Assembly (NCBI RefSeq): GCF_004151235.1
Contig: NZ_JUIV01000020.1
Coordinates: 1-64,000, forward strand
Source: Flavobacterium anhuiense
GTDB lineage: Bacteria > Bacteroidota > Bacteroidia > Flavobacteriales > Flavobacteriaceae
Length of the DNA: 64,000 nucleotides
Direction: 5' to 3'
Part shown: one piece after another, positions 1 through 64,000 of the stretch
Numbering within the stretch: position 1 is the stretch's first letter
Layout: each line of letters opens with the position of its first letter
Notes under the pieces: generated by a model
Told to the model about the DNA's origin: nothing
The model's input: only the letters and a program-made list of their open reading frames with translations
The model's database searches: none
Translations under genes and position numbers: made by a program

Positions 1-41
1 AAAATCTAAAATCTAAAATCTAAAATCTAAAATCTAAAATC
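1..41. repeat. Tandem heptamer array (AAAATCT)n at the window edge
   Basis: The window opens with nearly six perfect copies of a 7-bp unit (AAAATCT), ending where the sequence changes to CGGTACG. The array is cut by the window edge, so its full length is unknown. Two or three copies of the same unit recur at about 49862-49880. No coding role is visible. Confidence 0.9.
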
Positions 42-146
42 GGTACGTAAATTGATATGGGAATGTTGGAAATTAAATTTAATAAATAAGTAAGATTACT
101 TTAGAGAATTATTTTTAATTTCGATTAACTTAAAAGTGAATGTGTT

Positions 147-443
147 ATGCAAGATTTAGAAGTTGTAGAAGATAACAGAATGTCAAAATTAATCATCGGA
201 TTGGTTTTGGATGGAATTGGTATGATTTCTTTCTCGATTCCGTTTTTAGGTGAGTTCTCTGATGTAATCTGGGCGCCTATTGCAGGCGTAATTATGGCGA
301 GAATGTATAAAGGAAGAGTAGGGAAGGTTGCCGGAGTTTTGACTTTTCTAGAAGAAATTATTCCTTTTACAGATATTATTCCATCTTTTACTTTGACATG
401 GATTTATACTTATTTTTTTCAGGGAAGAAAAACGGCGGTTTAA
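147..443 (+). CDS. Small conserved membrane protein, function unknown
   Basis: A 98-residue protein with two hydrophobic stretches (about residues 15-50 and 63-90) separated by a short basic loop around RMYKGRVGK. This suggests a small inner-membrane protein. An alternative start is the Met at residue 12 (MSKLIIG), which would give a cleaner N-terminus directly before the first hydrophobic segment. The 3' end overlaps the end of the convergent downstream gene by 4 bp. I do not recognise a named family. Confidence 0.65.
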   Translation: MQDLEVVEDNRMSKLIIGLVLDGIGMISFSIPFLGEFSDVIWAPIAGVIMARMYKGRVGKVAGVLTFLEEIIPFTDIIPSFTLTWIYTYFFQGRKTAV

Positions 444-742
444 TCTTTAAATAAAAATCCAAGTCCCATGTTTTTAAGCATTTTCTTTTCGAAGTTCCAA
501 AAGAATTTAAATTGCCCAAAAACAGTTCCTATAGCAACCAATAAAATCTGATAAATTGGGAAGATAATAATAAGACGGATAAGTGTAAACCAGCCTCCAA
601 AATCTTCTTTGGTAATTCCCAGCCAAACGCAGAAAGGTTTAGACAGCCAAGCAGATGCCGATCCTGTGATGGCAAAAACGATAAATATAATTATGGCTTG
701 TAAATTTGAGGTGATTCCCCAGCGTTTTTTTAATCTGTTCAT
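440..742 (-). CDS. DUF6787-like small membrane protein
   Basis: A 100-residue protein with a basic N-terminus (MNRLKKRWGI), two predicted membrane segments (about residues 14-34 and 50-72) and a C-terminal FWNFEKKMLKNMG segment. This matches my recollection of the DUF6787 family of Flavobacteria, which is sometimes misnamed prolipoprotein diacylglyceryl transferase. Nothing here resembles the Lgt active site, so that name should not be used. It is convergent with the preceding small membrane gene. Function unknown. Confidence 0.65.
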   Translation of the reverse strand: MNRLKKRWGITSNLQAIIIFIVFAITGSASAWLSKPFCVWLGITKEDFGGWFTLIRLIIIFPIYQILLVAIGTVFGQFKFFWNFEKKMLKNMGLGFLFKD

Positions 743-773
743 TGCTATTTGTAATGATTACAAATATAGTATA

Positions 774-1208
774 TTATCTTGAAGGAACGTTACCCCAAAG
801 CTTTTGTTTGTAAGTATTTTGGAAATAAATCATGTAATTGTAAATTAAATAATTTACTTCGTAGCCATAATGAATGTCTGGGCGGTAGTCAATAGACATT
901 TCGTACAAATTAGGATTGTAGCGCTGTGGCTGTAAGACACGATTGTTCCATTCTGTTACATATAGATAATTTTTGTTTTCGAGATATTGCAAGGAGTGAT
1001 AGTTTCGCGGATAGGCGCGAGAGGCGAGCCAGTTTGTGAATCCATTATCGATAATAATGACTTCGTATTCTAATGAATCATTTGCAATTCTGACAGTATC
1101 ACCTCCCTTTTTGTTTGCAGCAACATCGGTGCTAGCAATATTCTTAGAAGCTGTAGAACACGCAATAATGGTAAATAAAACAATTAATATGGAAATGCCT
1201 TTTTTCAT
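774..1208 (-). CDS. DUF6146-like lipoprotein
   Basis: A 144-residue protein with a lipoprotein signal (MKKGISILIVLFTIIAC, predicted lipid-attached Cys17), so probably anchored in the outer or inner membrane facing the periplasm. The body is rich in Tyr and Asn, with conserved-looking NWLASRAYPRNYHS and YEVNYLIYNYMIYFQNTYKQKLW segments that fit my recollection of DUF6146. No catalytic motif is visible. It is separated from the upstream DUF937 gene by a repeat-rich spacer. Confidence 0.65.
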   Translation of the reverse strand: MKKGISILIVLFTIIACSTASKNIASTDVAANKKGGDTVRIANDSLEYEVIIIDNGFTNWLASRAYPRNYHSLQYLENKNYLYVTEWNNRVLQPQRYNPNLYEMSIDYRPDIHYGYEVNYLIYNYMIYFQNTYKQKLWGNVPSR

Positions 1209-1261
1209 AGTTTAAATTTACGGATTAATCGCGAAAATAAGAAGAGTTTTAACAAGGTGAT

Positions 1262-1433
1262 AAGATTCTGAGTTTCTAAGTTTTTGAGTTTCTGAGATTC
1301 TGAGATTCTGAATTTTCTTTCGAGATGCTGAATGTAATAAATAAAAAAGCTGTTTGCAGAGCAAACAGCCTTAGTGCTTAATATCTCAGGAGCTTAACAT
1401 CTTAGGATCTCAGAAACTTAGAGTCTTAGTATT
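1262..1433. repeat. Inverted pair of 8-bp-period CTRAGNTN arrays
   Basis: The left arm (about 1262-1330) consists of degenerate copies of CTRAGNTN at 8-bp spacing, such as CTAAGTTT and CTGAGATT. The right arm (about 1371-1433) carries the reverse complement (CTTAGNNN, CTCAGNNN). Between them lies a perfect 9-bp hairpin. The same family occurs near 40.8, 41.9, 47.1 and 53.35 kb. Confidence 0.8.
1349..1369 (-). terminator. Intrinsic terminator of the DUF937 gene
   Basis: A perfect inverted repeat, GCTGTTTGC and GCAAACAGC with a 3-nt loop, is followed on the minus strand by TTTTTTATTTATT. It lies about 70 bp past the DUF937 stop codon, inside the loop of the repeat pair at 1262-1433. Confidence 0.75.
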
Positions 1434-1436
1434 TAA

Positions 1437-2000
1437 CTATTTACTTCCAAAAAGTTTTCCAATAAAACCTGCAATTCCTCCTTTGCTTTTGGTTACAACC
1501 AATACATCTGCAACGTCAACCTTTCCATCATTGTTTTGGTCAAGTCCAAATTGCATTCCGTATTTAGAAATCGTATCCATTATTCCAGAAGCTTGTCCGC
1601 TGTTTCCAGAAATAGAATTTATAATATCTGAAATTTGAAAACTGCTATCGTTTGGATCTTTTGCTTTATTGACTAAAGAGCCTAATATCTGCGGAATTAA
1701 ATTTGAAGCAACTCCATTTGAATCTGCACTACTCAAACCAAATTTTTCTCCAAGATTTCCGCTCAATTGCTGTTGGATTTGTTGAACAACAGGATTTGAA
1801 CTGTCTATTGGAGAGTTTCCATTAAATAATCCGGCGATCTGATCTGTGTTTCCCTCAGAAACAATCTTTTTTAATCCTTCAAAAATAGAACTGCTTGTTT
1901 CGCTTATTACGGCGTCATTATGTTCATTTGGGACAGCGTTATTGTTTACCACAGCATCGCCTCCGTATTGCTGTACTAATTGGGTTAATTGTTCAAACAT
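1437..2000 (-). CDS. DUF937 domain protein
   Basis: A 187-residue protein beginning MFEQLTQLVQQYGGDAVVNN, typical of the DUF937 family. The middle has the family-like SNLIPQILGSLVNKAKDP segment followed by a Gly/Ser-rich stretch. Near the C-terminus LDQNNDGKVDVADVL looks like a dockerin/EF-hand-type calcium loop, and the protein ends in a glycine-rich GGIAGFIGKLFG. No signal peptide is apparent, so it is probably cytoplasmic. Function unknown. Family assignment is fairly sure; calcium binding is inference. Confidence 0.8.
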   Translation of the reverse strand: MFEQLTQLVQQYGGDAVVNNNAVPNEHNDAVISETSSSIFEGLKKIVSEGNTDQIAGLFNGNSPIDSSNPVVQQIQQQLSGNLGEKFGLSSADSNGVASNLIPQILGSLVNKAKDPNDSSFQISDIINSISGNSGQASGIMDTISKYGMQFGLDQNNDGKVDVADVLVVTKSKGGIAGFIGKLFGSK

Positions 2001-2103
2001 GATATTTAGGGTTTAGATTATCAATCAAATTTAAACAAAAAAAGAAAGGGATTTATTAAACAGTGTTAATAAATCCCTTTCTAAGTAATTTGATTATAGT
2101 TAA

Positions 2104-3054
2104 TTAGCTTAACAAAGTAATAATTTGTGATGCTAATTCTGTACCAATTCTATCCTGTGCTTCTCCTGTAGCAGCTCCAATATGAGGAGTTAAAGAGATT
2201 TTAGAGTGCATTAAGATTGCCATTTCTGGTTTTGGCTCGCTTTCGAAAACGTCTAAACCAGCAAAAGCAACTTTTCCTGAATCTAAAGCTTTTACAAGAG
2301 CAACTTCATCAATAACACCACCGCGAGCACAGTTTACAATTCCAACACCATCTTTCATGATTGCAAGTTCTTTTTCTCCAATGATGTAGCCATCTTGAGC
2401 AGGAACGTGTAATGTGATGAAATCTGCTTCTTTAAATAAAGACTCTAAAGATTGAGAAACAATTTTAGTTGTGATTGACTGTCCGTCAAAAAACTCAACT
2501 TTTACGTCTACTTCAGGAATAAAACTATCTGCAGCGATAACTTTCATTCCAAGACCTAAAGCCATTTTTGCAGTAGCTTGTCCGATACGGCCGATACCAA
2601 CTATACCTAGAGTTTTTCCTCTTAATTCAGTTCCGTTAGCGTAAGCTTTTTTCAAGCCGTCAAAGTTTGAGTCACCTTCAAGAGGCATATTTCTGTTAGA
2701 ATCATGCAAGAAACGCACACCAGAGAATAAGTGTCCGAAAACTAATTCTGCAACCGACTCAGAAGATGAAGCAGGAGTGTTGATTACATGGATTCCTTTG
2801 CTTTTTGCGTAATCCACATCGATATTATCCATACCAACACCACCACGACCGATGATTTTGATTCCAGGACAAGCATCGATAATATCTTTACGAACTTTAG
2901 TTGCGCTACGAACTAAAATTACGTCGATATTGTTTTCATTTATATAGTTAGCTACTTGTTCTTGAGCTACTTTTGTAGTGATAACTTCAAAACCGCCTTT
3001 TTCTAAGGCTAGAATTCCGCTTTTAGAAATTCCGTCATTTGCTAATACTTTCAT
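2104..3054 (-). CDS. serA: D-3-phosphoglycerate dehydrogenase
   Basis: A 316-residue member of the D-2-hydroxyacid dehydrogenase family. It would oxidise 3-phosphoglycerate to 3-phosphohydroxypyruvate with NAD+, the first step of serine synthesis. Visible features are the substrate loop RGGVGMDNID, the NAD-binding GIVGIGRIGQ (about residues 150-160), an Arg in NCARGGVIDE, and the catalytic His in LTPHIGAATGEAQ near the C-terminus. There is no C-terminal ACT domain, so the serine feedback seen in longer SerA forms is not expected through that route. It lies just downstream of serC on the same strand, which supports SerA over other hydroxyacid dehydrogenases. Confidence 0.92.
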   Translation of the reverse strand: MKVLANDGISKSGILALEKGGFEVITTKVAQEQVANYINENNIDVILVRSATKVRKDIIDACPGIKIIGRGGVGMDNIDVDYAKSKGIHVINTPASSSESVAELVFGHLFSGVRFLHDSNRNMPLEGDSNFDGLKKAYANGTELRGKTLGIVGIGRIGQATAKMALGLGMKVIAADSFIPEVDVKVEFFDGQSITTKIVSQSLESLFKEADFITLHVPAQDGYIIGEKELAIMKDGVGIVNCARGGVIDEVALVKALDSGKVAFAGLDVFESEPKPEMAILMHSKISLTPHIGAATGEAQDRIGTELASQIITLLS

Positions 3055-3061
3055 TGTTGTG

Positions 3062-3160
3062 TTTATTGTTTATTTGGTTAATCGTTTAATTGTTTAATCG
3101 ATCAGCCAATTTTCGTTTTTTCTTTTTTTTTTGTACTGTAAACTGTAACTGCGACTGAAA
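3062..3160. repeat. GTTTAATN octamer array and ACTGNAA-type array in the serC-serA spacer
   Basis: From about 3072 to 3104 copies of GTTTAATN occur with 8-bp spacing (GGTTAATC, GTTTAATT, GTTTAATC). A T-rich run follows (3116-3132), then short ACTGTAA/ACTGAAA repeats to about 3160. The octamer matches the array at 38681-38755. Confidence 0.7.
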
Positions 3161-3161
3161 A

Positions 3162-4232
3162 CTAAACTTTAGTTTCTAATGCTTTCATTACGTCAACTAA
3201 AACTTGCACGCTTTCAATTGGCATAGCGTTGTAGATAGAAGCTCTGTAACCACCAACAGAACGGTGTCCTGGCAATCCAGAAATATTTGCAGCTTTCCAT
3301 AAAGCATCGAAAGTTTCTGTGTGCTCAGGATTTGTCAGTAAAAAAGTTACGTTCATGTTTGAACGATCTTCTACTTTAGCAGCACCTTTAAATAATGGGT
3401 TTCTGTCGATTTCAGCGTAAAGTAATTCAGCTTTAGCATTGTTTAATTTTTCAACAGCAGCAATTCCGCCTTTTTCTTTAATCCATTGTAATGTTAAAAG
3501 AGAAACATAAACAGCAAATACAGGTGGAGTATTGTACATACTTTCTCCTTTAATGTGTTTAGCGTAATCTAGCATGCTAGGAATTGTTCTTCCGTTTTTG
3601 CCTAAGATTTCTTCTTTAACCACTACTAATGTAGTTCCAGCAGGCCCCATATTTTTTTGAGCTCCAGCATAGATTAAATCGAATTTAGAAAAATCTAATT
3701 CGCGTGAAAAAATATCAGAACTCATATCGCATACAACAGGAACATTTGTTGTTGGGAATTCTTTCATTTGAGTTCCAAAGATGGTATTGTTACTTGTGCA
3801 GTGGAAATAATCAGCATCAGCTGGAATTTCGTAACCTTTTGGAACATAAGTATAATTGTCTTCTTTTGAAGAAGCTACGACAACAGTTTCACCGAAAAGT
3901 TTAGCTTCTTTGATTGCCGCAGTTGCCCACGTTCCTGAATCTAAATAAGCAGCTTTTCCGTTTTCTTTCATTAGGTTGTATGGTGCCATTAAGAAAGCTG
4001 TACTTGCACCACCTTGTAAAAATAAAGCCTGATAACCTTTTCCTTGAAGTCCTAATAATTCTAAAGCAAGGGAACGAGCTTCCTCCATAACTGCAACGAA
4101 ATCTTTGCTTCGGTGCGAGATTTCAAGGATAGATAACCCTGAATCATTAAAATTTAAAATTGCTTTTGATGCCTTCTCAAAAACTTCCTGAGGTAAAATA
4201 CTTGGTCCTGCGCTGTAGTTGTGTTTTTTCAT
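3162..4232 (-). CDS. serC: Phosphoserine aminotransferase
   Basis: A 356-residue class V aminotransferase that would convert 3-phosphohydroxypyruvate plus glutamate to phosphoserine, the second serine-pathway step. It starts MKKHNYSAGPSILP, the typical SerC N-terminus. The PLP-binding Lys sits in YAGAQKNMGPAG (near residue 193), and the C-terminal GHRSVGGYRASIYNA is the family signature. Full length for the family. It lies upstream of serA with a 107-bp spacer, so the two are probably co-transcribed. The third enzyme, phosphoserine phosphatase, is not in this window. Confidence 0.96.
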   Translation of the reverse strand: MKKHNYSAGPSILPQEVFEKASKAILNFNDSGLSILEISHRSKDFVAVMEEARSLALELLGLQGKGYQALFLQGGASTAFLMAPYNLMKENGKAAYLDSGTWATAAIKEAKLFGETVVVASSKEDNYTYVPKGYEIPADADYFHCTSNNTIFGTQMKEFPTTNVPVVCDMSSDIFSRELDFSKFDLIYAGAQKNMGPAGTTLVVVKEEILGKNGRTIPSMLDYAKHIKGESMYNTPPVFAVYVSLLTLQWIKEKGGIAAVEKLNNAKAELLYAEIDRNPLFKGAAKVEDRSNMNVTFLLTNPEHTETFDALWKAANISGLPGHRSVGGYRASIYNAMPIESVQVLVDVMKALETKV

Positions 4233-4325
4233 GGTTGTTGTTAATAGTCGAAAATTTTAAAGACGCAAATTTCGGTAATAAGAGCCGAAAAAGCGTTAAA
4301 ATATTCGAAATAATTAAACAATTTA

Positions 4326-5399
4326 TTACTTTGTTGTTAACAAAAACGTTATAGTATCGACATTGTCTGCGTAATCCCACAATTGAGGTTTTTGCGTCTC
4401 GCCAAATGCAATGCTGTTTTGGGTTAAATTATTGCTGACAATGCATTGAATTTGATCTGTGTCATCCTGAAGTCGTTTTTCTAATTCTTCAAGGTTTTCG
4501 TAGTATTCATAGAAAACACTTGAAATTGGTGATGCGTAACTGGAATCTTCTTTTAAAGTCAGAAATCCATTATCTAATAATTTAAAATTACTCATCAAAA
4601 ATACAGCTTTATTATAATCATAATTATTGGCGTATTTTTCATAGTGAATAACGTCTTGATATTTGAAGATTGCCTGAAAAAAAGCATCAAAAGAATAGCC
4701 TTTCGGTACATAAAGTTTAGAAACATTTCGGCATCCTAAACCAAAATATCTAAAAATATCTTCGCCAAGAGCTTCTAAATCTTCATTGGTTTCTTTTCCA
4801 GTTAAAATCGCTGCCGAATTTCTGTTTTTGCGAATAATTGATGGTTTATCTTTAAAATAATACTCGAAATAACGAGAAGTATTGTTGCTTCCAGTGGCAA
4901 TTACAGCATCGAAGTTTTCTAGTTTTCCTTCTACAAAAGTGATGCGGTCTCTTAGATTTTCATCAACAGCAATTAAATATTTAGCCAAAAAAGGCAATAA
5001 ATGCTGATCATTTGACGAAGTTTTGATTAAAGCTTTATTTCCCGTGATTAATACTGATAAGAAATCATGAAAACCAACCAATGGAATGTTTCCAGCTAAA
5101 ATTAAAGCAACAGTTTTTCCATTTTTATCATCCTGAGCGGAGTCGAAGTAATAAGCAGAAAGCCATTTGTCAATGTTTTCTTTTGTTAGCGCTTCGGCCC
5201 AAGATTGTATAGAGAAATATACTTGTTCAGGAGTATACCATCCATTATGAGATTGTGAAAGACGAATTAGATTTTCGAAATCTTCAAAAAAGATATCATT
5301 ATATAAAACGTCAGATTTTTGTGAAGAAGCATCTTCAGAAAACTGACTTAAAAATTTTCCTAATTCAACAAAAACACTTTTTTTTGTTTCTAATGTCAT
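4326..5399 (-). CDS. Acyl-CoA reductase (LuxC-like)
   Basis: A 357-residue protein resembling the LuxC/acyl-CoA reductase family, which reduces acyl-CoA to aldehyde with NADPH. The segment ALILAGNIPLVGFHDF (from about residue 97) and GLGCRNVSKLYVP (about residues 220-232), with the likely nucleophilic Cys in GCRN, are the main evidence. The substrate in Flavobacteria is not known to me. It is upstream of serC on the same strand and divergent from the ferredoxin gene. Residues 85-91 (FDSAQDD) are encoded by a 21-bp sequence identical to the intergenic repeat at 11723-11743, lying just before the nucleotide-binding segment. Confidence 0.85.
   Translation of the reverse strand: MTLETKKSVFVELGKFLSQFSEDASSQKSDVLYNDIFFEDFENLIRLSQSHNGWYTPEQVYFSIQSWAEALTKENIDKWLSAYYFDSAQDDKNGKTVALILAGNIPLVGFHDFLSVLITGNKALIKTSSNDQHLLPFLAKYLIAVDENLRDRITFVEGKLENFDAVIATGSNNTSRYFEYYFKDKPSIIRKNRNSAAILTGKETNEDLEALGEDIFRYFGLGCRNVSKLYVPKGYSFDAFFQAIFKYQDVIHYEKYANNYDYNKAVFLMSNFKLLDNGFLTLKEDSSYASPISSVFYEYYENLEELEKRLQDDTDQIQCIVSNNLTQNSIAFGETQKPQLWDYADNVDTITFLLTTK
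5128..5148 (-). repeat. REP-like element inside the acyl-CoA reductase gene
   Basis: This 21-bp stretch, read on the minus strand, is identical to 11723-11743 (core CTTCGACTCCGCTCAGG). The other copies in the window are intergenic. Here it keeps the reading frame and encodes FDSAQDD. Confidence 0.85.
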
Positions 5400-5437
5400 A
5401 ATGTTTGTTTATGAATTGTTTTGATTGTAATTTTGCA

Positions 5438-5468
5438 CAAAAATAAGCATAATTAAGTCGAAAGACAA
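5438..5468 (-). promoter_or_regulatory. Putative promoter of the acyl-CoA reductase-serC-serA unit
   Basis: On the minus strand a TTG (5468-5466) is followed after 20 nt by TATTTTTG (5445-5438), which fits the Bacteroidetes TTG/TAnnTTTG promoter. It lies about 40 bp upstream of the start codon at 5399 and partly inside a repeat array. Assignment by motif only. Confidence 0.5.
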
Positions 5469-5585
5469 AAGTGGAAAGTCGAAAGTCCTAAGTTGAAAAG
5501 ACTTTAATATTTTTACTTTAAATACTTTCAAACTTTATGACAAATTTTATGGCTTTATACTTTGTGACTTTTAAACTTTAAGACT
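5460..5585. repeat. GAAAGTC-type array facing an ACTTTNNN-type array
   Basis: Degenerate GAAAGTC units at about 7-bp spacing fill 5460-5507. From about 5515 to 5585 units beginning ACTTT recur at roughly 8-bp spacing. The two halves are approximately complementary. They fill the divergent spacer between the acyl-CoA reductase and ferredoxin genes. Confidence 0.6.
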
Positions 5586-5592
5586 AAAAAAG

Positions 5593-5943
5593 ATGGCAAT
5601 TATTATAACTGACGAATGCATCAATTGTGGGGCTTGCGAACCAGAGTGCCCAAATACAGCAATATATGAAGGAGCAGATGATTGGAGATATAAAGACGGA
5701 ACTAGTCTTTCTGGAAAAATAGTTTTACCTGACGGAACTGAAGTTGACGCTGATGATGCGCAGACTCCAATTTCTGACGAAATCTATTATATAGTACCAG
5801 GAAAATGTACAGAATGTAAAGGTTTTCATGATGAACCGCAGTGTGCTGCTGTTTGTCCGGTTGACTGTTGTGTGCCTGATGATAATCATGTGGAAGACGA
5901 AGAAACTTTATTGCAAAGACAAGCATTTTTGCATGCTGAATAA
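5593..5943 (+). CDS. 4Fe-4S dicluster ferredoxin
   Basis: A 116-residue electron carrier. The first cluster motif is [13 protein letters not shown] near the N-terminus. The second is [22 protein letters not shown] at about residues 77-98, with the extra spacing between its second and third Cys typical of YfhL/Alvin-type ferredoxins. An acidic insert of about 50 residues lies between the two clusters. Its redox partner cannot be named. It sits divergently next to the acyl-CoA reductase, an arrangement I recall as common in Flavobacteriaceae, so a link is possible but unproven. Confidence 0.92.
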
Positions 5944-5967
5944 ATGTTTCATACATCCTATAAATAC

Positions 5968-5998
5968 AATCCCGAGGCTTATATCTCGGGATTTTTTT
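5968..5998 (+). terminator. Ferredoxin gene terminator
   Basis: Stem AATCCCGAG / CTCGGGATT with an 8-nt loop, followed by a run of T, 25 bp after the ferredoxin stop codon. Confidence 0.85.
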
Positions 5999-6113
5999 TA
6001 CCCTGATTTCAAGTATTTTAAAAAGTCAGTTTCTTGATAGTGAATGTTTTATTTTTAGGCTATTGCTTAATTGTTAGAAAAATAATACTTTAGTTGAAAA
6101 AATAACAATGCCT

Positions 6114-7277
6114 ATGAAGAGATTGCTACTTTTATTTATTGTTTTGCTCAATTGCGTAAGCGTTTTTGCACAAAAGGAGGAGTATTCTATTATTGTTAAA
6201 GATATAGAAACCTTGGAGCCAATACAAAATGCTACGGTTAAAATAATGAAAACCCAACAGATTTTATTGAGCAACGAAGAAGGAAAAGTTACTTTTATGC
6301 TGACAGGAGGATCTAATGTTCAGGTTTCTGAAACTAATTACGAAGATTTGACGGTACGCTGGACTTCTTTAAATGGAGATCAAAAATTTGTTGTTTATTT
6401 AAAGAGTAAAAACAATAAATTGGATGAAGTGGTTTTGTCTAAGGAATCTCCAGAAAAAATACTGCAGAAATTGGTTAACAATTCTACAAAGAAAATTAGT
6501 ATCTCTCATAGGCAGAAAGTATATGTAAGAGAGTTTTTTATGCTCGACAATCAGTATACGTATTATAATGATGGATTGGTGAATTTTCAATTTGATAAAA
6601 ATAATAATGCAACCACTTTACTGGTTGAGCAAAATCGTTCCTACGGATTATTAGAAGCAGATGTAAGTGCTGATTTGAAAGGATATAATTTGAATGATAT
6701 AATGGAGAATTATTCAAATTTTAAATACTTAGAACCTTTATTGGATTCAAAAGCCAAAAAGGAATATGATTTTACAACAAAGGGGCATTCAAAAAACAAG
6801 GATTATTATGTAATGTCTGTTGTTCCGTTAGATAAAGCCAAAGAAGCAATTGATATTTTTGAAATCATTTATGATCCTTTAAAGAAGATTATCGTAGAAT
6901 TTACTATTTCTGTTACGCCTTCAACTCTTGATAAAGTGGAAGAGAAGGCAAAAGAAGGTCCAAAAAACATCACAAAATCGTTTGTTAAAGTAAATTATAG
7001 ATGGGATGGAACTGATTATTATTTATTGAGTTCAAATGAAGAAATTGGTTATAATGTTGTTTTAAAAGATAAAACTAAAAATATTCAAGTAAGAAATAGT
7101 TTTGTGACAACAGGATTCAACAAACAAAATTTCACTTATAACGAAAGTGATGTATTTAAAGAAAAATCACTTTTTAATAAGAAAAACAAAATCCTGACGA
7201 ATTACTGGGACATTTCGGGATTTACAGCAACCGATGAAGAAAAAGCAATCATTGCCTCTTTGGAGTTTAAATTGTAA
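6114..7277 (+). CDS. Secreted protein with carboxypeptidase-regulatory-like domain
   Basis: About 387 residues. I place the start at the second Met (6114), which gives a clean signal peptide, MKRLLLLFIVLLNCVSVFAQ. The first Met at 6108 is possible. Residues about 25-105 form a CarboxypepD_reg-like beta-sandwich (YSIIVKDIETLEPIQNATVKI ... LDEVVLS), the fold found at the N-terminus of many Bacteroidetes outer-membrane proteins. The remainder is rich in charged and aromatic residues with no catalytic motif I can name. It is probably periplasmic or associated with the outer membrane. No partner gene is adjacent apart from the convergent, broken TonB-dependent receptor. Confidence 0.75.
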   Translation: MKRLLLLFIVLLNCVSVFAQKEEYSIIVKDIETLEPIQNATVKIMKTQQILLSNEEGKVTFMLTGGSNVQVSETNYEDLTVRWTSLNGDQKFVVYLKSKNNKLDEVVLSKESPEKILQKLVNNSTKKISISHRQKVYVREFFMLDNQYTYYNDGLVNFQFDKNNNATTLLVEQNRSYGLLEADVSADLKGYNLNDIMENYSNFKYLEPLLDSKAKKEYDFTTKGHSKNKDYYVMSVVPLDKAKEAIDIFEIIYDPLKKIIVEFTISVTPSTLDKVEEKAKEGPKNITKSFVKVNYRWDGTDYYLLSSNEEIGYNVVLKDKTKNIQVRNSFVTTGFNKQNFTYNESDVFKEKSLFNKKNKILTNYWDISGFTATDEEKAIIASLEFKL

Positions 7278-7295
7278 TTATAAATAGAAATGAAA

Positions 7296-7327
7296 AATCC
7301 TGAATATTATGTTCAGGATTTTTTTGT
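7296..7327 (+). terminator. Terminator after the secreted protein gene
   Basis: Stem AATCCTGAA / TTCAGGATT with a 7-nt loop followed by seven T, about 20 bp beyond the stop codon. Confidence 0.85.
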
Positions 7328-7333
7328 TTTGAT

Positions 7334-7460
7334 AGGCTGAGCAAAGTCGAAGCCATTATGATTTGTGATATACTTTGTAGAGTTTCTTTCGTGTCCTTCG
7401 ACTCCGCTCAGGAAGACAAAAAAACTCATTCAATTGTCAGGCTGAGCGGAGTCGAAGCCC
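7334..7460. repeat. Three REP-like units in alternating orientation
   Basis: Units lie at 7334-7354 (GGCTGAGCAAAGTCGAAGCC), 7394-7418 (opposite orientation, core CCTTCGACTCCGCTCAGG) and 7436-7460 (AGGCTGAGCGGAGTCGAAGC). Adjacent units face each other and could pair. They occupy the spacer between convergent genes. Confidence 0.85.
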
Positions 7461-7463
7461 TTC

Positions 7464-10167
7464 TTAAAAATTAAATCCAAGTCTAGCATAGTAATAAGCT
7501 CCGCTGAAACCCATTTGTACGGCATCCCAATAACCTCCAGCTTCAACCCAGTCATCTTGTTGATCAGGATAAATGTTAAATAAGTTATTTGCTCCAATGC
7601 TAATTTTAGTTGATTTGGAAAGTTTAAAACCTAAAGTTAAATCAGTTACAATTTTTGCTCCGTAAGTGTCAGTTGCCGCTTTCTTTTGGTTTGCAAAAAC
7701 TTGTTCGTCAGTTTCATCTGGAGAAGTTCTGTAGTCCTCTGGATCTTCATCCATTTGATAATCTAAAAGTTTTACGTCGCTGAATCTTGTAAAGGCAAGT
7801 CCAGCATCAAACCATTTTCTTGCGTAATTCAGGTTAAGTCCAAATTTGCTTGGAGGGGCTGAGGCTAGTAAAAATGCTTTATCACGTTCTCCAAAAAATG
7901 TTTTTTCGTCTAAGGTTCCATTTTTTACTTTGTCAATTTTCATATCATTGATATTTCCAACAAGAGTTGCGCTAAAATGGTTCTCGTTTATTGTTTTTTT
8001 CCATGCTAACACAATATCCAAACCTTTCGTTTTTGTATCTACTCCATTCACAAAAAACTGAGCCTTATCTATATTTCCTGGCAAAGCAGATGCATCAAAA
8101 TAACCTGTTAGTACGATTCTGTCTTTTTACATTAATTAAATAACCATCAACAGTTGCTGTGAAATCGCCATAGCTAGCAGTAAACCCTAATGAGGCATTT
8201 ATTGCCTTTTCTTCGTTTAATTTTTGAATTCCAAAAGCTCTAGTTACTTCACTATCATTTGAGGCCAATAATACTTCTGTCGCTCCAGCTGAACTAAAAT
8301 TGGTAAAACGCAAATTATAGTAAATTTGAGCTAAAGATGGTGCGCGGAAGCCTGTGCTTACAGAACCTCTTAAATTTAAGTGATCATTAATTTTAAGCCT
8401 TGAAGCTAATTTACCGTTTAGAGTACTTCCGAAGTCGCTATAATTTTCAAAACGAACAGCGCCACTAACCATTAATGCTTTTGTAATATCTAATTCGGCA
8501 TCAGTATATAATGAGAAATTGGTACGGCTTTTATTGACTTCGTTCAAAGGGCTGTATCCTGGGAAACCTTGAGAGCCTCCCGGTCTTGGCTCTCCAGATA
8601 TCGGGTCGATTGGAGCGCTTTGGGTTGTTGGATCTGTAATAGGTTTTCCGTTTGTGTCATAAGTAGCGTATGAACCTTCTTCGCCAGCAAAAATTTCAAA
8701 TTGCTCTACTCTGAATTCTGTTCCAAAAGCAATATTTAAACCTTCTAAAATGTCTTCATAGTTTTTAGAAACATCTAAATTTGTAGTATTTTGAAGTAGG
8801 CTGTGGCCTCCTGCATCAAACTCGTGTGGGGATTTTTCTTCAAGTGATGCATTTATAGTTCCTTTTATATCGTAATGAAATTTGTTTTTTCCGAGAGTAT
8901 TGCTAAAATCCCATTTCCAGCCTCCGCCAGATTCGGTTCTTATTCCTGCTGCGATTGAGTTGTCATTGATTTTTGATGTAATTCTTGGGGTATATCCGCC
9001 TGGATACACAGATTCAACAACTCTTTCTCCGTCATTTCTGGTAAAAGCATAAGCATCAGTATCTCTAAAATTGCTTCCTCCAAAAGCATAAAACTCAGTT
9101 TTGTCAGCTATTGGAATAGCAAGATTCACAAATAAATTTACACCTTGGATTTCGGCTTCTCCAAATCCTTTTCTGAAGTCAAAACCAGGTCTTAATGTTT
9201 TATTTTTATTCAAAAATTCTCCTGTTACATTTACATAACCACCTTTAGTTCCAATCTTTGTTCCATAATTGGCTCCTATTTGAACTGATCCGCCATCAAA
9301 ATCTTGATTTTTTCCAAATGAATTTCCATTGCCGTGCCGGTCTAATCTATAATTTTTTGTATTGGCAGTTCCTTCTGGGAAATCACCTTTCGCATGAGTA
9401 TTAAAGGCGCCATAAGTTACAGAACCAGTAAATTGATCAACGCTATCATTAGTTACAATATTAATAACTCCAGCAATAGCGTCAGAACCGTATTGTGCTG
9501 CTGCACCGTCTCTCAAAATCTCAATTCTTTTGATTGAAGAAGCAGGGATAGCATTCAAATCTGTTCCTGTGTTTCCACGTCCGCGAGTTCCAAATAAATT
9601 GATTAAAGAAGATTGATGTCTTCTTTTTCCGTTAATTAAAACCAAAGTTTGATCTGGTCCCATACCTCTCAAAGAAGCCGGATCGACGTGGTCAGCGCCA
9701 TCAGATCCCGATTGTTTATTGGCATTAAATGAAGGCGCTACATATTGTAACAACTGATTAATTTCGATTTTTCCGCTTTGCGTCGTAACATCTTTTACAT
9801 TGATTACATCAATAGGAACGGCCGAGTTTACAACGGTTCTTTTTGCATTTCTAGAACCAACGACTACAACGTCATTTAAGACCTGACCGTCGTTTTCGCT
9901 TAATGTAATACTTATTTTATCTCCTGAAGCTGCTTTTTCAACTGTCGTAAATCCTACATAACTAAAAACTAAAGTTGCACCTTCTTTTACTTTTATTCTA
10001 AAACTACCCTCAAAATCAGTAGAAACACCATTTGAAGTCCCTTTTTCGACAATGTTTACACCTGGCAGTGGTGCACCGGTCTTATCTTTTACAATACCCG
10101 AGACCTCTTTTTGTGCAACGAGAAATGCTGAATTCAGCAGAAATAACAATAATGCAATCTTTTTCAT
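7464..10167 (-). pseudogene. SusC/RagA-like TonB-dependent receptor, frameshifted
   Basis: The gene encodes an outer-membrane TonB-dependent receptor of about 900 residues. The start at 10167 gives a signal peptide (MKKIALLLFLLNSAFLVAQ), a CarboxypepD_reg-like domain (GIVKDKTGAPLPGVNIVEKG), then the plug (VVVGSRNAKRT, LINGKRRH, IEILRDGAAAQYGSDAIAGVIN) and the beta-barrel. Near residue 685 one reading frame ends at INVKRQNRTNRLF. Removing one A from the five-A run (8124-8128 on the plus strand is TTTTT) restores VKDRIVLTGYFDASALPGN and joins it to the downstream frame, which ends in the aromatic barrel terminus YYYARLGFNF. No SusD-like partner is adjacent. Either a real lesion or an assembly error. 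Confidence 0.85.
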
Positions 10168-10319
10168 GGTAAGTGGTTTTTTGGTTTGTTTTTTGTTGAT
10201 CAGTTTTATAAAAGTAATCTTTTTTAACAAAATATTAATAAAATGTTTAAAAATTTCATTGCATATGTCTAAAATTATATTATTGAACATTTTTACTTCG
10301 CGTAAGAGCTATTAAATCT

Positions 10320-10327
10320 TATATTTG
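10320..10327 (+). promoter_or_regulatory. Putative -7 element of ychF
   Basis: TATATTTG matches the Bacteroidetes TAnnTTTG -7 consensus and lies about 135 bp upstream of ychF. No well-placed TTG -33 element is visible, so the call is weak. A short hairpin (GCCAAAA/TTTTGGC, about 10341-10361) follows in the putative leader. Confidence 0.35.
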
Positions 10328-10461
10328 CAAAATTTTAATGCCAAAAAATATCATTTTGGCAGAAATCAGAAAATCAGATAAAATCATAACGCACTAAAAA
10401 ACAATGTTTAGTGTTTGAGGTCTAGAATAGAAGACCGAACAAAATAAATAGAAACAAACAG

Positions 10462-11556
10462 ATGAAAGCAGGAATTGTAGGATTACCAAATGTTGGAAAA
10501 TCAACATTATTTAATTGTTTATCTAATGCAAAAGCGCAGAGTGCAAACTTTCCGTTTTGTACAATCGAACCAAATATTGGTGTTGTAAACGTTCCAGATC
10601 CAAGAATCAACAAACTAGAAGAACTAGTAAAACCAGAGCGTGTACAAATGGCAACTGTAGATATTGTAGATATTGCAGGTTTAGTAAAAGGTGCAAGTAA
10701 AGGTGAAGGTCTTGGAAACCAGTTTTTAGGAAACATTAGAGAGTGTAATGCTATTATTCACGTTTTACGTTGTTTTGACAATGATAACATTGTGCACGTT
10801 GATGGAAACGTAAATCCAATTCGTGACAAAGAAACGATTGATATCGAATTGCAGTTAAAAGATTTAGAAACAATCGAAAAACGTTTGGAGAAAGTAAAAC
10901 GTGCTGCAAAAACAGGAAATAAAGAAGCTCAGGCAGAAGAAGCTTTGCTAAACAGAATTAGAGAAGCTCTTTTGCAAGCGAAATCTGCTAGAACAATTGT
11001 TCCTCAAAATAATGACGAAGAAGTTTTATTGGAAAGTTTTCAATTGATAACTGCAAAACCAGTTTTATACGTTTGTAATGTTGATGAAAGTTCTGCAGTA
11101 AACGGAAATAAATATGTGGATCAGGTTCGTGAATTAGTAAAAGATGAAGATGCTGAAGTAATTGTACTTTCAGTAGGAGCAGAAGCTGATATTACAGAAT
11201 TAGAAAGCTACGAAGAGCGTCAGGTGTTTCTTGAAGACATGGGATTAGAAGAGCCAGGAGCATCAGTTTTAATTCGTGCAGCTTACAAATTGTTAAAACA
11301 GCAAACTTACTTTACGGCTGGTGTAAAAGAAGTTCGTGCTTGGACTATTCCAATTGGAGCAACTGCACCACAAGCAGCGGGTGTTATTCATACTGATTTT
11401 GAAAAAGGATTTATCCGTGCAGAGGTAATTTCATATGACGATTACGTTCACTATGGTTCTGAGGCAAAAGCAAAAGAAGCTGGAAAATTCAGAGTGGAAG
11501 GAAAAGAATATATTGTAAAGGATGGTGATGTAATGCATTTCCGTTTTAACGTTTAA
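10462..11556 (+). CDS. ychF: Redox-regulated ATPase YchF (OLA1 family)
   Basis: A 364-residue Obg-like P-loop NTPase that in characterised homologues binds ATP and associates with ribosomes. The Walker A segment GLPNVGKSTLFN lies at residues 6-17, followed by the switch region DIVDIAGLVKGASKGEGLGNQFL. A coiled-coil segment (about 130-180) and a C-terminal TGS domain (about 280-364, ending VKDGDVMHFRFNV) complete the fold. The length is normal for the family. The start is the only Met ahead of KAGIVGLPNVG. Cytoplasmic. Transcribed alone, with its own terminator. Confidence 0.97.
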   Translation: MKAGIVGLPNVGKSTLFNCLSNAKAQSANFPFCTIEPNIGVVNVPDPRINKLEELVKPERVQMATVDIVDIAGLVKGASKGEGLGNQFLGNIRECNAIIHVLRCFDNDNIVHVDGNVNPIRDKETIDIELQLKDLETIEKRLEKVKRAAKTGNKEAQAEEALLNRIREALLQAKSARTIVPQNNDEEVLLESFQLITAKPVLYVCNVDESSAVNGNKYVDQVRELVKDEDAEVIVLSVGAEADITELESYEERQVFLEDMGLEEPGASVLIRAAYKLLKQQTYFTAGVKEVRAWTIPIGATAPQAAGVIHTDFEKGFIRAEVISYDDYVHYGSEAKAKEAGKFRVEGKEYIVKDGDVMHFRFNV

Positions 11557-11599
11557 TTTTTTTTTAGAAGAAAGAGTAAAGAACAAAGAATAAAGACTA

Positions 11600-11628
11600 A
11601 AACTGCTGGAGAGATTCAGCAGTTTTTT
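11600..11628 (+). terminator. ychF terminator
   Basis: Stem AAACTGCTG / CAGCAGTTT with an 8-nt loop and a T run, about 45 bp past the ychF stop codon. Confidence 0.85.
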
Positions 11629-11654
11629 TATGTCTAGTACTTAAGTTTTGGAAT

Positions 11655-11745
11655 GTCAGGCTGAGCGGAGTCGAAGCCCGCGCAAAGATTAGCGATTTAG
11701 ATTGTAGAGCTACTTGCGTGTCCTTCGACTCCGCTCAGGATGACA
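11655..11745. repeat. Facing pair of REP-like units
   Basis: The left unit is TCAGGCTGAGCGGAGTCGAA plus GCCC (11655-11679); the right unit is the opposite orientation, core CCTTCGACTCCGCTCAGG (11719-11745). Separated by about 40 bp, they form an inverted repeat of about 20 bp per arm. Same family as 7334-7460 and 5128-5148. Confidence 0.85.
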
Positions 11746-11775
11746 AAATTGAAAATTAAAATCCGTTTAAATCCG

Positions 11776-11791
11776 CGCTTTCGCGAAAGCG
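11776..11791. repeat. 16-bp perfect palindrome
   Basis: CGCTTTCGCGAAAGCG is its own reverse complement and is far more GC-rich than its surroundings. It lies within a stretch that contains ATCCGTTTAAATCCGCG-type short repeats. Possibly a dispersed palindrome or a protein-binding site. Confidence 0.7.
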
Positions 11792-11895
11792 AATCAATAA
11801 AATCCGCGGTCCATTTTAGCAACTGAAAAATTTTTGGCTCAAAAATTGGTTATAGAAAAAATAACCAATTACTAATCTAAAATCAACCAATCAAA

Positions 11896-12573
11896 ATGCT
11901 AAAAAAGTCATTCAAAATTCTAGGCTGGACGCTTTTCGGAATTTTCAGTTTTATTGCCCTTTATATTTCTTCTGTTTTGATTATTTCTAAAATTACAGTC
12001 AATTCAGATATCGCAAAAGTCGAAGAACGAGACGCAATTCCGATTTACATTCTTTCAAACGGAGTGCATACTGATATTGTAGTTCCTGTAAAAAATGAAA
12101 TAAAAGATTTGAGAAACGAAATTAAATTCAATCAAACTCAATCAAAGGATTCGTTGATGAATTATATCGCATTTGGTTGGGGAGATAAAGGCTTTTATTT
12201 AGAAACTCCAGAATGGTCAGATTTAAAAGCAAGTACAGCTTTTAAAGCCGCATTTGGAATTAGTTCTTCTGCAGTGCATGCAACGTTTTTTAAACAATTA
12301 AGAGAAGGAGATGACTGCAAACGTATTTTGGTATCAAAAGAAAATTATCAAAATTTAGTCAATTATATTTCTAATAGTTTTAGCGATCCAATTCATCCAC
12401 AATGGATTGAAGGTCACAGCTACGGGCGAAAAGATGCTTTTTATGAAGCCAAAGGAAGTTACAGCCTTTTTTATACATGCAATACTTGGGCAAATAATGC
12501 TTTAAAAGCAGCGAATCAAAAAGCAAGTTTATGGACAGTCTATGATAAAGGGATTTTTTGTCACTATAAATAA
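11896..12573 (+). CDS. TIGR02117 / DUF2459 family protein
   Basis: A 225-residue protein with one N-terminal membrane anchor (about residues 9-32, IFSFIALYISSVLII) and a periplasmic domain. The segments YILSNGVHTDIVVPV, FGWGDKGFYLETPEW and YTCNTWANNALKAA match the DUF2459 family (TIGR02117), often labelled conserved hypothetical or urease-associated. The conserved His in GVHTDI and Cys in CNTW suggest an NlpC/P60-like cysteine hydrolase fold, but that is inference. The start codon follows a 10-bp-stem leader hairpin by 25 bp. Confidence 0.85.
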   Translation: MLKKSFKILGWTLFGIFSFIALYISSVLIISKITVNSDIAKVEERDAIPIYILSNGVHTDIVVPVKNEIKDLRNEIKFNQTQSKDSLMNYIAFGWGDKGFYLETPEWSDLKASTAFKAAFGISSSAVHATFFKQLREGDDCKRILVSKENYQNLVNYISNSFSDPIHPQWIEGHSYGRKDAFYEAKGSYSLFYTCNTWANNALKAANQKASLWTVYDKGIFCHYK

Positions 12574-12589
12574 TTTTTTGATGTTAAGT

Positions 12590-12745
12590 CCCTACAGGAC
12601 AATTTAGAGTGTCGTTTTTTTTTTTTTTTGAGTTACCAATATTAAATCTCTACGAGATTATTTTGTTAAGGATTTAATATTGTTAATTCAAATCATGGAT
12701 CTTGAAAAGTAGTATTCCGTTAGGAATTGCATATTGGTAGATGGG
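12590..12745. repeat. Intergenic element with short palindromes and a T15 run
   Basis: The stretch contains GTCCCTACAGGAC, a 15-base T run (12615-12629), CTCTACGAGA and TTCCGTTAGGAA, interspersed with ATTAAAT and ACCAATATT / CATATTGGTAG blocks. The ends (ACCAATATTAAA and ATATTGGTAG) are partly complementary. I recall similar blocks between genes in other Flavobacterium genomes. No ORF is evident. Confidence 0.55.
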
Positions 12746-12829
12746 AAAAATATAAAATTCCCATAAAATCACAAAAGAGCCGAAATTTCATTATTGCTTA
12801 AATTTGGGTGAATATCAAAAGATGAGCAT

Positions 12830-13744
12830 ATGAAAAATCACAATATCTTTTCAAAAACTTGGTATTTATTAAAAACAACATTTTTAGAATTCAATGATGA
12901 CAATGCTATAAAGTTAAGCGCGGCATTATCTTATTATACCATTTTTGCTTTGCCTCCTTTATTGATTATTATAATCACCATTTGTGGCTTCTTTTTTGGG
13001 GAAGAGGCAGTCACAGGTCAATTATATGGTCAGATAAATCGATTGGTTGGAAATAATGCTGCTGTACAGATTCAGGAGGCAATCAAAAATGTTCAACTAT
13101 CAGACAGTAATGTCTTTGTAACCGTTTTTGGGGTTGTCATGTTACTAATTGGAGCATCAGGTGTTTTTGCAGAAATACAAAGCTCTATCAATTATATTTG
13201 GGGACTTCGCGCAAAGCCTAATAAAGGTTTGAAAAAGTTCATTCAAAACAGATTGATGTCTTTTTCCATGATTGTTTCAGTTGGATTTTTAATGCTAGTC
13301 AGTTTAATGGTCAATGCTACTCTGGATCTTTTAAATGCTCGTTTAAAACTCTATTTTCCAGACACAACAGTTTACTTTTTTTATGTGGTTAATTTGGTAA
13401 TTGTTTTTGCCAGCATAACATTGCTTTTTGCCATTATATTCCGAACTTTACCTGACGGAATCATCAAATGGAAAGATGCTTTCATTGGAGCATCAAGTAC
13501 TGCGATTTTATTTATGATAGGTAAATTTGCAATTGGAGTATATTTAGGAAATTCAACCGTTGCAAGCGTTTACGGTGCAGCGGGTTCTGTAATTATAATT
13601 TTGGTTTGGGTATATTATTCGGCTATTATTTTATATTTTGGAGCAGAATTTACTAAAGTCTATGCGAAAGCTTTCGGCGGAAGTATTTCACCAAATGATT
13701 ATTCTGTAGAAATACAAAAAGAGATATTTGAAATAGAAAATTAA
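12830..13744 (+). CDS. YihY/virulence factor BrkB family membrane protein
   Basis: A 304-residue inner-membrane protein with about six transmembrane helices. The N-terminal LSAALSYYTIFALPPLLIIIITI and the C-terminal GAAGSVIIILVWVYYSAIILYFGAEFTKVYA are signatures of the YihY/BrkB family, once misassigned as RNase BN. The length and topology are normal for the family. Molecular function is not established. Transcribed alone between two non-coding repeat segments. Confidence 0.93.
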   Translation: MKNHNIFSKTWYLLKTTFLEFNDDNAIKLSAALSYYTIFALPPLLIIIITICGFFFGEEAVTGQLYGQINRLVGNNAAVQIQEAIKNVQLSDSNVFVTVFGVVMLLIGASGVFAEIQSSINYIWGLRAKPNKGLKKFIQNRLMSFSMIVSVGFLMLVSLMVNATLDLLNARLKLYFPDTTVYFFYVVNLVIVFASITLLFAIIFRTLPDGIIKWKDAFIGASSTAILFMIGKFAIGVYLGNSTVASVYGAAGSVIIILVWVYYSAIILYFGAEFTKVYAKAFGGSISPNDYSVEIQKEIFEIEN

Positions 13745-13748
13745 TTAT

Positions 13749-13846
13749 TGAACCATATAAGTGATATAAGTTCATTTAAAAAGCTTTGTCTTTAAATTAA
13801 AGATGTCAAACTTAAATTTTCTTATATTACTTATATGGTTTAAAAA
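13749..13846. repeat. Inverted pair of ATATAAGTN units
   Basis: The left arm (about 13750-13770, AACCATATAAGTGATATAAG) and the right arm (about 13824-13845) are reverse complements apart from one position. Each holds two 9-bp ATATAAGTN units. The loop is about 55 bp. The pair sits directly after the YihY gene and could serve as a transcript end. Confidence 0.75.
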
Positions 13847-13864
13847 AAAACAAATACCGCAAAT

Positions 13865-14389
13865 ATGAAAATAGTAGCTTTTGGAGGAAGTAACAGCAAG
13901 CAGTCAATCAACAAACATTTAGCAACTTATGCATCTAGTTTATTTGAAAATGCAGATGTTGAGGTTTTAGATCTTAATGATTTTGCAATGCCAGTTTTCA
14001 GCGTAGATCTTGAAAAAGAAATCGGTCAGCATGAAGTAGCGCAAGCATTCTTGAATAAACTTAAAGAAGCTGATATTCTAGTGGTTTCGATGGCAGAAAA
14101 CAACGGAAATTATTCTGTTGCTTTCAAAAATGTTTTCGATTGGAGTTCTCGAATCGAAAAAGACGTTTTTCAGCACAAACCAATGTTATTATTGGCAACT
14201 TCACCAGGAGGTCGAGGAGGTGCATCTGTTTTAGGAATTGCGCAGAATCTTTTCCCGCGTTATGGTGCAGAAATTAAAGGAAGTTTCTCATTACCAGCGT
14301 TTGGCTCGAATTTTGATTTACAAGAAAATAAAATCTCTAATCCTGAATTAGATCAAGAACTGAAAGATATTATTAAATCAAATTTTTAA
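13865..14389 (+). CDS. NADPH-dependent FMN reductase
   Basis: A 174-residue flavodoxin-fold protein of the NADPH-dependent FMN reductase family. The phosphate-binding loop FGGSNSKQSIN lies at residues 6-16, the central NGNYSVAFKNVFDWSSR (about 79-95) is the flavin-edge signature, and TSPGGRGGASV follows (about 115-125). It would reduce quinones, azo compounds or FMN with NAD(P)H in the cytoplasm; the physiological substrate is not known. The stop codon is immediately followed by the start codon of the transglutaminase gene, so the two are probably co-transcribed. Confidence 0.92.
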   Translation: MKIVAFGGSNSKQSINKHLATYASSLFENADVEVLDLNDFAMPVFSVDLEKEIGQHEVAQAFLNKLKEADILVVSMAENNGNYSVAFKNVFDWSSRIEKDVFQHKPMLLLATSPGGRGGASVLGIAQNLFPRYGAEIKGSFSLPAFGSNFDLQENKISNPELDQELKDIIKSNF

Positions 14390-15364
14390 ATGCCACAAAA
14401 AAAGATTGCCCTTATTTTCCTTTTATTAAATAGTATTTTCATCAATTTTACTTTTGCTCAAAAGATTAGTGAAGTTGATAAAATAGTTGCAAAATACCCA
14501 AAAAGCTTTGATAGCACCGAAAAATTAGCCGACAGAATCGAAAAAGATTTTGATTCGGATTATGATCGCGCACGTGCTATTTACAGCTGGATTGCCTTCA
14601 ATATAAGATACGATTATAATGCCTATTTGAATCCGCCAAGAGTTCAAGGTTTCAGCTATTCTTCTGAAGCTGAAAAACAGCGAAAAATAAAACAGCTGAA
14701 TGATAATCTGATTCAGAAAGCTTTTAAATCTAAAAAAGCAGTTTGTGAAGGTTTTACGGCTTTGTACCAGCATTTAGCTACTGCAATGGGAATTAAATGT
14801 GAAATCATTCGTGGCGATTCTAAAATTTCAGTGCGAGATATTGGTCGAAAAACCACTTCATCCAATCATGCTTGGAATATGGTCTTGATTGATAAAAAAT
14901 GGCGTCTTTTAGATGTGACATGGGGGCAAGGCTATTACGACAGCAGTAAAGGCAGAATGGTCAATGATTTTAATCCTGCTTATTTTGATACAGATCCAGA
15001 TTATTTCTTTGCGAAGCATTTTCCAGATTCAGGTTCCTATTTGGGAAATAGGTTAAGTAAAGAAGATTTTCTTAATGGACCTTTGATTTATAATACTACA
15101 ATCGAAAAAGATTATAAAATTAAATCGCCAGATTCTGGGATAATTGAAGCGCGAAATGGCGATAAGATTACAGTAGAAATCAAAAATCTTTCAAAATCGA
15201 ATCAGGTTTTTTATTTGAATAAATATAATAAAGCGGTTAAAGTTCAAAATTCGAAAGAGAAGCGAGGAGGTTTAGAATTTCAGATTCCAATAGATAGTAA
15301 CATAGGTGATTATATTACTGTCTTTGTAGATGGAAATAGTGTCGTTTCTTTTAAAATAGTTTAA
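14390..15364 (+). CDS. Secreted transglutaminase-like protein
   Basis: A 324-residue protein with a signal peptide (about residues 1-23, ending TFAQ) and a transglutaminase-like domain. The catalytic triad is visible: Cys in KAVCEGFTALYQHLA, His in SSNHAWNMVLI and Asp in WRLLDVTWGQG. A C-terminal beta-rich region (about 230-324) follows. It may act on periplasmic or surface peptides, but the substrate is unknown. It begins on the base after the stop codon of the FMN reductase, suggesting translational coupling, although the two proteins act in different compartments. Confidence 0.88.
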   Translation: MPQKKIALIFLLLNSIFINFTFAQKISEVDKIVAKYPKSFDSTEKLADRIEKDFDSDYDRARAIYSWIAFNIRYDYNAYLNPPRVQGFSYSSEAEKQRKIKQLNDNLIQKAFKSKKAVCEGFTALYQHLATAMGIKCEIIRGDSKISVRDIGRKTTSSNHAWNMVLIDKKWRLLDVTWGQGYYDSSKGRMVNDFNPAYFDTDPDYFFAKHFPDSGSYLGNRLSKEDFLNGPLIYNTTIEKDYKIKSPDSGIIEARNGDKITVEIKNLSKSNQVFYLNKYNKAVKVQNSKEKRGGLEFQIPIDSNIGDYITVFVDGNSVVSFKIV

Positions 15365-15446
15365 AAATAATGAGCTAAGAATCCAGTAATTTCCATCTTT
15401 TCTGAAATTGACGTATCTTAGCAAGAATGATCCGAATTTGAATGCT

Positions 15447-16622
15447 ATGGAAACAACTTTTCTGAAATCAATCTTAGACAATGATTTCTACAAATTTACA
15501 ATGCAGCATGCTGTAATTAAACTTTTTCCAAAAGCAAAAGTTCGGTATGGTTTTATAAACCGTGGAAAACATATTTTTCCTGAGGGATTTGCAGAATTAC
15601 TTCGAAATTCTGTTGATGCAATGGCAGATCTTCGTCTAACAAAAGAAGAGAAAAGTTATTTAGCACATTATTGTCCTTATCTTGACCCAACTTATTTAGA
15701 TTTTCTGCAAGGCCATAGTTTTGATCCGTCTGAAGTTCAGATTAGTCAGGAAGGTTCAGAAATAAAAGTTACCGTTGAAGGGTATTGGTACAGAACTATT
15801 TTGTGGGAAGTGCCTTTAATGGCTTTGATTTCAGAACTTTTTTATAAATCCAATCATTTAATTCGTTTAAATGATGAAGCTGTAAAAAGTCTTACGAAAG
15901 AAAAAATAGAGAATTACAATAGACTTGGCGTTTCTATTTTAGAATTTGGAACAAGACGCCGTCACTCTTATGATGTGCAGAGTCTTGTGAATGAGACTTT
16001 GCAAACGTATGGAGGACAGAGTTTTATTGGTACAAGTAATGTGCATTTTGCAATGGTCAATAATCGAAGACCTTTAGGTACACACGCTCACGAATGGTTT
16101 ATGTTTCATGCTGCGCAATATGGTTTTCAGGTGGCGAATTTTATAAGCCTTGAAAATTGGACAAAAGTTTATGGCGGTGATCTCGGAATCGCTTTAACCG
16201 ATACGTATACTACAGAAATATTTTTCAATCAGTTTGATAAAAAATATTCCAAACTTTTTGACGGCGTTCGACATGACAGTGGCGATCCGATTGAGTTTGC
16301 TCAGAAAGTAATTTCTCATTATAACAAAATGGGAATTGATCCGAAATCAAAAGTTATCGTTTTTTCAGATTCGCTCAATTACGACAAAGTAAAAAAGATT
16401 GCCGATTTCTGTCAGGATAAAATAAAAATGTCGTTTGGAATTGGAACAAATTTCACTAACGACGTAGGACTTCCAGCCATGAATATGGTTATAAAATTAA
16501 CGGATACAAAACCTGATAATGTACATTGGCAAGGTGTTGTAAAACTCTCTGACGAAAAGAACAAAAATACGGGAACACCCGAAATGATTGCTTTGGCAAA
16601 AGAAGTACTCGGAATCAAATAG
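15447..16622 (+). CDS. pncB: Nicotinate phosphoribosyltransferase
   Basis: About 391 residues. The ATG at 15447 (METTFLKSILDNDFYKFTMQ) is preferred over an upstream TTG at 15408 because the family begins at this point. The enzyme joins nicotinate to PRPP with ATP to give nicotinate mononucleotide, in the NAD salvage pathway. FGTRRRHS and the phosphoribosyl-binding VRHDSGDPIEFAQK are diagnostic, and FGIGTNFTNDVG near the C-terminus is the phosphate-binding loop. Cytoplasmic, monocistronic as far as can be seen. Confidence 0.95.
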   Translation: METTFLKSILDNDFYKFTMQHAVIKLFPKAKVRYGFINRGKHIFPEGFAELLRNSVDAMADLRLTKEEKSYLAHYCPYLDPTYLDFLQGHSFDPSEVQISQEGSEIKVTVEGYWYRTILWEVPLMALISELFYKSNHLIRLNDEAVKSLTKEKIENYNRLGVSILEFGTRRRHSYDVQSLVNETLQTYGGQSFIGTSNVHFAMVNNRRPLGTHAHEWFMFHAAQYGFQVANFISLENWTKVYGGDLGIALTDTYTTEIFFNQFDKKYSKLFDGVRHDSGDPIEFAQKVISHYNKMGIDPKSKVIVFSDSLNYDKVKKIADFCQDKIKMSFGIGTNFTNDVGLPAMNMVIKLTDTKPDNVHWQGVVKLSDEKNKNTGTPEMIALAKEVLGIK

Positions 16623-16784
16623 TATTTTTTTTGCTGAAAAGGCAGGTTTTTATAATTTTTACGCCGTTTTATTTTAAAATCAACTTAAATAGATTTTAAA
16701 CTGTTATTATTCATAACAAAAAAGAAATACGCTTTCATTTTTTGTTAAGAAATGGTACATTAGCAAAAAATCCTAAAATCATAT

Positions 16785-18653
16785 ATGCTAGAGCAAAATC
16801 AATATACCGAAGATAATATTCGTTCACTTGATTGGAAAGAACATATCCGTATGCGTCCTGGGATGTATATCGGAAAACTTGGAGACGGATCTGCGCCGGA
16901 TGATGGTATTTACATTCTTCTAAAAGAGGTTTTAGACAACTGTATCGATGAGTTCGTAATGGGCTCTGGAAAAACTATTGAAGTAAGTATCAAAGACAAA
17001 ACGGTTACGGTTCGTGATTACGGACGTGGTATTCCGTTAGGGAAAGTGGTCGATGTAGTGTCGAAGATGAATACAGGAGGAAAGTACGATACAAAAGCTT
17101 TCCAGAAGTCAGTAGGTCTGAATGGAGTCGGAACAAAAGCAGTAAACGCACTTTCGACTTATTTCCGTGTAGAATCTGTTCGTGATGACAAACAAAAAGG
17201 AGCGGAATTCTCTGCTGGGAATTTAGTTCTAGAAGAAGATATAATCGATACGACAAAACGTAAAGGAACAAAAGTAGTTTTTACGCCAGACGAAACGATT
17301 TTCAAAAACTTTAAATTCCGTTTAGAATATGTAGTTAAAATGGTTAAAAACTATTGTTATCTAAACAATGGTTTGACGATTATTTTCAATGGAGAAAAGT
17401 ATTATTCAGAAAACGGACTTCGTGATTTGTTGGAAGAAACTATCAGCGAAGAAGATTTAGAATATCCAATTATCCATTTGAAAGACCACGATATTGAGGT
17501 TGCATTGACGCACAGTAAAACCCAATACAGTGAAGAATATCACTCTTTCGTAAACGGTCAGAATACAACACAAGGAGGAACGCACTTAGCGGCTTACCGT
17601 GAAGCGGTTGTAAAAACGATTCGTGAGTTTTACAATAAGAATTTTGATGCGTCAGACGTTCGAAAATCGATTGTAAGTGCGATTAGTATTAAAGTAATGG
17701 AACCGGTTTTTGAGTCTCAGACCAAAACAAAATTAGGCTCTACTGATATGGGTTCTGACGATGGATCGCCAGCGGTTTCTGTTCGTACTTTCGTTAACGA
17801 TTTCATCAAAACGAAACTGGATAATTACCTGCATAAAAATCCGCCAACAGCCGAAGCTTTATTGCGTAAAATTCTTCAGGCAGAGCGCGAAAGAAAAGAA
17901 TTGTCAGGAATTAGAAAATTAGCAACAGATCGTGCTAAAAAAGCCAATCTTCACAATAAAAAATTAAGAGATTGTCGTGCGCATCTTCCAGATACCAAAA
18001 ACCCAAGAAACTTAGAAAGTACGCTTTTTATTACCGAGGGAGATTCGGCTTCTGGGTCAATTACAAAGTCACGTGACGTAAATACGCAAGCAGTTTTCAG
18101 TTTACGTGGTAAACCTTTGAATTCATATGGAATGTCTAAAAAAATTGTATATGAAAACGAAGAATTCAATTTATTGCAAGCTGCATTAGATATCGAAGAT
18201 GGATTAGAAAAACTGCGTTACAACAACATCGTAATCGCAACCGATGCCGATGTCGACGGAATGCACATTCGTTTATTGTTGATTACTTTTTTCTTGCAGT
18301 TTTTCCCTGAATTAATCAAAGAAGGGCATTTGTATATTTTACAGACACCGCTTTTCAGGGTTAGAAATAAAAAAGAAACGATTTATTGTTATTCTGAAGA
18401 AGAAAGAAAAGATGCGATTGAAAAATTAAAACCAAAACCCGAAATCACCCGATTTAAAGGTTTGGGAGAGATTTCGCCAGATGAGTTCAAGAACTTTATT
18501 GGAGATACGATTCGCCTTGATCCGGTTATGATGGATAAGCATACTTCAATCGAGCAGTTATTGTCTTTCTACATGGGGAAAAATACGCCAGACAGACAAG
18601 ATTTTATTATCAAGAATTTGAAGGTGGAGATTGATGAGCTTGAGGAGGCTTAA
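16785..18653 (+). CDS. parE: DNA topoisomerase IV subunit B
   Basis: A 622-residue type IIA topoisomerase ATPase subunit. The GHKL fold shows [20 protein letters not shown] and [12 protein letters not shown] in the first 130 residues. The TOPRIM domain shows [11 protein letters not shown] and [12 protein letters not shown] with the metal-binding acidic residues, and the C-terminus shows RFKGLGEI. The length suits ParE better than the longer GyrB. It is followed after 50 bp by the A subunit on the same strand, an arrangement typical of topoisomerase IV in Bacteroidetes. The holoenzyme decatenates chromosomes after replication. Confidence 0.95.
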
Positions 18654-18703
18654 AAAGAAAAGAATTATAGAAGAATTTTTAGTAGTTATACTGAACAAAA
18701 TAT

Positions 18704-21418
18704 ATGAAAGACGAAGAAGACGATAACATAATTCCAAACGACGACGAGAATAATCAAGATGAAAATCAAGATAACATTCAAGATGGAGATGATGATGTGA
18801 TTGATGGAGAAGGAAAACATTTTGAAGGAGCACATTTTTACGAAAATCAAGAAGAAGAAGGCGAAGACGTTATTACTAAAGTAACGGGAATGTATAAAGA
18901 CTGGTTCTTGGATTATGCTTCGTACGTAATTTTGGAACGTGCAGTTCCTGCTATCGAGGACGGATTCAAACCTGTTCAGCGTCGTATTATGCACTCGTTA
19001 AAAGAGCTGGATGATGGTCGTTATAATAAAGTTGCCAATGTTGTTGGTCACACCATGCAGTATCACCCACATGGAGATGCGAGTATTGGTGACGCAATGG
19101 TACAGATCGGTCAAAAAGATTTATTGATTGACTGTCAAGGAAACTGGGGAAATATTCTAACAGGTGACGGTGCGGCAGCTCCCCGTTATATTGAGGCACG
19201 TTTATCCAAATTTGCTTTGGAGGTTTTGTATTCTCCAAAAATTACAGAATGGGGACTATCTTATGATGGTCGAAAAGCTGAACCAATTAATCTTCCTGTA
19301 AAATTCCCATTGCTTTTAGCACAAGGAGCAGAAGGTATTGCGGTTGGACTTTCTACAAAAGTACTTCCTCATAACTTTAACGAATTAATTGACGCTTCGA
19401 TTAAAATCTTAAAGGGGAAATCGTTTACGCTTTATCCAGATTTTGCAACAGCCGGTGTTGCTGACGTTTCGAATTACAACGACGGAATGCGTGGCGGACG
19501 TGTGCGTGTTCGTGCTAAAATTTCGCAATTAGACAAAAACACCTTGGTCATTACGCAGATTCCGTTTTCTACCAATACATCGAGTTTGATTGATAGTATT
19601 TTGAAAGCCAATGAAAAAGGTAAAATCAAAATCAAGAAAATTGAAGATAACACGGCTGCCGATGTAGAGATTCTGATTCATCTTTTCCCTGGTGTTTCGC
19701 CAGATAAAACGATCGATGCTTTATTTGCATTTACGGCCTGTGAAACTTCTATTGCACCTTTAGGATGTGTGATTGAAGATAATAAACCATTGTTTATTGG
19801 AGTTTCTGAAATGTTGAAAATTTCAACCGAAAGAACGGTTGATTTGCTAAAACAAGAGCTTGAAATTCAATTAGAAGAATTAAAAAATAAGTGGCATTTC
19901 TCTACTTTAGAAAAAATCTTCATTCGTGAAGAAATGTATATTGACTTCAAATTATACGGAGACAGAGAATCATTATACAAATACTTGTATGATAGATTTG
20001 AGCCTTTCAAAAAATCATTCGTTAGAGAAATCAACGACGATGATTTACAGCGTTTGACTCAAATTCCAATGATTCGTATCACACGTTTCGACTCTGATAA
20101 AGCAGATGAATTAATTTCTAGATTAGAAGAGGAAATGAAAGAGGTAGAATACAATTTGGAACATCTTACCGATTTTGCCATTGCCTATTTTACCAAACTG
20201 AAAGAGAAATACGGAAAAGGACGAGAGCGTAAAACAGAACTTCGCGTATTTGATAATGTTGAAGCTACAAAAGTTGTTTTAAGAAACACAAAACTATATG
20301 TAAACCGCGAAGAAGGTTTCGTAGGAACTAGTTTAAAGAAAGATGAATACGTAGGCGACTGTTCTGATATTGATGATGTTATCGTGTTTTTGCGAGACGG
20401 AACCATGATGATTACAAAAGTAGATGCTAAAACCTTTATCGGAAAAGACATTATACACGCTGCCGTTTTTGATAAAAACGATAAACGCACCATTTATAAT
20501 ATGATGTATCGTGATGGAAAATCTGGTCCTTCGTATATAAAACGTTTTAATGTTACTGGAGTAACGCGTGATAAAGCGTACGATTTGACAAATGGAACAA
20601 ACGGTTCTCAGGTGGTTTATTTTTCGCATAATCCAAATGGGGAAGCTGAGGTTGTAACTATTTTACTGCGTCAAGTTGGAACGATTAAGAAACTGAAATT
20701 CGATATTGATTTTGCAAAATTAGCAATCAAAGGACGTGGCTCTAAAGGAAACTTAGTGACCAAATATCCAATCAAGAAAATCGAATTAAAAGAAAAAGGG
20801 ATTTCGACTTTATTGCCAAGAAAAGTTTGGTTTGATGATACTGTAAAACGCTTAAATGTTGATGCAAGAGGGGAATTGTTAGGAGAGTTTAAGCCGACAG
20901 ATAAAATATTAGTAATTAGCCAGTCAGGAAAATTAAAAGTAATAATTCCAGAGTTATCTACGCATTTTGATGAAGATATGATTGTTTTGGAGAAATGGAA
21001 ACCTAAAAAACCTATTTCTGCGATTTACTATGATGGAGAAAAAGAGCGTTATTTCTTGAAGCGTTTCTTGGTTGAAAATGAAGGAAAAGAAGAAAGCTTT
21101 ATTACAGATCACCCAAATTCGCAGTTAGAAATCGTTTCGACTGATTATCGCCCAGTGGCACAATTAGTTTTTGCGAAAGTAAAAGGCGTTCAAAAAGACG
21201 ATCTTCATATTGATGTAGAAGACTTTATAGCCGTAAAAGGTTTCAAAGCTCTTGGAAATCAATTGACAACTGATAAATTAAGACAAGTAAATTTATTAGA
21301 TCCGCTTCCTTATGAAGAGCCAGTTGAAGAAGTTCCTGAAAAACCAGAAATCCCAGAAGATGATCCTGTTGAAACAGAATTAGACGATGACGGCCAAATA
21401 GGTTTGGTTTTAGAATAG
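18704..21418 (+). CDS. parC: DNA topoisomerase IV subunit A
   Basis: A 904-residue DNA-cleaving subunit. After an unusual, very acidic N-terminal tail (residues 3-56, mostly D, E, N, Q) come FKPVQRRIMHSL, the HPHGDASIGDAMV region (the position of the quinolone-contacting Ser of E. coli ParC is Ala here), and the active-site Tyr162 in APRYIEARL. A coiled-coil arm and C-terminal beta-pinwheel repeats follow; the tail after residue 870 is again acidic. Paired with parE 50 bp upstream. A hairpin terminator follows the stop codon. Confidence 0.95.
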   Translation: MKDEEDDNIIPNDDENNQDENQDNIQDGDDDVIDGEGKHFEGAHFYENQEEEGEDVITKVTGMYKDWFLDYASYVILERAVPAIEDGFKPVQRRIMHSLKELDDGRYNKVANVVGHTMQYHPHGDASIGDAMVQIGQKDLLIDCQGNWGNILTGDGAAAPRYIEARLSKFALEVLYSPKITEWGLSYDGRKAEPINLPVKFPLLLAQGAEGIAVGLSTKVLPHNFNELIDASIKILKGKSFTLYPDFATAGVADVSNYNDGMRGGRVRVRAKISQLDKNTLVITQIPFSTNTSSLIDSILKANEKGKIKIKKIEDNTAADVEILIHLFPGVSPDKTIDALFAFTACETSIAPLGCVIEDNKPLFIGVSEMLKISTERTVDLLKQELEIQLEELKNKWHFSTLEKIFIREEMYIDFKLYGDRESLYKYLYDRFEPFKKSFVREINDDDLQRLTQIPMIRITRFDSDKADELISRLEEEMKEVEYNLEHLTDFAIAYFTKLKEKYGKGRERKTELRVFDNVEATKVVLRNTKLYVNREEGFVGTSLKKDEYVGDCSDIDDVIVFLRDGTMMITKVDAKTFIGKDIIHAAVFDKNDKRTIYNMMYRDGKSGPSYIKRFNVTGVTRDKAYDLTNGTNGSQVVYFSHNPNGEAEVVTILLRQVGTIKKLKFDIDFAKLAIKGRGSKGNLVTKYPIKKIELKEKGISTLLPRKVWFDDTVKRLNVDARGELLGEFKPTDKILVISQSGKLKVIIPELSTHFDEDMIVLEKWKPKKPISAIYYDGEKERYFLKRFLVENEGKEESFITDHPNSQLEIVSTDYRPVAQLVFAKVKGVQKDDLHIDVEDFIAVKGFKALGNQLTTDKLRQVNLLDPLPYEEPVEEVPEKPEIPEDDPVETELDDDGQIGLVLE

Positions 21419-21424
21419 AAATGA

Positions 21425-21457
21425 AAAACGCTAAGATTGATTTCTTAGCGTTTTTTT
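21425..21457 (+). terminator. parE-parC terminator
   Basis: Stem AAAACGCTAAG / CTTAGCGTTTT with an 8-nt loop and a T run, 6 bp after the parC stop codon. The stem sequence is identical to the one at 22352-22380. Confidence 0.9.
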
Positions 21458-21580
21458 ATGTTAAAAATAAATGTTTTAACATAAAATTAATAAGTCTTAT
21501 TTTGTTATAATTTAAACTTTAACTGGAGTATTTGTCATATTTTGATGTCTAAATTCGTGAATTAATTTAAAATCAAAATC

Positions 21581-22330
21581 ATGAAAAAATTTTTATGTTT
21601 ATTAAGTGCCGTTGCATTTGTATTTGCTTCTTGTTCAAAAGACGATTCATCAGATTCGGCATCTTCTATTTTAGTTAGAAAAATAACTGAATTCGAAAAT
21701 GGAAGCCCAATTACAAGAACCGTTCAATATAATGGCAATAAGGTTGTAAGTATAACTGAAGAAGATGGTTCACAAAGAAAATTTACTTATACAGGAAATC
21801 AAATAACAAAAATTGAGGAATTTGATGTGGACGGATTACCAGACGGTTCTATTGTATATGGTTATACAAATGGGCTGATGACAAGTTACGTTGAAAAGTA
21901 TGATGATTTGTATAATCATAAGACTAAATATACTCATAACAATGATGGAACGGTTTCTTATGAACAATTTAAGGTAAATATCGAAACAGGAATTGAAGAA
22001 AAAAATGGGCAAACTGGGACATTAACATTCAGAGATGGAAATTTAATTAAAGCGGAAAGATCATTTTCTAATTATAATTCTGTAGAAATCTACGAGTATG
22101 ATGCAAAAAATAGCCCTCTTAAAAATGTTGTTGGTTGGAATTTATTATTAGATGATGAACCAGCCATTAATAATGTAACTAAAAGGACTTACATTTCAGG
22201 ATCTGATAATAATGTTCATACAGATATAGATATAACTACTTATAAATATGATGCAAATAATTTTCCAATAGAAAAGACTACAAGTTTTTCTGATTCAACT
22301 TCTCCTGAAATTATTCAGTATACATATTAA
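21581..22330 (+). CDS. Lipoprotein with YD-repeat-like strands
   Basis: A 249-residue lipoprotein (MKKFLCLLSAVAFVFASC, lipid-attached Cys18). The body consists of short beta units such as RTVQYNGNKVVSITEEDGS, FTYTGNQITKIEEFD, YGYTNGLMTSYVEKYD and YKYDANNFPIEKTT, which look like the YD/RHS-type strand repeats of many Bacteroidetes DUF4595-like surface lipoproteins. Probably on the cell surface or in the periplasm; no enzymatic motif. It lies between two hairpin terminators with identical stems. Confidence 0.8.
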   Translation: MKKFLCLLSAVAFVFASCSKDDSSDSASSILVRKITEFENGSPITRTVQYNGNKVVSITEEDGSQRKFTYTGNQITKIEEFDVDGLPDGSIVYGYTNGLMTSYVEKYDDLYNHKTKYTHNNDGTVSYEQFKVNIETGIEEKNGQTGTLTFRDGNLIKAERSFSNYNSVEIYEYDAKNSPLKNVVGWNLLLDDEPAINNVTKRTYISGSDNNVHTDIDITTYKYDANNFPIEKTTSFSDSTSPEIIQYTY

Positions 22331-22351
22331 TAAAAAATAGATTTTATATAA

Positions 22352-22383
22352 AAAACGCTAAGATTTATTCTTAGCGTTTTTTT
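22352..22383. terminator. Bidirectional terminator between the lipoprotein gene and the ClpV relic
   Basis: Stem AAAACGCTAAG / CTTAGCGTTTT with a 7-nt loop, with T runs on both strands. It serves the plus-strand lipoprotein gene and the minus-strand AAA+ relic. Confidence 0.85.
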
Positions 22384-22403
22384 ATTTGATAGATCAATTA
22401 ATT

Positions 22404-23400
22404 CTAAACGGAAATAGGTTCTGTTATAACCCATTTTACTTCGTTGTTTTCAATACTAATAGAAACAATATCACCATCTTTTATTTCTCCCGAAATTATT
22501 TTTTTAGCTAGAGGTCTTCTTAAATGAGTTCTGATAATGGTTTTAATAGGTCTTGCTCCATATTTAGCATTATAACCATTTTCAGCAAGATAGAGCTTGG
22601 CTTCCATCGGAATCTCTACTTTAATATTGATGTTTTTTAATAAATCCATAAATTCCTTTTTAAGATGGATTTCAAAAATTTTCAATGCATTTTCTTTGCT
22701 GATAGGCGCAAAAGGTATTATTTCAGTTAATCTTCCCAAAAATTCAGGTCTGAAATAATTTGCCATAATTTCCATCAAAGAACCTGAAGTTGGAATTTCA
22801 GCATTGTTGAATGTATTTACGATATGATCTGCACCAATATTCGAAGTAAAGAGAATTATGGCATTGGAAAAATCGCCTTCTTTACCTAAACGATCGTGTA
22901 GTTTTCCCTCGTCCATAATCTGTAAAAATACGTCAAAAACGGAAGGATGTGCCTTTTCAATTTCATCAAATAAAACAATAGAGTAGGGCTTTTGTCTAAT
23001 CTTGTTTACTAATAATCCACCTTCTTCATAACCAACATATCCTGGAGGTGCACCATAAAGTAGTGCAGCCGAATGTTCTTCTTTAAATTCAGACATATCA
23101 AAACGAATGATTGCGTTTTCATCCTGAAAAAGAAATTCAGCTAAAGATTTAGCTAATTCGGTTTTTCCCGTTCCTGTTGGTCCTAAGAAAAAGAAAGAAG
23201 CGATTGGCTGACCAGCTTTACTGAGTCCTGAACGCGATTCTAAAATAGAACCAGCAACTGTCTCAATGCAGTGATCTTGACCGATAACTCTTCGTCCTAA
23301 AACCTCTTCAATAGTATTAAGTCTTTGTTTCTCTTCTTCTTTAAGTTTTCCAGCAGGAATTCCTTGAAATAAATCAGCTTTTAGCTTCTGTAGAACAACA
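22404..23400 (-). pseudogene. 5'-truncated ClpV/ClpB-type AAA+ ATPase, type VI secretion relic
   Basis: The minus-strand frame is open from about 23420 to the stop at 22404 and encodes only the second ATPase module of a ClpB/ClpV protein. Read from the junction it runs GIPAGKLKEEEKQRL, RRVIGQDHCIETVAG, then Walker A GPTGTGKTELAKSLAEF, the pore segment GAPPGYVGYEEGG, Walker B SIVLFDEIEKAHP, the sensor SNIG and an arginine-finger-like EFLGRLTEIIPF, with a C-terminal small domain. The N-domain and first ATPase module (about 500 residues) are missing and no start codon fits. The abutting TssF-like fragment makes ClpV (TssH, which recycles the contracted T6SS sheath) more likely than housekeeping ClpB; that choice is inference. 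Confidence 0.8.
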
Positions 23401-23947
23401 GGCGAGAGAAAGCAGTTTTTCTAAAAATAATGATCCGTACCTGATGATTAAGCCAAAGATTGATGAATCTATAGGAAAGTCATTTAGTATACATTATTGG
23501 TCTACTTGTGCAGAAGAAGGAAATGACATCAAAGCAGGAACTGTTTTAGAATCGAAAGACGATTTACTGTTTGTAAGTAAAGAAGCAGTTTTGGTTACCA
23601 ATACTGTTGGCGGTATGAACAAGCAAAATAATAAAGACCGTATTTTGGCTTATCGAAATGCTTTACTTACTCGTGGCAGAATCGTAACTTTTGCAGATAT
23701 AAAAGCATTTGGATTTAATCATTTTAAAAGTTGTTTAACAGATATTAGAATAGAAAAAGGAACGCGAAAAGAAATTTCTGTAAAAGCAGGTTTTAGTAGA
23801 ACGGTAGATATTTATCTAAAAATAAATGCAACAGAGAGAAATTATCTATCAGCTACAGAATGGGATTATCTGTCTGAAAGTTTTATAAAGAACTTAAAAA
23901 ATAGGTCGTCAAATGTATTTCCTTATCGCCTTTTCATAGAAGAATAA
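23401..23947 (+). pseudogene. 5'-truncated TssF-like baseplate protein gene, type VI secretion relic
   Basis: About 180 residues of recognisable sequence, read through RESSFSKNNDPYLMIKPK. The segments FSIHYWSTCAEEGNDIKAGT, AVLVTNTVGGMNKQNNKDRILAYRNALLTRGRIVTFADIKAF and the C-terminal baseplate-J-like part resemble the last third of TssF proteins of Bacteroidetes (subtype iii) T6SS. Full-length TssF is around 600 residues. The Met at 23444 is internal to the conserved region, so it is probably not a true start. An in-frame stop at 23342 lies inside the ClpV relic, so the junction is between about 23380 and 23410. Confidence 0.65.
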
Positions 23948-23954
23948 AAGAATG

Positions 23955-23990
23955 AAAAAACGCCGAAAAAATATTTTTTCGGCGTTTTTA
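23955..23990 (+). terminator. Strong hairpin terminator after the TssF-like relic
   Basis: A nearly perfect inverted repeat (AAAACGCCGAAAAAA / TTTTTTCGGCGTTTTT) with a very small loop and T run, directly after the stop codon. It may also serve the convergent peroxidase gene. Confidence 0.85.
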
Positions 23991-24013
23991 TTTAATAGAG
24001 ATTTATTTTGGTT

Positions 24014-25798
24014 TTACTGGTATTTCTTGTCCGTGAGCGTTTTTATAAAAGCAACAAGAGCTTTTTCTTCTTTTACCGTTAAATTCAGTTTGTCAAAAGG
24101 AAGCGTTTGGTTTTCTACTTCGTAGCCTAAACCAATTCCACCGCCTTTATTGTAGAATGAAACTACTTCTTCGAGCGTTTTAAAAACTCCGTTGTGCATG
24201 TATGGAGCAGTTACAGCTACATTTCTTACAGTTGGCGTTTTAAAAGCACCAACCAATTGAGGCATTTTATTGTATACGTAACGGCCTTTATCTGGACTTA
24301 AGGATTTTCCCGAAGACTCATTTGGAGTTCCGATAACTTCGTGTTCGGTTTTGGAATAACTTGGTGGAACCGTTCCGTTAAATAAAGGTGTAAAATGGCA
24401 AGTTGCACATTTTGCTTTTCCCATAAAAAGATTCATTCCTTCGATTTCCTCATTGTTTAGGACGTTTTTATTTCCTCTCATGTATTCATCAAATCTAGAA
24501 TCAAAAGCATTTAAAGAACGTACATAACTCGCAATAGCATTCTGAATCTGCCACGCTTCTGGTTTTGATGTTTTTGGAAAGGCTTTTTTGAATAGTTTTA
24601 CATATTCTTTATCAAGTAGAATTTTAGCATGAATATTTTCCATCGAACCATGCATTTCGTCTTTATTCTGAATCACATCTACACTCTGTTTTTCTAAATC
24701 CAACTGACGCATATCCCAAAATTGAGCATTTTGCAGAGAAGCATAGGTTAGAGTAGGAGTATTTCGTGGTAAATTCATTCCCGTTAATGAAATATTAGTT
24801 TTTAAGCCATCAGTAAAAGCTTTTTCAGGATTATGGCAAGTTGCACAGCTTCGGTCATTGTTTTTGGAAAGACTTGTGTCATAAAACAATTTTTCGCCTA
24901 AAATCGCTTTTTCTTTAGTGAAATTATATTCTTTAGAAAGCACAAATGCATTTACATCAAAAGCATCTTTGTCAAATAAAGTTTCAATTGTTGGTTTTAA
25001 CGGACTGCTTTTCTTTACATTTTTAATGTTTTCTTCTTTCTGAAAAGTTTTCAGTTTTTTTGAAATCGGATTCAAATATTCAGTTATAAAAACGGCACGA
25101 TTGAAAGCGTTGAAATTATTATTTTCAGAGCAGTATTTTTGTGCGTTTTTTGTTAACTCTCTTAATTCGGATACCGATTTGTTATCAGTATCAATCTTTT
25201 TAAGTGTTTCTGGAATTGAAATTAAACTTTGGCCAGCTTCTGGAATTGAAGACTGCAAAATCGGACTATCAAAACCAGTGATTCCTAAAGCAATAACTCT
25301 AAAAACATTCTGCTGCATAGCATCCAAAACGTAATCATCGCTAATAGTAATCACTTCAAAAGTGCTTTTGAGCTGTTTGATATTGGATTGAAAAATATTC
25401 AATTCTCTCGTTAAATCTTCTTTGCTTTCAGGATTGTATTCAGGATAAATCATTTCTTCCATAACCTGAAAACCATGCGGCTCAAAAGATCGGTTTTCTT
25501 CCAATTCCATTTCGTCAAGAGCGGGACCGTTCATGAATCTAGCTGTTTCAGGAATGAAATATTCAATTGCCCATTCGACTTTTTTGTATGCCAGACGAGA
25601 TTTTTTAAATTGCTTTACAATTTCTTTCTGCGAAGAATTGCTTTTTACAAGCTTTTGAAATTGAGTAATTTCATTGCTAAGTTTACTTAAATCGACAAGT
25701 AGTTCTTGTTTAACCGTTGGTTTTGAAGCTTCGCTTTCTTTGCATGAAAAGAAAAAAGAAAGCAATAGGAATAGAAAAGTAAGATGTTTTAATTTCAT
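24014..25798 (-). CDS. Di-heme cytochrome c peroxidase lipoprotein with imelysin-like N-terminal domain
   Basis: A 594-residue lipoprotein (lipid-attached Cys19 in SFFFSCKES). Residues about 280-590 form a MauG/CcpA-type di-heme peroxidase with heme motifs CATCH at 318-322 (CATCHNPEKAF) and 464-468 (CATCHFTPLF), plus MPQLVGAFKTPTVRNVAVTAPYMHNGVF. It would reduce hydrogen peroxide, or oxidise another substrate, in the periplasm. Residues about 25-250 are mostly helical and contain PHGFQVMEEMIYPE, reminiscent of the GxHxxE motif of imelysin-type iron-uptake proteins; that similarity is tentative. It follows the PhoX-like gene on the same strand with a hairpin in the 69-bp spacer. Confidence 0.88.
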   Translation of the reverse strand: MKLKHLTFLFLLLSFFFSCKESEASKPTVKQELLVDLSKLSNEITQFQKLVKSNSSQKEIVKQFKKSRLAYKKVEWAIEYFIPETARFMNGPALDEMELEENRSFEPHGFQVMEEMIYPEYNPESKEDLTRELNIFQSNIKQLKSTFEVITISDDYVLDAMQQNVFRVIALGITGFDSPILQSSIPEAGQSLISIPETLKKIDTDNKSVSELRELTKNAQKYCSENNNFNAFNRAVFITEYLNPISKKLKTFQKEENIKNVKKSSPLKPTIETLFDKDAFDVNAFVLSKEYNFTKEKAILGEKLFYDTSLSKNNDRSCATCHNPEKAFTDGLKTNISLTGMNLPRNTPTLTYASLQNAQFWDMRQLDLEKQSVDVIQNKDEMHGSMENIHAKILLDKEYVKLFKKAFPKTSKPEAWQIQNAIASYVRSLNAFDSRFDEYMRGNKNVLNNEEIEGMNLFMGKAKCATCHFTPLFNGTVPPSYSKTEHEVIGTPNESSGKSLSPDKGRYVYNKMPQLVGAFKTPTVRNVAVTAPYMHNGVFKTLEEVVSFYNKGGGIGLGYEVENQTLPFDKLNLTVKEEKALVAFIKTLTDKKYQ

Positions 25799-25817
25799 AG
25801 TGGTGTTGTAATAGAAA

Positions 25818-25843
25818 CAACCCTTATCGAAAAATAAGGGTTG
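25818..25843 (-). promoter_or_regulatory. Intercistronic hairpin between the PhoX-like and peroxidase genes
   Basis: CAACCCTTAT and ATAAGGGTTG form a perfect 10-bp stem with a 6-nt loop. No clear T run follows on the minus strand, so it may be a processing or attenuation site more than a full terminator. Confidence 0.6.
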
Positions 25844-25867
25844 TCAATAAGATTTCGGTAGAAATTA

Positions 25868-27346
25868 TTAGCGTTGTACGTTTCTAATAATTACAGTTTG
25901 TCCTCCCTCTTTGTTAGTTTGAGTTCCTGAACCGTCAGCATTCTTGAATGCATCACTCTGCCAAGTATGAGGGTGAATATTTACCGTGAAAGTATCTGGT
26001 ACACCAATGATGTCTGAAATGTCTTGCATAGCTCCAAATTCCCAGCTTCCAAATCTCATTTCGCCAGTTTGGTTGTAAAGTGTGTTCCAAGCCGTATCTG
26101 TTCTCTTGTGGTTCATGTTTAACCACGGTTTATTTTGTTTTGTAGCAATATTGTACTGCCAGATATATGAATCGTGTTTTGCATCTGCATAATAGCTGTC
26201 GCCATCTTCCTGAATGTAAACGTAGTTTTCAGTTACACATAAGTTATCTGGATTAATGATTCCTGTTCCAGGAGTGCTATCACCTTCCACAGCCAATTCT
26301 AAAGTTCCTTTTAATGGGTTTGTTGCGTCTAATTTTACTTTATAAACTCTTCCCCACATTGTATATCCTTCAACAGGAGCATTATTTGTTGCCTGACCAG
26401 TTGCAGTAAAGTAGATTTCTCTGTTGTTGCTTGCGCTTCCTTTTCTGTAATCTACGTCTTCAACTCTTGAAAAACGAATTGCTTTTAAGTCATTAACCGT
26501 TGTATTGATTACAGCACCAGTTAAGTTTTTAGCATTCGGAATTTCAACAAATTCAACTGGATATGAATTGTTTAAAGTCATAGTAGTTTCAACCTGATTT
26601 CCGTCAGTTCTTTTTAAAGCGTATAATTTTCCGTTAGACAAATCACCAACTGTGCTTACATACATAATCAGCTGACCAGCACTTACGTGAGAAGTTGAAT
26701 ATGATTGATCTTCACCAATAAGAATAACTGTTTTTCCTGGATAAGCTTCTTTTGGAAGCGGAACAGCGTTTTCCATACTTGCTTTTCCTAAAGCTGGCAA
26801 CACTCTGTCAGTTCTTGCTTTATCAGTAGACAATCCAAGAGGATTAATTCCATGAACCATACTCTCTTGACCGCTTTCTCCGGCAGTTAAAAAGATTGGT
26901 CCGAACCCATGGATTTCTGGAGTTGCTAGAGTAGCAGAACATAAACGAGTAAGACCTCCAACACCATCAACGATATAATCTCCTTTTACAGGTTTGAAAG
27001 TTTTATCTAAATATACTCTTGACACCGATTGGATAATTTCGTGGTTGGTAATCATAATGTATCCATCACCATTTGGATCTTTCATTAATCCAGCTCCGTC
27101 TGGCTGCGCTCCGTAAACAAAAGAAGGTGAATTTGGAAGTACATCTGCACTTGTAATTAAAGTACTGATTTTTAAGTTTTCAAAACCTGTTTGAGCATAC
27201 ACAAAAGGAGGTACTTTTGAATGTGAAGTAAAATCGATACTTGCGTTTACATCATTTTTTGAATCTTTGTCATCATTTTGACAGCTTATTGCAGAAAGAC
27301 CTGCAAGTCCAAGCAAGGTAATTGATTTTAAAAAGTTAGCTTTCAT
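25868..27346 (-). CDS. PhoX-like (DUF839-type) secreted lipoprotein
   Basis: A 492-residue lipoprotein (LSAISC, lipid-attached Cys22). The sequence looks like a beta-propeller of the PhoX/DUF839 type: DGYIMITNHEI, GGLTRLCSATLATPE, EDVDYRKGS, IINPDNLCVTENYVYIQEDGD and the late SWEFGAMQDISDI. PhoX enzymes are calcium/iron-dependent alkaline phosphatases, but I cannot confirm the metal ligands here, so catalysis is not claimed. It is upstream of the di-heme peroxidase gene and probably co-transcribed, since the two are 69 bp apart on one strand. A CAAAGCTA (TAGCTTTG on the coding strand) about 30 bp upstream could be its -7 element. Confidence 0.7.
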   Translation of the reverse strand: MKANFLKSITLLGLAGLSAISCQNDDKDSKNDVNASIDFTSHSKVPPFVYAQTGFENLKISTLITSADVLPNSPSFVYGAQPDGAGLMKDPNGDGYIMITNHEIIQSVSRVYLDKTFKPVKGDYIVDGVGGLTRLCSATLATPEIHGFGPIFLTAGESGQESMVHGINPLGLSTDKARTDRVLPALGKASMENAVPLPKEAYPGKTVILIGEDQSYSTSHVSAGQLIMYVSTVGDLSNGKLYALKRTDGNQVETTMTLNNSYPVEFVEIPNAKNLTGAVINTTVNDLKAIRFSRVEDVDYRKGSASNNREIYFTATGQATNNAPVEGYTMWGRVYKVKLDATNPLKGTLELAVEGDSTPGTGIINPDNLCVTENYVYIQEDGDSYYADAKHDSYIWQYNIATKQNKPWLNMNHKRTDTAWNTLYNQTGEMRFGSWEFGAMQDISDIIGVPDTFTVNIHPHTWQSDAFKNADGSGTQTNKEGGQTVIIRNVQR

Positions 27347-27509
27347 AAAGTGTTTTTTATTTTTTTGATTAAGGCAAAGCTATCTCTCTAAAACAAAGTA
27401 CACGTTACGTTAATTTTTTCTTAATGATAATAAATGTAAGTCTTGTATTATGAAATGGTAAATTGAAAGTTTCGAATGTAAATTTAAGACTCCTAAAAAA
27501 ATCATAAAA

Positions 27510-28139
27510 TTATTTAAAGAGCTGATTTAGATTGGTTGCTTTCTTCTCTTTCAGTTTTTTAACAATCTTAAGAAAAGCTATCGCAGTAATATAAGCATCG
27601 CCCAAAGCAGTATGACGGTCTTTTTTTGAAATGTCAAATTTATCGGCTAAATCATCTAAGGTATAATGGTCTTTTCGCTCAAATAAATGTGATTGAATTA
27701 AAGTCTTTTTGTATAAATAAGCTGTATCTAAAGTTTTGTTTTGTAATTGCGGAAGTCCGTTTCGTTCTAAAGCTCTATTAATCATCGTAACATCAAAAAT
27801 GGTATGATGCGCAATGATTATAGAATCTCCTAAAAAGTCTAAAAACTGCTGTAAAGCTTCTAATTCGGTAGGACGTTTGACAAGTAGATCTTTTAAAATA
27901 CCATGAATCTGAGCGGTCGATTTATCATAATGATCTTGTTCCAAATAAACTTCAAAACTATCCTGAACATTAATAATTCCGTTTTGAAGAATCAATGCAC
28001 CAATGCATAAAATGCGATCATTGTCATAATCAAATCCAGTAGTTTCGGTATCTAAAACTACAAAACGAGTTTCTTCGATGGTAATATTTTCATCGAATGG
28101 ATTATTTTCTTCTTTCTTCCAAAAATTGAATAAGCTCAT
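27510..28139 (-). CDS. DnaQ-type 3'-5' exonuclease
   Basis: A 209-residue DEDDh exonuclease of the DNA polymerase III epsilon family. Motifs in order: VVLDTETTGFDYDNDRIL (first D and E), IAHHTIFDVTMINRAL (third acidic residue) and the HTALGDAYIT segment with the catalytic His and final Asp. The short length and the lack of a polymerase-binding tail argue against the replicative epsilon subunit. Its start lies 2 bp after the stop of the CBS/nucleotidyltransferase gene, a pairing that recurs in many bacteria, so the two are likely to act together. Confidence 0.9.
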   Translation of the reverse strand: MSLFNFWKKEENNPFDENITIEETRFVVLDTETTGFDYDNDRILCIGALILQNGIINVQDSFEVYLEQDHYDKSTAQIHGILKDLLVKRPTELEALQQFLDFLGDSIIIAHHTIFDVTMINRALERNGLPQLQNKTLDTAYLYKKTLIQSHLFERKDHYTLDDLADKFDISKKDRHTALGDAYITAIAFLKIVKKLKEKKATNLNQLFK

Positions 28140-28141
28140 TA

Positions 28142-30061
28142 TTATACCAGATTTGAGATATTATAACGTACTGAAATAAGTTCCTGAAGTTCTTTAATCG
28201 TTTTAAAAGTACGTTTCAGTTTAATTTTTTCCATTTTGGTTAAAGATTCCAATTCGATAAACTGACCAGAATCATGATGCAGTAATCCTTGTTTGGTTCT
28301 GAATTTCAGTAAAGCTTTAAACGAATAAGAACACGATAAATATAATTCTCTGTTATTTGGTTCCAGTTCAGCCAGTTTCTCAAAACGCTCTGCCGTATTA
28401 CTGATTCCTTTTACCGAATGCGATAAAATTAAAACACGCGCTGCGTCGGTTAAAGGCATTAAAGCTCTTCGTTTAATGTCAAAGTTATCTTTGTTTGCGC
28501 CGTCTTGTTCAACCAGAAATTGTCTAAAGAAACCTGTAGGAGAAGGGCTTTGCAAAGCACCACTCACCAAATGCATATAAAAAATCGGGTTCGCCTTTAT
28601 GGTTTCAAAAATAGAATCAGACAATTCGTTAACAATTTCAGAATCGCCATAAGTTTTGCTGTAATCGAAGAAAATGAATGAAAGTAAAACTTCATTCTTT
28701 CCAGGATTTGTAATCCAATGATGCACTTGAGCTTTCCATTCGTCCAAACTCATGCACCATTTTGGACTTGAAGCCATCATGTCGGCGGGGCAATAATCGT
28801 AACCAATCTCAAAAAGGCCTTTATTTACAAGACTAGCAAATTTGTGAAAATACACTCTAGTTTCATCTCTAAAAACCTCATTTACATTTTCGTACACAAT
28901 CGCATTGTCCTGATCAGTATGCAACATTTGTTCACCACGTCCTTGACTTCCAAGTGCTAGCCAAGCGAATTTTACAGGAGGCGGACTGCTCATTTTTTCT
29001 ATACAAATTTCGATAACTCGAGTTATGCAGGCTTCATTCAATTCGGTAATGATTTTGGTAATCAAAGTCATTGGAATGTTTTGATCCAAATAACCTTGAA
29101 GCAATTGCATAATTCGGTTACGAATTGGTTTTATCTCTTTAATCTTTTTGGTACGTTTCAACGCTTTTATCAAAACCGCTGGATTATTTCCGAGCGCCAC
29201 CATAACGTCGTGTTTTGACAAAATTCCAACTGCTTTTGTATTTACAGTCCCGTCTTTTGTCAAACATAAATGGCTGATATTGCTTTTCATCATCGCCATT
29301 TGCGCCTCGGTAACCGTCATTTTTTTCGGATACGTAATAACCGGTTTTGTCATTATTGTTTCGGCAGTTGTCGTTATAGGAAAATCTCCAGTGACAATTT
29401 TATTTCGAAGATCTTTATCCGTCAAAATACCAATCGGAAGCATTTCATCTACAATCAAAATGGCACCGACTTTTTTCTTATTCATAATTTTAGCAACATC
29501 CTTAACTGTCGTTGACGGACTGCAGGTAACTATTTTTTTCGAATATTTGATGGGCGCTAAATCGAAGGAATGATTGCTGGAATGCAGATTTTCATTCAGC
29601 TGATCGTCACCATATAATTTATCTTTATGAATATCCGAATACGGATTTCGCGTATTAGAAGCATAACTCTCAATCAAGAAATTGCCAACATTTCTATTTT
29701 CTAGCGCATAAGGTTTAAAAACGGCAATCGGAATAGCGTACAAAATGCTTTCTTCATGCGCTACCGCTTCCATAATATAGTTTTCCTGCGCTAAAAGCGG
29801 ACGAAGTCCAAAAATATCGCCTTCATCGCACATGTCCAAAACCGTATTTTTAGTGCTTTTTTTCAGAGCGACAGCACCTTTATGAACTACATAAAATGAG
29901 TCGTGCGTTTTGTCATTTTCGGCAAAAATTACAGCATCTTTTTCTTTATATATAATCGAAATCTGTTCAGACAGTTTTTCTAAATCTCTCTGATGCAAAA
30001 AATTAAACGGCGGATATCCTTTTAAAAAGTCAGCAACTCTTTGTGAAATGGTATTTTTCAT
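28142..30061 (-). CDS. cNMP-binding / CBS / DUF294 nucleotidyltransferase protein
   Basis: A 639-residue cytoplasmic protein. Residues about 15-125 are a cyclic-nucleotide-binding-like domain. Two CBS domains follow (about 185-295, with KKVGAILIVDEMLPIGILTDKDLR and SNISHLCLTK). A DUF294 putative nucleotidyltransferase domain (about 320-460) contains LALGSQGRGEQMLHTDQDNAIVY with the GS...D.D signature of the polymerase-beta superfamily. A helical C-terminal domain ends the protein. Members are thought to modify nucleotides or proteins under nucleotide control; the substrate is not established. First gene of a two-gene unit with the DnaQ-like exonuclease. Confidence 0.9.
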   Translation of the reverse strand: MKNTISQRVADFLKGYPPFNFLHQRDLEKLSEQISIIYKEKDAVIFAENDKTHDSFYVVHKGAVALKKSTKNTVLDMCDEGDIFGLRPLLAQENYIMEAVAHEESILYAIPIAVFKPYALENRNVGNFLIESYASNTRNPYSDIHKDKLYGDDQLNENLHSSNHSFDLAPIKYSKKIVTCSPSTTVKDVAKIMNKKKVGAILIVDEMLPIGILTDKDLRNKIVTGDFPITTTAETIMTKPVITYPKKMTVTEAQMAMMKSNISHLCLTKDGTVNTKAVGILSKHDVMVALGNNPAVLIKALKRTKKIKEIKPIRNRIMQLLQGYLDQNIPMTLITKIITELNEACITRVIEICIEKMSSPPPVKFAWLALGSQGRGEQMLHTDQDNAIVYENVNEVFRDETRVYFHKFASLVNKGLFEIGYDYCPADMMASSPKWCMSLDEWKAQVHHWITNPGKNEVLLSFIFFDYSKTYGDSEIVNELSDSIFETIKANPIFYMHLVSGALQSPSPTGFFRQFLVEQDGANKDNFDIKRRALMPLTDAARVLILSHSVKGISNTAERFEKLAELEPNNRELYLSCSYSFKALLKFRTKQGLLHHDSGQFIELESLTKMEKIKLKRTFKTIKELQELISVRYNISNLV

Positions 30062-30129
30062 TTGGTTGGATTAAAGTTCTAATGTACTATTTAAAATAGA
30101 AATGTAAAAGAAACACGTTATAATAATTT

Positions 30130-30190
30130 GCCACAAAGGCACAAAGTCGCAAAGAAATAAATCCTTGGAGTCTTTGTGCCTTTGTGGCAA
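30130..30190. repeat. Inverted CACAAAGN octamer pair
   Basis: The left arm (about 30130-30155) reads GCCACAAAGGCACAAAGTCG, i.e. CACAAAGN units at 8-bp spacing. The right arm (about 30170-30190) is its reverse complement, CTTTGTGCCTTTGTGGC. The stem of about 18 bp encloses a short AT-rich loop. It lies between the lipoprotein gene at 30206 and the start of the CBS gene. Confidence 0.85.
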
Positions 30191-30205
30191 AAAAGCTTAA
30201 TTCTT

Positions 30206-30577
30206 TTAATCTACTTTATAAACTGTACCTCGCTGTTTTTCTTCAGAACCAACCAGACCAAACTCAAAAGTATAAGAATCTTTAGAAGTCGTTAAAATCT
30301 TCATGCTGATGGCTTTTTCTTCAGCCATATTTTTTGGATGCTTTTTCTGCAGCACATATTCGCAGTCACTTACCCAACGAATGGTCGCCGTATCTGTTTT
30401 GCCTTCAAAAGTTTCGATTTCAATATCGTCTTTGCGTTCAAAATAAGTTGTTTTTTTAATGCCGTTGACTTCTGTTTCAAATTTGAATTTTCCAGTTTTA
30501 AAATCCTTGCAATTGTGTTCTGTATTATAACAAGATACTAAAGCAAGTACCGGAAATAAGAATAGTATTTTTTTCAT
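30206..30577 (-). CDS. Small lipoprotein, function unknown
   Basis: A 123-residue lipoprotein (MKKILFLFPVLALVSC, lipid-attached Cys16). The mature part starts with a Cys-containing segment (HNCKDFKTGKFKFE), has a central RWVSDCEYVLQKKHPK and a C-terminal SYTFEFGLVGSEEKQRGTVYK, suggesting a small beta-sandwich with a disulfide. I recall homologues in Flavobacterium that are sometimes mislabelled DNA topoisomerase IV; nothing here supports that name. Function unknown. Confidence 0.75.
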   Translation of the reverse strand: MKKILFLFPVLALVSCYNTEHNCKDFKTGKFKFETEVNGIKKTTYFERKDDIEIETFEGKTDTATIRWVSDCEYVLQKKHPKNMAEEKAISMKILTTSKDSYTFEFGLVGSEEKQRGTVYKVD

Positions 30578-30597
30578 TTTAATTAAGTTGTTTTTTT

Positions 30598-30690
30598 AGG
30601 AGCTAATCCCGCTTTCCATTTCAATCTTTTTATTTTTAAAGAAAAAATAAAAAGGATTTCCATTGCAATCGGGGCTAGGGCATTAGGATA
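30598..30690. repeat. Long imperfect hairpin element (Flavobacterium-type intergenic repeat)
   Basis: GGAGCTAATCCCGCTTTCC is followed by CTTTTTATTTTT, a short turn, AAAAATAAAAAG and then ATCGGGGCTAGGGC. The inner 12-bp AT-rich stem is perfect, and the outer GC-rich ends pair imperfectly (TAATCCCG with CGGGGCTA). I recall elements with very similar ends between genes of other Flavobacterium genomes. It lies just upstream of the small lipoprotein gene. Confidence 0.6.
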
Positions 30691-30712
30691 ACAAGAAACA
30701 CTTGTATATAAT

Positions 30713-31177
30713 TTAAACTTTTTGAATATAAAACTCTTTCAGTTTTTTAGATTCTTTGACTTCTTCTCTGACTTCCTCTTTAGATTCGCTTTTGTTTGCT
30801 TTTGGCCAGATATGAAAACCTCCTTTTGTCATAGCTTTAATTTGTTGAAGAACGTTTGGCGAAAAATCAGAAAAAAAACTCAAGTCTTCAGGATTATCCC
30901 AAACACCCCAAATGCCGTTTTCGTCTATATCTCCAGCATAATTAATAATATGTGTTGGATAAGTTTTTACCATTTTAAGTTTAAAATGTTCCAAATTATA
31001 AGAACCATTCCATCGAAAAGAATCAACATCATCAATTCCAGAACCCGTAATAATTGAATTTGAAAAACTCAATTCAATAGACATTTTATGTTGCGCAGAC
31101 GAATTAGAATAGCAATAAAATCCTTCCCATTCTCCGCTTGGTAAAAATTGATGCGTTTCGTTATCTTTTGATTTCAT
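30713..31177 (-). CDS. Hypothetical protein
   Basis: A 154-residue protein with no signal peptide. The first 110 residues alternate hydrophobic and polar residues in a pattern suggesting a small beta-barrel (WEGFYCYSNSSAQHKMSIELSFSNS, ITGSGIDDVDSFRWNGSYN, YAGDIDENGIWGVWDNP). The C-terminal 30 residues are a charged Lys/Glu-rich tail. I do not recognise a family. It lies 15 bp after the DinB-like gene on the same strand, at the end of a run of small accessory genes. Confidence 0.6.
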   Translation of the reverse strand: MKSKDNETHQFLPSGEWEGFYCYSNSSAQHKMSIELSFSNSIITGSGIDDVDSFRWNGSYNLEHFKLKMVKTYPTHIINYAGDIDENGIWGVWDNPEDLSFFSDFSPNVLQQIKAMTKGGFHIWPKANKSESKEEVREEVKESKKLKEFYIQKV

Positions 31178-31192
31178 ATTTAGAAAGATAAA

Positions 31193-31768
31193 TTATTTCA
31201 ATCTCTTTAATTCATCATCGGTAAAGTTCTTGATTTCTTTTTCTTTGGCAAACTTTTCGGCATTATAATTTCCCGATTTATTCTTCGGAATCGATAAGCT
31301 ATTCCATTCGCTGTTTTTCAATTGTTTAGCATAAAAAACAATCTGTCCGACATGATAAGGATAATGTGCTAATTGACGATTTATAGCTTCAATAACCGTA
31401 TGGCCTTCATTTCTAATGTAAATGATATCTGAAAGCTGTTCAGGTTTTAAGCTTTCCAAAGCATTTTCAAGACAATTCCAGCCTTTATTCCAAACTTCCA
31501 AAACTTCTTCTTTAGATTGTAAATCGTTTTCAAATTCGGAATCACGGTATCGCCATTCTTTCTCGCCGTCAGAAGTTAAAAAATCTGTCCAACGAGAAAG
31601 CATATTGCCAGAAATATGTTTTATGATTGTCGCTATACTGTTGGTGTTGTCATTAAAAGAAACAAAAAGCTGTGATGGTTCAAGTTGGTCAATTGCTTTT
31701 TCGCCAAGCATTTTATAATATAAAAATTGCTTTTTGACACTTTCTAGGTAAGATTGATCTGCATTCAT
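31193..31768 (-). CDS. DUF1572 / DinB-like protein
   Basis: About 191 residues, with the ATG at 31768 (MNADQSYLESVKKQFLYYK) preferred over an upstream TTG. It has the four-helix pattern of the DinB/DUF1572 group, with His residues in IATIIKHISGNMLSRW and RQLAHYPYHVGQIVFYAKQ that could bind a metal, and a C-terminal GNYNAEKFAKE. Activity unknown; related proteins include thiol transferases. It begins 2 bp after the pentapeptide-repeat gene, so the two are probably co-transcribed. Confidence 0.85.
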   Translation of the reverse strand: MNADQSYLESVKKQFLYYKMLGEKAIDQLEPSQLFVSFNDNTNSIATIIKHISGNMLSRWTDFLTSDGEKEWRYRDSEFENDLQSKEEVLEVWNKGWNCLENALESLKPEQLSDIIYIRNEGHTVIEAINRQLAHYPYHVGQIVFYAKQLKNSEWNSLSIPKNKSGNYNAEKFAKEKEIKNFTDDELKRLK

Positions 31769-31770
31769 AA

Positions 31771-32343
31771 TCAAATGATTTTAATGTCATATTTATCTAA
31801 TAATCCAACAATTCCTTCAGTAGAAAACTGGGCTTTTTTCATCGGATTAAATTCAGGGTCAATTTTATAATTGTAAGCTGTTTTAAAGTTAACTCCCGCC
31901 AATTGGGTTTCGTTAAAAATAGCGCCGTCAAGATTGCAATTGTCAAAAACAGAACTCGTTAAATTAGTTCCTATAAAAGTTACTTCACGCACAGAAGAAT
32001 TGATAAACTTGGTTTTCGGCATTTTTTTATTCGAAAATAAGGCATAATCTAAAGTACAATCTTCAAAATATACCTGAAATAAAAAATCATCACATTCGTT
32101 AAAAGCGATTCCTAGAAGTTTGCAGTTTTTGAAAGTGACATTTTTTAAACTCGTTCCTGCCAAGCTGGTCATAGACAAATTGCAGTCAATAAATTCGCAG
32201 TCAAGAAAAGTATTAGAACCAAAATTACTGCTGGAAAAGTCACAATTTTTAAACACACAATCTTCAAACTCGCGATTGTTTATTCGTTTATCGATATAAA
32301 CAACTTTCTCAAATGTTTTCTGAATATGAATTAGACTTTCCAT
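31771..32343 (-). CDS. Pentapeptide-repeat protein
   Basis: A 190-residue protein built largely of pentapeptide repeats with the A(N/D)LXX-like pattern (FEDCVFKNCDFSSSNFGSN, CNLSMTSLAGTSLKNVTFKNCKL, NLDGAIFNETQLAGVNFKT), which would fold as a right-handed beta-helix. Its Cys-rich repeats resemble the Qnr/McbG branch in general layout. Some members of that branch mimic DNA and protect type II topoisomerases; no such role can be inferred here. It follows the toxin gene with a 13-bp overlap. Confidence 0.88.
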   Translation of the reverse strand: MESLIHIQKTFEKVVYIDKRINNREFEDCVFKNCDFSSSNFGSNTFLDCEFIDCNLSMTSLAGTSLKNVTFKNCKLLGIAFNECDDFLFQVYFEDCTLDYALFSNKKMPKTKFINSSVREVTFIGTNLTSSVFDNCNLDGAIFNETQLAGVNFKTAYNYKIDPEFNPMKKAQFSTEGIVGLLDKYDIKII

Positions 32344-32645
32344 GAATATTTTTTAGGTTTTTGTGCATTGTGACGCACTCGAAGTATATAGATGTTCTCT
32401 TTCGTTATTTGATAAGAAATAGCGTAATCGTAAACAGAATAAACTCTGAAACTGCCATCATTGTTGGCTTTTTGTTTATCAAGTTTATAAATTTCAGGCT
32501 GTGTTTTAAGTATTTCGGTACTTTCAAAAATAGTATTAACTACTTTGTCAGCAATTGTGATTGATTTGCTTTCAAAGAAAATGTAAAAATGAATGTCTTC
32601 TAATTGGCTCAAAGCATTTTTTGTCCAAATTATTTTCTTCCCCAT
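32331..32645 (-). CDS. RelE/ParE-family toxin
   Basis: A 104-residue type II toxin-like protein with the fold signature KIIWTKNALSQLEDIHFYI at the N-terminus, a central KLDKQKANNDGSFRVYSVYDYAISYQI and the C-terminal YILRVRHNAQKPKKY. RelE members cut mRNA at the ribosome, whereas ParE members poison gyrase; the length and sequence fit ParE-like slightly better, but this is not certain. It overlaps the upstream antitoxin gene by 16 bp and the downstream pentapeptide gene by 13 bp. Confidence 0.85.
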   Translation of the reverse strand: MGKKIIWTKNALSQLEDIHFYIFFESKSITIADKVVNTIFESTEILKTQPEIYKLDKQKANNDGSFRVYSVYDYAISYQITKENIYILRVRHNAQKPKKYSWKV

Positions 32646-32860
32646 TTTTTTGCAATTTCTTTAGCTTCATCTTCAGTATAAAAATTACCTTTTTTAATAT
32701 CGTCTAAGGCATTTTCAATATCTAAATTATAAGCTGCATCCGAATCAATTGCGGTATTATTTATTGATTGTAAGAGATGTTTTAATTTTTCTACAAAAGA
32801 GGGGTCTTTTACTTTATCAATTTCTTGATGAATCCAGTTTATTTCTGCTTGTATATCCAT
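32630..32860 (-). CDS. Antitoxin of the RelE/ParE module
   Basis: A 76-residue protein, mostly helical, with the C-terminal region ENALDDIKKGNFYTEDEAKEIAKKWGRK that would bind the toxin. It precedes the toxin gene and overlaps it by 16 bp, the usual antitoxin-first order. No classic ribbon-helix-helix or Phd DNA-binding domain is obvious in the first half, so its autoregulation is unclear. Antitoxin role is inferred from position, size and composition. Confidence 0.75.
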   Translation of the reverse strand: MDIQAEINWIHQEIDKVKDPSFVEKLKHLLQSINNTAIDSDAAYNLDIENALDDIKKGNFYTEDEAKEIAKKWGRK

Positions 32861-32887
32861 AACAAAGAATTTTAGTAAAGATACAAA

Positions 32888-33109
32888 TTAGTCATTAAAT
32901 ATACCTTTCATAATAATTTTCAATCCTAAAAAGATCAAAAACATAGAAGAAAGGCAAGCTACAATTCCGATTCCTAAAACAAGGTAATGCCAATTGTTGC
33001 CCTGATTCTGAAAAGCATTATAAATCAATGTTGGGCCAAGAAACATAAGAGGCAGAGCGCCTGATAAATATTTCACTCCTTTTATAAGTAATTCTTTATT
33101 TGTTGCCAT
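32888..33109 (-). CDS. DUF6095-like small membrane protein
   Basis: About 73 residues from the ATG at 33109 (MATNKELLIKGVKYLSGALP); an upstream TTG is less likely. Two transmembrane helices (about residues 17-34 and 42-65) and the ending GLKIIMKGIFND match my recollection of DUF6095. It is an inner-membrane protein of unknown function, about 28 bp from the antitoxin gene and on the same strand. Confidence 0.75.
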   Translation of the reverse strand: MATNKELLIKGVKYLSGALPLMFLGPTLIYNAFQNQGNNWHYLVLGIGIVACLSSMFLIFLGLKIIMKGIFND

Positions 33110-33159
33110 GTTTTTAGTTTCAGGTTTTCCTTGTGTCAAGTTTCAAGTTGTTTGACTTT

Positions 33160-33260
33160 TGTCTAACCGCAAAGGTCGCAAAGTTTTTTTACATTAGAAA
33201 CTTTAATAAAACGCAAGGTTCGCAAAGCTTTGAAAAAACTTGCGAACCTTGCGGTTAAAT
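33160..33260. repeat. CGCAAAGGT 9-bp units with hairpin
   Basis: Units such as CGCAAAGGT and CGCAAAGTT recur at 9-bp spacing at about 33167-33187 and 33213-33229. The inverted sequence at about 33238-33256 (ACTTGCGAACCTTGCGGTT) pairs with them. The element lies between the murQ and DUF6095 genes. Confidence 0.75.
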
Positions 33261-33278
33261 AAGCACCGTAAAAACTTT

Positions 33279-34091
33279 TTACTTTTTATAATTGTCAACA
33301 GCATTTCTCACGCTGCCGTATTTTTTCAATAATTCAGAAGCTTCTTCGTAAGAAACCGCAATTTCATCCATAATCATCTTGACGCCGCGATCAACGAGTT
33401 TGATATTGCTTAACTGCATGTCAACCATTTTATTTCCTCTCACTTTTCCAAGCTGAATCATTGCAGCAGTCGAAATCATATTTAAAACCAATTTCTGTGC
33501 AGTTCCAGCTTTCATTCTAGAACTTCCTGTAACGAATTCTGGGCCAACTACAACTTCGATTGGAAATTGTGCCGTCAATGCCAGCGGACTCCCTGCATTA
33601 CAAGTAATACATCCCGTTACAATATTGTTTTTATTACATGATTCTAAACCGCTAATAACATAAGGAGTAGTTCCAGAAGCAGCGATTCCAATAACCACAT
33701 CGTTTGAATTGATGTTGTGATTTTGAAGATCGATCCAAGCATTTGTTGTACTGTCTTCGGCGTTTTCTACAGCACGTCTTATGGCTGTATCACCGCCAGC
33801 AATAATGCCATTTACTAAATCAAAAGGAACGCCAAAAGTGGGCGGACATTCAGAAGCGTCAACAACACCAAGTCGACCAGAAGTTCCTGCTCCAATATAA
33901 AACAATCTGCCGCCTAGCTTTAACTTTGCAACAATTTGCGGGATCAAAGCTTCTATTTGCGGCAAAGCTTTCTCGACTGCATAAGGCACAGTTTTGTCTT
34001 CTTGGTTTATATTAGATAACAGTTCATGAACAGACATCTTCTCTAAATGTTCATATTTTGAGGCTTGTTCAGTAGTTTTCGTAAATGTCAT
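33279..34091 (-). CDS. murQ: N-acetylmuramic acid 6-phosphate etherase
   Basis: About 270 residues from the ATG at 34091 (MTFTKTTEQASKYEHLEKMS); the upstream TTG is not favoured. A SIS-domain enzyme that splits the lactyl ether of MurNAc-6-phosphate to give GlcNAc-6-phosphate in peptidoglycan recycling. Key segments are FYIGAGTSGRLGVVDASECPPTFG, IAGGDTAIRRAVENAEDS, GIAASGTTPYV and TGSSRMKAGTAQKLVLNM. Slightly shorter than the E. coli enzyme (about 300 residues). Divergent from the AraC-type regulator. No other recycling gene is adjacent. Confidence 0.95.
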   Translation of the reverse strand: MTFTKTTEQASKYEHLEKMSVHELLSNINQEDKTVPYAVEKALPQIEALIPQIVAKLKLGGRLFYIGAGTSGRLGVVDASECPPTFGVPFDLVNGIIAGGDTAIRRAVENAEDSTTNAWIDLQNHNINSNDVVIGIAASGTTPYVISGLESCNKNNIVTGCITCNAGSPLALTAQFPIEVVVGPEFVTGSSRMKAGTAQKLVLNMISTAAMIQLGKVRGNKMVDMQLSNIKLVDRGVKMIMDEIAVSYEEASELLKKYGSVRNAVDNYKK

Positions 34092-34211
34092 TTTATCGTT
34101 ATTTAGACTCGTCAAAATTAATATATTTTATATCAATCTTGCAAAGTCTCAGAGATTTAAAATCAATTTTTTTCTTCTAGTTTTCTGCATAAAGACGGTT
34201 TTAATAAGGCT

Positions 34212-34240
34212 TTGTTACATAAACTAAAATATTATATTTG
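34212..34240 (+). promoter_or_regulatory. Putative promoter of the AraC-type regulator gene
   Basis: TTG (34212-34214), an 18-nt spacer and TATATTTG (34233-34240) match the Bacteroidetes TTG/TAnnTTTG promoter, 21 bp upstream of the start codon at 34262. Confidence 0.65.
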
Positions 34241-34261
34241 TTTAATATTCATAAAAGATAA

Positions 34262-35395
34262 ATGGACAAATTAGATTTATTACAGGGAATTGCTCGAATT
34301 TCTGTTTTTGTTTCCTTATTAATGGCCTTTTTTTTACTGACTGTTAAAACAGAAAATAAACTGTCAAACCGCATTTTTGCTTTGTTTTTTATTTTTTCGG
34401 CTATAGATCTTAGCGGTTTCTTTATGTACTTGTATACAGAAGATCACCGAAATTTAGAAATTTTCAGAGCAACTTTCTGTCTGTTGGGAATGCCATCGTT
34501 TTATCTTTATGTATTAGCTGTTTGTTATTCAGATTTTCGATTGAAATGGAAACATTTAATTCATCTGCTTCCTTTTGTGATAGTCAATTTAATTTTTATA
34601 CCTAGAATATATTTAAGTATTGTAAATGGAAGTTTCATTGGCACATTAAATGAAATGTCTGAAATCTATTTTATTCAGATTTTAATCGAATTGCAGTATG
34701 GTTTTTATATCGTAAGCGTTTTTCTGATTTTGAAGAAGTATAAAGAAATCTATTTGGAGAATTATGCCAATACAGGTATTTCGACTTATAAATGGCTTTT
34801 TCAAATGACTTGCGTATTTCTAGTGGCGCATTCTATTGTCGCATTAAAAAATGTACTTCGATATAGCGGTTTTAGAGAAGTTTTTTTATGGGCAAATGTG
34901 CTTGTTGGAACTATTGCTTTATTTATAACTTGTTGGTTTATAATGAAAGCTTTAAAACATCCAGAGCTTTTTAGAGGAGTAAATTCTAAATTAAAACTGA
35001 CCAAAGATATTCTGCCTGAGGTTGAAGAAAAAACAGAAACTAGCAGTGAGCAAAACGATCTGATTAATACTCAGATATCGGCACTAAAACAATACATGGT
35101 AGATAAAGAGCCGTTTCTTGATCCATCGCTTACGATTCAAGAATTGGCAAATCAAATTAATATGCCTGTTAGAGATTTATCTGTTTTAATTAATCATCAT
35201 ATGGACCAGCATTTTTTTGATTTTGTGAATGAATACCGCATTCAAAAAGCGATGCATATTCTGAAAGATCAATCGAAAAACCAGGTTACAGTGTTGGAAA
35301 TATTGTATGAAGTGGGTTTTAATTCGAAATCTTCTTTTAATACTTCATTCAAAAAATATACAAATTTGACGCCTACAGCATACAGAAATAGTTAA
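34262..35395 (+). CDS. Membrane-bound AraC-family regulator
   Basis: A 377-residue protein. The first 235 residues contain about seven hydrophobic helices (for example SVFVSLLMAFFLLTV, IFALFFIFSAIDLSGFF, LLGMPSFYLYVLAVCY). After a linker, residues about 275-377 carry an AraC-type double helix-turn-helix (LTIQELANQINMPVRDLSVLINHHM and VTVLEILYEVGFNSKSSFNTSFKKYTNLTPTAYR). It may sense a membrane or periplasmic signal and act directly on DNA. The neighbouring downstream barrel gene is a plausible target. A terminator separates the two. Confidence 0.9.
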   Translation: MDKLDLLQGIARISVFVSLLMAFFLLTVKTENKLSNRIFALFFIFSAIDLSGFFMYLYTEDHRNLEIFRATFCLLGMPSFYLYVLAVCYSDFRLKWKHLIHLLPFVIVNLIFIPRIYLSIVNGSFIGTLNEMSEIYFIQILIELQYGFYIVSVFLILKKYKEIYLENYANTGISTYKWLFQMTCVFLVAHSIVALKNVLRYSGFREVFLWANVLVGTIALFITCWFIMKALKHPELFRGVNSKLKLTKDILPEVEEKTETSSEQNDLINTQISALKQYMVDKEPFLDPSLTIQELANQINMPVRDLSVLINHHMDQHFFDFVNEYRIQKAMHILKDQSKNQVTVLEILYEVGFNSKSSFNTSFKKYTNLTPTAYRNS

Positions 35396-35434
35396 AAATA
35401 AGCGCTTTGTAAAAAGTCGTACTTCAAGCTAATT

Positions 35435-35480
35435 AAAGTCGAACCAGTTTTAGAAATAGAAATTGGTTCGACTTTTTTTT
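35435..35480 (+). terminator. Terminator after the AraC-type gene
   Basis: Stem AAAGTCGAACCAGTTT / AAATTGGTTCGACTTT (one G-T pair) with a 10-nt loop and a run of T, about 40 bp past the stop codon. Confidence 0.85.
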
Positions 35481-35551
35481 GTCGGTCGCATAGGCAGATT
35501 TTCTAAGGCAACTTTGCTTCAAATTAATCGAACAAGTTAAAATTAGAAACC

Positions 35552-37930
35552 ATGAAAAAAGTAAACCTTCTTATCTTTTTAGTATTTCCTTTATTTTGTT
35601 TAGCACAATCACTTAAGTTAAAAGGAAAAATAGCCAGCGAAAAAATGCCATTGGAATGGGCAGATATTTCAGTATCAAATTCAGAAGGAAAAATTATTGA
35701 TGGAACTACAACCAAACAAGATGGTTCTTTTGAAATAAATCTTAAAAAAGGAACTTATAAAATAGAGATTAGTCTTTTGGGATTTGAAGAATATGAAAAA
35801 GAAACCATTATTGAAAAGGATACTGATTTAGGAATAATTATTTTAAAAGAAAGTGCAACACATTTGGTAGAAGTTGTAGTTCAGAATAAGAAGAAAACTG
35901 TCGAGCAGAAAACAGATCGTCTGATTTACAATCTGGAAAATAACGTTACAACGGTTGGTGGAGACGCTTTGGGAGCCATTAATACTGCACCGGGAGTTGT
36001 GGTAAAAAATGATGCCATTACGATATTAGGAAAAGGAACTTCTCGTGTTATGATTGATGGCAGAATAATTGAGTTGACAGGAGAGGAATTGAATAATTAT
36101 TTGAAATCTATTTCGTCTGCTGATATTAAAAATATTGAAATCATTAGTAATCCGCCTGCTAAATATGATGCAGAAGGAACTGGAGGTTTGATTAATATTA
36201 TCATGAAAAAAGGAGTTCGCGATTCTTGGAAAAATACTACGACGGTTTCTTACGATCAGAATAAATATGGGATTGGGACTTTGAGAGACAACTTTTTCTA
36301 TAATAAAAATAAGTTTAGATTTTCTGCCAGCATTAATGGTAAAACAGGTTATTTGAACGCAACAGACGATTTAAAAATGTATTTTCCTGACGGATTATCG
36401 CACATGTACAGTACAACAAAAGTAAAAACAGAAAATCTTTCGGGAAAACTAGCTTTAGATTATGATCTTTCAGAGCGTACGACAATTGGTTTTCAATATT
36501 TAAACGACAGAAATAATCCAGATTTTAAATCGGATATTAGAATTGATAATTATAATCATCAAAACCAATTGGATAATGTGACGCTAAATGATAGTTATAC
36601 CGATAAAGGTTCAAGAAATCAAACCTACAACGCGCATTTGATTACAAAATTGGATTCAAAAAGAAAACTATCTTTTGATGTGGATTATTTTGATTTCAGT
36701 TCTAATTTCGACCGAAATTTTGTTGCTAATAATTATACGCCGGATATGATATTTATTGATGTAAATCAGTCAGGGAGAAATATTTCAAATCAGGATATTG
36801 ACAATTGGAGTTTTAAGGCAGATATGGAGCATCCTTTGCCATCGTTTAATTTATCTTATGGAGCAAAAATGAGCTTTACCAATAGCATAAGCGATGTCGT
36901 TTTTTACAATACTGCTACAGGAACTCCAGAATTAGATCCGAGTCAATCAAATCGATTTAAATACACTGAAAATAATCAGGCGGTTTACATTAATGGAGAT
37001 AAAAAAATAAACGAAAAGTGGAATCTTCAAATGGGTTTGCGACTTGAAAATACCCAGACTAACGGGTTTTCTGAAACGCTGAATCAGGAGAATACAAATA
37101 ATTATTTGAAGCTGTTTCCGACTTTTTATGCTTCGTACAAGAAAAACGAGAATAATAGTTTTAGTTTGAATTATGGGAAAAGAATCAATAGACCTCGTTT
37201 TGATTTGCTGAATCCTTTTAGGGTTTATATTAATAGTAACAGTTATTCTGAGGGAAATCCGTTTTTAAAGCCTTCATTTAGTGATAATTTTGAATTGTCG
37301 CATTCTTATAAAGAAGTTTTAAGAACAAGTGTTTTTGTAAATGCCATTACAAACGGATATGGAATTGTTTTTACCTCAAACCCAGAAACAAATACGCAAA
37401 TCGTAACGCGTGAGAATTATTATAATGGTTTGAATTACGGTGTTGGTGAAACTTATTCGGCAACTTTTGCAGACTGGTGGCAAAGCGAAAATACATTGTA
37501 CTTTTTGGGGTCTGAAACGAAGTTTATAAACGGCATAAATGCAACGCCATCAAATAGTTTACAGATTGATTTCACGACAAATAATACATTTGTTTTAGGG
37601 AAAAACACGAAACTTCAAATTGATTTCAATTATAGTTCACCTTTTAAAAGCGGTTTGTATGAGGTTGGTTATGTTTCAAGTTTTGATATTGGTTTCAAAC
37701 AAGATTTGTTGAATAAAACGCTTCAAATTGCCTTTTTAGCCAATGATATTTTTAATACTTCTTATTTAAAAGATTTCACTTCGGTTGTAAATGGTGTGAA
37801 ACAGGTTTATAGCCAAAATGAAAGCAATCGTTTTGTGCGTTTGTCTGTGATTTACAATTTTGGAAATAAAAAGATTAATGTTAAGGAACGCGCTTTCGGA
37901 AATCAGGACGAGAAGAAGAGGGCTAACTAA
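35552..37930 (+). CDS. TonB-dependent receptor-like outer-membrane beta-barrel protein
   Basis: A 792-residue outer-membrane protein. Signal peptide (MKKVNLLIFLVFPLFCLAQ), then a CarboxypepD_reg-like domain (residues about 20-110), a plug (GDALGAINTAPGVVVKNDAI, RVMIDGRIIELTGEELNNYLKSI, KNIEIISNPPAKYDAEGTGGLINI) and a barrel of the OMP_b-brl_3 type. This subgroup lacks a SusD partner and often sits near regulators, as here beside the AraC-type gene. The ligand cannot be predicted. It ends in a charged tail (QDEKKRAN), unusual for barrels, which normally end in an aromatic residue. Confidence 0.88.
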   Translation: MKKVNLLIFLVFPLFCLAQSLKLKGKIASEKMPLEWADISVSNSEGKIIDGTTTKQDGSFEINLKKGTYKIEISLLGFEEYEKETIIEKDTDLGIIILKESATHLVEVVVQNKKKTVEQKTDRLIYNLENNVTTVGGDALGAINTAPGVVVKNDAITILGKGTSRVMIDGRIIELTGEELNNYLKSISSADIKNIEIISNPPAKYDAEGTGGLINIIMKKGVRDSWKNTTTVSYDQNKYGIGTLRDNFFYNKNKFRFSASINGKTGYLNATDDLKMYFPDGLSHMYSTTKVKTENLSGKLALDYDLSERTTIGFQYLNDRNNPDFKSDIRIDNYNHQNQLDNVTLNDSYTDKGSRNQTYNAHLITKLDSKRKLSFDVDYFDFSSNFDRNFVANNYTPDMIFIDVNQSGRNISNQDIDNWSFKADMEHPLPSFNLSYGAKMSFTNSISDVVFYNTATGTPELDPSQSNRFKYTENNQAVYINGDKKINEKWNLQMGLRLENTQTNGFSETLNQENTNNYLKLFPTFYASYKKNENNSFSLNYGKRINRPRFDLLNPFRVYINSNSYSEGNPFLKPSFSDNFELSHSYKEVLRTSVFVNAITNGYGIVFTSNPETNTQIVTRENYYNGLNYGVGETYSATFADWWQSENTLYFLGSETKFINGINATPSNSLQIDFTTNNTFVLGKNTKLQIDFNYSSPFKSGLYEVGYVSSFDIGFKQDLLNKTLQIAFLANDIFNTSYLKDFTSVVNGVKQVYSQNESNRFVRLSVIYNFGNKKINVKERAFGNQDEKKRAN

Positions 37931-37939
37931 ATTAGATAA

Positions 37940-38000
37940 TTAAAAAAATGTGCCAATTAGATAATGATAATTTTCTAATTGACACATTTCCTAATTGACA
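37940..38000. terminator. Bidirectional hairpin between convergent genes
   Basis: AATGTGCCAATTAG and CTAATTGACACATT are imperfect reverse complements (one bulge) around a short AT-rich loop; a second copy of the right arm follows (CTAATTGACACATT again at about 37992). It lies between the barrel gene and the ZIP gene and contains no GC-rich stem, so its strength is doubtful. Confidence 0.5.
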
Positions 38001-38002
38001 CA

Positions 38003-38671
38003 TTATAAAAAGAATGCCAATAAAATTCCGAGAACAATCATCGAAACTTTGGCAATGTTGAATTTATGCCCTTCACTGCTTTCAAAAATAATCGTTGATG
38101 AAATGTGAAATAAAATACCAATTACGATTGCTGTTATTTCGGTGTAATATTTACTCAAAAAAGGCAAATATTCAGAAGCTACTGTTCCTAGCGGTGTCAT
38201 GATAGCAAATGTAAGCATGAACGCAAAAATGGCTTTTTTGTTTAAATCGGCATTAATGAAAAATGTCGTTAAGATTACAGCGATTGGAAGGTGATGAATG
38301 GCAATTCCGACAGCCAAACCGTGGTGATGGCTTACTGGAAAGCCTTCTAAAAAGGCATGAATGCAAAGACTGGCAAACAACAGCCACGGAATTTGAGACA
38401 TTTTTGCATGTCCGTGAACGTGTCCGTGTTCTGCTCCTTTTGAGAAAAATTCGAGTACGATCTGGAATAAAATTCCGACCATTATGAAGATTCCGATATT
38501 ATGATTATGCGATTCGTAAACTTCAGGAAGAAGGTGCATTACGGTCAATGACAATAAAAAAGAACCGCTAAAAGCCAGTAGCAATTTTAAATTGGTTTTG
38601 TTTTCGGGTTTTATAAACAAAGCCGCGCTATATCCTAAAAGTACAGAAAATAAGGGTAATAAATAGTTCAT
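38003..38671 (-). CDS. ZIP-family metal transporter
   Basis: A 222-residue inner-membrane protein with seven to eight helices. The His-rich loop GAEHGHVHGHAKM (about residues 80-92) and the metal-path helices HAFLEGFPVSHHHGLAVGIAIHHLPIAV identify the ZIP (zinc/iron permease) family. It would import zinc or another divalent metal. Slightly short, which is usual for the Bacteroidetes ZIP subgroup. The gene stands alone with octamer arrays upstream. Confidence 0.92.
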   Translation of the reverse strand: MNYLLPLFSVLLGYSAALFIKPENKTNLKLLLAFSGSFLLSLTVMHLLPEVYESHNHNIGIFIMVGILFQIVLEFFSKGAEHGHVHGHAKMSQIPWLLFASLCIHAFLEGFPVSHHHGLAVGIAIHHLPIAVILTTFFINADLNKKAIFAFMLTFAIMTPLGTVASEYLPFLSKYYTEITAIVIGILFHISSTIIFESSEGHKFNIAKVSMIVLGILLAFFL

Positions 38672-38679
38672 TTATATTT

Positions 38680-38757
38680 GTTTAACCGTTGATTCGTTTA
38701 ATCGTTTAATTGTTTTCTTTGCCGATTAAACGGTTAAACAATTAAATGATTAACCAA
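38680..38757. repeat. Facing GTTTAATN / GATTAAAC octamer arrays
   Basis: The left arm (about 38681-38713) contains GTTTAACC, GTTGATTC, GTTTAATC and GTTTAATT in strict 8-bp phase. The right arm (about 38726-38755) contains GATTAAAC, GGTTAAAC, AATTAAAT and GATTAACC in the same phase and opposite sense. It fills the spacer between the ZIP and methyltransferase genes. Confidence 0.85.
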
Positions 38758-38758
38758 T

Positions 38759-39523
38759 TTATTTAAAAATCATGATTAATCTTTCGCTTTCAGTTTTATG
38801 GAATTTTTTGAGTTTATAGTCTCCAAAAATGTCCAGAAGGAAAATTCCAGCTTCGTCCATTAAATCCTGAAAGTCTTTCAAAGTTAGTGCTTTTACTTTT
38901 TCTGTAAAATGATATTTTCTGCCTTTGTCTTCAAAATCAATTTCTTTGAAAATATGTCCGTCTTCAACATATCTTTTGATGTGAAAATCTATTTCGTCAA
39001 CCGTTTTTACTTCTTCAGGCACAAGATTTTCAATAACGTTTGCCACGTTCATGAAATCGATAACAGCAAAACCATATTCAGACAGACTTTCCTTAATTGC
39101 CTTTAAGGTTGTTAGATTATCATCGTCGCTTTCGAAATAGCCAAAACTAGTGAAAAGGTTAAAAATAGCGTCGAACTTTTCTTCAAACGGCTCGCGCATA
39201 TCGTGCACTTTAAAATGCAGTGTTTCGTTGCTGTTTTTGCTGGCCTCGGCAATACTGTTTTCAGACAAATCTGCTCCTAAAACATCATAGCCAAGTTGAT
39301 TTAAATAAATAGAATGACGGCCTTTTCCGCACGCTAAATCCAATACTTTTGCTTTCTCAGGCAAATTAAGGTAATGCGTTAAATTGTCCATGAAAATCTG
39401 AGCTTCACGATAATTACGATCCTTATAAAGAATGTGATAATATGGCGTATCAAACCATGAAGAATACCAGTTTTGATTATCGTCTTCTTGGTTTGGGGTT
39501 GATGCGTTATGTTCTTGAGACAT
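38759..39523 (-). CDS. Class I SAM-dependent methyltransferase
   Basis: A 254-residue cytoplasmic methyltransferase. The SAM-binding motif I is KVLDLACGKGRHSIYL (about residues 59-74), motif II follows at DVLGADLSENSI, and the post-motif NLFTSFGYFESDDDN is typical of the small-molecule methyltransferase group (Methyltransf_25). The substrate is not evident. It is divergent from the THUMP methyltransferase gene. Confidence 0.88.
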   Translation of the reverse strand: MSQEHNASTPNQEDDNQNWYSSWFDTPYYHILYKDRNYREAQIFMDNLTHYLNLPEKAKVLDLACGKGRHSIYLNQLGYDVLGADLSENSIAEASKNSNETLHFKVHDMREPFEEKFDAIFNLFTSFGYFESDDDNLTTLKAIKESLSEYGFAVIDFMNVANVIENLVPEEVKTVDEIDFHIKRYVEDGHIFKEIDFEDKGRKYHFTEKVKALTLKDFQDLMDEAGIFLLDIFGDYKLKKFHKTESERLIMIFK

Positions 39524-39659
39524 TTATTCTATTTCAATTAATTCAAAGTCCGGCAAATTTAGTGTATTTTTGCCGAAAAATAACTATTTCGCTACGATAC
39601 GTATTTATACCAGTATAATAAAATGTTATAGCGATTGGCTTTTTTTAATTGAAAAAGAA

Positions 39660-40817
39660 ATGGAAGAAAATTTTAAAATGATTGCCAAATGTTTTTTTGG
39701 CTTTGAAGAAATATTAGAAAAAGAATTGCGCACACTTGGCGCTCAGGATGTTGAAAAAGGAGTGAGAATGGTGAGCTTTAAAGGAGATAAAGGTTTTATG
39801 TACAAAGCCAATCTTTCTTTGCGTACGGCTCTTAAAGTCCTTAAACCAATTTATTCTTTTAGAGCAAATAATGAGCAGGCTTTATACAAAGGTATTTCGG
39901 GTTTAAACTGGTCAAAATATTTAAATGCGAATCAGACTTTTGTGATTGATACCACGGTGCATTCTACTTATTTCAATCATTCTGAATTTGTTTCTCAGAA
40001 ATGTAAAGATGCAATTGTAGACCAGTTTAGAGAAAGAACAGGGCAAAGACCAAGCATAGACAAGCAATATCCAGATTTACGCATTAATATTCATATCGAT
40101 AAAGATCAGGTTTCGGTAGCTTTAGACACTTCTGGGGCTTCTCTTCATCAGCGTGGTTATAGAACAGCTACGAATATTGCGCCAATTAATGAGGTTTTAG
40201 CAGCTGGAATCCTTTTATTGTCTGGATGGGAAGGGCAAAGCCATTTTCTTGACCCAATGTGCGGTTCTGGAACTTTCTTGGCAGAAGCGGCTATGATTGC
40301 CTGCAATATTCCAGCAAACATCAACAGAAAAGAGTTCGCTTTTGAAAAATGGAAAGATTGGGATAATGATTTGTTTGATACAATTGTGGATAGTTTAATG
40401 AAAAAAACACGCGAGTTTCATTATACGATTAAAGGTTTTGATAAAGCACCAAGTGCTGTAAACAAAGCCAAAGACAATATCAGAAATGCCAATTTAGAAG
40501 ATTATATTAAGGTTTACGAAGAAAATTTCTTTGACACGGAAAAAGAAACAGAAGGAAAACTTCATATCGTTTTCAATCCGCCTTACGATGAGCGTTTAGA
40601 TATTAATATGGAAAGATTCTATGCTAATATTGGAAACACTTTGAAGAAAAATTATCCTGGAACAAATGCTTGGTTTATCACGGCAAATCTTGAAGCTTTA
40701 AAATTTGTAGGATTAAAACCGTCAAGAAAAATCAAACTTTTCAACGGAAGTCTTGAAGCGCGTTTGGTGAAATACGAAATGTACGAAGGAAGTAAGAGAA
40801 CGAAATTTCAGTCATAA
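39660..40817 (+). CDS. THUMP-domain 23S rRNA guanine methyltransferase (RlmL N-terminal type)
   Basis: About 385 residues from the ATG at 39660 (MEENFKMIAKCFFGFEEILEKEL); the upstream TTG frame extension is unlikely. A THUMP RNA-binding domain (about residues 55-160) precedes a methyltransferase domain with FLDPMCGSGTFLAEAAMIA and the base-methylating motif IVFNPPYDERL. This matches the single-domain relatives of E. coli RlmL/RlmK that methylate guanine N2 in 23S rRNA. The exact target is inferred. Confidence 0.9.
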   Translation: MEENFKMIAKCFFGFEEILEKELRTLGAQDVEKGVRMVSFKGDKGFMYKANLSLRTALKVLKPIYSFRANNEQALYKGISGLNWSKYLNANQTFVIDTTVHSTYFNHSEFVSQKCKDAIVDQFRERTGQRPSIDKQYPDLRINIHIDKDQVSVALDTSGASLHQRGYRTATNIAPINEVLAAGILLLSGWEGQSHFLDPMCGSGTFLAEAAMIACNIPANINRKEFAFEKWKDWDNDLFDTIVDSLMKKTREFHYTIKGFDKAPSAVNKAKDNIRNANLEDYIKVYEENFFDTEKETEGKLHIVFNPPYDERLDINMERFYANIGNTLKKNYPGTNAWFITANLEALKFVGLKPSRKIKLFNGSLEARLVKYEMYEGSKRTKFQS

Positions 40818-40962
40818 GTTTCTAAGATACTAAGATTCTGAGATGCTAAGAATTTTAGTGAAATGAAAAAAATATAATTTAAAATAAATTTTAAGTTTCT
40901 AAGAATATAAGTTGCAAGAAGAAAAACTTAGCATCTTAGCATCTCAGAACCTTAGCAACTCT
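40818..40962. repeat. Inverted CTRAGNTN octamer arrays, 40.8 kb
   Basis: The forward arm (about 40820-40855) is CTAAGATA, CTAAGATT, CTGAGATG, CTAAGAAT in 8-bp phase. The reverse arm (about 40927-40962) holds CTTAGCAT, CTTAGCAT, CTCAGAAC, CTTAGCAA. Over 22 bp the two arms differ by a single position. The first array starts directly after the stop codon of the THUMP gene. Confidence 0.9.
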
Positions 40963-40970
40963 AAAAAAAC

Positions 40971-41207
40971 ATGTCAAAACTACAACTACGAGCTTTTTTA
41001 TACCAATTAGCAGCTTTTGCAATTCTATTTCTTGCATTTAGATATTTGATTGCTGCTTATACAGGACTGACTGGAATTTGGATTCCGATGACGGCATTTG
41101 TAATTGGAACTATTATTGGTCCTAAATTTCAAGCTGTGAGAACCAAAGACGGCGAAAAGCTTTTTATGAAATGGCTTTTTATAAAAGGAATCAAAGAAAT
41201 CGAATAA
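40971..41207 (+). CDS. Small membrane protein, function unknown
   Basis: A 78-residue protein with two transmembrane helices (about residues 10-28 and 36-52; PMTAFVIGTIIGPKF between them) and a basic C-terminal tail. It starts 8 bp after the octamer array and ends 9 bp before the racemase gene on the same strand, so the two may be co-transcribed. No named family. Confidence 0.75.
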   Translation: MSKLQLRAFLYQLAAFAILFLAFRYLIAAYTGLTGIWIPMTAFVIGTIIGPKFQAVRTKDGEKLFMKWLFIKGIKEIE

Positions 41208-41216
41208 TCAAAATAT

Positions 41217-41909
41217 ATGAAGAAAATTGGACTTATCGGCGGAATCAGCTGGGTTTCTACATCAGATTATTATACTTTAATTAATAAAGGGATTAATGAA
41301 AAACTCGGCGGATTGAATTTCTCTGAGTGTTTGATTTACTCTTTTAATTATGCCGATATTAAAAAGAATAACGATGCCAACGATTGGGATTCGACTTTTA
41401 GTATGCTTTTGAAAGCTGCAGAAGTTTTAAAATCGGGCGGGGCAGAAGCTATTCTTTTATGTGCCAATACCATGCATTTAATTGCAGATAGACTGCAAAA
41501 TGCTATTGATATTCCTCTTATTCATATTGCTGAAGAAACAGCAATTGAAATTGAGAAAAAACAGCTGAAGAAAGTAGGTCTTTTGGGAACGAAATTTACT
41601 ATGGAATTGGATTTCTTTAAAGACAAACTTGCTGACAAAGGAATTGAAACAATAATTCCAGTAAGCGAAGAAGTCAAAGATTTCATTCATTATACGATTT
41701 TTGAAGAATTAGGAAGAGGACTTGCAACAGAAGAGACAAAAAAACGTTATCTAGAAATAGCAAATGAATTGATAAAAAACGGAGCAGAGGGGATCATTTT
41801 AGGGTGTACTGAAATTCCGCTAGTCATAAAAGAAGGAGACTTAAATGTTCCGATTTTTGACACAACTTTAATACACACACAAGCAGCAATTAATTTTCAA
41901 TTAACATAG
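41217..41909 (+). CDS. Aspartate/glutamate racemase family protein
   Basis: A 230-residue PLP-independent racemase of the Asp/Glu/hydantoin family. The two catalytic Cys lie in AILLCANTMHLIADRL (about residue 83) and GIILGCTEIPLVI (about residue 196), and the N-terminus KKIGLIGGISWVSTSDYY is typical. It probably interconverts D- and L-aspartate, although broader specificity is common. Cytoplasmic. Followed by a terminator hairpin nested in an octamer array. Confidence 0.92.
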   Translation: MKKIGLIGGISWVSTSDYYTLINKGINEKLGGLNFSECLIYSFNYADIKKNNDANDWDSTFSMLLKAAEVLKSGGAEAILLCANTMHLIADRLQNAIDIPLIHIAEETAIEIEKKQLKKVGLLGTKFTMELDFFKDKLADKGIETIIPVSEEVKDFIHYTIFEELGRGLATEETKKRYLEIANELIKNGAEGIILGCTEIPLVIKEGDLNVPIFDTTLIHTQAAINFQLT

Positions 41910-41912
41910 TTT

Positions 41913-42043
41913 CGAGTTGCTAAGCTACTAAGGTTCTAAGTTGCTTAGTTTCTAAACATCATAAAAAAAGGGGAAAATTCAAATTGAATTTTCCCCTTTT
42001 TTTTTAATCTTAGAACCTTAGTATCTTAGAATCTTAGCGTCTA
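41913..42043. repeat. Inverted CTRAGNTN octamer arrays, 41.9 kb
   Basis: The forward arm (about 41917-41957: CTAAGCTA, CTAAGGTT, CTAAGTTG, CTTAGTTT) and the reverse arm (about 42009-42043: CTTAGAAC, CTTAGTAT, CTTAGAAT, CTTAGCGT) flank a strong central terminator hairpin, between convergent genes. Confidence 0.9.
41966..42004. terminator. Bidirectional terminator between the racemase and DUF6048 genes
   Basis: AAAAGGGGAAAATTCAA and TTGAATTTTCCCCTTTT form a perfect 17-bp stem, with A/T runs on both sides that suit termination in both directions. It lies in the loop of the octamer-array pair. Confidence 0.9.
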
Positions 42044-42052
42044 AAAAAAAAA

Positions 42053-42889
42053 CTATTTCTTCTTAGGCTCTTCTTTCTTTGCAATTTCAGATGCCATTGT
42101 TTTTTTCTTGTAAATCGGAATAAAGTAAGAAACCGTATAGTTGAAACCAATTCCAAAACTTCCGTCATAAGTTCTGTTGAATCCTGGAATATAAAGGTTT
42201 TCAAAATTGTTTGGCTCTTTGTTAGTAGCCAAAAGTTTAAGCTGAACACCAAAACCGACAAATACGTTATTGAAAACTTTTGCTTTTAATCCCATTGCAA
42301 CCTCGATCCAAGTTGCTGTAAGTCCGCTGTATTTTTGACCTTCATTTATCGGAGGCAATTCACCCCAATATGGATTCGGATTATAGATTTTGTAATTAAT
42401 TAGCTCTTGGCTAAAAGTACTGAATCCGCCACGCATTCCTATCGTAATCAGGTTTTCCATATCTAACCAGTTTTGATAAAAATTATAATCAAAACCTGCT
42501 TTAATATAGGTTCCGTTAGCAGAAGAAGTCAATCGGTCGTCTTCTGTAGTTTTGTCTTCGTATCCTAATTCTGCGGCTATATAATATTTTTTTGTCAAAC
42601 GCCAGTCTCCTACAAATTCAATTCCTTTGTAATCTTTATCGTAAAGTCCGCGAGTTAGTTTGTACAAGTCAACACCAACACGAAGTCCGTAGCGATCAGT
42701 TTTTACAACGCTATCTTTTGGAGCTTCCTGAATTTCTGGTTTTACCGTTTTTACAGTTTTTTCTGTTTGAGGCTTTTTAGCCACTATTGTGTCTTTATTT
42801 TTAGAAATTTCAGGCACATCCTGAGCAAAACCTAAAAACATTGAAAACAATAATGAAAGACTAAAAATAAACTTTAATGTGTGTTTCAT
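42053..42889 (-). CDS. DUF6048-like outer-membrane beta-barrel protein
   Basis: About 278 residues from the ATG at 42889 (MKHTLKFIFSLSLLFSMFLGFAQD, a clear signal peptide); an upstream TTG is less likely. After a Lys/Pro-rich linker (residues about 25-60) the body has alternating strands (YGLRVGVDLYKLTRGLY, YYIAAELGYEDKTTED, TYIKAGFDYNFYQNW, ATWIEVAMGLKAKVFNNVFVGFGVQLK) as expected of a small outer-membrane barrel. The order rlmD-DUF6452-DUF6048 is one I recall from other Flavobacteria. It overlaps the upstream DUF6452 gene by 29 bp. Confidence 0.8.
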   Translation of the reverse strand: MKHTLKFIFSLSLLFSMFLGFAQDVPEISKNKDTIVAKKPQTEKTVKTVKPEIQEAPKDSVVKTDRYGLRVGVDLYKLTRGLYDKDYKGIEFVGDWRLTKKYYIAAELGYEDKTTEDDRLTSSANGTYIKAGFDYNFYQNWLDMENLITIGMRGGFSTFSQELINYKIYNPNPYWGELPPINEGQKYSGLTATWIEVAMGLKAKVFNNVFVGFGVQLKLLATNKEPNNFENLYIPGFNRTYDGSFGIGFNYTVSYFIPIYKKKTMASEIAKKEEPKKK

Positions 42890-43403
42890 TTTCAAATTCA
42901 ATGTTAGGGTTTTCTAAATCAACTTCGGTCATCCAAAAAGTATCTCCGTCTGGATCAGTGTGAACAAAAGGTGCAACGTTTGTTAACTGAAAAATGGTTT
43001 TAAATCCACAAGCTCTAGATACATACACATTTTGTGTCGTATAATTGAATTTTATAACATCAGTATTGATCGTTGTAGGCGTTTCACTTAAAGAGTTATA
43101 AATAAACTTGAAGGTTGTTGTGTTGTCATTTATTTTTAAAGGAATCATGACACTACTTCCGCTGGTTACATATCTCAACGGATCATCAACGGCGAGACTT
43201 TCATTAAAAACAATTCCCTGTTCCATTCCGTCACCAATAACTTTTAAGTTACTCACATTTCTAGTTTTTGTCGGATTGGCAATATCAAAAAATGTAATCA
43301 CCAATCTAGGTGTAGTTGGTGTATTGGCATCGCAAATATCATCTTTCTCACAGCTGGATAAGCCAAAAGTAAAGAGCAGTAAAAGAGAAATTAGTTTTTT
43401 CAT
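42861..43403 (-). CDS. DUF6452-like lipoprotein
   Basis: A 180-residue lipoprotein (MKKLISLLLLFTFGLSSC, lipid-attached Cys18) that matches my recollection of DUF6452: EKDDICDANTPTTPRLVITFFD near the N-terminus and VYVSRACGFKTIFQ later. Probably periplasmic or surface attached, function unknown. It is 8 bp downstream of rlmD and overlaps the start of the DUF6048 gene by 29 bp, so the three form one transcription unit. Confidence 0.82.
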   Translation of the reverse strand: MKKLISLLLLFTFGLSSCEKDDICDANTPTTPRLVITFFDIANPTKTRNVSNLKVIGDGMEQGIVFNESLAVDDPLRYVTSGSSVMIPLKINDNTTTFKFIYNSLSETPTTINTDVIKFNYTTQNVYVSRACGFKTIFQLTNVAPFVHTDPDGDTFWMTEVDLENPNIEFENETHIKVYF

Positions 43404-43410
43404 CTATTTT

Positions 43411-44823
43411 TTATCGAAGTTCTAAAAGTACAACATTTTCAACATGATGTGTCTGCGGAAACATATCTACAGGTCTCACGCGCGTCACTTTATATTTTTC
43501 ATCCATTAAAGCTAAGTCACGTGCTTGAGTTGCAGAATTACAACTTACATAAACTACTCTTTTTGGTGCAATTTTTAAAATTTGCTCCACAACATCTTTA
43601 TGCATTCCGTCTCGAGGCGGATCTGTAATAATAACATCTGGTTTACCGTGCTGTGCAATAAAAGCTTCATTGAAGACTACTTTCATGTCACCAACAAAAA
43701 ACTCGCAATTTGTAATATTATTGCGCTCTGCATTGGCTTTAGCATCAATAATAGCTTCTGGAACACTTTCTACTCCGATTACTTTTTTTGCTTTTTTAGA
43801 AACGAATTGAGCAATTGTCCCTGTTCCTGTATATAAGTCATAAACCGTCTCGTTTCCTGTAAGACCAGCAAAATCACGTGTTATTTTGTATAATTCGTAG
43901 GCTTGGTCAGAATTTGTCTGGTAGAAAGATTTTGCATTAATGCTGAATTTTAGACCTTCCATTTCTTCTAAAATGTAATCTCTTCCTTTGTAAAGAATAA
44001 CATCCTGATCGTAAATAGTGTCATTTTGCTTGCCGTTTACCACATATTGTAAAGAAGTGATTTGTGGAAACTTCTCGTATAAATGGCCAAGAATTAATTC
44101 TCTATTTTCTTTGTCATCTTCAAAAAACTGAATTAAAACCATAATTTCTCCTGTAGAGACAGTACGAATCATGACAGTTCTCAATAATCCAGAATGTTCT
44201 CTCGGATTAAAAAATGCTAAATTATGCTCGTTTGCAAAAGCTCTGATCTCGTTACGAATAGCATTTGAGGGATCTTCTTGCAGATGACATTTATTGATGT
44301 CAAGAATTTTATCCCACATTTTCGGAATATGGAATCCTAAAGCATTTCTATTTCCTAAGTCTTCCGTGCTTCCAATTTCTTTTTCTGTAAGCCAACGGCT
44401 GTTAGAAAAAGAAAATTCCATTTTATTTCTATAGAAAAACTGTTTCTCAGAACCTAAAATATCTTCAAATTCTGGAAGCTCAATTTTCCCTATTCTTTGT
44501 AAGTGATTTTTAACTTCATTTTGTTTAAATGCAAGTTGCTGGCTGTATTTCATATTTTGCCATTTACAACCTCCACACACTCCAAAATGTTCGCATATCG
44601 GATCTACTCTATATTCAGATAATTCGTGAAATTTTACAGCTTTACCTTCGTAGTAAGCCTTTCTTTTTTTTAATGTCTGTACGTCTACAACATCTCCAGG
44701 TACCACATTCGGAATAAAGATTACTTTTCCGTCAGGTGCTTTGGCTACTGAAACCCCTTTTGCACCAGCATCAAGAACTTGAATTTGATGAAAGACAACT
44801 TTGTCTGTATTTTTTCTTCCCAT
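43411..44823 (-). CDS. rlmD: 23S rRNA (uracil-5-)-methyltransferase RlmD
   Basis: A 470-residue methyltransferase of the RumA/TrmA family that methylates C5 of uracil in 23S rRNA (U1939 in E. coli). An N-terminal TRAM domain (about residues 5-62) is followed by the Fe-S cluster Cys set CEHFGVCGGCKWQ with a later Cys (NKCHLQE). The methyltransferase domain has YDLYTGTGTIAQFV, DPPRDGMHKDVV and the catalytic Cys in VVYVSCNSATQARDL. First gene of the rlmD-DUF6452-DUF6048 unit. Confidence 0.94.
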   Translation of the reverse strand: MGRKNTDKVVFHQIQVLDAGAKGVSVAKAPDGKVIFIPNVVPGDVVDVQTLKKRKAYYEGKAVKFHELSEYRVDPICEHFGVCGGCKWQNMKYSQQLAFKQNEVKNHLQRIGKIELPEFEDILGSEKQFFYRNKMEFSFSNSRWLTEKEIGSTEDLGNRNALGFHIPKMWDKILDINKCHLQEDPSNAIRNEIRAFANEHNLAFFNPREHSGLLRTVMIRTVSTGEIMVLIQFFEDDKENRELILGHLYEKFPQITSLQYVVNGKQNDTIYDQDVILYKGRDYILEEMEGLKFSINAKSFYQTNSDQAYELYKITRDFAGLTGNETVYDLYTGTGTIAQFVSKKAKKVIGVESVPEAIIDAKANAERNNITNCEFFVGDMKVVFNEAFIAQHGKPDVIITDPPRDGMHKDVVEQILKIAPKRVVYVSCNSATQARDLALMDEKYKVTRVRPVDMFPQTHHVENVVLLELR

Positions 44824-44983
44824 AGCGCAAAAATAAGCCTTTGAAAACTTTTACAAATTTAATTTTTGAAAAAATTTAGAAATTCTTCAAAATATTAGTT
44901 TAATTGGCTATAAAAGCTAATTTTGTTTTAGCAATTATCCCCAATAAAAATAGCTATTAATCTACGCTTATTCTTGTCTTTTT

Positions 44984-46033
44984 ATGAAGTTGTATCATAA
45001 ACTCTCACAAATCAGCTTTCTTAAAAAAAGTTATGCTTTTAAATTCCTATTTGTCGCTTTTATAGGTATTCATATTCCTTTAATTGGCATTTTATTTTTC
45101 GTTTTGTTTTTCGAGCATGAGGTTTCATCGACTTCCATTCTTATTTTTTCTTTAATTATGACATTGTTGGCAACAGCAATAACACTTTTGGTTTTAAACA
45201 AGCTGATAAAGCCCATTGCCACAGCTTCAAAGGCTTTGGATGATTATAGAACTTCAAGAAAATTGTCTGATCTGCCAACAGAATATACAGATGAAGCTGG
45301 ACTGCTTTTGTGCAACATACAAGAATCTATTAATGAAGCTGAGAATTTTATCAACGAAAAACAGGATTTAATCTATATGCTTTCGCATGATTTGAAAAAT
45401 TTTGCTGGAAATCCGCAAGGTTTGGCTCAATTGATTATAAGCGAAAATCCATCAGAATCGGTTAAGAATATGGCCGAATTGATTTGCGAATCGACTGATC
45501 TTCAATTTAGATATATCGAAAATTTCATCAAGTTACTAAAAGAACAGGATGATGTTGCAAAAGAGAACCAAGAAGCTAAGACCATTTCGTTTTCTAATAT
45601 TCTTCCTTTTATTAATGAACAAGTCGAACAGCGATTACTTGATAAAAATATAAGACTAGATTTAGCAATAGAATGTTCAGAAGCTAAACTGAAAATCGAT
45701 GAGGGACTTTTGATTCAGGTTTTGGTAAATCTGATTAGCAACGCGATTAAGTTTTCCTATTTTGAAAGTGAAATAAAAGCCAGAATCTTTTCAGAAAACT
45801 CAAAATTGATTATAACAGTAAAAGACCACGGAATAGGTTTTGATAAAAATCAGATTGAAGAATTATTTAAAAAATTCACGAAAATGAGCCGACTTGGAAC
45901 TGCAAGTGAAGGTTCTACGGGGATTGGATTGTATTTGTGCAAAAAAATCATTGAAAGAAATAAAGGAAGATTAACGGCATCGAGCGAAGGGAAGAATAAA
46001 GGCGCTGAGTTTAGAATTGAATTTGATGTTTAA
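44984..46033 (+). CDS. Sensor histidine kinase
   Basis: A 349-residue membrane kinase with two transmembrane segments (about residues 18-40 and 48-70) and a very short periplasmic loop, so it probably senses within the membrane. A HAMP-like linker follows. The phospho-acceptor His is in YMLSHDLKNFAGNP (about residue 134), and the ATPase domain has VNLISNAIKFSYF, VKDHGIGFDKNQ and GSTGIGLYLCKKI. No response regulator is adjacent, so the partner is unknown. Confidence 0.92.
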   Translation: MKLYHKLSQISFLKKSYAFKFLFVAFIGIHIPLIGILFFVLFFEHEVSSTSILIFSLIMTLLATAITLLVLNKLIKPIATASKALDDYRTSRKLSDLPTEYTDEAGLLLCNIQESINEAENFINEKQDLIYMLSHDLKNFAGNPQGLAQLIISENPSESVKNMAELICESTDLQFRYIENFIKLLKEQDDVAKENQEAKTISFSNILPFINEQVEQRLLDKNIRLDLAIECSEAKLKIDEGLLIQVLVNLISNAIKFSYFESEIKARIFSENSKLIITVKDHGIGFDKNQIEELFKKFTKMSRLGTASEGSTGIGLYLCKKIIERNKGRLTASSEGKNKGAEFRIEFDV

Positions 46034-46039
46034 AATACG

Positions 46040-46082
46040 AAAGGGCTATTAAGATTTAGAAAACTTAATAACCCTTTTTTAT
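46040..46082. terminator. Terminator between the kinase and aldo/keto reductase genes
   Basis: AAAGGGCTATTAAG and CTTAATAACCCTTT pair with one mismatch around a 9-nt loop and are flanked by T runs. Convergent genes, so it may act in both directions. Confidence 0.8.
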
Positions 46083-46097
46083 TTTTCTTTGGGTTTA

Positions 46098-47084
46098 CTA
46101 CCAAAGTTGATGCACCGAAGGTTTGATCAAATCGCTGTAAATTTTGTTCATCGCTGTAATCTGCTCAGAAGTTAATTTAGGAGCATCATAAACCGATAAA
46201 TTGGATAAAACATGTTCTGTTTTTGATGCGCCTGGAATAATACAGCTTACTTCGTCAAAACTCAAAATCCATTGAAGCGCAATTGCAGCTAGATTTTTTG
46301 ATTCAGGAAATAATGCTTTTAATTCGTCAACAGCTCTCAATCCTAATTCATAATCAATTCCAGAAAAAGTTTCTCCTTTATCAAACGCTTCTCCGTTACG
46401 ATTAAAGTTACGATGATCCTGAGGTTCAAAAGTGGTTTTTGAATCAAATTTACCCGTTAAAAGTCCGCTTGCTAGCGGAACTCTTGCGATAATTCCAATG
46501 TCTTTTTTTCTTGCTTCCGCGAAAAACAATTCAGAAGGACGCTGACGAAATAGGTTGAAAATTATCTGAACCGTAGTTACATTAGAATATTCAATTGCTT
46601 TTAATGCTTCTTCCACTTTTTCAACGCTTACTCCAAGATTAAGAATTTTTCCCTGATCCTTTAATCGGTCAAAAAGTTCAAATATTTCTGGACGATAATA
46701 AACTTCTGTTGGCGGACAGTGTAGCTGAATCAAATCCAATGTTTCTAAACCAGTTCTTTTTAAACTGTCTTCAACAAATTTTTGAAGCACTTTTGGAGTA
46801 TATCCTTCATTAACATGCGGATTTATCTGGCGTCCGCATTTTGTGGCAACAAAAATTCGTTCAGAACGTGAACGAGCGACTCTTCCAACGGCAGTTTCAC
46901 TTAATCCGTTTTCGTATACATCGGCAGTGTCAATAAAGTTTACACCATTGTCAATAGCCGTGTTCAAAAGTTCGTCGGCTGTTTTATCATCAAAACCTGA
47001 TCCCCATTTTCCACCAACTTGCCAAGTGCCAAGTGAGATTTCAGAGATATTAAAGTTTGTTTTTCCTAGTTTTCTGTAGTTCAT
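46098..47084 (-). CDS. Aldo/keto reductase
   Basis: A 328-residue NADPH-dependent (beta/alpha)8 oxidoreductase. The catalytic tetrad is visible: Asp and Tyr in FIDTADVYENGLSE, Lys in VATKCG and His in LIQLHCPP. It also has GVSVEKVEEAL and the C-terminal IIPGASKTEHVLSNL. It resembles the general AKR11/12 group of unknown substrate. Cytoplasmic. Separated from the cysM gene upstream by octamer arrays. Confidence 0.92.
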   Translation of the reverse strand: MNYRKLGKTNFNISEISLGTWQVGGKWGSGFDDKTADELLNTAIDNGVNFIDTADVYENGLSETAVGRVARSRSERIFVATKCGRQINPHVNEGYTPKVLQKFVEDSLKRTGLETLDLIQLHCPPTEVYYRPEIFELFDRLKDQGKILNLGVSVEKVEEALKAIEYSNVTTVQIIFNLFRQRPSELFFAEARKKDIGIIARVPLASGLLTGKFDSKTTFEPQDHRNFNRNGEAFDKGETFSGIDYELGLRAVDELKALFPESKNLAAIALQWILSFDEVSCIIPGASKTEHVLSNLSVYDAPKLTSEQITAMNKIYSDLIKPSVHQLW

Positions 47085-47090
47085 TTTTTT

Positions 47091-47223
47091 AAGATTCTAA
47101 GGTTCTGAGTCGCTGAGATGCTAAGTTTTTTTTCTCTTAAGTTTCTAAGCTGCTAAGGCTTTAAGTGACAAAGTTTTTATTGTTTTTTGACTTAGAAGCT
47201 TAGAGCCTTAGCAACTTAGCATC
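47091..47223. repeat. Inverted CTRAGNTN octamer arrays, 47.1 kb
   Basis: The forward arm has CTAAGGTT, CTGAGTCG, CTGAGATG, CTAAGTTT (about 47096-47128) and CTAAGCTG, CTAAGGCT (about 47145-47160). The reverse arm (about 47191-47223) has CTTAGAAG, CTTAGAGC, CTTAGCAA, CTTAGCAT. It lies between the cysM stop codon and the aldo/keto reductase start codon. Confidence 0.9.
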
Positions 47224-47228
47224 TTTTT

Positions 47229-48116
47229 TTAATCAAATAAATCAGAAGACAAATAACGGTCGCCACGATCGCAGATTACGGCAACTACGACTCCAGATTC
47301 TAGTTGTTCGGCTATTTTTAAGGCAACGGCAACAGAGCCTCCGCTGCTCATTCCTGCAAAAACACCTTCTTCCAAAGCTAGTCTTTTGGTCATGGCACGT
47401 GCTTCTTCTTCACTTACATCGACAACGGTATCTACTTTAGAAGCATCAAATATTTTCGGAAGATATTCTTGCGGCCATTTACGGATTCCAGGAATCTGAG
47501 AACCATCACTAGGTTGTGCACCAATAATTTGAACATTTGGATTCTTTTCTTTCAAATAAGTCGAAGTTCCAATAATGGTTCCAGTTGTTCCCATAGCCGA
47601 AACAAAATGCGTTACAGTTCCGTCAGTATCATTCCATATTTCGGGACCTGTTGTCTTGTAATGGGCTTTCCAGTTGTCATCATTTGCAAACTGATTCAAC
47701 ATCAAATAGCCGCCTTGTGCCACTTTTTTATCGGCATAATCTCTAGAACCTATAATTCCTTCGCTAGCAGGCGTAAGAATAACTGTGGCGCCATAAGCAC
47801 GCATAGTTTGAGTACGTTCTTTGGTTGAATCTTCTGGTAAAACCAATTCGATTTCGATGCCAAATAACTGTGCAATCATCGCCAAAGCAATTCCAGTATT
47901 TCCGCTGGTTGCTTCAATCAATTTATCTCCCTTTTTGATGTCGCCTCTTTCTAATGCTGAAGCAATCATATTGTATGCGGCTCTATCTTTTACGCTTCCT
48001 CCCGGATTATTTCCTTCTAGTTTTAGCAGAAGCTTTACATTTTTATTTTTAACTAGATTGACTGTTTCCATTAGAGGAGTATTGCCAATTAGGTTTAATA
48101 ATTTATGTGAATTCAT
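47229..48116 (-). CDS. cysM: Cysteine synthase B
   Basis: A 295-residue PLP enzyme that makes cysteine from O-acetylserine and sulfide. The PLP Lys lies in NNPGGSVKDRAAYNM (about residue 43), the substrate loop is EATSGNTGIALAM, and SAMGTTGTI binds the cofactor phosphate. The length and NTPLMETV start fit CysM better than CysK, although the separation is modest. The start codon is 1 bp after the serine acetyltransferase stop codon, so the two are tightly co-transcribed. Confidence 0.92.
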   Translation of the reverse strand: MNSHKLLNLIGNTPLMETVNLVKNKNVKLLLKLEGNNPGGSVKDRAAYNMIASALERGDIKKGDKLIEATSGNTGIALAMIAQLFGIEIELVLPEDSTKERTQTMRAYGATVILTPASEGIIGSRDYADKKVAQGGYLMLNQFANDDNWKAHYKTTGPEIWNDTDGTVTHFVSAMGTTGTIIGTSTYLKEKNPNVQIIGAQPSDGSQIPGIRKWPQEYLPKIFDASKVDTVVDVSEEEARAMTKRLALEEGVFAGMSSGGSVAVALKIAEQLESGVVVAVICDRGDRYLSSDLFD

Positions 48117-48117
48117 T

Positions 48118-48909
48118 TTATTTTTTCTCTTTTATTTTAACTTCAGTTGTAGTCGTGTTGGTTACGATAGAATTTTCAGGAATCGATTTTGTAACCCAAG
48201 CATTTCCTCCAACAATACTATTTTTTCCAATTACAGTTTCTCCGCCCAGAATTGTTGCATTGGCATAAATGCAGACATTTGCTTCAACAGTTGGATGTCT
48301 TTTCGCATTTTTCATTTCTTTACTTACGCTTAAAGCGCCAAGCGTAACACCCTGATAGATTTTTACATGTTTTTTAATAACAGTTGTTTCGCCGATTACA
48401 ATTCCTGTCGCGTGATCGATAAAAAATGGCGATGCAATATCAGCTCCGGCATGAATATCTGTACCTGTAATTCTATGTGCATATTCGCTCATTAATCGTG
48501 AAAAAAGCAATAAATCGAGGTGGTATAATTCGTGGCTTAATCTGTAAATAGCGATGGCATAGAATCCAGGATAGCCTAAGTATACTTCGTCAATGCTGTT
48601 TGAAGCGGGATCGTTCTCAAGAATATATTCCGCATCTTGATTTAGCTTTTCCAAAACCCCAGGAAGTTTTTCTAAAAAGCGATCCCAAATAGATTCGCAT
48701 AAATTTTGAGGTTTTTTGCACGCCAAAACCGCGATTTCCTTAAAGCGAAACTCTAATTCATCGATACTTTCGTCCAAAGCTGCATTTGAATCAAATAGCG
48801 TATAAAAAAGCTTTTCTGTAAAGTCTTCAGTCTTGGTTTTAATGCCGTAATTTATGTGTGAGTGGCTCTTTAAAGCTCTTATATTTTGTATGATATTGTC
48901 TTTTGTCAC
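48118..48909 (-). CDS. cysE: Serine O-acetyltransferase
   Basis: About 264 residues; I prefer a GTG start at 48909 (protein begins VTKDNIIQNIRALKSHSHINYG) over the more upstream GTG at 48975, whose translation is hydrophobic and unlike the family. It transfers acetyl from acetyl-CoA to serine, supplying O-acetylserine to the downstream CysM. The left-handed beta-helix of hexapeptide repeats shows TGTDIHAGADIASPFFIDHATGIVIGETTVIKKHVKIYQGVTLG. The C-terminal tail ends VVTNTTTTEVKIKEKK, differing from the CysK-binding GDGI end of enterobacterial CysE. Confidence 0.9.
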   Translation of the reverse strand: MTKDNIIQNIRALKSHSHINYGIKTKTEDFTEKLFYTLFDSNAALDESIDELEFRFKEIAVLACKKPQNLCESIWDRFLEKLPGVLEKLNQDAEYILENDPASNSIDEVYLGYPGFYAIAIYRLSHELYHLDLLLFSRLMSEYAHRITGTDIHAGADIASPFFIDHATGIVIGETTVIKKHVKIYQGVTLGALSVSKEMKNAKRHPTVEANVCIYANATILGGETVIGKNSIVGGNAWVTKSIPENSIVTNTTTTEVKIKEKK

Positions 48910-49100
48910 AATGGTAAAAATGAATGAATAATTTTGGAACGTTAAAAGTAAGGCGTTTTTTGGAAATAAAATCACGATTTAACGAAAGAAATTTTGTTCG
49001 AAAAGTTTGATTTGTGATAAAAAACGAATTATACACGGTTCTTTTTTATGCAATTCTTAAGAAGTTTATTGCGTAAATTAGCTTTTAAAATATACTAAAA

Positions 49101-49802
49101 ATGAAAAACAGCCAAACATTTAAAAGTGACATTTCTGGGATTTCTTTTCCTGAAAATGAGAAAATATACGGAAGAGCGATTCACGATCCGATTTTAGGAT
49201 TAATTAAAAAAGAATATCCTGATTTTAGCACTGAAGACTGTATTTCTATAAATGAATTAAATGTTTACCGTCAAAAATATATTTCAAATTATCTATCGAC
49301 TGAAATAGGAGCACTTTCTGCAATGGAGAAGAATGTTATTTCTTCATTGAAAGAAGATAAGTCTATTGTAAGTATTGTGGAAGATGAAGAAGAGGTCAGA
49401 AACTTAGGGCAGAAGGTGGCTGATAAAGTAGCTGATTTTGGAGGAAGCTGGACTTTTATAATTTCGTTCGTAATTTTTATTTCAGTTTGGATTGGTGCAA
49501 ATGTTTTTATCTTTTTAAACAAAGGATTTGATCCGTATCCGTTTATTCTCTTAAACTTAATCTTGTCATGTGTGGCAGCTTTGCAGGCGCCTGTCATTAT
49601 GATGAGTCAAAATCGTCAGGAAGAAAAAGACCGCAATCGAGCTAAGAAAGATTATATGATCAATCTGAAATCGGAATTGGAGATTAGATTAATTCATGAT
49701 AAAATTGATCATTTAATTATGCATCAGCAACAAGAATTAATCGAAATTCAAAAAGTGCAAATCGAAATGATGAATGATATTTTGAATCAGATTAAGAAAT
49801 AA
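49101..49802 (+). CDS. DUF1003 membrane protein
   Basis: A 233-residue protein. Two transmembrane helices (about residues 115-137 and 148-170) form the DUF1003 signature FGGSWTFIISFVIFISVWIGANVF ... GFDPYPFILLNLILSCVAALQAPVIMMSQNRQ. The C-terminal NRAKKDYMINLKSELEIRLIHDKIDHLI segment is predicted coiled coil. The N-terminal third is soluble. Widespread family of unknown function, sometimes near cyclic-nucleotide channels. Transcribed alone. Confidence 0.9.
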   Translation: MKNSQTFKSDISGISFPENEKIYGRAIHDPILGLIKKEYPDFSTEDCISINELNVYRQKYISNYLSTEIGALSAMEKNVISSLKEDKSIVSIVEDEEEVRNLGQKVADKVADFGGSWTFIISFVIFISVWIGANVFIFLNKGFDPYPFILLNLILSCVAALQAPVIMMSQNRQEEKDRNRAKKDYMINLKSELEIRLIHDKIDHLIMHQQQELIEIQKVQIEMMNDILNQIKK

Positions 49803-49861
49803 AAGCTGTTAAAATTCCAATTTTTAAATCCCAAATTCTAAAAGGAGCAAAGAGACCTTTA

Positions 49862-49880
49862 GAAAATCTAAAATCTAAAA
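49862..49880. repeat. Short AAAATCT heptamer repeat
   Basis: Two to three copies of the 7-bp unit found at the left edge of the window, in the spacer between the DUF1003 and DUF2752 genes. Confidence 0.7.
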
Positions 49881-50159
49881 ATAAAAGTGCTTCAGATAAT
49901 AACCGCCAAGCATAAAAAATAGATTTATGATTGCCATTTTCCAGATTAGTTTTTTGTAATTTCTTGACTTATCTAAAAAATGAAATGCTATAAAAATGAA
50001 GAGTAACAGGCAGGTATAAATTGCGGGATACATTTTAAAAGCAGCTAAAAAATCGCCTTGAAAAAGTAAGAATAGAGATCTCTGAAATCCACACCCCAAA
50101 CAGTCATAACCAAACACAGTTTTGAACATACAAGGGATCATATATTTCTCTAAACTCAT
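49875..50159 (-). CDS. DUF2752 membrane protein
   Basis: About 94 residues from the ATG at 50159 (MSLEKYMIPCMFKTVFGYDCLGCGFQRS); an upstream TTG is possible but less likely. The Cys-rich CLGCGFQRSLFLLFQGDFLAAF and a second transmembrane segment (IYTCLLLFIFIAFHFL) match DUF2752, a small membrane protein of unknown function. The family normally starts with PCPFKxxTGxxCPGCGxxRA; here the pattern is slightly altered. Convergent with the DUF1003 gene. Confidence 0.85.
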   Translation of the reverse strand: MSLEKYMIPCMFKTVFGYDCLGCGFQRSLFLLFQGDFLAAFKMYPAIYTCLLLFIFIAFHFLDKSRNYKKLIWKMAIINLFFMLGGYYLKHFYF

Positions 50160-50267
50160 GGCATATCTTTTTTGCAATTTTACTAAAAAAATATGACAAA
50201 CGTTTAGAGTAGTATAGAAGTACTATTTGAAAGTTTTATATTTTTGAAATCTTAAAATAAAGAAAGG

Positions 50268-50441
50268 ATGAAAACTTTTAAAATTATAATAATGATTCTT
50301 GCAATTTCGGTTGCGTTATACGAGCAGGTTTCTGAAGAAAAAAACATCTATATCATGATTGCTGCGATTGTAGTTTTCATGTTCGGAATGATGCAATTGA
50401 GTGCAAAAACGCCAAGTAAAAATAACGATAAAGAGGAGTAA
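50268..50441 (+). CDS. Small membrane protein upstream of the Smr gene
   Basis: A 57-residue reading frame, too short for many gene finders: MKTFKIIIMILAISVALYEQ, then SEEKNIYIMIAAIVVFMFGMMQLSAK and a basic/acidic tail. Two hydrophobic helices suggest a small inner-membrane protein. The stop codon (50439-50441) is separated from the ATG of the Smr gene at 50443 by one base, so the two are translationally linked. A TATTTTTG -7-like element lies 22 bp upstream. Function unknown. Confidence 0.75.
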   Translation: MKTFKIIIMILAISVALYEQVSEEKNIYIMIAAIVVFMFGMMQLSAKTPSKNNDKEE

Positions 50442-50442
50442 G

Positions 50443-50994
50443 ATGCTGGCAAAAGGAGATAAGGTTTCAGTACTCGATGAAGCCATAAACGGAACGGTAG
50501 TGTCGGTTAAAAACAACGAAGTTTTGATTGAAACCGAAGATGGATTTTTGATGACATTTTTAGTCAAAGAACTAATTAAAATTCAAGAAACCAGTGATTT
50601 AATGAATTCTATTAAAAGAATTAATTTAGATGAAGTTTCAAAAGAGAAAACAGAGCCAAAACCGAGAAGTTTTGTAAAAGAAAAGAAAGATAAACGTGAT
50701 GTTGGCGTTCCTGAATTTGATTTGCACATTGAAAAATTGGTTCCTAATAAACGCGGAATGTCAAATTATGATATTTTGACATTACAGACCGAAACGGCAA
50801 AAAGGCATATCGAATTTGCAATAAGAAACCGCATTCCAAAAATCGTTTTTATTCATGGTGTTGGCGAAGGAATTTTGAAAGCGGAACTTGATTTTTTATT
50901 AGGCCGTTATGACGGAATTGATTTTCAAGATGCCAATTATCAAAAATATGGTCTTGGTGCGACAGAAGTTTATATTAGGCAAAATAATAAATAA
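50443..50994 (+). CDS. Smr-domain protein (MutS2-like C-terminal domain)
   Basis: About 183 residues from the ATG at 50443 (MLAKGDKVSVLDEAINGTVVS); longer forms upstream overlap the small membrane gene and are not favoured. Residues 1-60 look like a DUF2027/KOW-type beta domain, and residues about 95-183 form the Smr nuclease domain with the DLHIEKLVP and VFIHGVGEGILKAEL signatures. Smr domains nick or cut DNA or RNA; the target here is unknown. Ends before a strong bidirectional terminator. Confidence 0.88.
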   Translation: MLAKGDKVSVLDEAINGTVVSVKNNEVLIETEDGFLMTFLVKELIKIQETSDLMNSIKRINLDEVSKEKTEPKPRSFVKEKKDKRDVGVPEFDLHIEKLVPNKRGMSNYDILTLQTETAKRHIEFAIRNRIPKIVFIHGVGEGILKAELDFLLGRYDGIDFQDANYQKYGLGATEVYIRQNNK

Positions 50995-51036
50995 AGGAGC
51001 TTTTTAAACGCAAAATACTTCGTTTTAAAGCATAAA

Positions 51037-51094
51037 AAAACGTCTGTTTTTTGATTCGATTTAGTTGTAAAATCATCTCAAAAAACAGACGTTT
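51037..51094. terminator. Bidirectional terminator between the Smr gene and the lipoprotein gene
   Basis: AAAACGTCTGTTTTTTGA and TCAAAAAACAGACGTTT form a 16-17-bp stem with a 23-nt loop, between convergent genes. A and T tracts within the stem suit both directions. Confidence 0.85.
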
Positions 51095-51140
51095 CTTTGT
51101 AAGAATTATTTCTGGTGATTTCTTTTCAGAAATCAATTTT

Positions 51141-52142
51141 TTAGTTTGTAGCTGATCTTGTAATTTTTCCTAGAACAAAACTATTTCCCAATTTAAAGCT
51201 GCTGTTTCCCTTTTGTAAAATTACATTTTTAAGCACAATTGTGTGTTCAAAAACTTGCTGTCCGACTACAGTAGTGGTTACTTCGATAATTCCGCTTTCA
51301 TTTGGCTTGCCAAGTTGGCCTGTCCATGTTTCTTCAATTGCAGGCGCTGATGGTTGTATTTTTGAACAAACAAAAGCTGGCGTTATAGACCCAGTTCCTT
51401 CTTTTGCAGTTTTGTAAAACACTTTGTTCTGCGTTGATGTTATTAAACTTGTACGAGGTTGACCACTTGGGGTAACGGCATTTTCAAACAATGCAGGATC
51501 GATGTCATCAATTGACAGATAAAAAGTATTGTTGTAATTGTAAACTCTGGCGACTTCATCACATTCATACGCCGTACCATTTGGATTGGTTTTGAAAGTA
51601 AGATTGGCTGGTGTTACATTAGTGATATATTTTCCAAATATAAACTCAGGTTCTGTTTGCTTTCCAGCTGGTTTTTGAAATGTTATATTTCTAAAAATAA
51701 TCGTGTGTTCATAACCTGTAATTCGGGTTCCTCCGTCTTCATTAGTGTTCTCTGGATCTATTTGTTTAGTTGCTATTTCTATTACTCCTTCAATTCCAAG
51801 CCATTCTTCGGTTACTTTTGGATTGGTTGGAGGAATTGTACCGCAAATGTTTTCTTTTGCAACAGTCCCATCATATGCTCTATAAACTACTCGATATGGT
51901 CCATTGCCTTGTGAATCTATTGTGTATGTTTTAGTTCCGTTGTCGTTAATAATTGCTCCTTCTGGCATTTGAAGTAAAAGGGCCTCCTGAGGTTTTAATT
52001 TGTAAATCAAGGTGTTAGTTGTAGGGTCACAGGCTTGAGATGTTTCAATATCAGCAAAGTCTATTTCATCTACGGTCAAATCTCCATCATCGCATCCGTT
52101 TAAGAATAGAGCAAATAATAGGAGGGCGGCATATTTTTTCAT
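51141..52142 (-). CDS. Secreted lipoprotein, function unknown
   Basis: About 333 residues from the ATG at 52142 (MKKYAALLLFALFLNGC, lipid-attached Cys17); the upstream frame extension is not favoured. The body has two copies of a related block (VTEEWLGIEGVIEIATKQI ... YEHTIIFRNITFQK and IEETWTGQLGKPNESGIIEVTTTVVGQQVFEHTIVLKNVILQK) suggesting an internal duplication of a beta-domain of about 120 residues. Probably on the cell surface. No named family, no catalytic motif. Divergent from the cysteine desulfurase gene. Confidence 0.78.
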   Translation of the reverse strand: MKKYAALLLFALFLNGCDDGDLTVDEIDFADIETSQACDPTTNTLIYKLKPQEALLLQMPEGAIINDNGTKTYTIDSQGNGPYRVVYRAYDGTVAKENICGTIPPTNPKVTEEWLGIEGVIEIATKQIDPENTNEDGGTRITGYEHTIIFRNITFQKPAGKQTEPEFIFGKYITNVTPANLTFKTNPNGTAYECDEVARVYNYNNTFYLSIDDIDPALFENAVTPSGQPRTSLITSTQNKVFYKTAKEGTGSITPAFVCSKIQPSAPAIEETWTGQLGKPNESGIIEVTTTVVGQQVFEHTIVLKNVILQKGNSSFKLGNSFVLGKITRSATN

Positions 52143-52216
52143 CGTAAAATTTATTTGTGTCAAAAATAGTGAAAAAAATGCCAAATGATATTTAAGATTT
52201 GACAATTGATATTTGT

Positions 52217-52224
52217 TAACTTTG
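52217..52224 (+). promoter_or_regulatory. Putative -7 element of the cysteine desulfurase gene
   Basis: TAACTTTG matches TAnnTTTG and ends 5 bp before the ATG at 52230. Transcription would begin at or within a few bases of the start codon, implying a nearly leaderless mRNA. A TTG about 15 bp upstream is slightly too close for the -33 element. Confidence 0.4.
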
Positions 52225-52229
52225 CAGTA

Positions 52230-53354
52230 ATGAAAAAAGTATATCTAGATAATGCCTCAACAACTGCCATGCGTCCTGAAGTAATTCAGGAAATGACGAA
52301 AATAATGCTTGAGGATTACGGAAATCCATCGTCTACACATAGTTTTGGACGAAACGGTAAAACAATATTAGAACTTTCAAGAAAGAGTATTGCGAAGCAT
52401 TTAAATTGCACTGCTCAAGAAATCATTTTTACTTCTGGAGGAACCGAAGCCGACAACTGGATTTTGCGTTCTGCTGTTGAAGATTTGAAAGTAGAAAGAA
52501 TCATTACTTCAAAGATAGAACACCATGCGGTTTTGCATACCGTTTGGGCGCTTCAAGAAGAATATAATATTCAGGTAGATTACGTTAATGTCAATGCAGA
52601 CGGAAGTTTAGATCTAACACATTTATCAAATTTATTGTCTGGTGAAAAAAAGACGATAGTCAGTTTAATGCATGTTAATAACGAAACGGGAGCTATTTTA
52701 GATTTAGATCGCGTTGGCTTGATTTGCAAGCAATACAATGCATTGTTTCATTCAGATACGGTTCAGTCAGTAGGGAAGACAGAAATCGATCTGCAAAAGA
52801 CTCCTGTTGATTTTATTTTGGCTAGTGCGCATAAGTTTCATGGCCCAAAGGGAATTGGTTTTGCTTTTATCCGAAAAAATTCTGGTTTGCAGCCATTGCT
52901 ATTTGGAGGAGAACAAGAAAAAGGCCTTCGTGCCGGAACTGAAGCCGTGCATCAGATAGCTGGAATGGCAAAAGCTTTGTCTATTTCTTATGAAAAATTA
53001 GATGAAGAAAGAGCTTATATTTCAAGTATAAAAAAATATCTGATTGAGCAGTTAGAAATTCATTTCCCAGATTTTAGAATCAACGGAAAAAAGGATGATT
53101 TTTATAACATCATTAATATCATTTTGCCGTTTTCATCAGATAAAACTTCGATGCTACTTTTTAGTTTAGATATGAAAGGAATTGCGGTTTCTAGAGGAAG
53201 CGCTTGCCAGTCTGGAAGTATAAAGCCTTCACATGTTTTAAACGAAATGCTTTCGGAGACTGATTTAAAATTACCAAATCTCCGAATTTCATTTAGTCAT
53301 TATAATACCAAAGAAGATATCGATTGGCTTATTGAGAGTTTGAAAACTGTCTAA
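52230..53354 (+). CDS. Cysteine desulfurase (IscS/NifS family)
   Basis: About 374 residues from the ATG at 52230 (MKKVYLDNASTTAMRPEVIQ). A PLP enzyme that removes sulfur from cysteine for Fe-S clusters and tRNA thiolation. Conserved parts: SGGTEADNWIL, KIEHHAVLHT, the PLP Lys in SAHKFHGPKGIGF (about residue 198) and the active-site Cys in AVSRGSACQSGS (about residue 320). No Fe-S scaffold gene is adjacent. Its stop codon forms part of the first unit of an octamer array. Confidence 0.93.
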   Translation: MKKVYLDNASTTAMRPEVIQEMTKIMLEDYGNPSSTHSFGRNGKTILELSRKSIAKHLNCTAQEIIFTSGGTEADNWILRSAVEDLKVERIITSKIEHHAVLHTVWALQEEYNIQVDYVNVNADGSLDLTHLSNLLSGEKKTIVSLMHVNNETGAILDLDRVGLICKQYNALFHSDTVQSVGKTEIDLQKTPVDFILASAHKFHGPKGIGFAFIRKNSGLQPLLFGGEQEKGLRAGTEAVHQIAGMAKALSISYEKLDEERAYISSIKKYLIEQLEIHFPDFRINGKKDDFYNIINIILPFSSDKTSMLLFSLDMKGIAVSRGSACQSGSIKPSHVLNEMLSETDLKLPNLRISFSHYNTKEDIDWLIESLKTV

Positions 53355-53390
53355 GTTGCTAAGATGCTAAGGTTCTGAGATTCTAAGTTT
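53351..53390. repeat. One-armed CTRAGNTN octamer array starting at a stop codon
   Basis: CTAAGTTG, CTAAGATG, CTAAGGTT, CTGAGATT, CTAAGTTT in strict 8-bp phase, then a T run. The TAA stop codon of the cysteine desulfurase gene is inside the first unit. No inverted partner array follows here. Confidence 0.9.
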
Positions 53391-53394
53391 TTTT

Positions 53395-53505
53395 TAACCG
53401 CGAAACGCGCTAAGAATTTCGCAAAGAGCGCGAAGATTTTTTTAGAACATTAAAATTAAAAAAGTTCGCAAAGTTTATTTTGATAAAACTTTGCGAACTT
53501 TTTTA
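53395..53505. repeat. CGCAAAG-type repeats with strong hairpin
   Basis: Short units such as CGCGAAA, TTTCGCAAAGAG and GCGCGAAG fill 53397-53437. A perfect stem, AAAAGTTCGCAAAGTTT / AAACTTTGCGAACTTTT (about 53459-53501), follows and can serve as a bidirectional terminator for the convergent genes. Confidence 0.8.
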
Positions 53506-53597
53506 ATTCTTAATAAATCTTTCTTTGTGAACTTTTCGATAAAAATTGTACTCAAAGTTTTTCAAGAACCTGAAACCTGAAACTTGAAACAAAAAAA

Positions 53598-54158
53598 CTA
53601 TTTGCGAATTACTTTTACCTGAGAATCTTTGGTTAATTTGATAATGGTTGAAGATTTTCCGTTGATTTTGTCTTGGTTTAATTTTACAACATAATCTACG
53701 CCATTAATGATTTCAGGACTAATGTCTTTGAAACTTTGCGGTGTTGGTTGTCCTGAAATATTAGCCGAAGTAGAAACCAAAGGTTTTTTCATTCTTTCCA
53801 TCAATTTGTAGCAGAAAGGCTCTTTTACCAATCTAACTCCAAGAGATTTGTCGGCAGCTATGATATTTGGAGCAACGTTTCTAGCGTCATCTAAAATTAA
53901 AGTAGTTGGTTTTTCAGATAAATCCATAATTTGCCATGCAACTTCAGGAATGTCTTTAAAAACGTTGTACATCATTTTTTCGCTATTCATTAAAACAATC
54001 ATGCTTTGAGTTTCTGCTCGCTGTTTTAATTTATAGATTTTAGCAACGGCTTCTGCATTTGTCGCATCGCAGCCAATTCCCCAAACGGTATCAGTAGGGT
54101 AGAGTATGATTCCTCCTTCTTTTATAACTTCGTAAGCATTGATTATTTCTTCGTTCAT
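53598..54158 (-). CDS. L-threonylcarbamoyladenylate synthase (Sua5/YrdC family)
   Basis: A 186-residue single-domain protein that makes threonylcarbamoyl-AMP from threonine, bicarbonate and ATP for the t6A modification of tRNA. The signature GGIILYPTDTVWGIGCDATNAEAVAKIYKLKQR lies at residues 14-46, with later LVSTSANISGQPTPQSF. The length is normal for YrdC; the additional Sua5 domain is absent. Follows a short ACCTGAA repeat tract at about 53566-53590. Confidence 0.93.
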   Translation of the reverse strand: MNEEIINAYEVIKEGGIILYPTDTVWGIGCDATNAEAVAKIYKLKQRAETQSMIVLMNSEKMMYNVFKDIPEVAWQIMDLSEKPTTLILDDARNVAPNIIAADKSLGVRLVKEPFCYKLMERMKKPLVSTSANISGQPTPQSFKDISPEIINGVDYVVKLNQDKINGKSSTIIKLTKDSQVKVIRK

Positions 54159-54181
54159 GATTTGTTGTATTGAATTCTGTT

Positions 54182-55072
54182 TTAGTTTTTATCTGAAACA
54201 AAAAGATTTTTAATTTTTGAATATATCAGTTTGACTTTTCTGATTTTTCGTTTTAAATATTTGATTACTATACTTTTGTTGTCCCAATTACTTTGGAAAA
54301 TGACGCCTAAGTATACTTTTTTTAGTTTTTCGATATTATGGAATCGTCTTTCAATAGAAAATTGTTTTTTAAAGTGATATACTTTAAAGAAGCCCTCAAT
54401 TGGATAAATTGGAATCAGATTAGTTTTTAAAAGATATTCTCCGTAAATGACTGTTTCAGATGGTGGTGTTTCCAAGTCAATTTGATTCATAAAATCTTCA
54501 AACGTCATATTTTTTGAAGAAAGAAAATTTTCGTTAAAATCTTTCCATACCAAACAGGACCATAAATAAGGAGATGGGCCATAATCCCAAATTTTGGTAT
54601 GTTTGTTACCAATTAACTTTCTAGTGGTCTGTAGGGCGCTCTTAAAGAAGACAGTATCAGAATCTAATTCTATATTATTAATCATTTCCAAAAATGACTT
54701 CGATTCGTGAATAATTGTATAAGGTGTGTTTTCATCAAAAAGAAAATCACTTTTTCGAAAAGGGGTTATAAACTCGCTGTCAGAATCAATACAAAGATAA
54801 TTTTTGCAGACATTTAAGAGATAAAACTTACTTTTTATGACCTGTTGATATCTCCAAGCATCTTTTATCGGGCAGTTATATATATCAGAATCCTTTAAAA
54901 GATTCAAACTACTGTTTTGATTTTCAGCTTTAAAAAAATCATAATCCTCATCATTGATTGCTACATAAACAGGAATATCATCAATATTAAATTCGGATAT
55001 AGAGCGTATTAGTTTGGTGTAAGCTTTGTAATCTTTTTTATATGTTTTTATTAAAATAACTATATCTGTCAT
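54182..55072 (-). CDS. DUF6492-like glycosyltransferase-related protein
   Basis: A 296-residue protein with a GT-A-like N-terminus (VILIKTYKKDYKAYTKLIRSI, YVAINDEDYDFF) and a DxD-like CIDSDSEFITPF at about residues 95-106. It resembles DUF6492 proteins found in polysaccharide loci. The sugar and acceptor are unknown. It is the first gene of the surface-glycan cluster and divergent from the next glycosyltransferase. Ends in a Lys/Arg-rich segment that may touch the membrane. Confidence 0.7.
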   Translation of the reverse strand: MTDIVILIKTYKKDYKAYTKLIRSISEFNIDDIPVYVAINDEDYDFFKAENQNSSLNLLKDSDIYNCPIKDAWRYQQVIKSKFYLLNVCKNYLCIDSDSEFITPFRKSDFLFDENTPYTIIHESKSFLEMINNIELDSDTVFFKSALQTTRKLIGNKHTKIWDYGPSPYLWSCLVWKDFNENFLSSKNMTFEDFMNQIDLETPPSETVIYGEYLLKTNLIPIYPIEGFFKVYHFKKQFSIERRFHNIEKLKKVYLGVIFQSNWDNKSIVIKYLKRKIRKVKLIYSKIKNLFVSDKN

Positions 55073-55142
55073 ATTGTCCTTAAACTGCTGTTTTAAAATG
55101 TCAAAAATAAACTATTTTTGGGTTTTAAAATAAGACCTTCAA

Positions 55143-56285
55143 ATGAAAATTTTATATTTCTACCCTGAAAATCCTCTCTCTTATAGTCAGGGAAATAATT
55201 CAAGGGCTTTATCTCTTCTAAATTATTTTAAAGACCGAAGTATTCATCTTGATTTTGTGGGAGAGCATTCAGATGTCTTTACAGAAGATTCTATTAAAGA
55301 GTTGAAAAAAGAAAAATTAATTCAAAATGGTTATCTTTTGAAAAAGAAAAAAAAGAGCGAAAATATTATTCGCTATTATTTGGATTATTCTTTCCCTAAG
55401 AAATTAAACAGTAGATTTAAGGATTTTGATCGTACGAAATTCGGACATAAAGATCAGTTCTTAAAGATAATTAATGATGGAGACTATGATATTGTTATAA
55501 TTTCATATGTCTATTGGTCATCACTTTTTAATATGGAATTAAACGGAAATAAAACAAAATGGATTGTAGATACTCACGACTTTTTAACGTCTCAATTTCA
55601 GGATAATAAAAAATTTTCTCTTGATAGATATTTTAAAAAAGAAATTGATTTGATGAAAAAATTCGATTGTGTCTGGGTAATTTCGAATGAGGAAAAATAT
55701 CTTTTTTCGCAGTTCCTAAAAATACCTGTGCACTTGGTGGCTCATAGTTTGCCAAAGACTGAAATTTCATTAAATACAGAAAAGACTATTGATATAGTAT
55801 ATGTAGCTAGCGAAAATTTTCATAATGTAAAATCGGCAGACTGGTTTTTTAAGAAAGTTTATCCTCTTTTGCCATTAGACATTAGAATCACTGTCGTTGG
55901 TAAGATTAATAAACACATTCCTAAATTACAAAATGTCGAAAATTTACTTTTGGTAAAAGATTTAAACGAAGTTTATAAAAAAACACGCATTACTATTTGT
56001 CCGATGTTGTCAGGAACAGGGGTAAAAATAAAAGTAATAGAATCCTTATCTCATGGATTACCCGTGGTTTGTACAGAAAGAGGTGTTGATGGTTTGATCA
56101 ATAAAACAAATAATGGATGTCTTACTTCAAATGATCCATTGTTATTTTCAGCTTATATTCAAAGGTTGTTAAATGATTCTGAGTTTTACAATAAACACCA
56201 TTTAGAAGCCAAAAGTTTTTTCGAAAATAATTTTGATACTAAAAGAACATACGAAGTTCTTGATGCTATTTTTTTCCAACAGTAA
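55143..56285 (+). CDS. Glycosyltransferase, GT-B fold (GT4-like)
   Basis: A 380-residue glycosyltransferase. The N-terminal FYPENPLSYSQGNNSRALSLLNYF and the donor-binding region ITICPMLSGTGVKIKVIESLSHGLPVVCTERGVDGL (about residues 280-315) give the GT4/GT1 family. A run of seven Lys (LLKKKKKSE) at about residues 65-75 is unusual. Probably cytoplasmic or membrane-peripheral. It is 29 bp upstream of the next glycosyltransferase and probably co-transcribed with it. Confidence 0.85.
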   Translation: MKILYFYPENPLSYSQGNNSRALSLLNYFKDRSIHLDFVGEHSDVFTEDSIKELKKEKLIQNGYLLKKKKKSENIIRYYLDYSFPKKLNSRFKDFDRTKFGHKDQFLKIINDGDYDIVIISYVYWSSLFNMELNGNKTKWIVDTHDFLTSQFQDNKKFSLDRYFKKEIDLMKKFDCVWVISNEEKYLFSQFLKIPVHLVAHSLPKTEISLNTEKTIDIVYVASENFHNVKSADWFFKKVYPLLPLDIRITVVGKINKHIPKLQNVENLLLVKDLNEVYKKTRITICPMLSGTGVKIKVIESLSHGLPVVCTERGVDGLINKTNNGCLTSNDPLLFSAYIQRLLNDSEFYNKHHLEAKSFFENNFDTKRTYEVLDAIFFQQ

Positions 56286-56314
56286 TATTAAATTCAAAAC
56301 ACAATTCACAGAAA

Positions 56315-57529
56315 ATGTTTAAATCAATTAAGTTATTTTTTAGATTAAAATCGTTGGCTAAAAAGCTTAAAAAACAAAAAAAGGTAATCGACTTTGCCAA
56401 TAATTTAGAATATAACAAGAACGTTATTATAATTGATACCAAAATACCTGAATATAATAAGGATTCAGGCTCACGTAGATTAACTGAAATTATAAAGCTA
56501 CTTCTTAAAAATAACATTGGTGTTTTTTTGCTTGGAGATTTTAAAGAATATCGTTTTACAAGCGATTATGTAGAATATTTTAGAAATTTGGGTGTGGTGG
56601 TTTATGAACCTGCAGTTGATAAAAATGGGAATTTAATTACAAAGAGTGAATTTATAAAACAGGTTCTTCCTTTTACTGATTCTGTGTGGCTGCATAGACC
56701 AGAGATTTTTGCGAAATATTATTCAATTATTAAAAAGAACAAACCTGCTGCAAAAGTGTTTTTTGATATGGTGGATTTTCACTATCTCAGATTTAAGAGA
56801 GAATTTGAACTTACTGGTGATTTAGATGCGATAAAAAAAGCAGATAAGTTTTTGAAGATAGAGCTTGAAAATTGTAAAAATGCAGATAAGATAATCGTGA
56901 TTTCAGATACTGAAAAAGATGCTTTAAAAGAATTTTATGATGAAGATTCTAAAGTAATAAGCATTGGAAATATTCATCAATATTTTGAAAATGAAGATCC
57001 TATTTCTTTTGAAAACCGTAAAGATCTATTGTTTATTGGAGGTTTTGACCATAAGCCAAATGTAGACGCTGTAAATTATCTTGCAGAAGAAATAATGCCA
57101 TTGGTATGGAAAGTAAATCCAGAAATTTCAATTTCAATTATAGGAAGCAATCCTCCCGAATCAATCTTAAAATTAAATTCTGAAAATTTTAAGATTGTTG
57201 GTTACGTTGAAGATGTCTCTCCGTATTTTTTAAATTCACGAATATTTGCTGCTCCTCTTCGTTATGGTGCAGGAATAAAAGGTAAAATAGGGCAGAGTTT
57301 AGAATTTGGCTTACCGCTCGTGACTACAAGTATTGGAGCAGAAGGCTTTGACTTTGGGGAAAATAAAAATGTTTTAGTTGGAAATTCGAGTCAGGAAATA
57401 GTCAATAATATAATCTTGTTATACACGAATAAAGAAATGTGGGAAAAAGTTAGTGCTGATTCTCAAAAAATAATTGAGCCGTTTTCTATCAATTCAATTG
57501 AAAAGAAAATTCTTAGTTTAATAGAATAA
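56315..57529 (+). CDS. Glycosyltransferase, GT-B fold (GT4-like)
   Basis: A 404-residue glycosyltransferase. The DTKIPEYNKDSGSRRLTEI start at about residue 30 and LFIGGFDHKPNVDAVNYLAEEIMPLVW with APLRYGAGIKGKIGQSLEFGLPLVTTSIGAEGF (from about residue 305) are characteristic of group-1 transferases that follow an extra N-terminal extension. Donor and acceptor unknown. It shares the block arrangement PLxxGxGIKxKxxxSLxxGLPxV with the preceding gene, suggesting an old duplication. Ends 2 bp before the convergent gene. Confidence 0.85.
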   Translation: MFKSIKLFFRLKSLAKKLKKQKKVIDFANNLEYNKNVIIIDTKIPEYNKDSGSRRLTEIIKLLLKNNIGVFLLGDFKEYRFTSDYVEYFRNLGVVVYEPAVDKNGNLITKSEFIKQVLPFTDSVWLHRPEIFAKYYSIIKKNKPAAKVFFDMVDFHYLRFKREFELTGDLDAIKKADKFLKIELENCKNADKIIVISDTEKDALKEFYDEDSKVISIGNIHQYFENEDPISFENRKDLLFIGGFDHKPNVDAVNYLAEEIMPLVWKVNPEISISIIGSNPPESILKLNSENFKIVGYVEDVSPYFLNSRIFAAPLRYGAGIKGKIGQSLEFGLPLVTTSIGAEGFDFGENKNVLVGNSSQEIVNNIILLYTNKEMWEKVSADSQKIIEPFSINSIEKKILSLIE

Positions 57530-57531
57530 GA

Positions 57532-58485
57532 CTAAATGTTAAAAACTGTTTTTACCCAATTCTCAATGGTGTATTTGTAATAAACATCATCATTGAGCGG
57601 TTCATAAGGAGTGTTGAAAAAATCTGGGTTAATTGCTATAGGTTTGTTTTCATCGAGAATTAAAATATTGTTTGGGTTGTAAAAATCGTACTGGCTTATA
57701 GTGTGATTAGTTGTAATAATTTTTCTTTGCATGGCTAAGGCTTCAAATATTCTAAAACTTAATCCGTTATGATTATGTCTTATTAGGTCAAGAAATATTT
57801 TAGAATTTTCTAAATCATCCTTAAGATCTTTTGCAAAAAGTTTTTTGCGCTGAAAGATTATATTGCTGTTAATATTTTTTGGCGCCCTTTTTCCTATTGC
57901 AATAAATTTAAATTTAATGTTGTTCATTGATAAATAATTGGCAAGATTATTCAAAAAATCAAAACGTTCATCAATAGATACAATTATAAAAATGTTTTCA
58001 TTGATGTTTGGTGCATTCAGTTCTTTTTTTTCGTTATAAATATAATTTGATATAAACGTGAAATTATATTTTTTAACATCTGTAAAATCAAACGAAAAGA
58101 TTTTATCAAATATACCATCTAGCAAGTGATCAACTGGGAATCTTTGACAGCTGTCATATATATATGCAATGTATTTATCGGTATATTTTTTTATTTCTAA
58201 ATGAGTTTCTTTTGATAAGCAATCAGGACGTATTGCTAAAATGATATCCTGATGCCCTAAGTTATGAAGACGGCTAAGTGCGTCTTTTTCCATTTCAATT
58301 ATTTTCTTGTTTTTTTTAAGAACTTTTTTATTAAAAAAATTTGTTATTCTATCGAAAATTGAAGTGTATTTGTATTTAAATTTAGAAATATCGATATGTT
58401 CAGCTTCTATATTTCTTTTTTTTAATTCAAGAATAATATTGTGGTCAAAATTAAAGAAATCAAAACTGATTAAACAAATTTTCAT
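57532..58485 (-). CDS. CgeB-like glycosyltransferase
   Basis: A 317-residue protein with weak GT-B features: IILAIRPDCLSKET in the N-terminal half, SFDFTDVKKYNF and FLDLIRHNHNGLSFRIFEALAMQRKIITTNHTI (about residues 230-262), the last being the donor-binding signature of the CgeB/DUF3880 type. Very AT-rich coding sequence. It opposes the preceding gene with a 2-bp gap. Sugar specificity cannot be told. Confidence 0.7.
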   Translation of the reverse strand: MKICLISFDFFNFDHNIILELKKRNIEAEHIDISKFKYKYTSIFDRITNFFNKKVLKKNKKIIEMEKDALSRLHNLGHQDIILAIRPDCLSKETHLEIKKYTDKYIAYIYDSCQRFPVDHLLDGIFDKIFSFDFTDVKKYNFTFISNYIYNEKKELNAPNINENIFIIVSIDERFDFLNNLANYLSMNNIKFKFIAIGKRAPKNINSNIIFQRKKLFAKDLKDDLENSKIFLDLIRHNHNGLSFRIFEALAMQRKIITTNHTISQYDFYNPNNILILDENKPIAINPDFFNTPYEPLNDDVYYKYTIENWVKTVFNI

Positions 58486-58655
58486 GATAGGGCGTTTTTT
58501 AGGATAATTTTTTGATAAATATCTAGTTTTTAAATCAGAAGCGAATCCAAATTAAAAAAAATACAGGTATGATTTTTGAATCATATTATTCTTGTCAATT
58601 TTTGACAAAAATAGATATTAAATAGTAACTTGCAACAAGTTTTATATTGACTTTG

Positions 58656-59519
58656 ATGATAGGTAAAATACAAGTAGGTTATTTAGTTTCATATGATTAT
58701 GAATTACTAAAAAATTCTTTGCCAACAACATATAATGATGCTGATACAATTTTTTTGGCAATTGATAAAAAAAGAAGAACGTGGAATGGTGAATATTTTA
58801 ATATTGATGATTCCTTTTTTGATTGGCTTCAGGTTTTTGATGTCAATAAAAAAATAGTTATATATGAAGATGATTTTTATGTTCCTGGATTCACAACAAT
58901 GCAGTGTGAGATCAGGGAGCGAAAACTTCTTTCTCAAAAAATGGGTATAGGTAACTGGCTTATCCAAATTGATTGCGACGAGTATTTTGTAGATTTTAAG
59001 AAGTTTATATCTGATCTTAGAAAGTATGATTCTTACATTAAAGAACCATTAAAAAAGCCAATTCAAATTGCAGCATTTTGGGTTATTTTATATAAATATA
59101 CTCCAAATGGCATTTTGTATGTTGATAAACCTACTAAAGCCATTTTTGCGACAAATAATCCTGAGTACGTTAATGGTAGAAGGATAAAAGGACAGGTTAT
59201 TTATACTAATAATCTTGTTTTGCACGAATCATTATCGAGAACCGAAGAAGAATTGAGATTTAAATTTGAAAATTGGGGACACAATAAAGAAACAAATAAA
59301 GATTTCTTAAACAAATGGATTAAAGTAAATGAAAACAACTTTAAAGAGTTTAGAAATTTCTATTATATAGAACCAGAACGATGGAAAAGGCTAGATTTTT
59401 TTCCAACTAAAAATATTATCGAAATCAAAAAATTTATTCAGGAAGAAAAAAAACTTACACTCTCTAAATTATTTATTTCGATGAAGAATTTTGGGCAGTG
59501 GTTTAAATTTTTATTTTAA
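58656..59519 (+). CDS. GT2-like glycosyltransferase-related protein
   Basis: About 287 residues from the ATG at 58656 (MIGKIQVGYLVSYDYELLKNSLP); a TTG nine bases upstream is possible. The IDCDEYFVDFKKFISDLRKYD segment (about residues 108-128) and NGRRIKGQVIYTNNLVLHESLSRTEEELRFKFENWGHNKET suggest a GT-A glycosyltransferase with a DxD-type metal site. Homologues are rare in my recollection, so it may be a strain-specific glycan gene. Substrate unknown. Confidence 0.65.
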   Translation: MIGKIQVGYLVSYDYELLKNSLPTTYNDADTIFLAIDKKRRTWNGEYFNIDDSFFDWLQVFDVNKKIVIYEDDFYVPGFTTMQCEIRERKLLSQKMGIGNWLIQIDCDEYFVDFKKFISDLRKYDSYIKEPLKKPIQIAAFWVILYKYTPNGILYVDKPTKAIFATNNPEYVNGRRIKGQVIYTNNLVLHESLSRTEEELRFKFENWGHNKETNKDFLNKWIKVNENNFKEFRNFYYIEPERWKRLDFFPTKNIIEIKKFIQEEKKLTLSKLFISMKNFGQWFKFLF

Positions 59520-59525
59520 AAGAGA

Positions 59526-60596
59526 CTAATATAAAATTTTAGTATATACATCAAAATAATCGGCAGCTGTTCTTTTCCAATCAAAGTCGGCTGCTCGTTT
59601 TTTTATGATAGCTTCTCTTTCAACTTTATTGGTTTCATACTCATGAAGTCCATCAAATAAAATAGTTTTCATATACTCAGGATCAAAGTTATCCCAATAG
59701 ATAGAAGCATTACCTCCAATCTCTGGAAGAGAAGTTTTGTTTGATAAAAATGTAGGTTTTCCAAAAGTCATTGCTTCAATTGATGGAAGTCCAAAACCTT
59801 CTCTGATAGATGGAAAAAGAAATGCAGTACAATTTTTCATGAAAAATTGTTTTCCTTCATCACTTATTTTCCCAGTTAAAAATACCTGCTTTGTTAAGCC
59901 ATTATCTGCAATCAATTTTTTTATTTCTTCTCCATATTTTTTATTGTTGTTTCCAGAAATAATCAAATTAAAGTCTTTTATTAGTTTCATCATATTTATA
60001 ATTGACTCATAATTTTTTCTTTCTATAAAGTCTCCAATAGTGTAGAAAAAAGGTTTGTCAAGAGGTATGTCTGTAATATATTTTGAAGTATCTAATATTG
60101 TAGAAATTGGATTTCCATTATAAATTACATACTCAGGAATATTTGGAACATTGAAGTGTCTGTGAGTTTCAGCTTTTGCAAATTCTGATATATAAGTTAT
60201 TGCCGTCGATTTTTCTAGCTTAGCCTTAAATAATTTGTTTACTCTATGATTAGGGTCTGAAGAAATTTCGTCTACAAAGTGAACATCATGTACAGTTAAT
60301 AGATATTTGTTGCAATAAAAAGGCTCAACTTTGGTGTTTTGATTTACAGAATGCCATAAATCATATTTTTTTCGAATCCTAAACAAAGAATGTCTAGAAA
60401 GACTGTTGTATTTATGATATTTAAATTTGTCTTTAAATTCTTTTCTCAAGATATCAGGATTCGACGAGTTTAGAGTCAATTCACAGTTTTCAAAATCTAA
60501 AGTAGATAAACCTTTTACTAATTCATAATTGAATGTTCCTAAGCCAGCTGCTCTATTAATTATGTTATGTGTTTCCAGGAAAATCTTAAATGACAT
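59526..60596 (-). CDS. Glycosyltransferase family 4
   Basis: A 356-residue GT-B enzyme, with FLETHNIINRAAGLGTFNYELVKGL at the N-terminus, HDVHFVDEI in the middle and the strong family signature AFLFPSIREGFGLPSIEAMTFGKPTFLSNKTSLPEIGGNASIYWDNFDPE (from about residue 255). The E-x7-E spacing (EGFGLPSIE) is typical for retaining mannosyl/glucosyl transferases. Probably adds a sugar to the lipopolysaccharide or another surface glycan. Divergent from the Kdo-kinase-like gene. Confidence 0.9.
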   Translation of the reverse strand: MSFKIFLETHNIINRAAGLGTFNYELVKGLSTLDFENCELTLNSSNPDILRKEFKDKFKYHKYNSLSRHSLFRIRKKYDLWHSVNQNTKVEPFYCNKYLLTVHDVHFVDEISSDPNHRVNKLFKAKLEKSTAITYISEFAKAETHRHFNVPNIPEYVIYNGNPISTILDTSKYITDIPLDKPFFYTIGDFIERKNYESIINMMKLIKDFNLIISGNNNKKYGEEIKKLIADNGLTKQVFLTGKISDEGKQFFMKNCTAFLFPSIREGFGLPSIEAMTFGKPTFLSNKTSLPEIGGNASIYWDNFDPEYMKTILFDGLHEYETNKVEREAIIKKRAADFDWKRTAADYFDVYTKILY

Positions 60597-60629
60597 TTTT
60601 TCTTTTTTTTACGAAAATACAATAATAAT

Positions 60630-60659
60630 TTGAAGTCTTAGATCGTATATGTATTTTTG
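60630..60659 (+). promoter_or_regulatory. Promoter of the Kdo-kinase-like gene
   Basis: TTG (60630-60632), 19 nt, then TATTTTTG (60652-60659): a perfect Bacteroidetes TTG-N19-TAnnTTTG promoter, 20 bp upstream of the start codon at 60680. Confidence 0.7.
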
Positions 60660-60679
60660 TTGTTTATAAAAAGAAGCTG

Positions 60680-61444
60680 ATGAATTTTAAAGTAAATCCA
60701 ATTTTCGAAAATAGTACTGAGTCAATACTTAAGACAATCAAAATGTTTAATGTTAAAGGTGAACTTTTTGGAAATGGAGATCGTAACAAAATAAAATTGT
60801 TTGACTTAAATGGAAAGGCAATCAATATAAAATCATTTAAAGTTCCAAATTTAATTAATAAGGTTGCCTATCGGTATTTTAGGAAATCGAAAGCAATGAG
60901 ATCGTTTGAGTATGCTACTATATTATTGCAAAAAGGAATAGGAACTCCTGAGCCAATTGCTTTTCTTGAAAATTTTAGCATTTTGGGACTTAAAGACAGT
61001 TATTACGTAAGTGAGCACCTCAATGTTGATTTAACTTATAGAGAACTTGTAGAAATTCCTGATTTCCCAGACCGCGAAAACATCTTGAGACAGTTTACTA
61101 AATTTAGTTTTGATCTTCATGAAAAAGGAATCGAATTTTTAGATCACTCTCCAGGAAATACTTTAATAAAAAAGAATGCTAGCGGGAATTATGATTTCTT
61201 TCTAGTAGATTTAAATAGAATGGAGTTTCATAATTCGATGTCTTTTGAAATGCGTATGAAAAACCTTTGCCGTTTGACACCTTTAGAAGAAATGGTTGCA
61301 ACAATGAGCAATGAATATGCTAAGTATTATAACGAACCTGAAGAAAAGATTTTCGTTACTTTATGGAAATATACCTCAGATTTTCAAGAGAATTTCTACC
61401 GAAAAAAGCGCTTGAAAAAGAAACTTAAATTCTGGAAGAAGTAA
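60680..61444 (+). CDS. Kdo/lipopolysaccharide kinase-like protein (InaA/WaaP type)
   Basis: A 254-residue small kinase-fold protein. The catalytic loop is FDLHEKGIEFLDHSPGNTLIKK (about residues 148-169) and the metal-binding DFG-like part is FFLVDLNRMEF. These match the lipopolysaccharide kinase (Kdo/WaaP/InaA) family, which phosphorylates a core sugar near lipid A and needs ATP on the cytoplasmic side. It has a basic C-terminal tail (KKRLKKKLKFWKK). It overlaps the end of the convergent glycosyltransferase gene by 20 bp. Confidence 0.88.
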   Translation: MNFKVNPIFENSTESILKTIKMFNVKGELFGNGDRNKIKLFDLNGKAINIKSFKVPNLINKVAYRYFRKSKAMRSFEYATILLQKGIGTPEPIAFLENFSILGLKDSYYVSEHLNVDLTYRELVEIPDFPDRENILRQFTKFSFDLHEKGIEFLDHSPGNTLIKKNASGNYDFFLVDLNRMEFHNSMSFEMRMKNLCRLTPLEEMVATMSNEYAKYYNEPEEKIFVTLWKYTSDFQENFYRKKRLKKKLKFWKK

Positions 61445-62195
61445 TTCTTCTTAATTCCTTGTACCGAATGTAAACGCTGTAAGCATTCAGATAACATACA
61501 ATTATACCCTTTCTGCCATCCAAAAAACCAAAACGCATTATAAATTGATATAAAAAAGTGTACAAAGGATGGAGGAAAAGCATTGAAAAGTAAGGTCTTA
61601 TTCCTTTTGAGAATTTTTCATTGGCTTTAAGAATTCCATAATTACGCATTTTTGCTTTGTAATCTTCATAAGAAGAGTAAGAAAAATGTATGATTTTGTT
61701 TTTTAAGGAAGCAATTGGTCCCTTTACAATTAATTTCTCATGAACGGTCCTTTCCTCATTATATCTGCATTTTGATTTGTCAAAAAGTCTGAAAATTTTA
61801 TCGGTCTGCCAACCGCTGAAATTCAGTCTACTATCTTCGAACATAAAAATGCGGTAGATAAAATAGGCGCTTGCTGTTTTTTTAGAATTAAATGTAGCAA
61901 TAATTTCAGATTTCAATTCTGGTGTTAGCCTTTCATCAGCATCAATAAATAAAACCCATTGATTTTTGGCTTGGTCTAAGGCAAAATTTCGCTGAGATGT
62001 ATAATTTACAAAATGATTCTGGATTAATTTTACATTCGTAAAAGACTCAATTATGCCGATTGTTTTGTCGGTGCTATAGGAATCTACAACAATTATTTCA
62101 TCAGCAAAATCAAGATCTTCAAGAAGCGATTTTATATGCTGTTCTTCATTAAGCGTAATAATCAGGACAGATAATTTTTGCTTTTCACTATTCAT
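61425..62195 (-). CDS. GT2 glycosyltransferase (WaaE/KdtX-like)
   Basis: A 256-residue GT-A transferase with LSVLIITLNEEQHIKSLLEDLDFADEIIVVDSYSTDKT at the N-terminus and the DxD site VLFIDADERLTPEL (about residues 85-98). It resembles lipopolysaccharide-core beta-1,4-glucosyltransferase WaaE/KdtX. The C-terminal half has a hydrophobic segment (FSMLFLHPLYTFLYQFIMRFGF) that likely contacts the inner membrane. Overlaps the Kdo-kinase-like gene tail to tail by 20 bp. Next to the heptosyltransferase-type gene, upstream on the same strand. Confidence 0.88.
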   Translation of the reverse strand: MNSEKQKLSVLIITLNEEQHIKSLLEDLDFADEIIVVDSYSTDKTIGIIESFTNVKLIQNHFVNYTSQRNFALDQAKNQWVLFIDADERLTPELKSEIIATFNSKKTASAYFIYRIFMFEDSRLNFSGWQTDKIFRLFDKSKCRYNEERTVHEKLIVKGPIASLKNKIIHFSYSSYEDYKAKMRNYGILKANEKFSKGIRPYFSMLFLHPLYTFLYQFIMRFGFLDGRKGIIVCYLNAYSVYIRYKELRRITSSRI

Positions 62196-62216
62196 TGGAG
62201 ATTTCTTTTACTTTTC

Positions 62217-63281
62217 TCAATTTTTATATTCTTGAAAATAAGTATCAAGTTTTTGAAGCATTAATTCCAACGGATATTCAGCATAATATTCAAAAGTATG
62301 TTCTTTGATGTATTGCTCAGTATGCTTTTCGTAGATCTCGGGTTTTAAGTCTTTCAAATGAATAGAAGCATTTTTTGCTTCGTTTTCAAACAGCTGCCAA
62401 GTTTCTTTTCTGACAGACGGAGTGAAGATGGAGAAGGTTGGAATCTCAAGTGCTTTTGCCATATTTACAGCACCCCCTTCATTTCCTATCAGCATTTCGC
62501 ATTGAGAAAGGATTGCTAAAAAAAGGCGTAAATCGGTAGCATACAAATCAAAAATGATATGCTTTTTTGTTTCTTCAGAACAATGATTATATACTTCTAA
62601 AGCCTGCTCTTTTTGGTTTGGAATATAATTAAAGAGAATAGTTGCATTTGTTTTGGCTACTGTAAAATCAATAATTTTTGCCATTCCGTCAAGCGGATAG
62701 GTTTTGTAATGTTCACTTCCTAAAATACCAAACATGATCAATGGCTTATCAGAATCTATATTGTAGCTTTTTAGAAGATTTTTTGCTTCAATAATCTCAG
62801 ATTCTTTTAAAAAGATCTTTGGTTTTACATTTGTTATTTTTTCAGAAAAGAAAGGTTTAAGCAACAATAATCTGTTTTCAATTGCCAAACCAAATTCTGA
62901 TTTTATGGCATCGAAACGCTCATAGCTGTAATTGTAAAAAATCTTAGAATACCATTTATGATAAGAAACTTTATATTTTGCGCCAGAGAAAAATGTGATT
63001 AAGCTTGTACCTAATTTACTGTATACGTCTATTACAGCATCATATTTTTTTCTTCGAATTTCAAAAATGAATTTAATGAACTCAAAAGTTGATTTTCGAA
63101 TTTTATTAGTCATCGGAATAATGTTATCGATATTCGGATTTTCTAAAAGAACATCGATCGAATTAGGATAACACATGTAGTCAATTGTAGAATCTGGAAA
63201 CTTGGCTTTAAGGTTGTTACAGATAATTGTGCTCGTTAAGACGTCTCCAATTCTTTTTTGTTGAATGACTAATATTCTCAT
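62217..63281 (-). CDS. Glycosyltransferase family 9 (heptosyltransferase-like)
   Basis: A 354-residue GT9 protein: the N-terminus MRILVIQQKRIGDVLTSTIICNNLKAKFPDSTIDYM is the ADP-heptose:LPS heptosyltransferase signature (with IGDV), and LSQCEMLIGNEGGAVNMAKALEIPTFSIFTPS (about residues 255-287) the donor loop. In Bacteroidetes many GT9 proteins use other sugars, so heptose is not assured. Core lipopolysaccharide assembly is likely, with the WaaE-like gene 21 bp downstream on the same strand. Confidence 0.9.
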   Translation of the reverse strand: MRILVIQQKRIGDVLTSTIICNNLKAKFPDSTIDYMCYPNSIDVLLENPNIDNIIPMTNKIRKSTFEFIKFIFEIRRKKYDAVIDVYSKLGTSLITFFSGAKYKVSYHKWYSKIFYNYSYERFDAIKSEFGLAIENRLLLLKPFFSEKITNVKPKIFLKESEIIEAKNLLKSYNIDSDKPLIMFGILGSEHYKTYPLDGMAKIIDFTVAKTNATILFNYIPNQKEQALEVYNHCSEETKKHIIFDLYATDLRLFLAILSQCEMLIGNEGGAVNMAKALEIPTFSIFTPSVRKETWQLFENEAKNASIHLKDLKPEIYEKHTEQYIKEHTFEYYAEYPLELMLQKLDTYFQEYKN

Positions 63282-63377
63282 TTATTTTTTTTGTTCAATT
63301 AGAAGGCTAAAGTACAAACTATTTTATGAAGTGTACAAGTGATGGTATTAATAAGATTAAACTAAATTAAAAAGTTA

Positions 63378-63385
63378 TATTTTTG
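63378..63385 (+). promoter_or_regulatory. Putative -7 element upstream of the last glycosyltransferase gene
   Basis: TATTTTTG matches TAnnTTTG, 23 bp before the ATG at 63409. No TTG is well placed at -33, so support is partial. Confidence 0.35.
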
Positions 63386-63408
63386 TGCTCAACAAATTAA
63401 AATGAACA

Positions 63409-64000
63409 ATGGGAATTAGCGGTCTGGTTATTACTTTCAATGAAGAAAAAAACATTGGAAAATGTATAGATGCCTTATTTAAAGTTTGCGACGAAGTTAT
63501 TATTGTAGACTCTTTCAGTAAAGATCGTACGGTAGAAATAGCTAAAGAAAAGGGAGCACAGGTTATTCAGCAGATATTTTTAGGAGATGGTCCACAGCGT
63601 ACTCACGGACTTCCTTTTTGTAAAAATGACTGGATTTTAAATCTTGATGCAGATGAATTTTTGGATAAGGATGCTGAGGAATTTATTCTAAATAAAAAGT
63701 ATCTAGAAGGAAATTATGATGCATTGAGTTTTAGGGTAAAAAACTTTTTAGCAGATAAACTAATTGATTTCTCTGGATGGTACCCAGATCATAAAGTTCG
63801 TTTTTTTAATAAACAAACAGCTCATCCTTCCGATTCTAAAGTACATCAGAAGATTGTTGCTCAAAATGAGAAAAAAGTTGCTGTACATATTCTCCACTAC
63901 GGATGGGATTCTTTTGATCAGATTATTGCTAAAAAGAATCAATATTCTGGTTGGCATGCACAGCAATTATTTGATCAGGGGAAAAGAATTAATGCTTTCA
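63409..64000 (+). CDS. GT2 glycosyltransferase, cut by the window end
   Basis: The first 197 residues of a WaaE-type GT-A transferase: MGISGLVITFNEEKNIGKCI, CDEVIIVDSFSKDRTVEIA, the DxD site WILNLDADEFLD (about residues 75-86) and VKNFLADKLIDFSGWYPDHKVRFFNK. It continues past the right edge, so its C-terminus and partners are unknown. It is close in sequence pattern to the gene at 61425-62195 and probably acts in the same core-glycan pathway. Confidence 0.88.
   Translation, partial: MGISGLVITFNEEKNIGKCIDALFKVCDEVIIVDSFSKDRTVEIAKEKGAQVIQQIFLGDGPQRTHGLPFCKNDWILNLDADEFLDKDAEEFILNKKYLEGNYDALSFRVKNFLADKLIDFSGWYPDHKVRFFNKQTAHPSDSKVHQKIVAQNEKKVAVHILHYGWDSFDQIIAKKNQYSGWHAQQLFDQGKRINAF

Follow-up and report, generated by a model that had tools for sequence, protein, structure and literature searches.

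Structure of the element downstream of the THUMP gene

The window, i.e., the whole analyzed stretch of 64,000 nt of Flavobacterium anhuiense DNA, contains a gene encoding a THUMP/RlmL-type methyltransferase (39570–40817), the nearest relative in this gene being L039 (F. anhuiense; 95%). The gap downstream of this gene is occupied by element B, in which the following features were identified:

40814..40852, + strand: stop-side arm of element B, CTRAGNTN array (repeat search and two-unit pattern scan)
40892..40918, + strand: degenerate sense array within the loop of element B (repeat copy at 40892–40911; extent by eye)
40925..40955, − strand: start-side arm of element B, inverse array preceding the start (40971) of a gene of 78 aa

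The original prediction of CTRAGNTN units in 8-bp phase was confirmed for both arms. The inverse array begins 72 nt past the first one, in agreement with the expected distance of about 70 bp, and the expected inverted match of 22 bp with one mismatch is present by eye (CTAAGRTTCTGAGATGCTAAGA), the repeat search giving 27 nt at 89%. The array had been thought to start right after the THUMP stop codon; it starts at 40814, and the stop TAA (40815–40817) is part of its first unit (C-TAA-G or A-TAA-G). In L047, L080, and L101, the hairpin unit is present as tandem copies within one THUMP gap.

Arrays of the same family were found at all the other predicted places of the window, namely, as facing arms in elements A, C, and D (in the latter, two sense arrays span 47089–47159) and as a solo arm in element E; GTTTAAYN is a further sister family of the same layout:

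1260..1314, + strand: left arm of element A, start side of the gene 774–1208 (−)
1383..1429, − strand: right arm of element A, stop side of the gene 1437–2000 (−)
38671/38680..38759, no strand: sister family GTTTAAYN, facing octamer arrays (kept in most related genomes by eye)
41912..41950, + strand: left arm of element C, past the stop of the Asp/Glu racemase gene 41217–41909 (start by eye)
41963..42006, no strand: inner bidirectional terminator-like hairpin of element C, resembling those of related array-free gaps
42007..42037, − strand: right arm of element C, past the stop of the convergent DUF6048 gene 42053–42901
47089..47127, + strand: arm of element D, adjoining the start of the aldo/keto reductase gene 46098–47084 (−)
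47137..47159, + strand: second, shorter sense array of element D
47189..47219, − strand: arm of element D, adjoining the stop of the PALP-family gene 47229–48116 (−)
53351..53389, + strand: solo arm, element E, its first unit including the stop of the class-V aminotransferase gene 52206–53354

The two arms of element A enclose a terminator-like hairpin (about 1343–1370, by eye), and the terminator of element C is a separate inner hairpin, distinct from the arms. Elements B and D lack the layout of an intrinsic terminator, namely, a G+C-rich stem with a T-run behind it in the gene direction; they are succeeded by an A-run ahead of the following start. The GTTTAAYN element was retained at this gap in most of 78 related genomes (by eye), and CTRAG or CARAG arrays (see below) were present there in none of the 78. 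At the gathering threshold, Rfam gave a single match in the window, outside the arrays: Flavo-1 RNA (RF01705) at 30601–30680 (−), with 78.9 bits.

Abundance and composition of the arrays

In the window, 38 matches to two CTRAG units (one mismatch at most) were found, against a mean of 0.82 and a maximum of 4 in 100 dinucleotide shuffles. Three units with up to one mismatch gave 219 + 204 matches in the genome (423), against 2 + 4 (6) for the reversed control pattern. Chance is thus excluded, and the expected excess over shuffled sequence was borne out, the density being far above both the shuffles and the control pattern. A second core of the same layout, CARAGNNN, gave 70 + 50 exact matches in the genome (120) and none for the control; arrays with the two cores are referred to here as CT and CA arrays. 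When 505 gaps of the genome were scanned at lags of 5–24, lags 7 and 8 and their multiples were the most prominent: 36 gaps showed lag 7 and 29 showed lag 8, where chance would give about 1 of each, and lags 14, 16, and 21 were raised, along with lag 9 (6 vs. 0.7) and small excesses at some longer lags. Only 5 of 267 arrays lay mostly within ORFs, and the arrays are intergenic tandem arrays whose unit falls in the 5–11-nt range of the STRR/LSSR kind.

Arrays of the own genome were taken from C1:1–400000, C2:1–400000, the window, and 20 stretches picked for holding arrays; detection required the core with no more than one mismatch per unit and at least three units, a rule that in part determines the smallest unit numbers observed. 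The consensus of the CT unit was C T R A G D Y D (80 own arms, 277 units) and that of the CA unit CARAGDND. Core positions 2, 4, and 5 of the CT unit were conserved in 273, 275, and 274 of the 277 units, a constancy inflated because the arrays were detected by that core; C was scarce at positions 6 (10/277) and 8 (3/277), and position 7 was T in 238/277. Four or five units were present in 66 of the 80 own CT arms and, at five sites in the relatives, in 175 of 199 CT arms, five being as frequent as four, while CA arms at these sites had 3–5 units in 133 of 135 cases and four units in 74. T-tracts flanked the own CT arms on either side (n = 80). The basic module is one arm of about 50 nt, consisting of a T-tract, mostly 4–5 octamers, and a T-tract; the inverted layout is formed by two such arms facing each other, and many arms stand solo.

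The similarity search in six genomes (the own one and five relatives) revealed, among the matches listed, dozens of other matches per genome to an arm of 43–50 nt (up to 94–98%). Full-length matches of at least 82% to element D (own genome and L039) and element B (L037) were listed only at their own sites, and two other listed places matched D at 68–70% over almost its full length. Shared runs of three identical units numbered 17 vs. 7.5 in shuffles (sd 3.0, largest shuffle 20) and those of two identical units 266 vs. 192 (sd 22, largest 270), which is a weak signal of the copying of whole arms. Contig C3 (L168, 368959–368995) terminates no more than 5 bases from a perfect CTGAGATT array, and such arrays may break assemblies.

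Position and polarity at ORF edges

At stop codons, CT arrays were mostly in the sense orientation (42 sense vs. 11 antisense in the own genome; 154 vs. 19 in the relatives and the window), whereas at start codons they were nearly always antisense (25 antisense vs. 2 sense; 92 vs. 1). The same was found for CA arrays, both in the relatives (stops: 73 sense vs. 20; starts: 92 antisense vs. 7) and in the own genome (9 vs. 2 and 6 vs. 1, respectively). The median distance of sense arrays to the stop was 5 nt in the own genome and 7 nt in the relatives, as anticipated by the predicted enrichment at 3′ ends; antisense arrays, however, preceded start codons with medians of 14 nt (own) and 10 nt (relatives), and the arrays are consequently a feature of ORF edges rather than of 3′ ends. 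It should be noted that genes were called by script as the longest ORFs, which makes the starts uncertain and biases the start-side distances low. Antisense CT arrays near stops were located farther away (medians of 43 and 51 nt in the own genome and the relatives, respectively); in the relatives, nearly all of them were far arms of pairs (solo, 2/19), and in the own genome 6 of 11 were solo. Seen from the ORF, a single rule holds: the CTRAG strand is directed outward, mostly at ORF edges. Two outward-pointing modules in one gap therefore face each other and are able to fold as a hairpin.

Among own CT solo arms no more than 15 nt from an ORF end, outward polarity was found in 24 of 29, and five broke the rule. 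In roomy gaps, 20 of 27 own CT solos were this close to an ORF end, against 4.5 in random placement (maximum 10 in 2000 draws), while for own CA solos the figure was 2 of 6 vs. 1.0 by chance, so that the edge rule in the own sample rests on the CT family. The CT elements of 80 related loci and the window (n = 148, orthologues and hence non-independent) comprised 103 tandem, 45 convergent, and no divergent ones; in own stretches chosen without bias, 20 were tandem, 8 convergent, and 3 divergent. The latter share (3 of 31 elements vs. 106 of 473 gaps) gave a Fisher p of 0.12, and 6 of 119 CA elements of the relatives were divergent; avoidance of divergent gaps is therefore not claimed. Convergent gaps contained 3 of 119 CA elements vs. 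44 of 148 CT elements in the relatives and 2 of 11 CA elements in the own sample.

Of the stop-side CT arrays (within 40 nt), 12 of 41 in the own genome and 39 of 154 in the relatives had the stop of the gene in their first unit. These overlaps would suit a role as back-up stop codons, since CTRAG holds TAA or TGA and a pitch of 8 nt covers all three frames past the stop; however, the CARAG core, which is without a stop codon, replaces CTRAG at the same sites, and the start-side arms are left unexplained, which makes such a role highly improbable.

Pairing of the two arms

Hairpin-mediated protection of 3′ ends or coupling of neighboring genes has been proposed for REP/BIME elements. A long stem selected in the transcript for the same effects could be considered for the octamer elements, as element B alone folds to −35.9 kcal/mol (z = −4.87). 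Pairing was evaluated by swapping arms, using elements in which the + arm precedes a − arm (18 of 56 own CT elements). The mean duplex energy of the own pairs was −31.37 kcal/mol vs. −31.47 kcal/mol for swapped ones, with 2662 of 5000 swaps as good, and the right arm of element B ranked 10th among the 18 right arms of the genome as a partner of its left arm, whereas in 33 terminators used as a control the values were −24.5 vs. −14.0, with 0 of 5000 swaps as good. A long RNA stem as a conserved feature was thus rejected for the own genome, the control demonstrating the power of the test.

In swaps between genomes, the number as good per 5000 was 363 (CT) and 168 (CA) at site B, 4905 (CT, worse than swapped) and 20 (CA) at site D, 991 at site C (CT), 496 at site F (CA), and 5 at site H (CT), where F is the gap of orthologues of the genes 30206–30577 and 28142–30061, and H lies between the orthologue of the gene 46098–47084 and a gene absent from the window. 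The predicted conservation of arm pairing was accordingly not supported in the own genome and was mixed in the relatives, being clear only in the H CT and D CA sets, which hint at coupling beyond the common core; CA arms of the relatives also matched their own partner slightly better than swapped ones (0.651 vs. 0.606). No preference for G-U over A-C was found in arm pairs of the own CT elements or of the relatives: the counts were 42:101 in CT tandem elements of the relatives, 8:21 in own CT elements, and 51:48 in CA tandem elements of the relatives. Since own arms pair no better than swapped ones and G-U is not preferred, the pairing arises mainly from one common core. Furthermore, 38 of 56 own CT elements had arms of a single strand (36 single arms and two “++”, a partner being counted if it had two perfect units). 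The long-stem reading is thus weak, and a selected hairpin appears improbable.

Retention of elements and turnover of families at orthologous sites

An element was present in the THUMP gap (site B) in 70 of 75 genomes and at site D in 63 of 68, whereas several other gaps of similar length contained elements in 0 of 58–78 genomes. In the tree set, site B comprised 38 CT and 30 CA elements (68 genomes) and site D 34 CT and 28 CA elements (62 genomes), mixed and empty gaps being omitted; L039 has an element at site D that was scored absent in both the presence counts and the tree set because a called ORF overlaps part of it. On the FastTree phylogeny, the family changed at least 21 times at B and at least 19 times at D, compared with 22.5 and 20.6 for shuffled labels, i.e., without phylogenetic signal. 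Thus, at B and D the gap retains an element across species while the CTRAG/CARAG family and the allele turn over. The association between the labels of the two sites was weak (38 concordant vs. 20 discordant cases, p = 0.033). Switching does not occur at all sites, since C and H contained only CT elements and F contained CA elements in 22 of 24 cases, with two mixed. A palindrome in the site-D loop, GTAGAGRCGCACAGCAGTGCGTCT, was observed in L079, L081, L085, L090, L095, and L103, which represent several species.

Comparison of elements with their flanks was performed for 19 pairs taken from the extremes, i.e., those of greatest similarity or closest relatedness (identity over aligned columns). 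At site D, elements were more similar than the flanks in L049/L076 (92% vs. 83/83%), L045/L076 (92% vs. 83/83%), and L034/L041 (95% vs. 87/87%), and much less similar, close to the background level, in L042/L045 (70% vs. 94/92%) and the own genome/L037 (67% vs. 92/92%). Elements of distant species that are closer than their flanks, together with unlike elements in near relatives, suggest that species may have exchanged whole elements at a shared site. Recombination should also leave a signal in the flanks, and this signal was weak. The CT/CA label was not linked to the flanks past 100 bp at B or at any distance at D, and the signal of the B label below 100 bp was not seen with trimmed windows and element similarity in place of the label. 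The partial correlation between element and flank (68 and 66 genomes passing the length filters) was at most 0.14 within 100 bp, was negative at B L 0–50 and B R 0–50, and was still 0.10 at D L 200–400. At B and D, the identity of the gap between close relatives was 0.60 and 0.55, respectively; among eleven other gaps, eight were at 0.75–0.95, and three gaps without CT/CA arrays were at 0.50, 0.61, and 0.66, i.e., approximately as variable as B and D, which counts against the exchange.

At site C, CT arms were found in 17 of 52 genomes, and in 33 of the other 35 the gap was shorter than 110 nt and contained a bidirectional terminator by eye. Where CT arms are present, each is placed between a stop codon and the terminator; L041, L055, and L065 have only one arm, and the array state changes twice on the tree. 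These gaps show a clear gain of arms around a terminator found without them in related genomes. The own genome and L039 differ at this site by one 8-bp unit, which supports the slippage proposed in the original prediction; the gene-conversion-like spread proposed along with it was partly right, the strongest signal being that of whole-element exchange between species at the same site.

Distribution and mobility

The range of the arrays was assessed in draws of genomes from the genus and the family and, beyond the family, in viral contigs. CT arrays were detected in 79 of 150 Flavobacterium genomes (up to one mismatch), some with one to a few matches, and the largest numbers were found in genomes exceeding about 4 Mb, although exceptions occurred in both directions; CA arrays were found in 117 of 150 (no mismatch), many with few matches. 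In other genera of the family, CT matches were found in one of 247 sampled genomes (two matches without mismatch, one of them a plain repeat). Four units were present in 13 viral contigs, of which 10 carried near-uniform simple repeats by eye, and carriage by phages was rejected on this basis. In the viral contigs L187, L193, and L196, four CTRAG-type units with varied spacers were observed, which may or may not be members of the octamer family.

REP/BIME elements with RAYT transposases are small, numerous, and extragenic; they can form hairpins and have a tagged palindrome of 20–40 bp. A mobile element of the MITE or REP kind, moved by a transposase such as the Y1 family TnpA, would be in line with the recurrence of arms at unrelated sites and with the gain at site C; however, two-unit CT/CA arrays were found around none of the six Y1_Tnp loci of the genome (up to about 1.5 kb a side), and the viral contigs likewise speak against mobility. 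The RAYT/Y1 transposase link was therefore rejected, and a mobile element in general appears quite improbable. Unlike REP/BIME, the octamer arms are built from tandem octamers, lack the tagged palindrome (consensus of arms with 14-nt flanks), occur alone, and are absent near Y1_Tnp genes. A REP survey includes two Flavobacterium genomes among those in its available text (PMC12306157). Other palindromes, REP-like by eye, were observed beside some Y1_Tnp genes (L111–L116), e.g., GCGCGAGCG and CCCACGGTTGAAACCGTGGG.

Possible origin and function of the arrays

The reading to which we give about an even chance is that the arrays are dispersed Flavobacterium repeat modules subject to whole-element replacement and slippage and kept as a tolerated or mildly useful UTR segment. 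Changes would arise mainly by replacement of the whole element with the same-site allele of another species, probably through short-tract homologous recombination, and units would be gained and lost through slippage. The module would be tolerated or mildly useful between the stop and the terminator or just ahead of the start, and the stem would simply result from two modules of a common core facing each other, rather than being what selection retains. Candidate causes of the constancy of the 5-bp core are homogenization and a binding factor. Neutrality alone leaves the unit number and the ORF-edge rule unexplained.

A binding platform, in which a host protein would read the 5-nt core every 8 nt four to five times in DNA or in the mRNA UTR, with free spacers and with CT and CA arrays read by the same factor or by two factors, is possible, although on balance doubtful. 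The near-constant core (constant in part because of how arrays were detected), the mixed spacers, the narrow unit number, the orientation and ORF-edge rule in most solo arms, and the retention of sites across many genomes are consistent with it, whereas the family switches at B and D, which leave no phylogenetic trace, and the restriction of CT arrays to about half of the Flavobacterium genomes argue against it. A promoter reading (TAnnTTTG in CTTTG arms) was rejected, as it does not fit the CT family.

A more speculative and rather unlikely combination is that of exchangeable cassettes: a predicted factor reading the core at the 8-nt pitch would mark ORF edges, and elements of 90–200 bp would be traded at the same site between Flavobacterium species, with breakpoints at ORF ends. 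If so, the gap would keep its array while the family turns over faster than species diverge. Whatever their origin, sites kept over some 65–70 genomes with a family that flips approximately as chance labels do represent a natural experiment on site-level vs. sequence-level selection.

Comparison with known repeat systems

The octamer arrays look like a new octamer form of arrays known with 7-letter units in other bacteria. The STRR (short tandemly repeated repetitive) sequences of cyanobacteria are degenerate intergenic short-unit arrays of several families; unlike the octamers, their units are heptamers, and they belong to another phylum. No paper on these octamers was found in searches of an open-access library, and one may exist elsewhere.

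According to the available sections of Rehm et al. (2015, PMC4692102), the GGGAATC and GGGGA(C/T)T heptamers of Xanthomonas and Nostoc are mostly non-coding, favor aligned ORFs, and are few between divergent ones; they are sense within 50 bp of the stop, in some cases overlapping it, and antisense within 50 bp upstream of the ORF. They prefer four units, for which a link to the G-quadruplex was proposed, occur as single arrays and inverted pairs, and keep 83% of their positions between two relatives, with extensive variation in length and sequence. Similarly to the heptamers described there (GGGNATC), the octamers are sense near the stop and antisense near the start, comprise four to five units (five being equally common in the CT family), stand solo or in inverted pairs, and keep their sites between relatives. 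In contrast, their unit is 8 nt rather than 7, and CTRAGDYD and CARAGDND as a rule lack a G-tract, so that the link between four units and the G-quadruplex cannot apply to them; nor do those sections describe a switch of family at a single site. The rule of placement and polarity and the similar unit number, tied to G-quadruplexes elsewhere, hold for units unable to form one, and a more general explanation of ORF-edge arrays is therefore needed.

In the Nostoc trnL intron, as reported in the accessible parts of Kaasalainen et al. (2015, PMC4476775; also PMC3488679), degenerate 7-nt tandem units form the P6b hairpin, and its classes I and II replace each other at one site against the phylogeny, which was read as unidirectional. 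The octamer families also replace one another at one site independently of phylogeny; unlike P6b in that account, with its 7-nt units at one intron site, they have 8-nt units and occupy many gene borders. The TAACTGA heptamers of Beggiatoaceae, in the available text of MacGregor (2015, PMC4679880), form many intergenic sets by start codons and occur in five Bacteroidetes as well; they are fixed direct repeats located mostly just upstream of starts, with one indirect repeat. The octamers resemble them as numerous intergenic short tandem sets at start codons but are degenerate, are also found on the stop side, and are often inverted. Heptamer arrays are also present in the window (5455–5498, 3138–3170, 53567–53590, 49863–49880, and 1–41), with the cores AAGTCGA, ACTGTAA, AACCTGA, and AAAATCT, and some of them lie opposite inverted copies.
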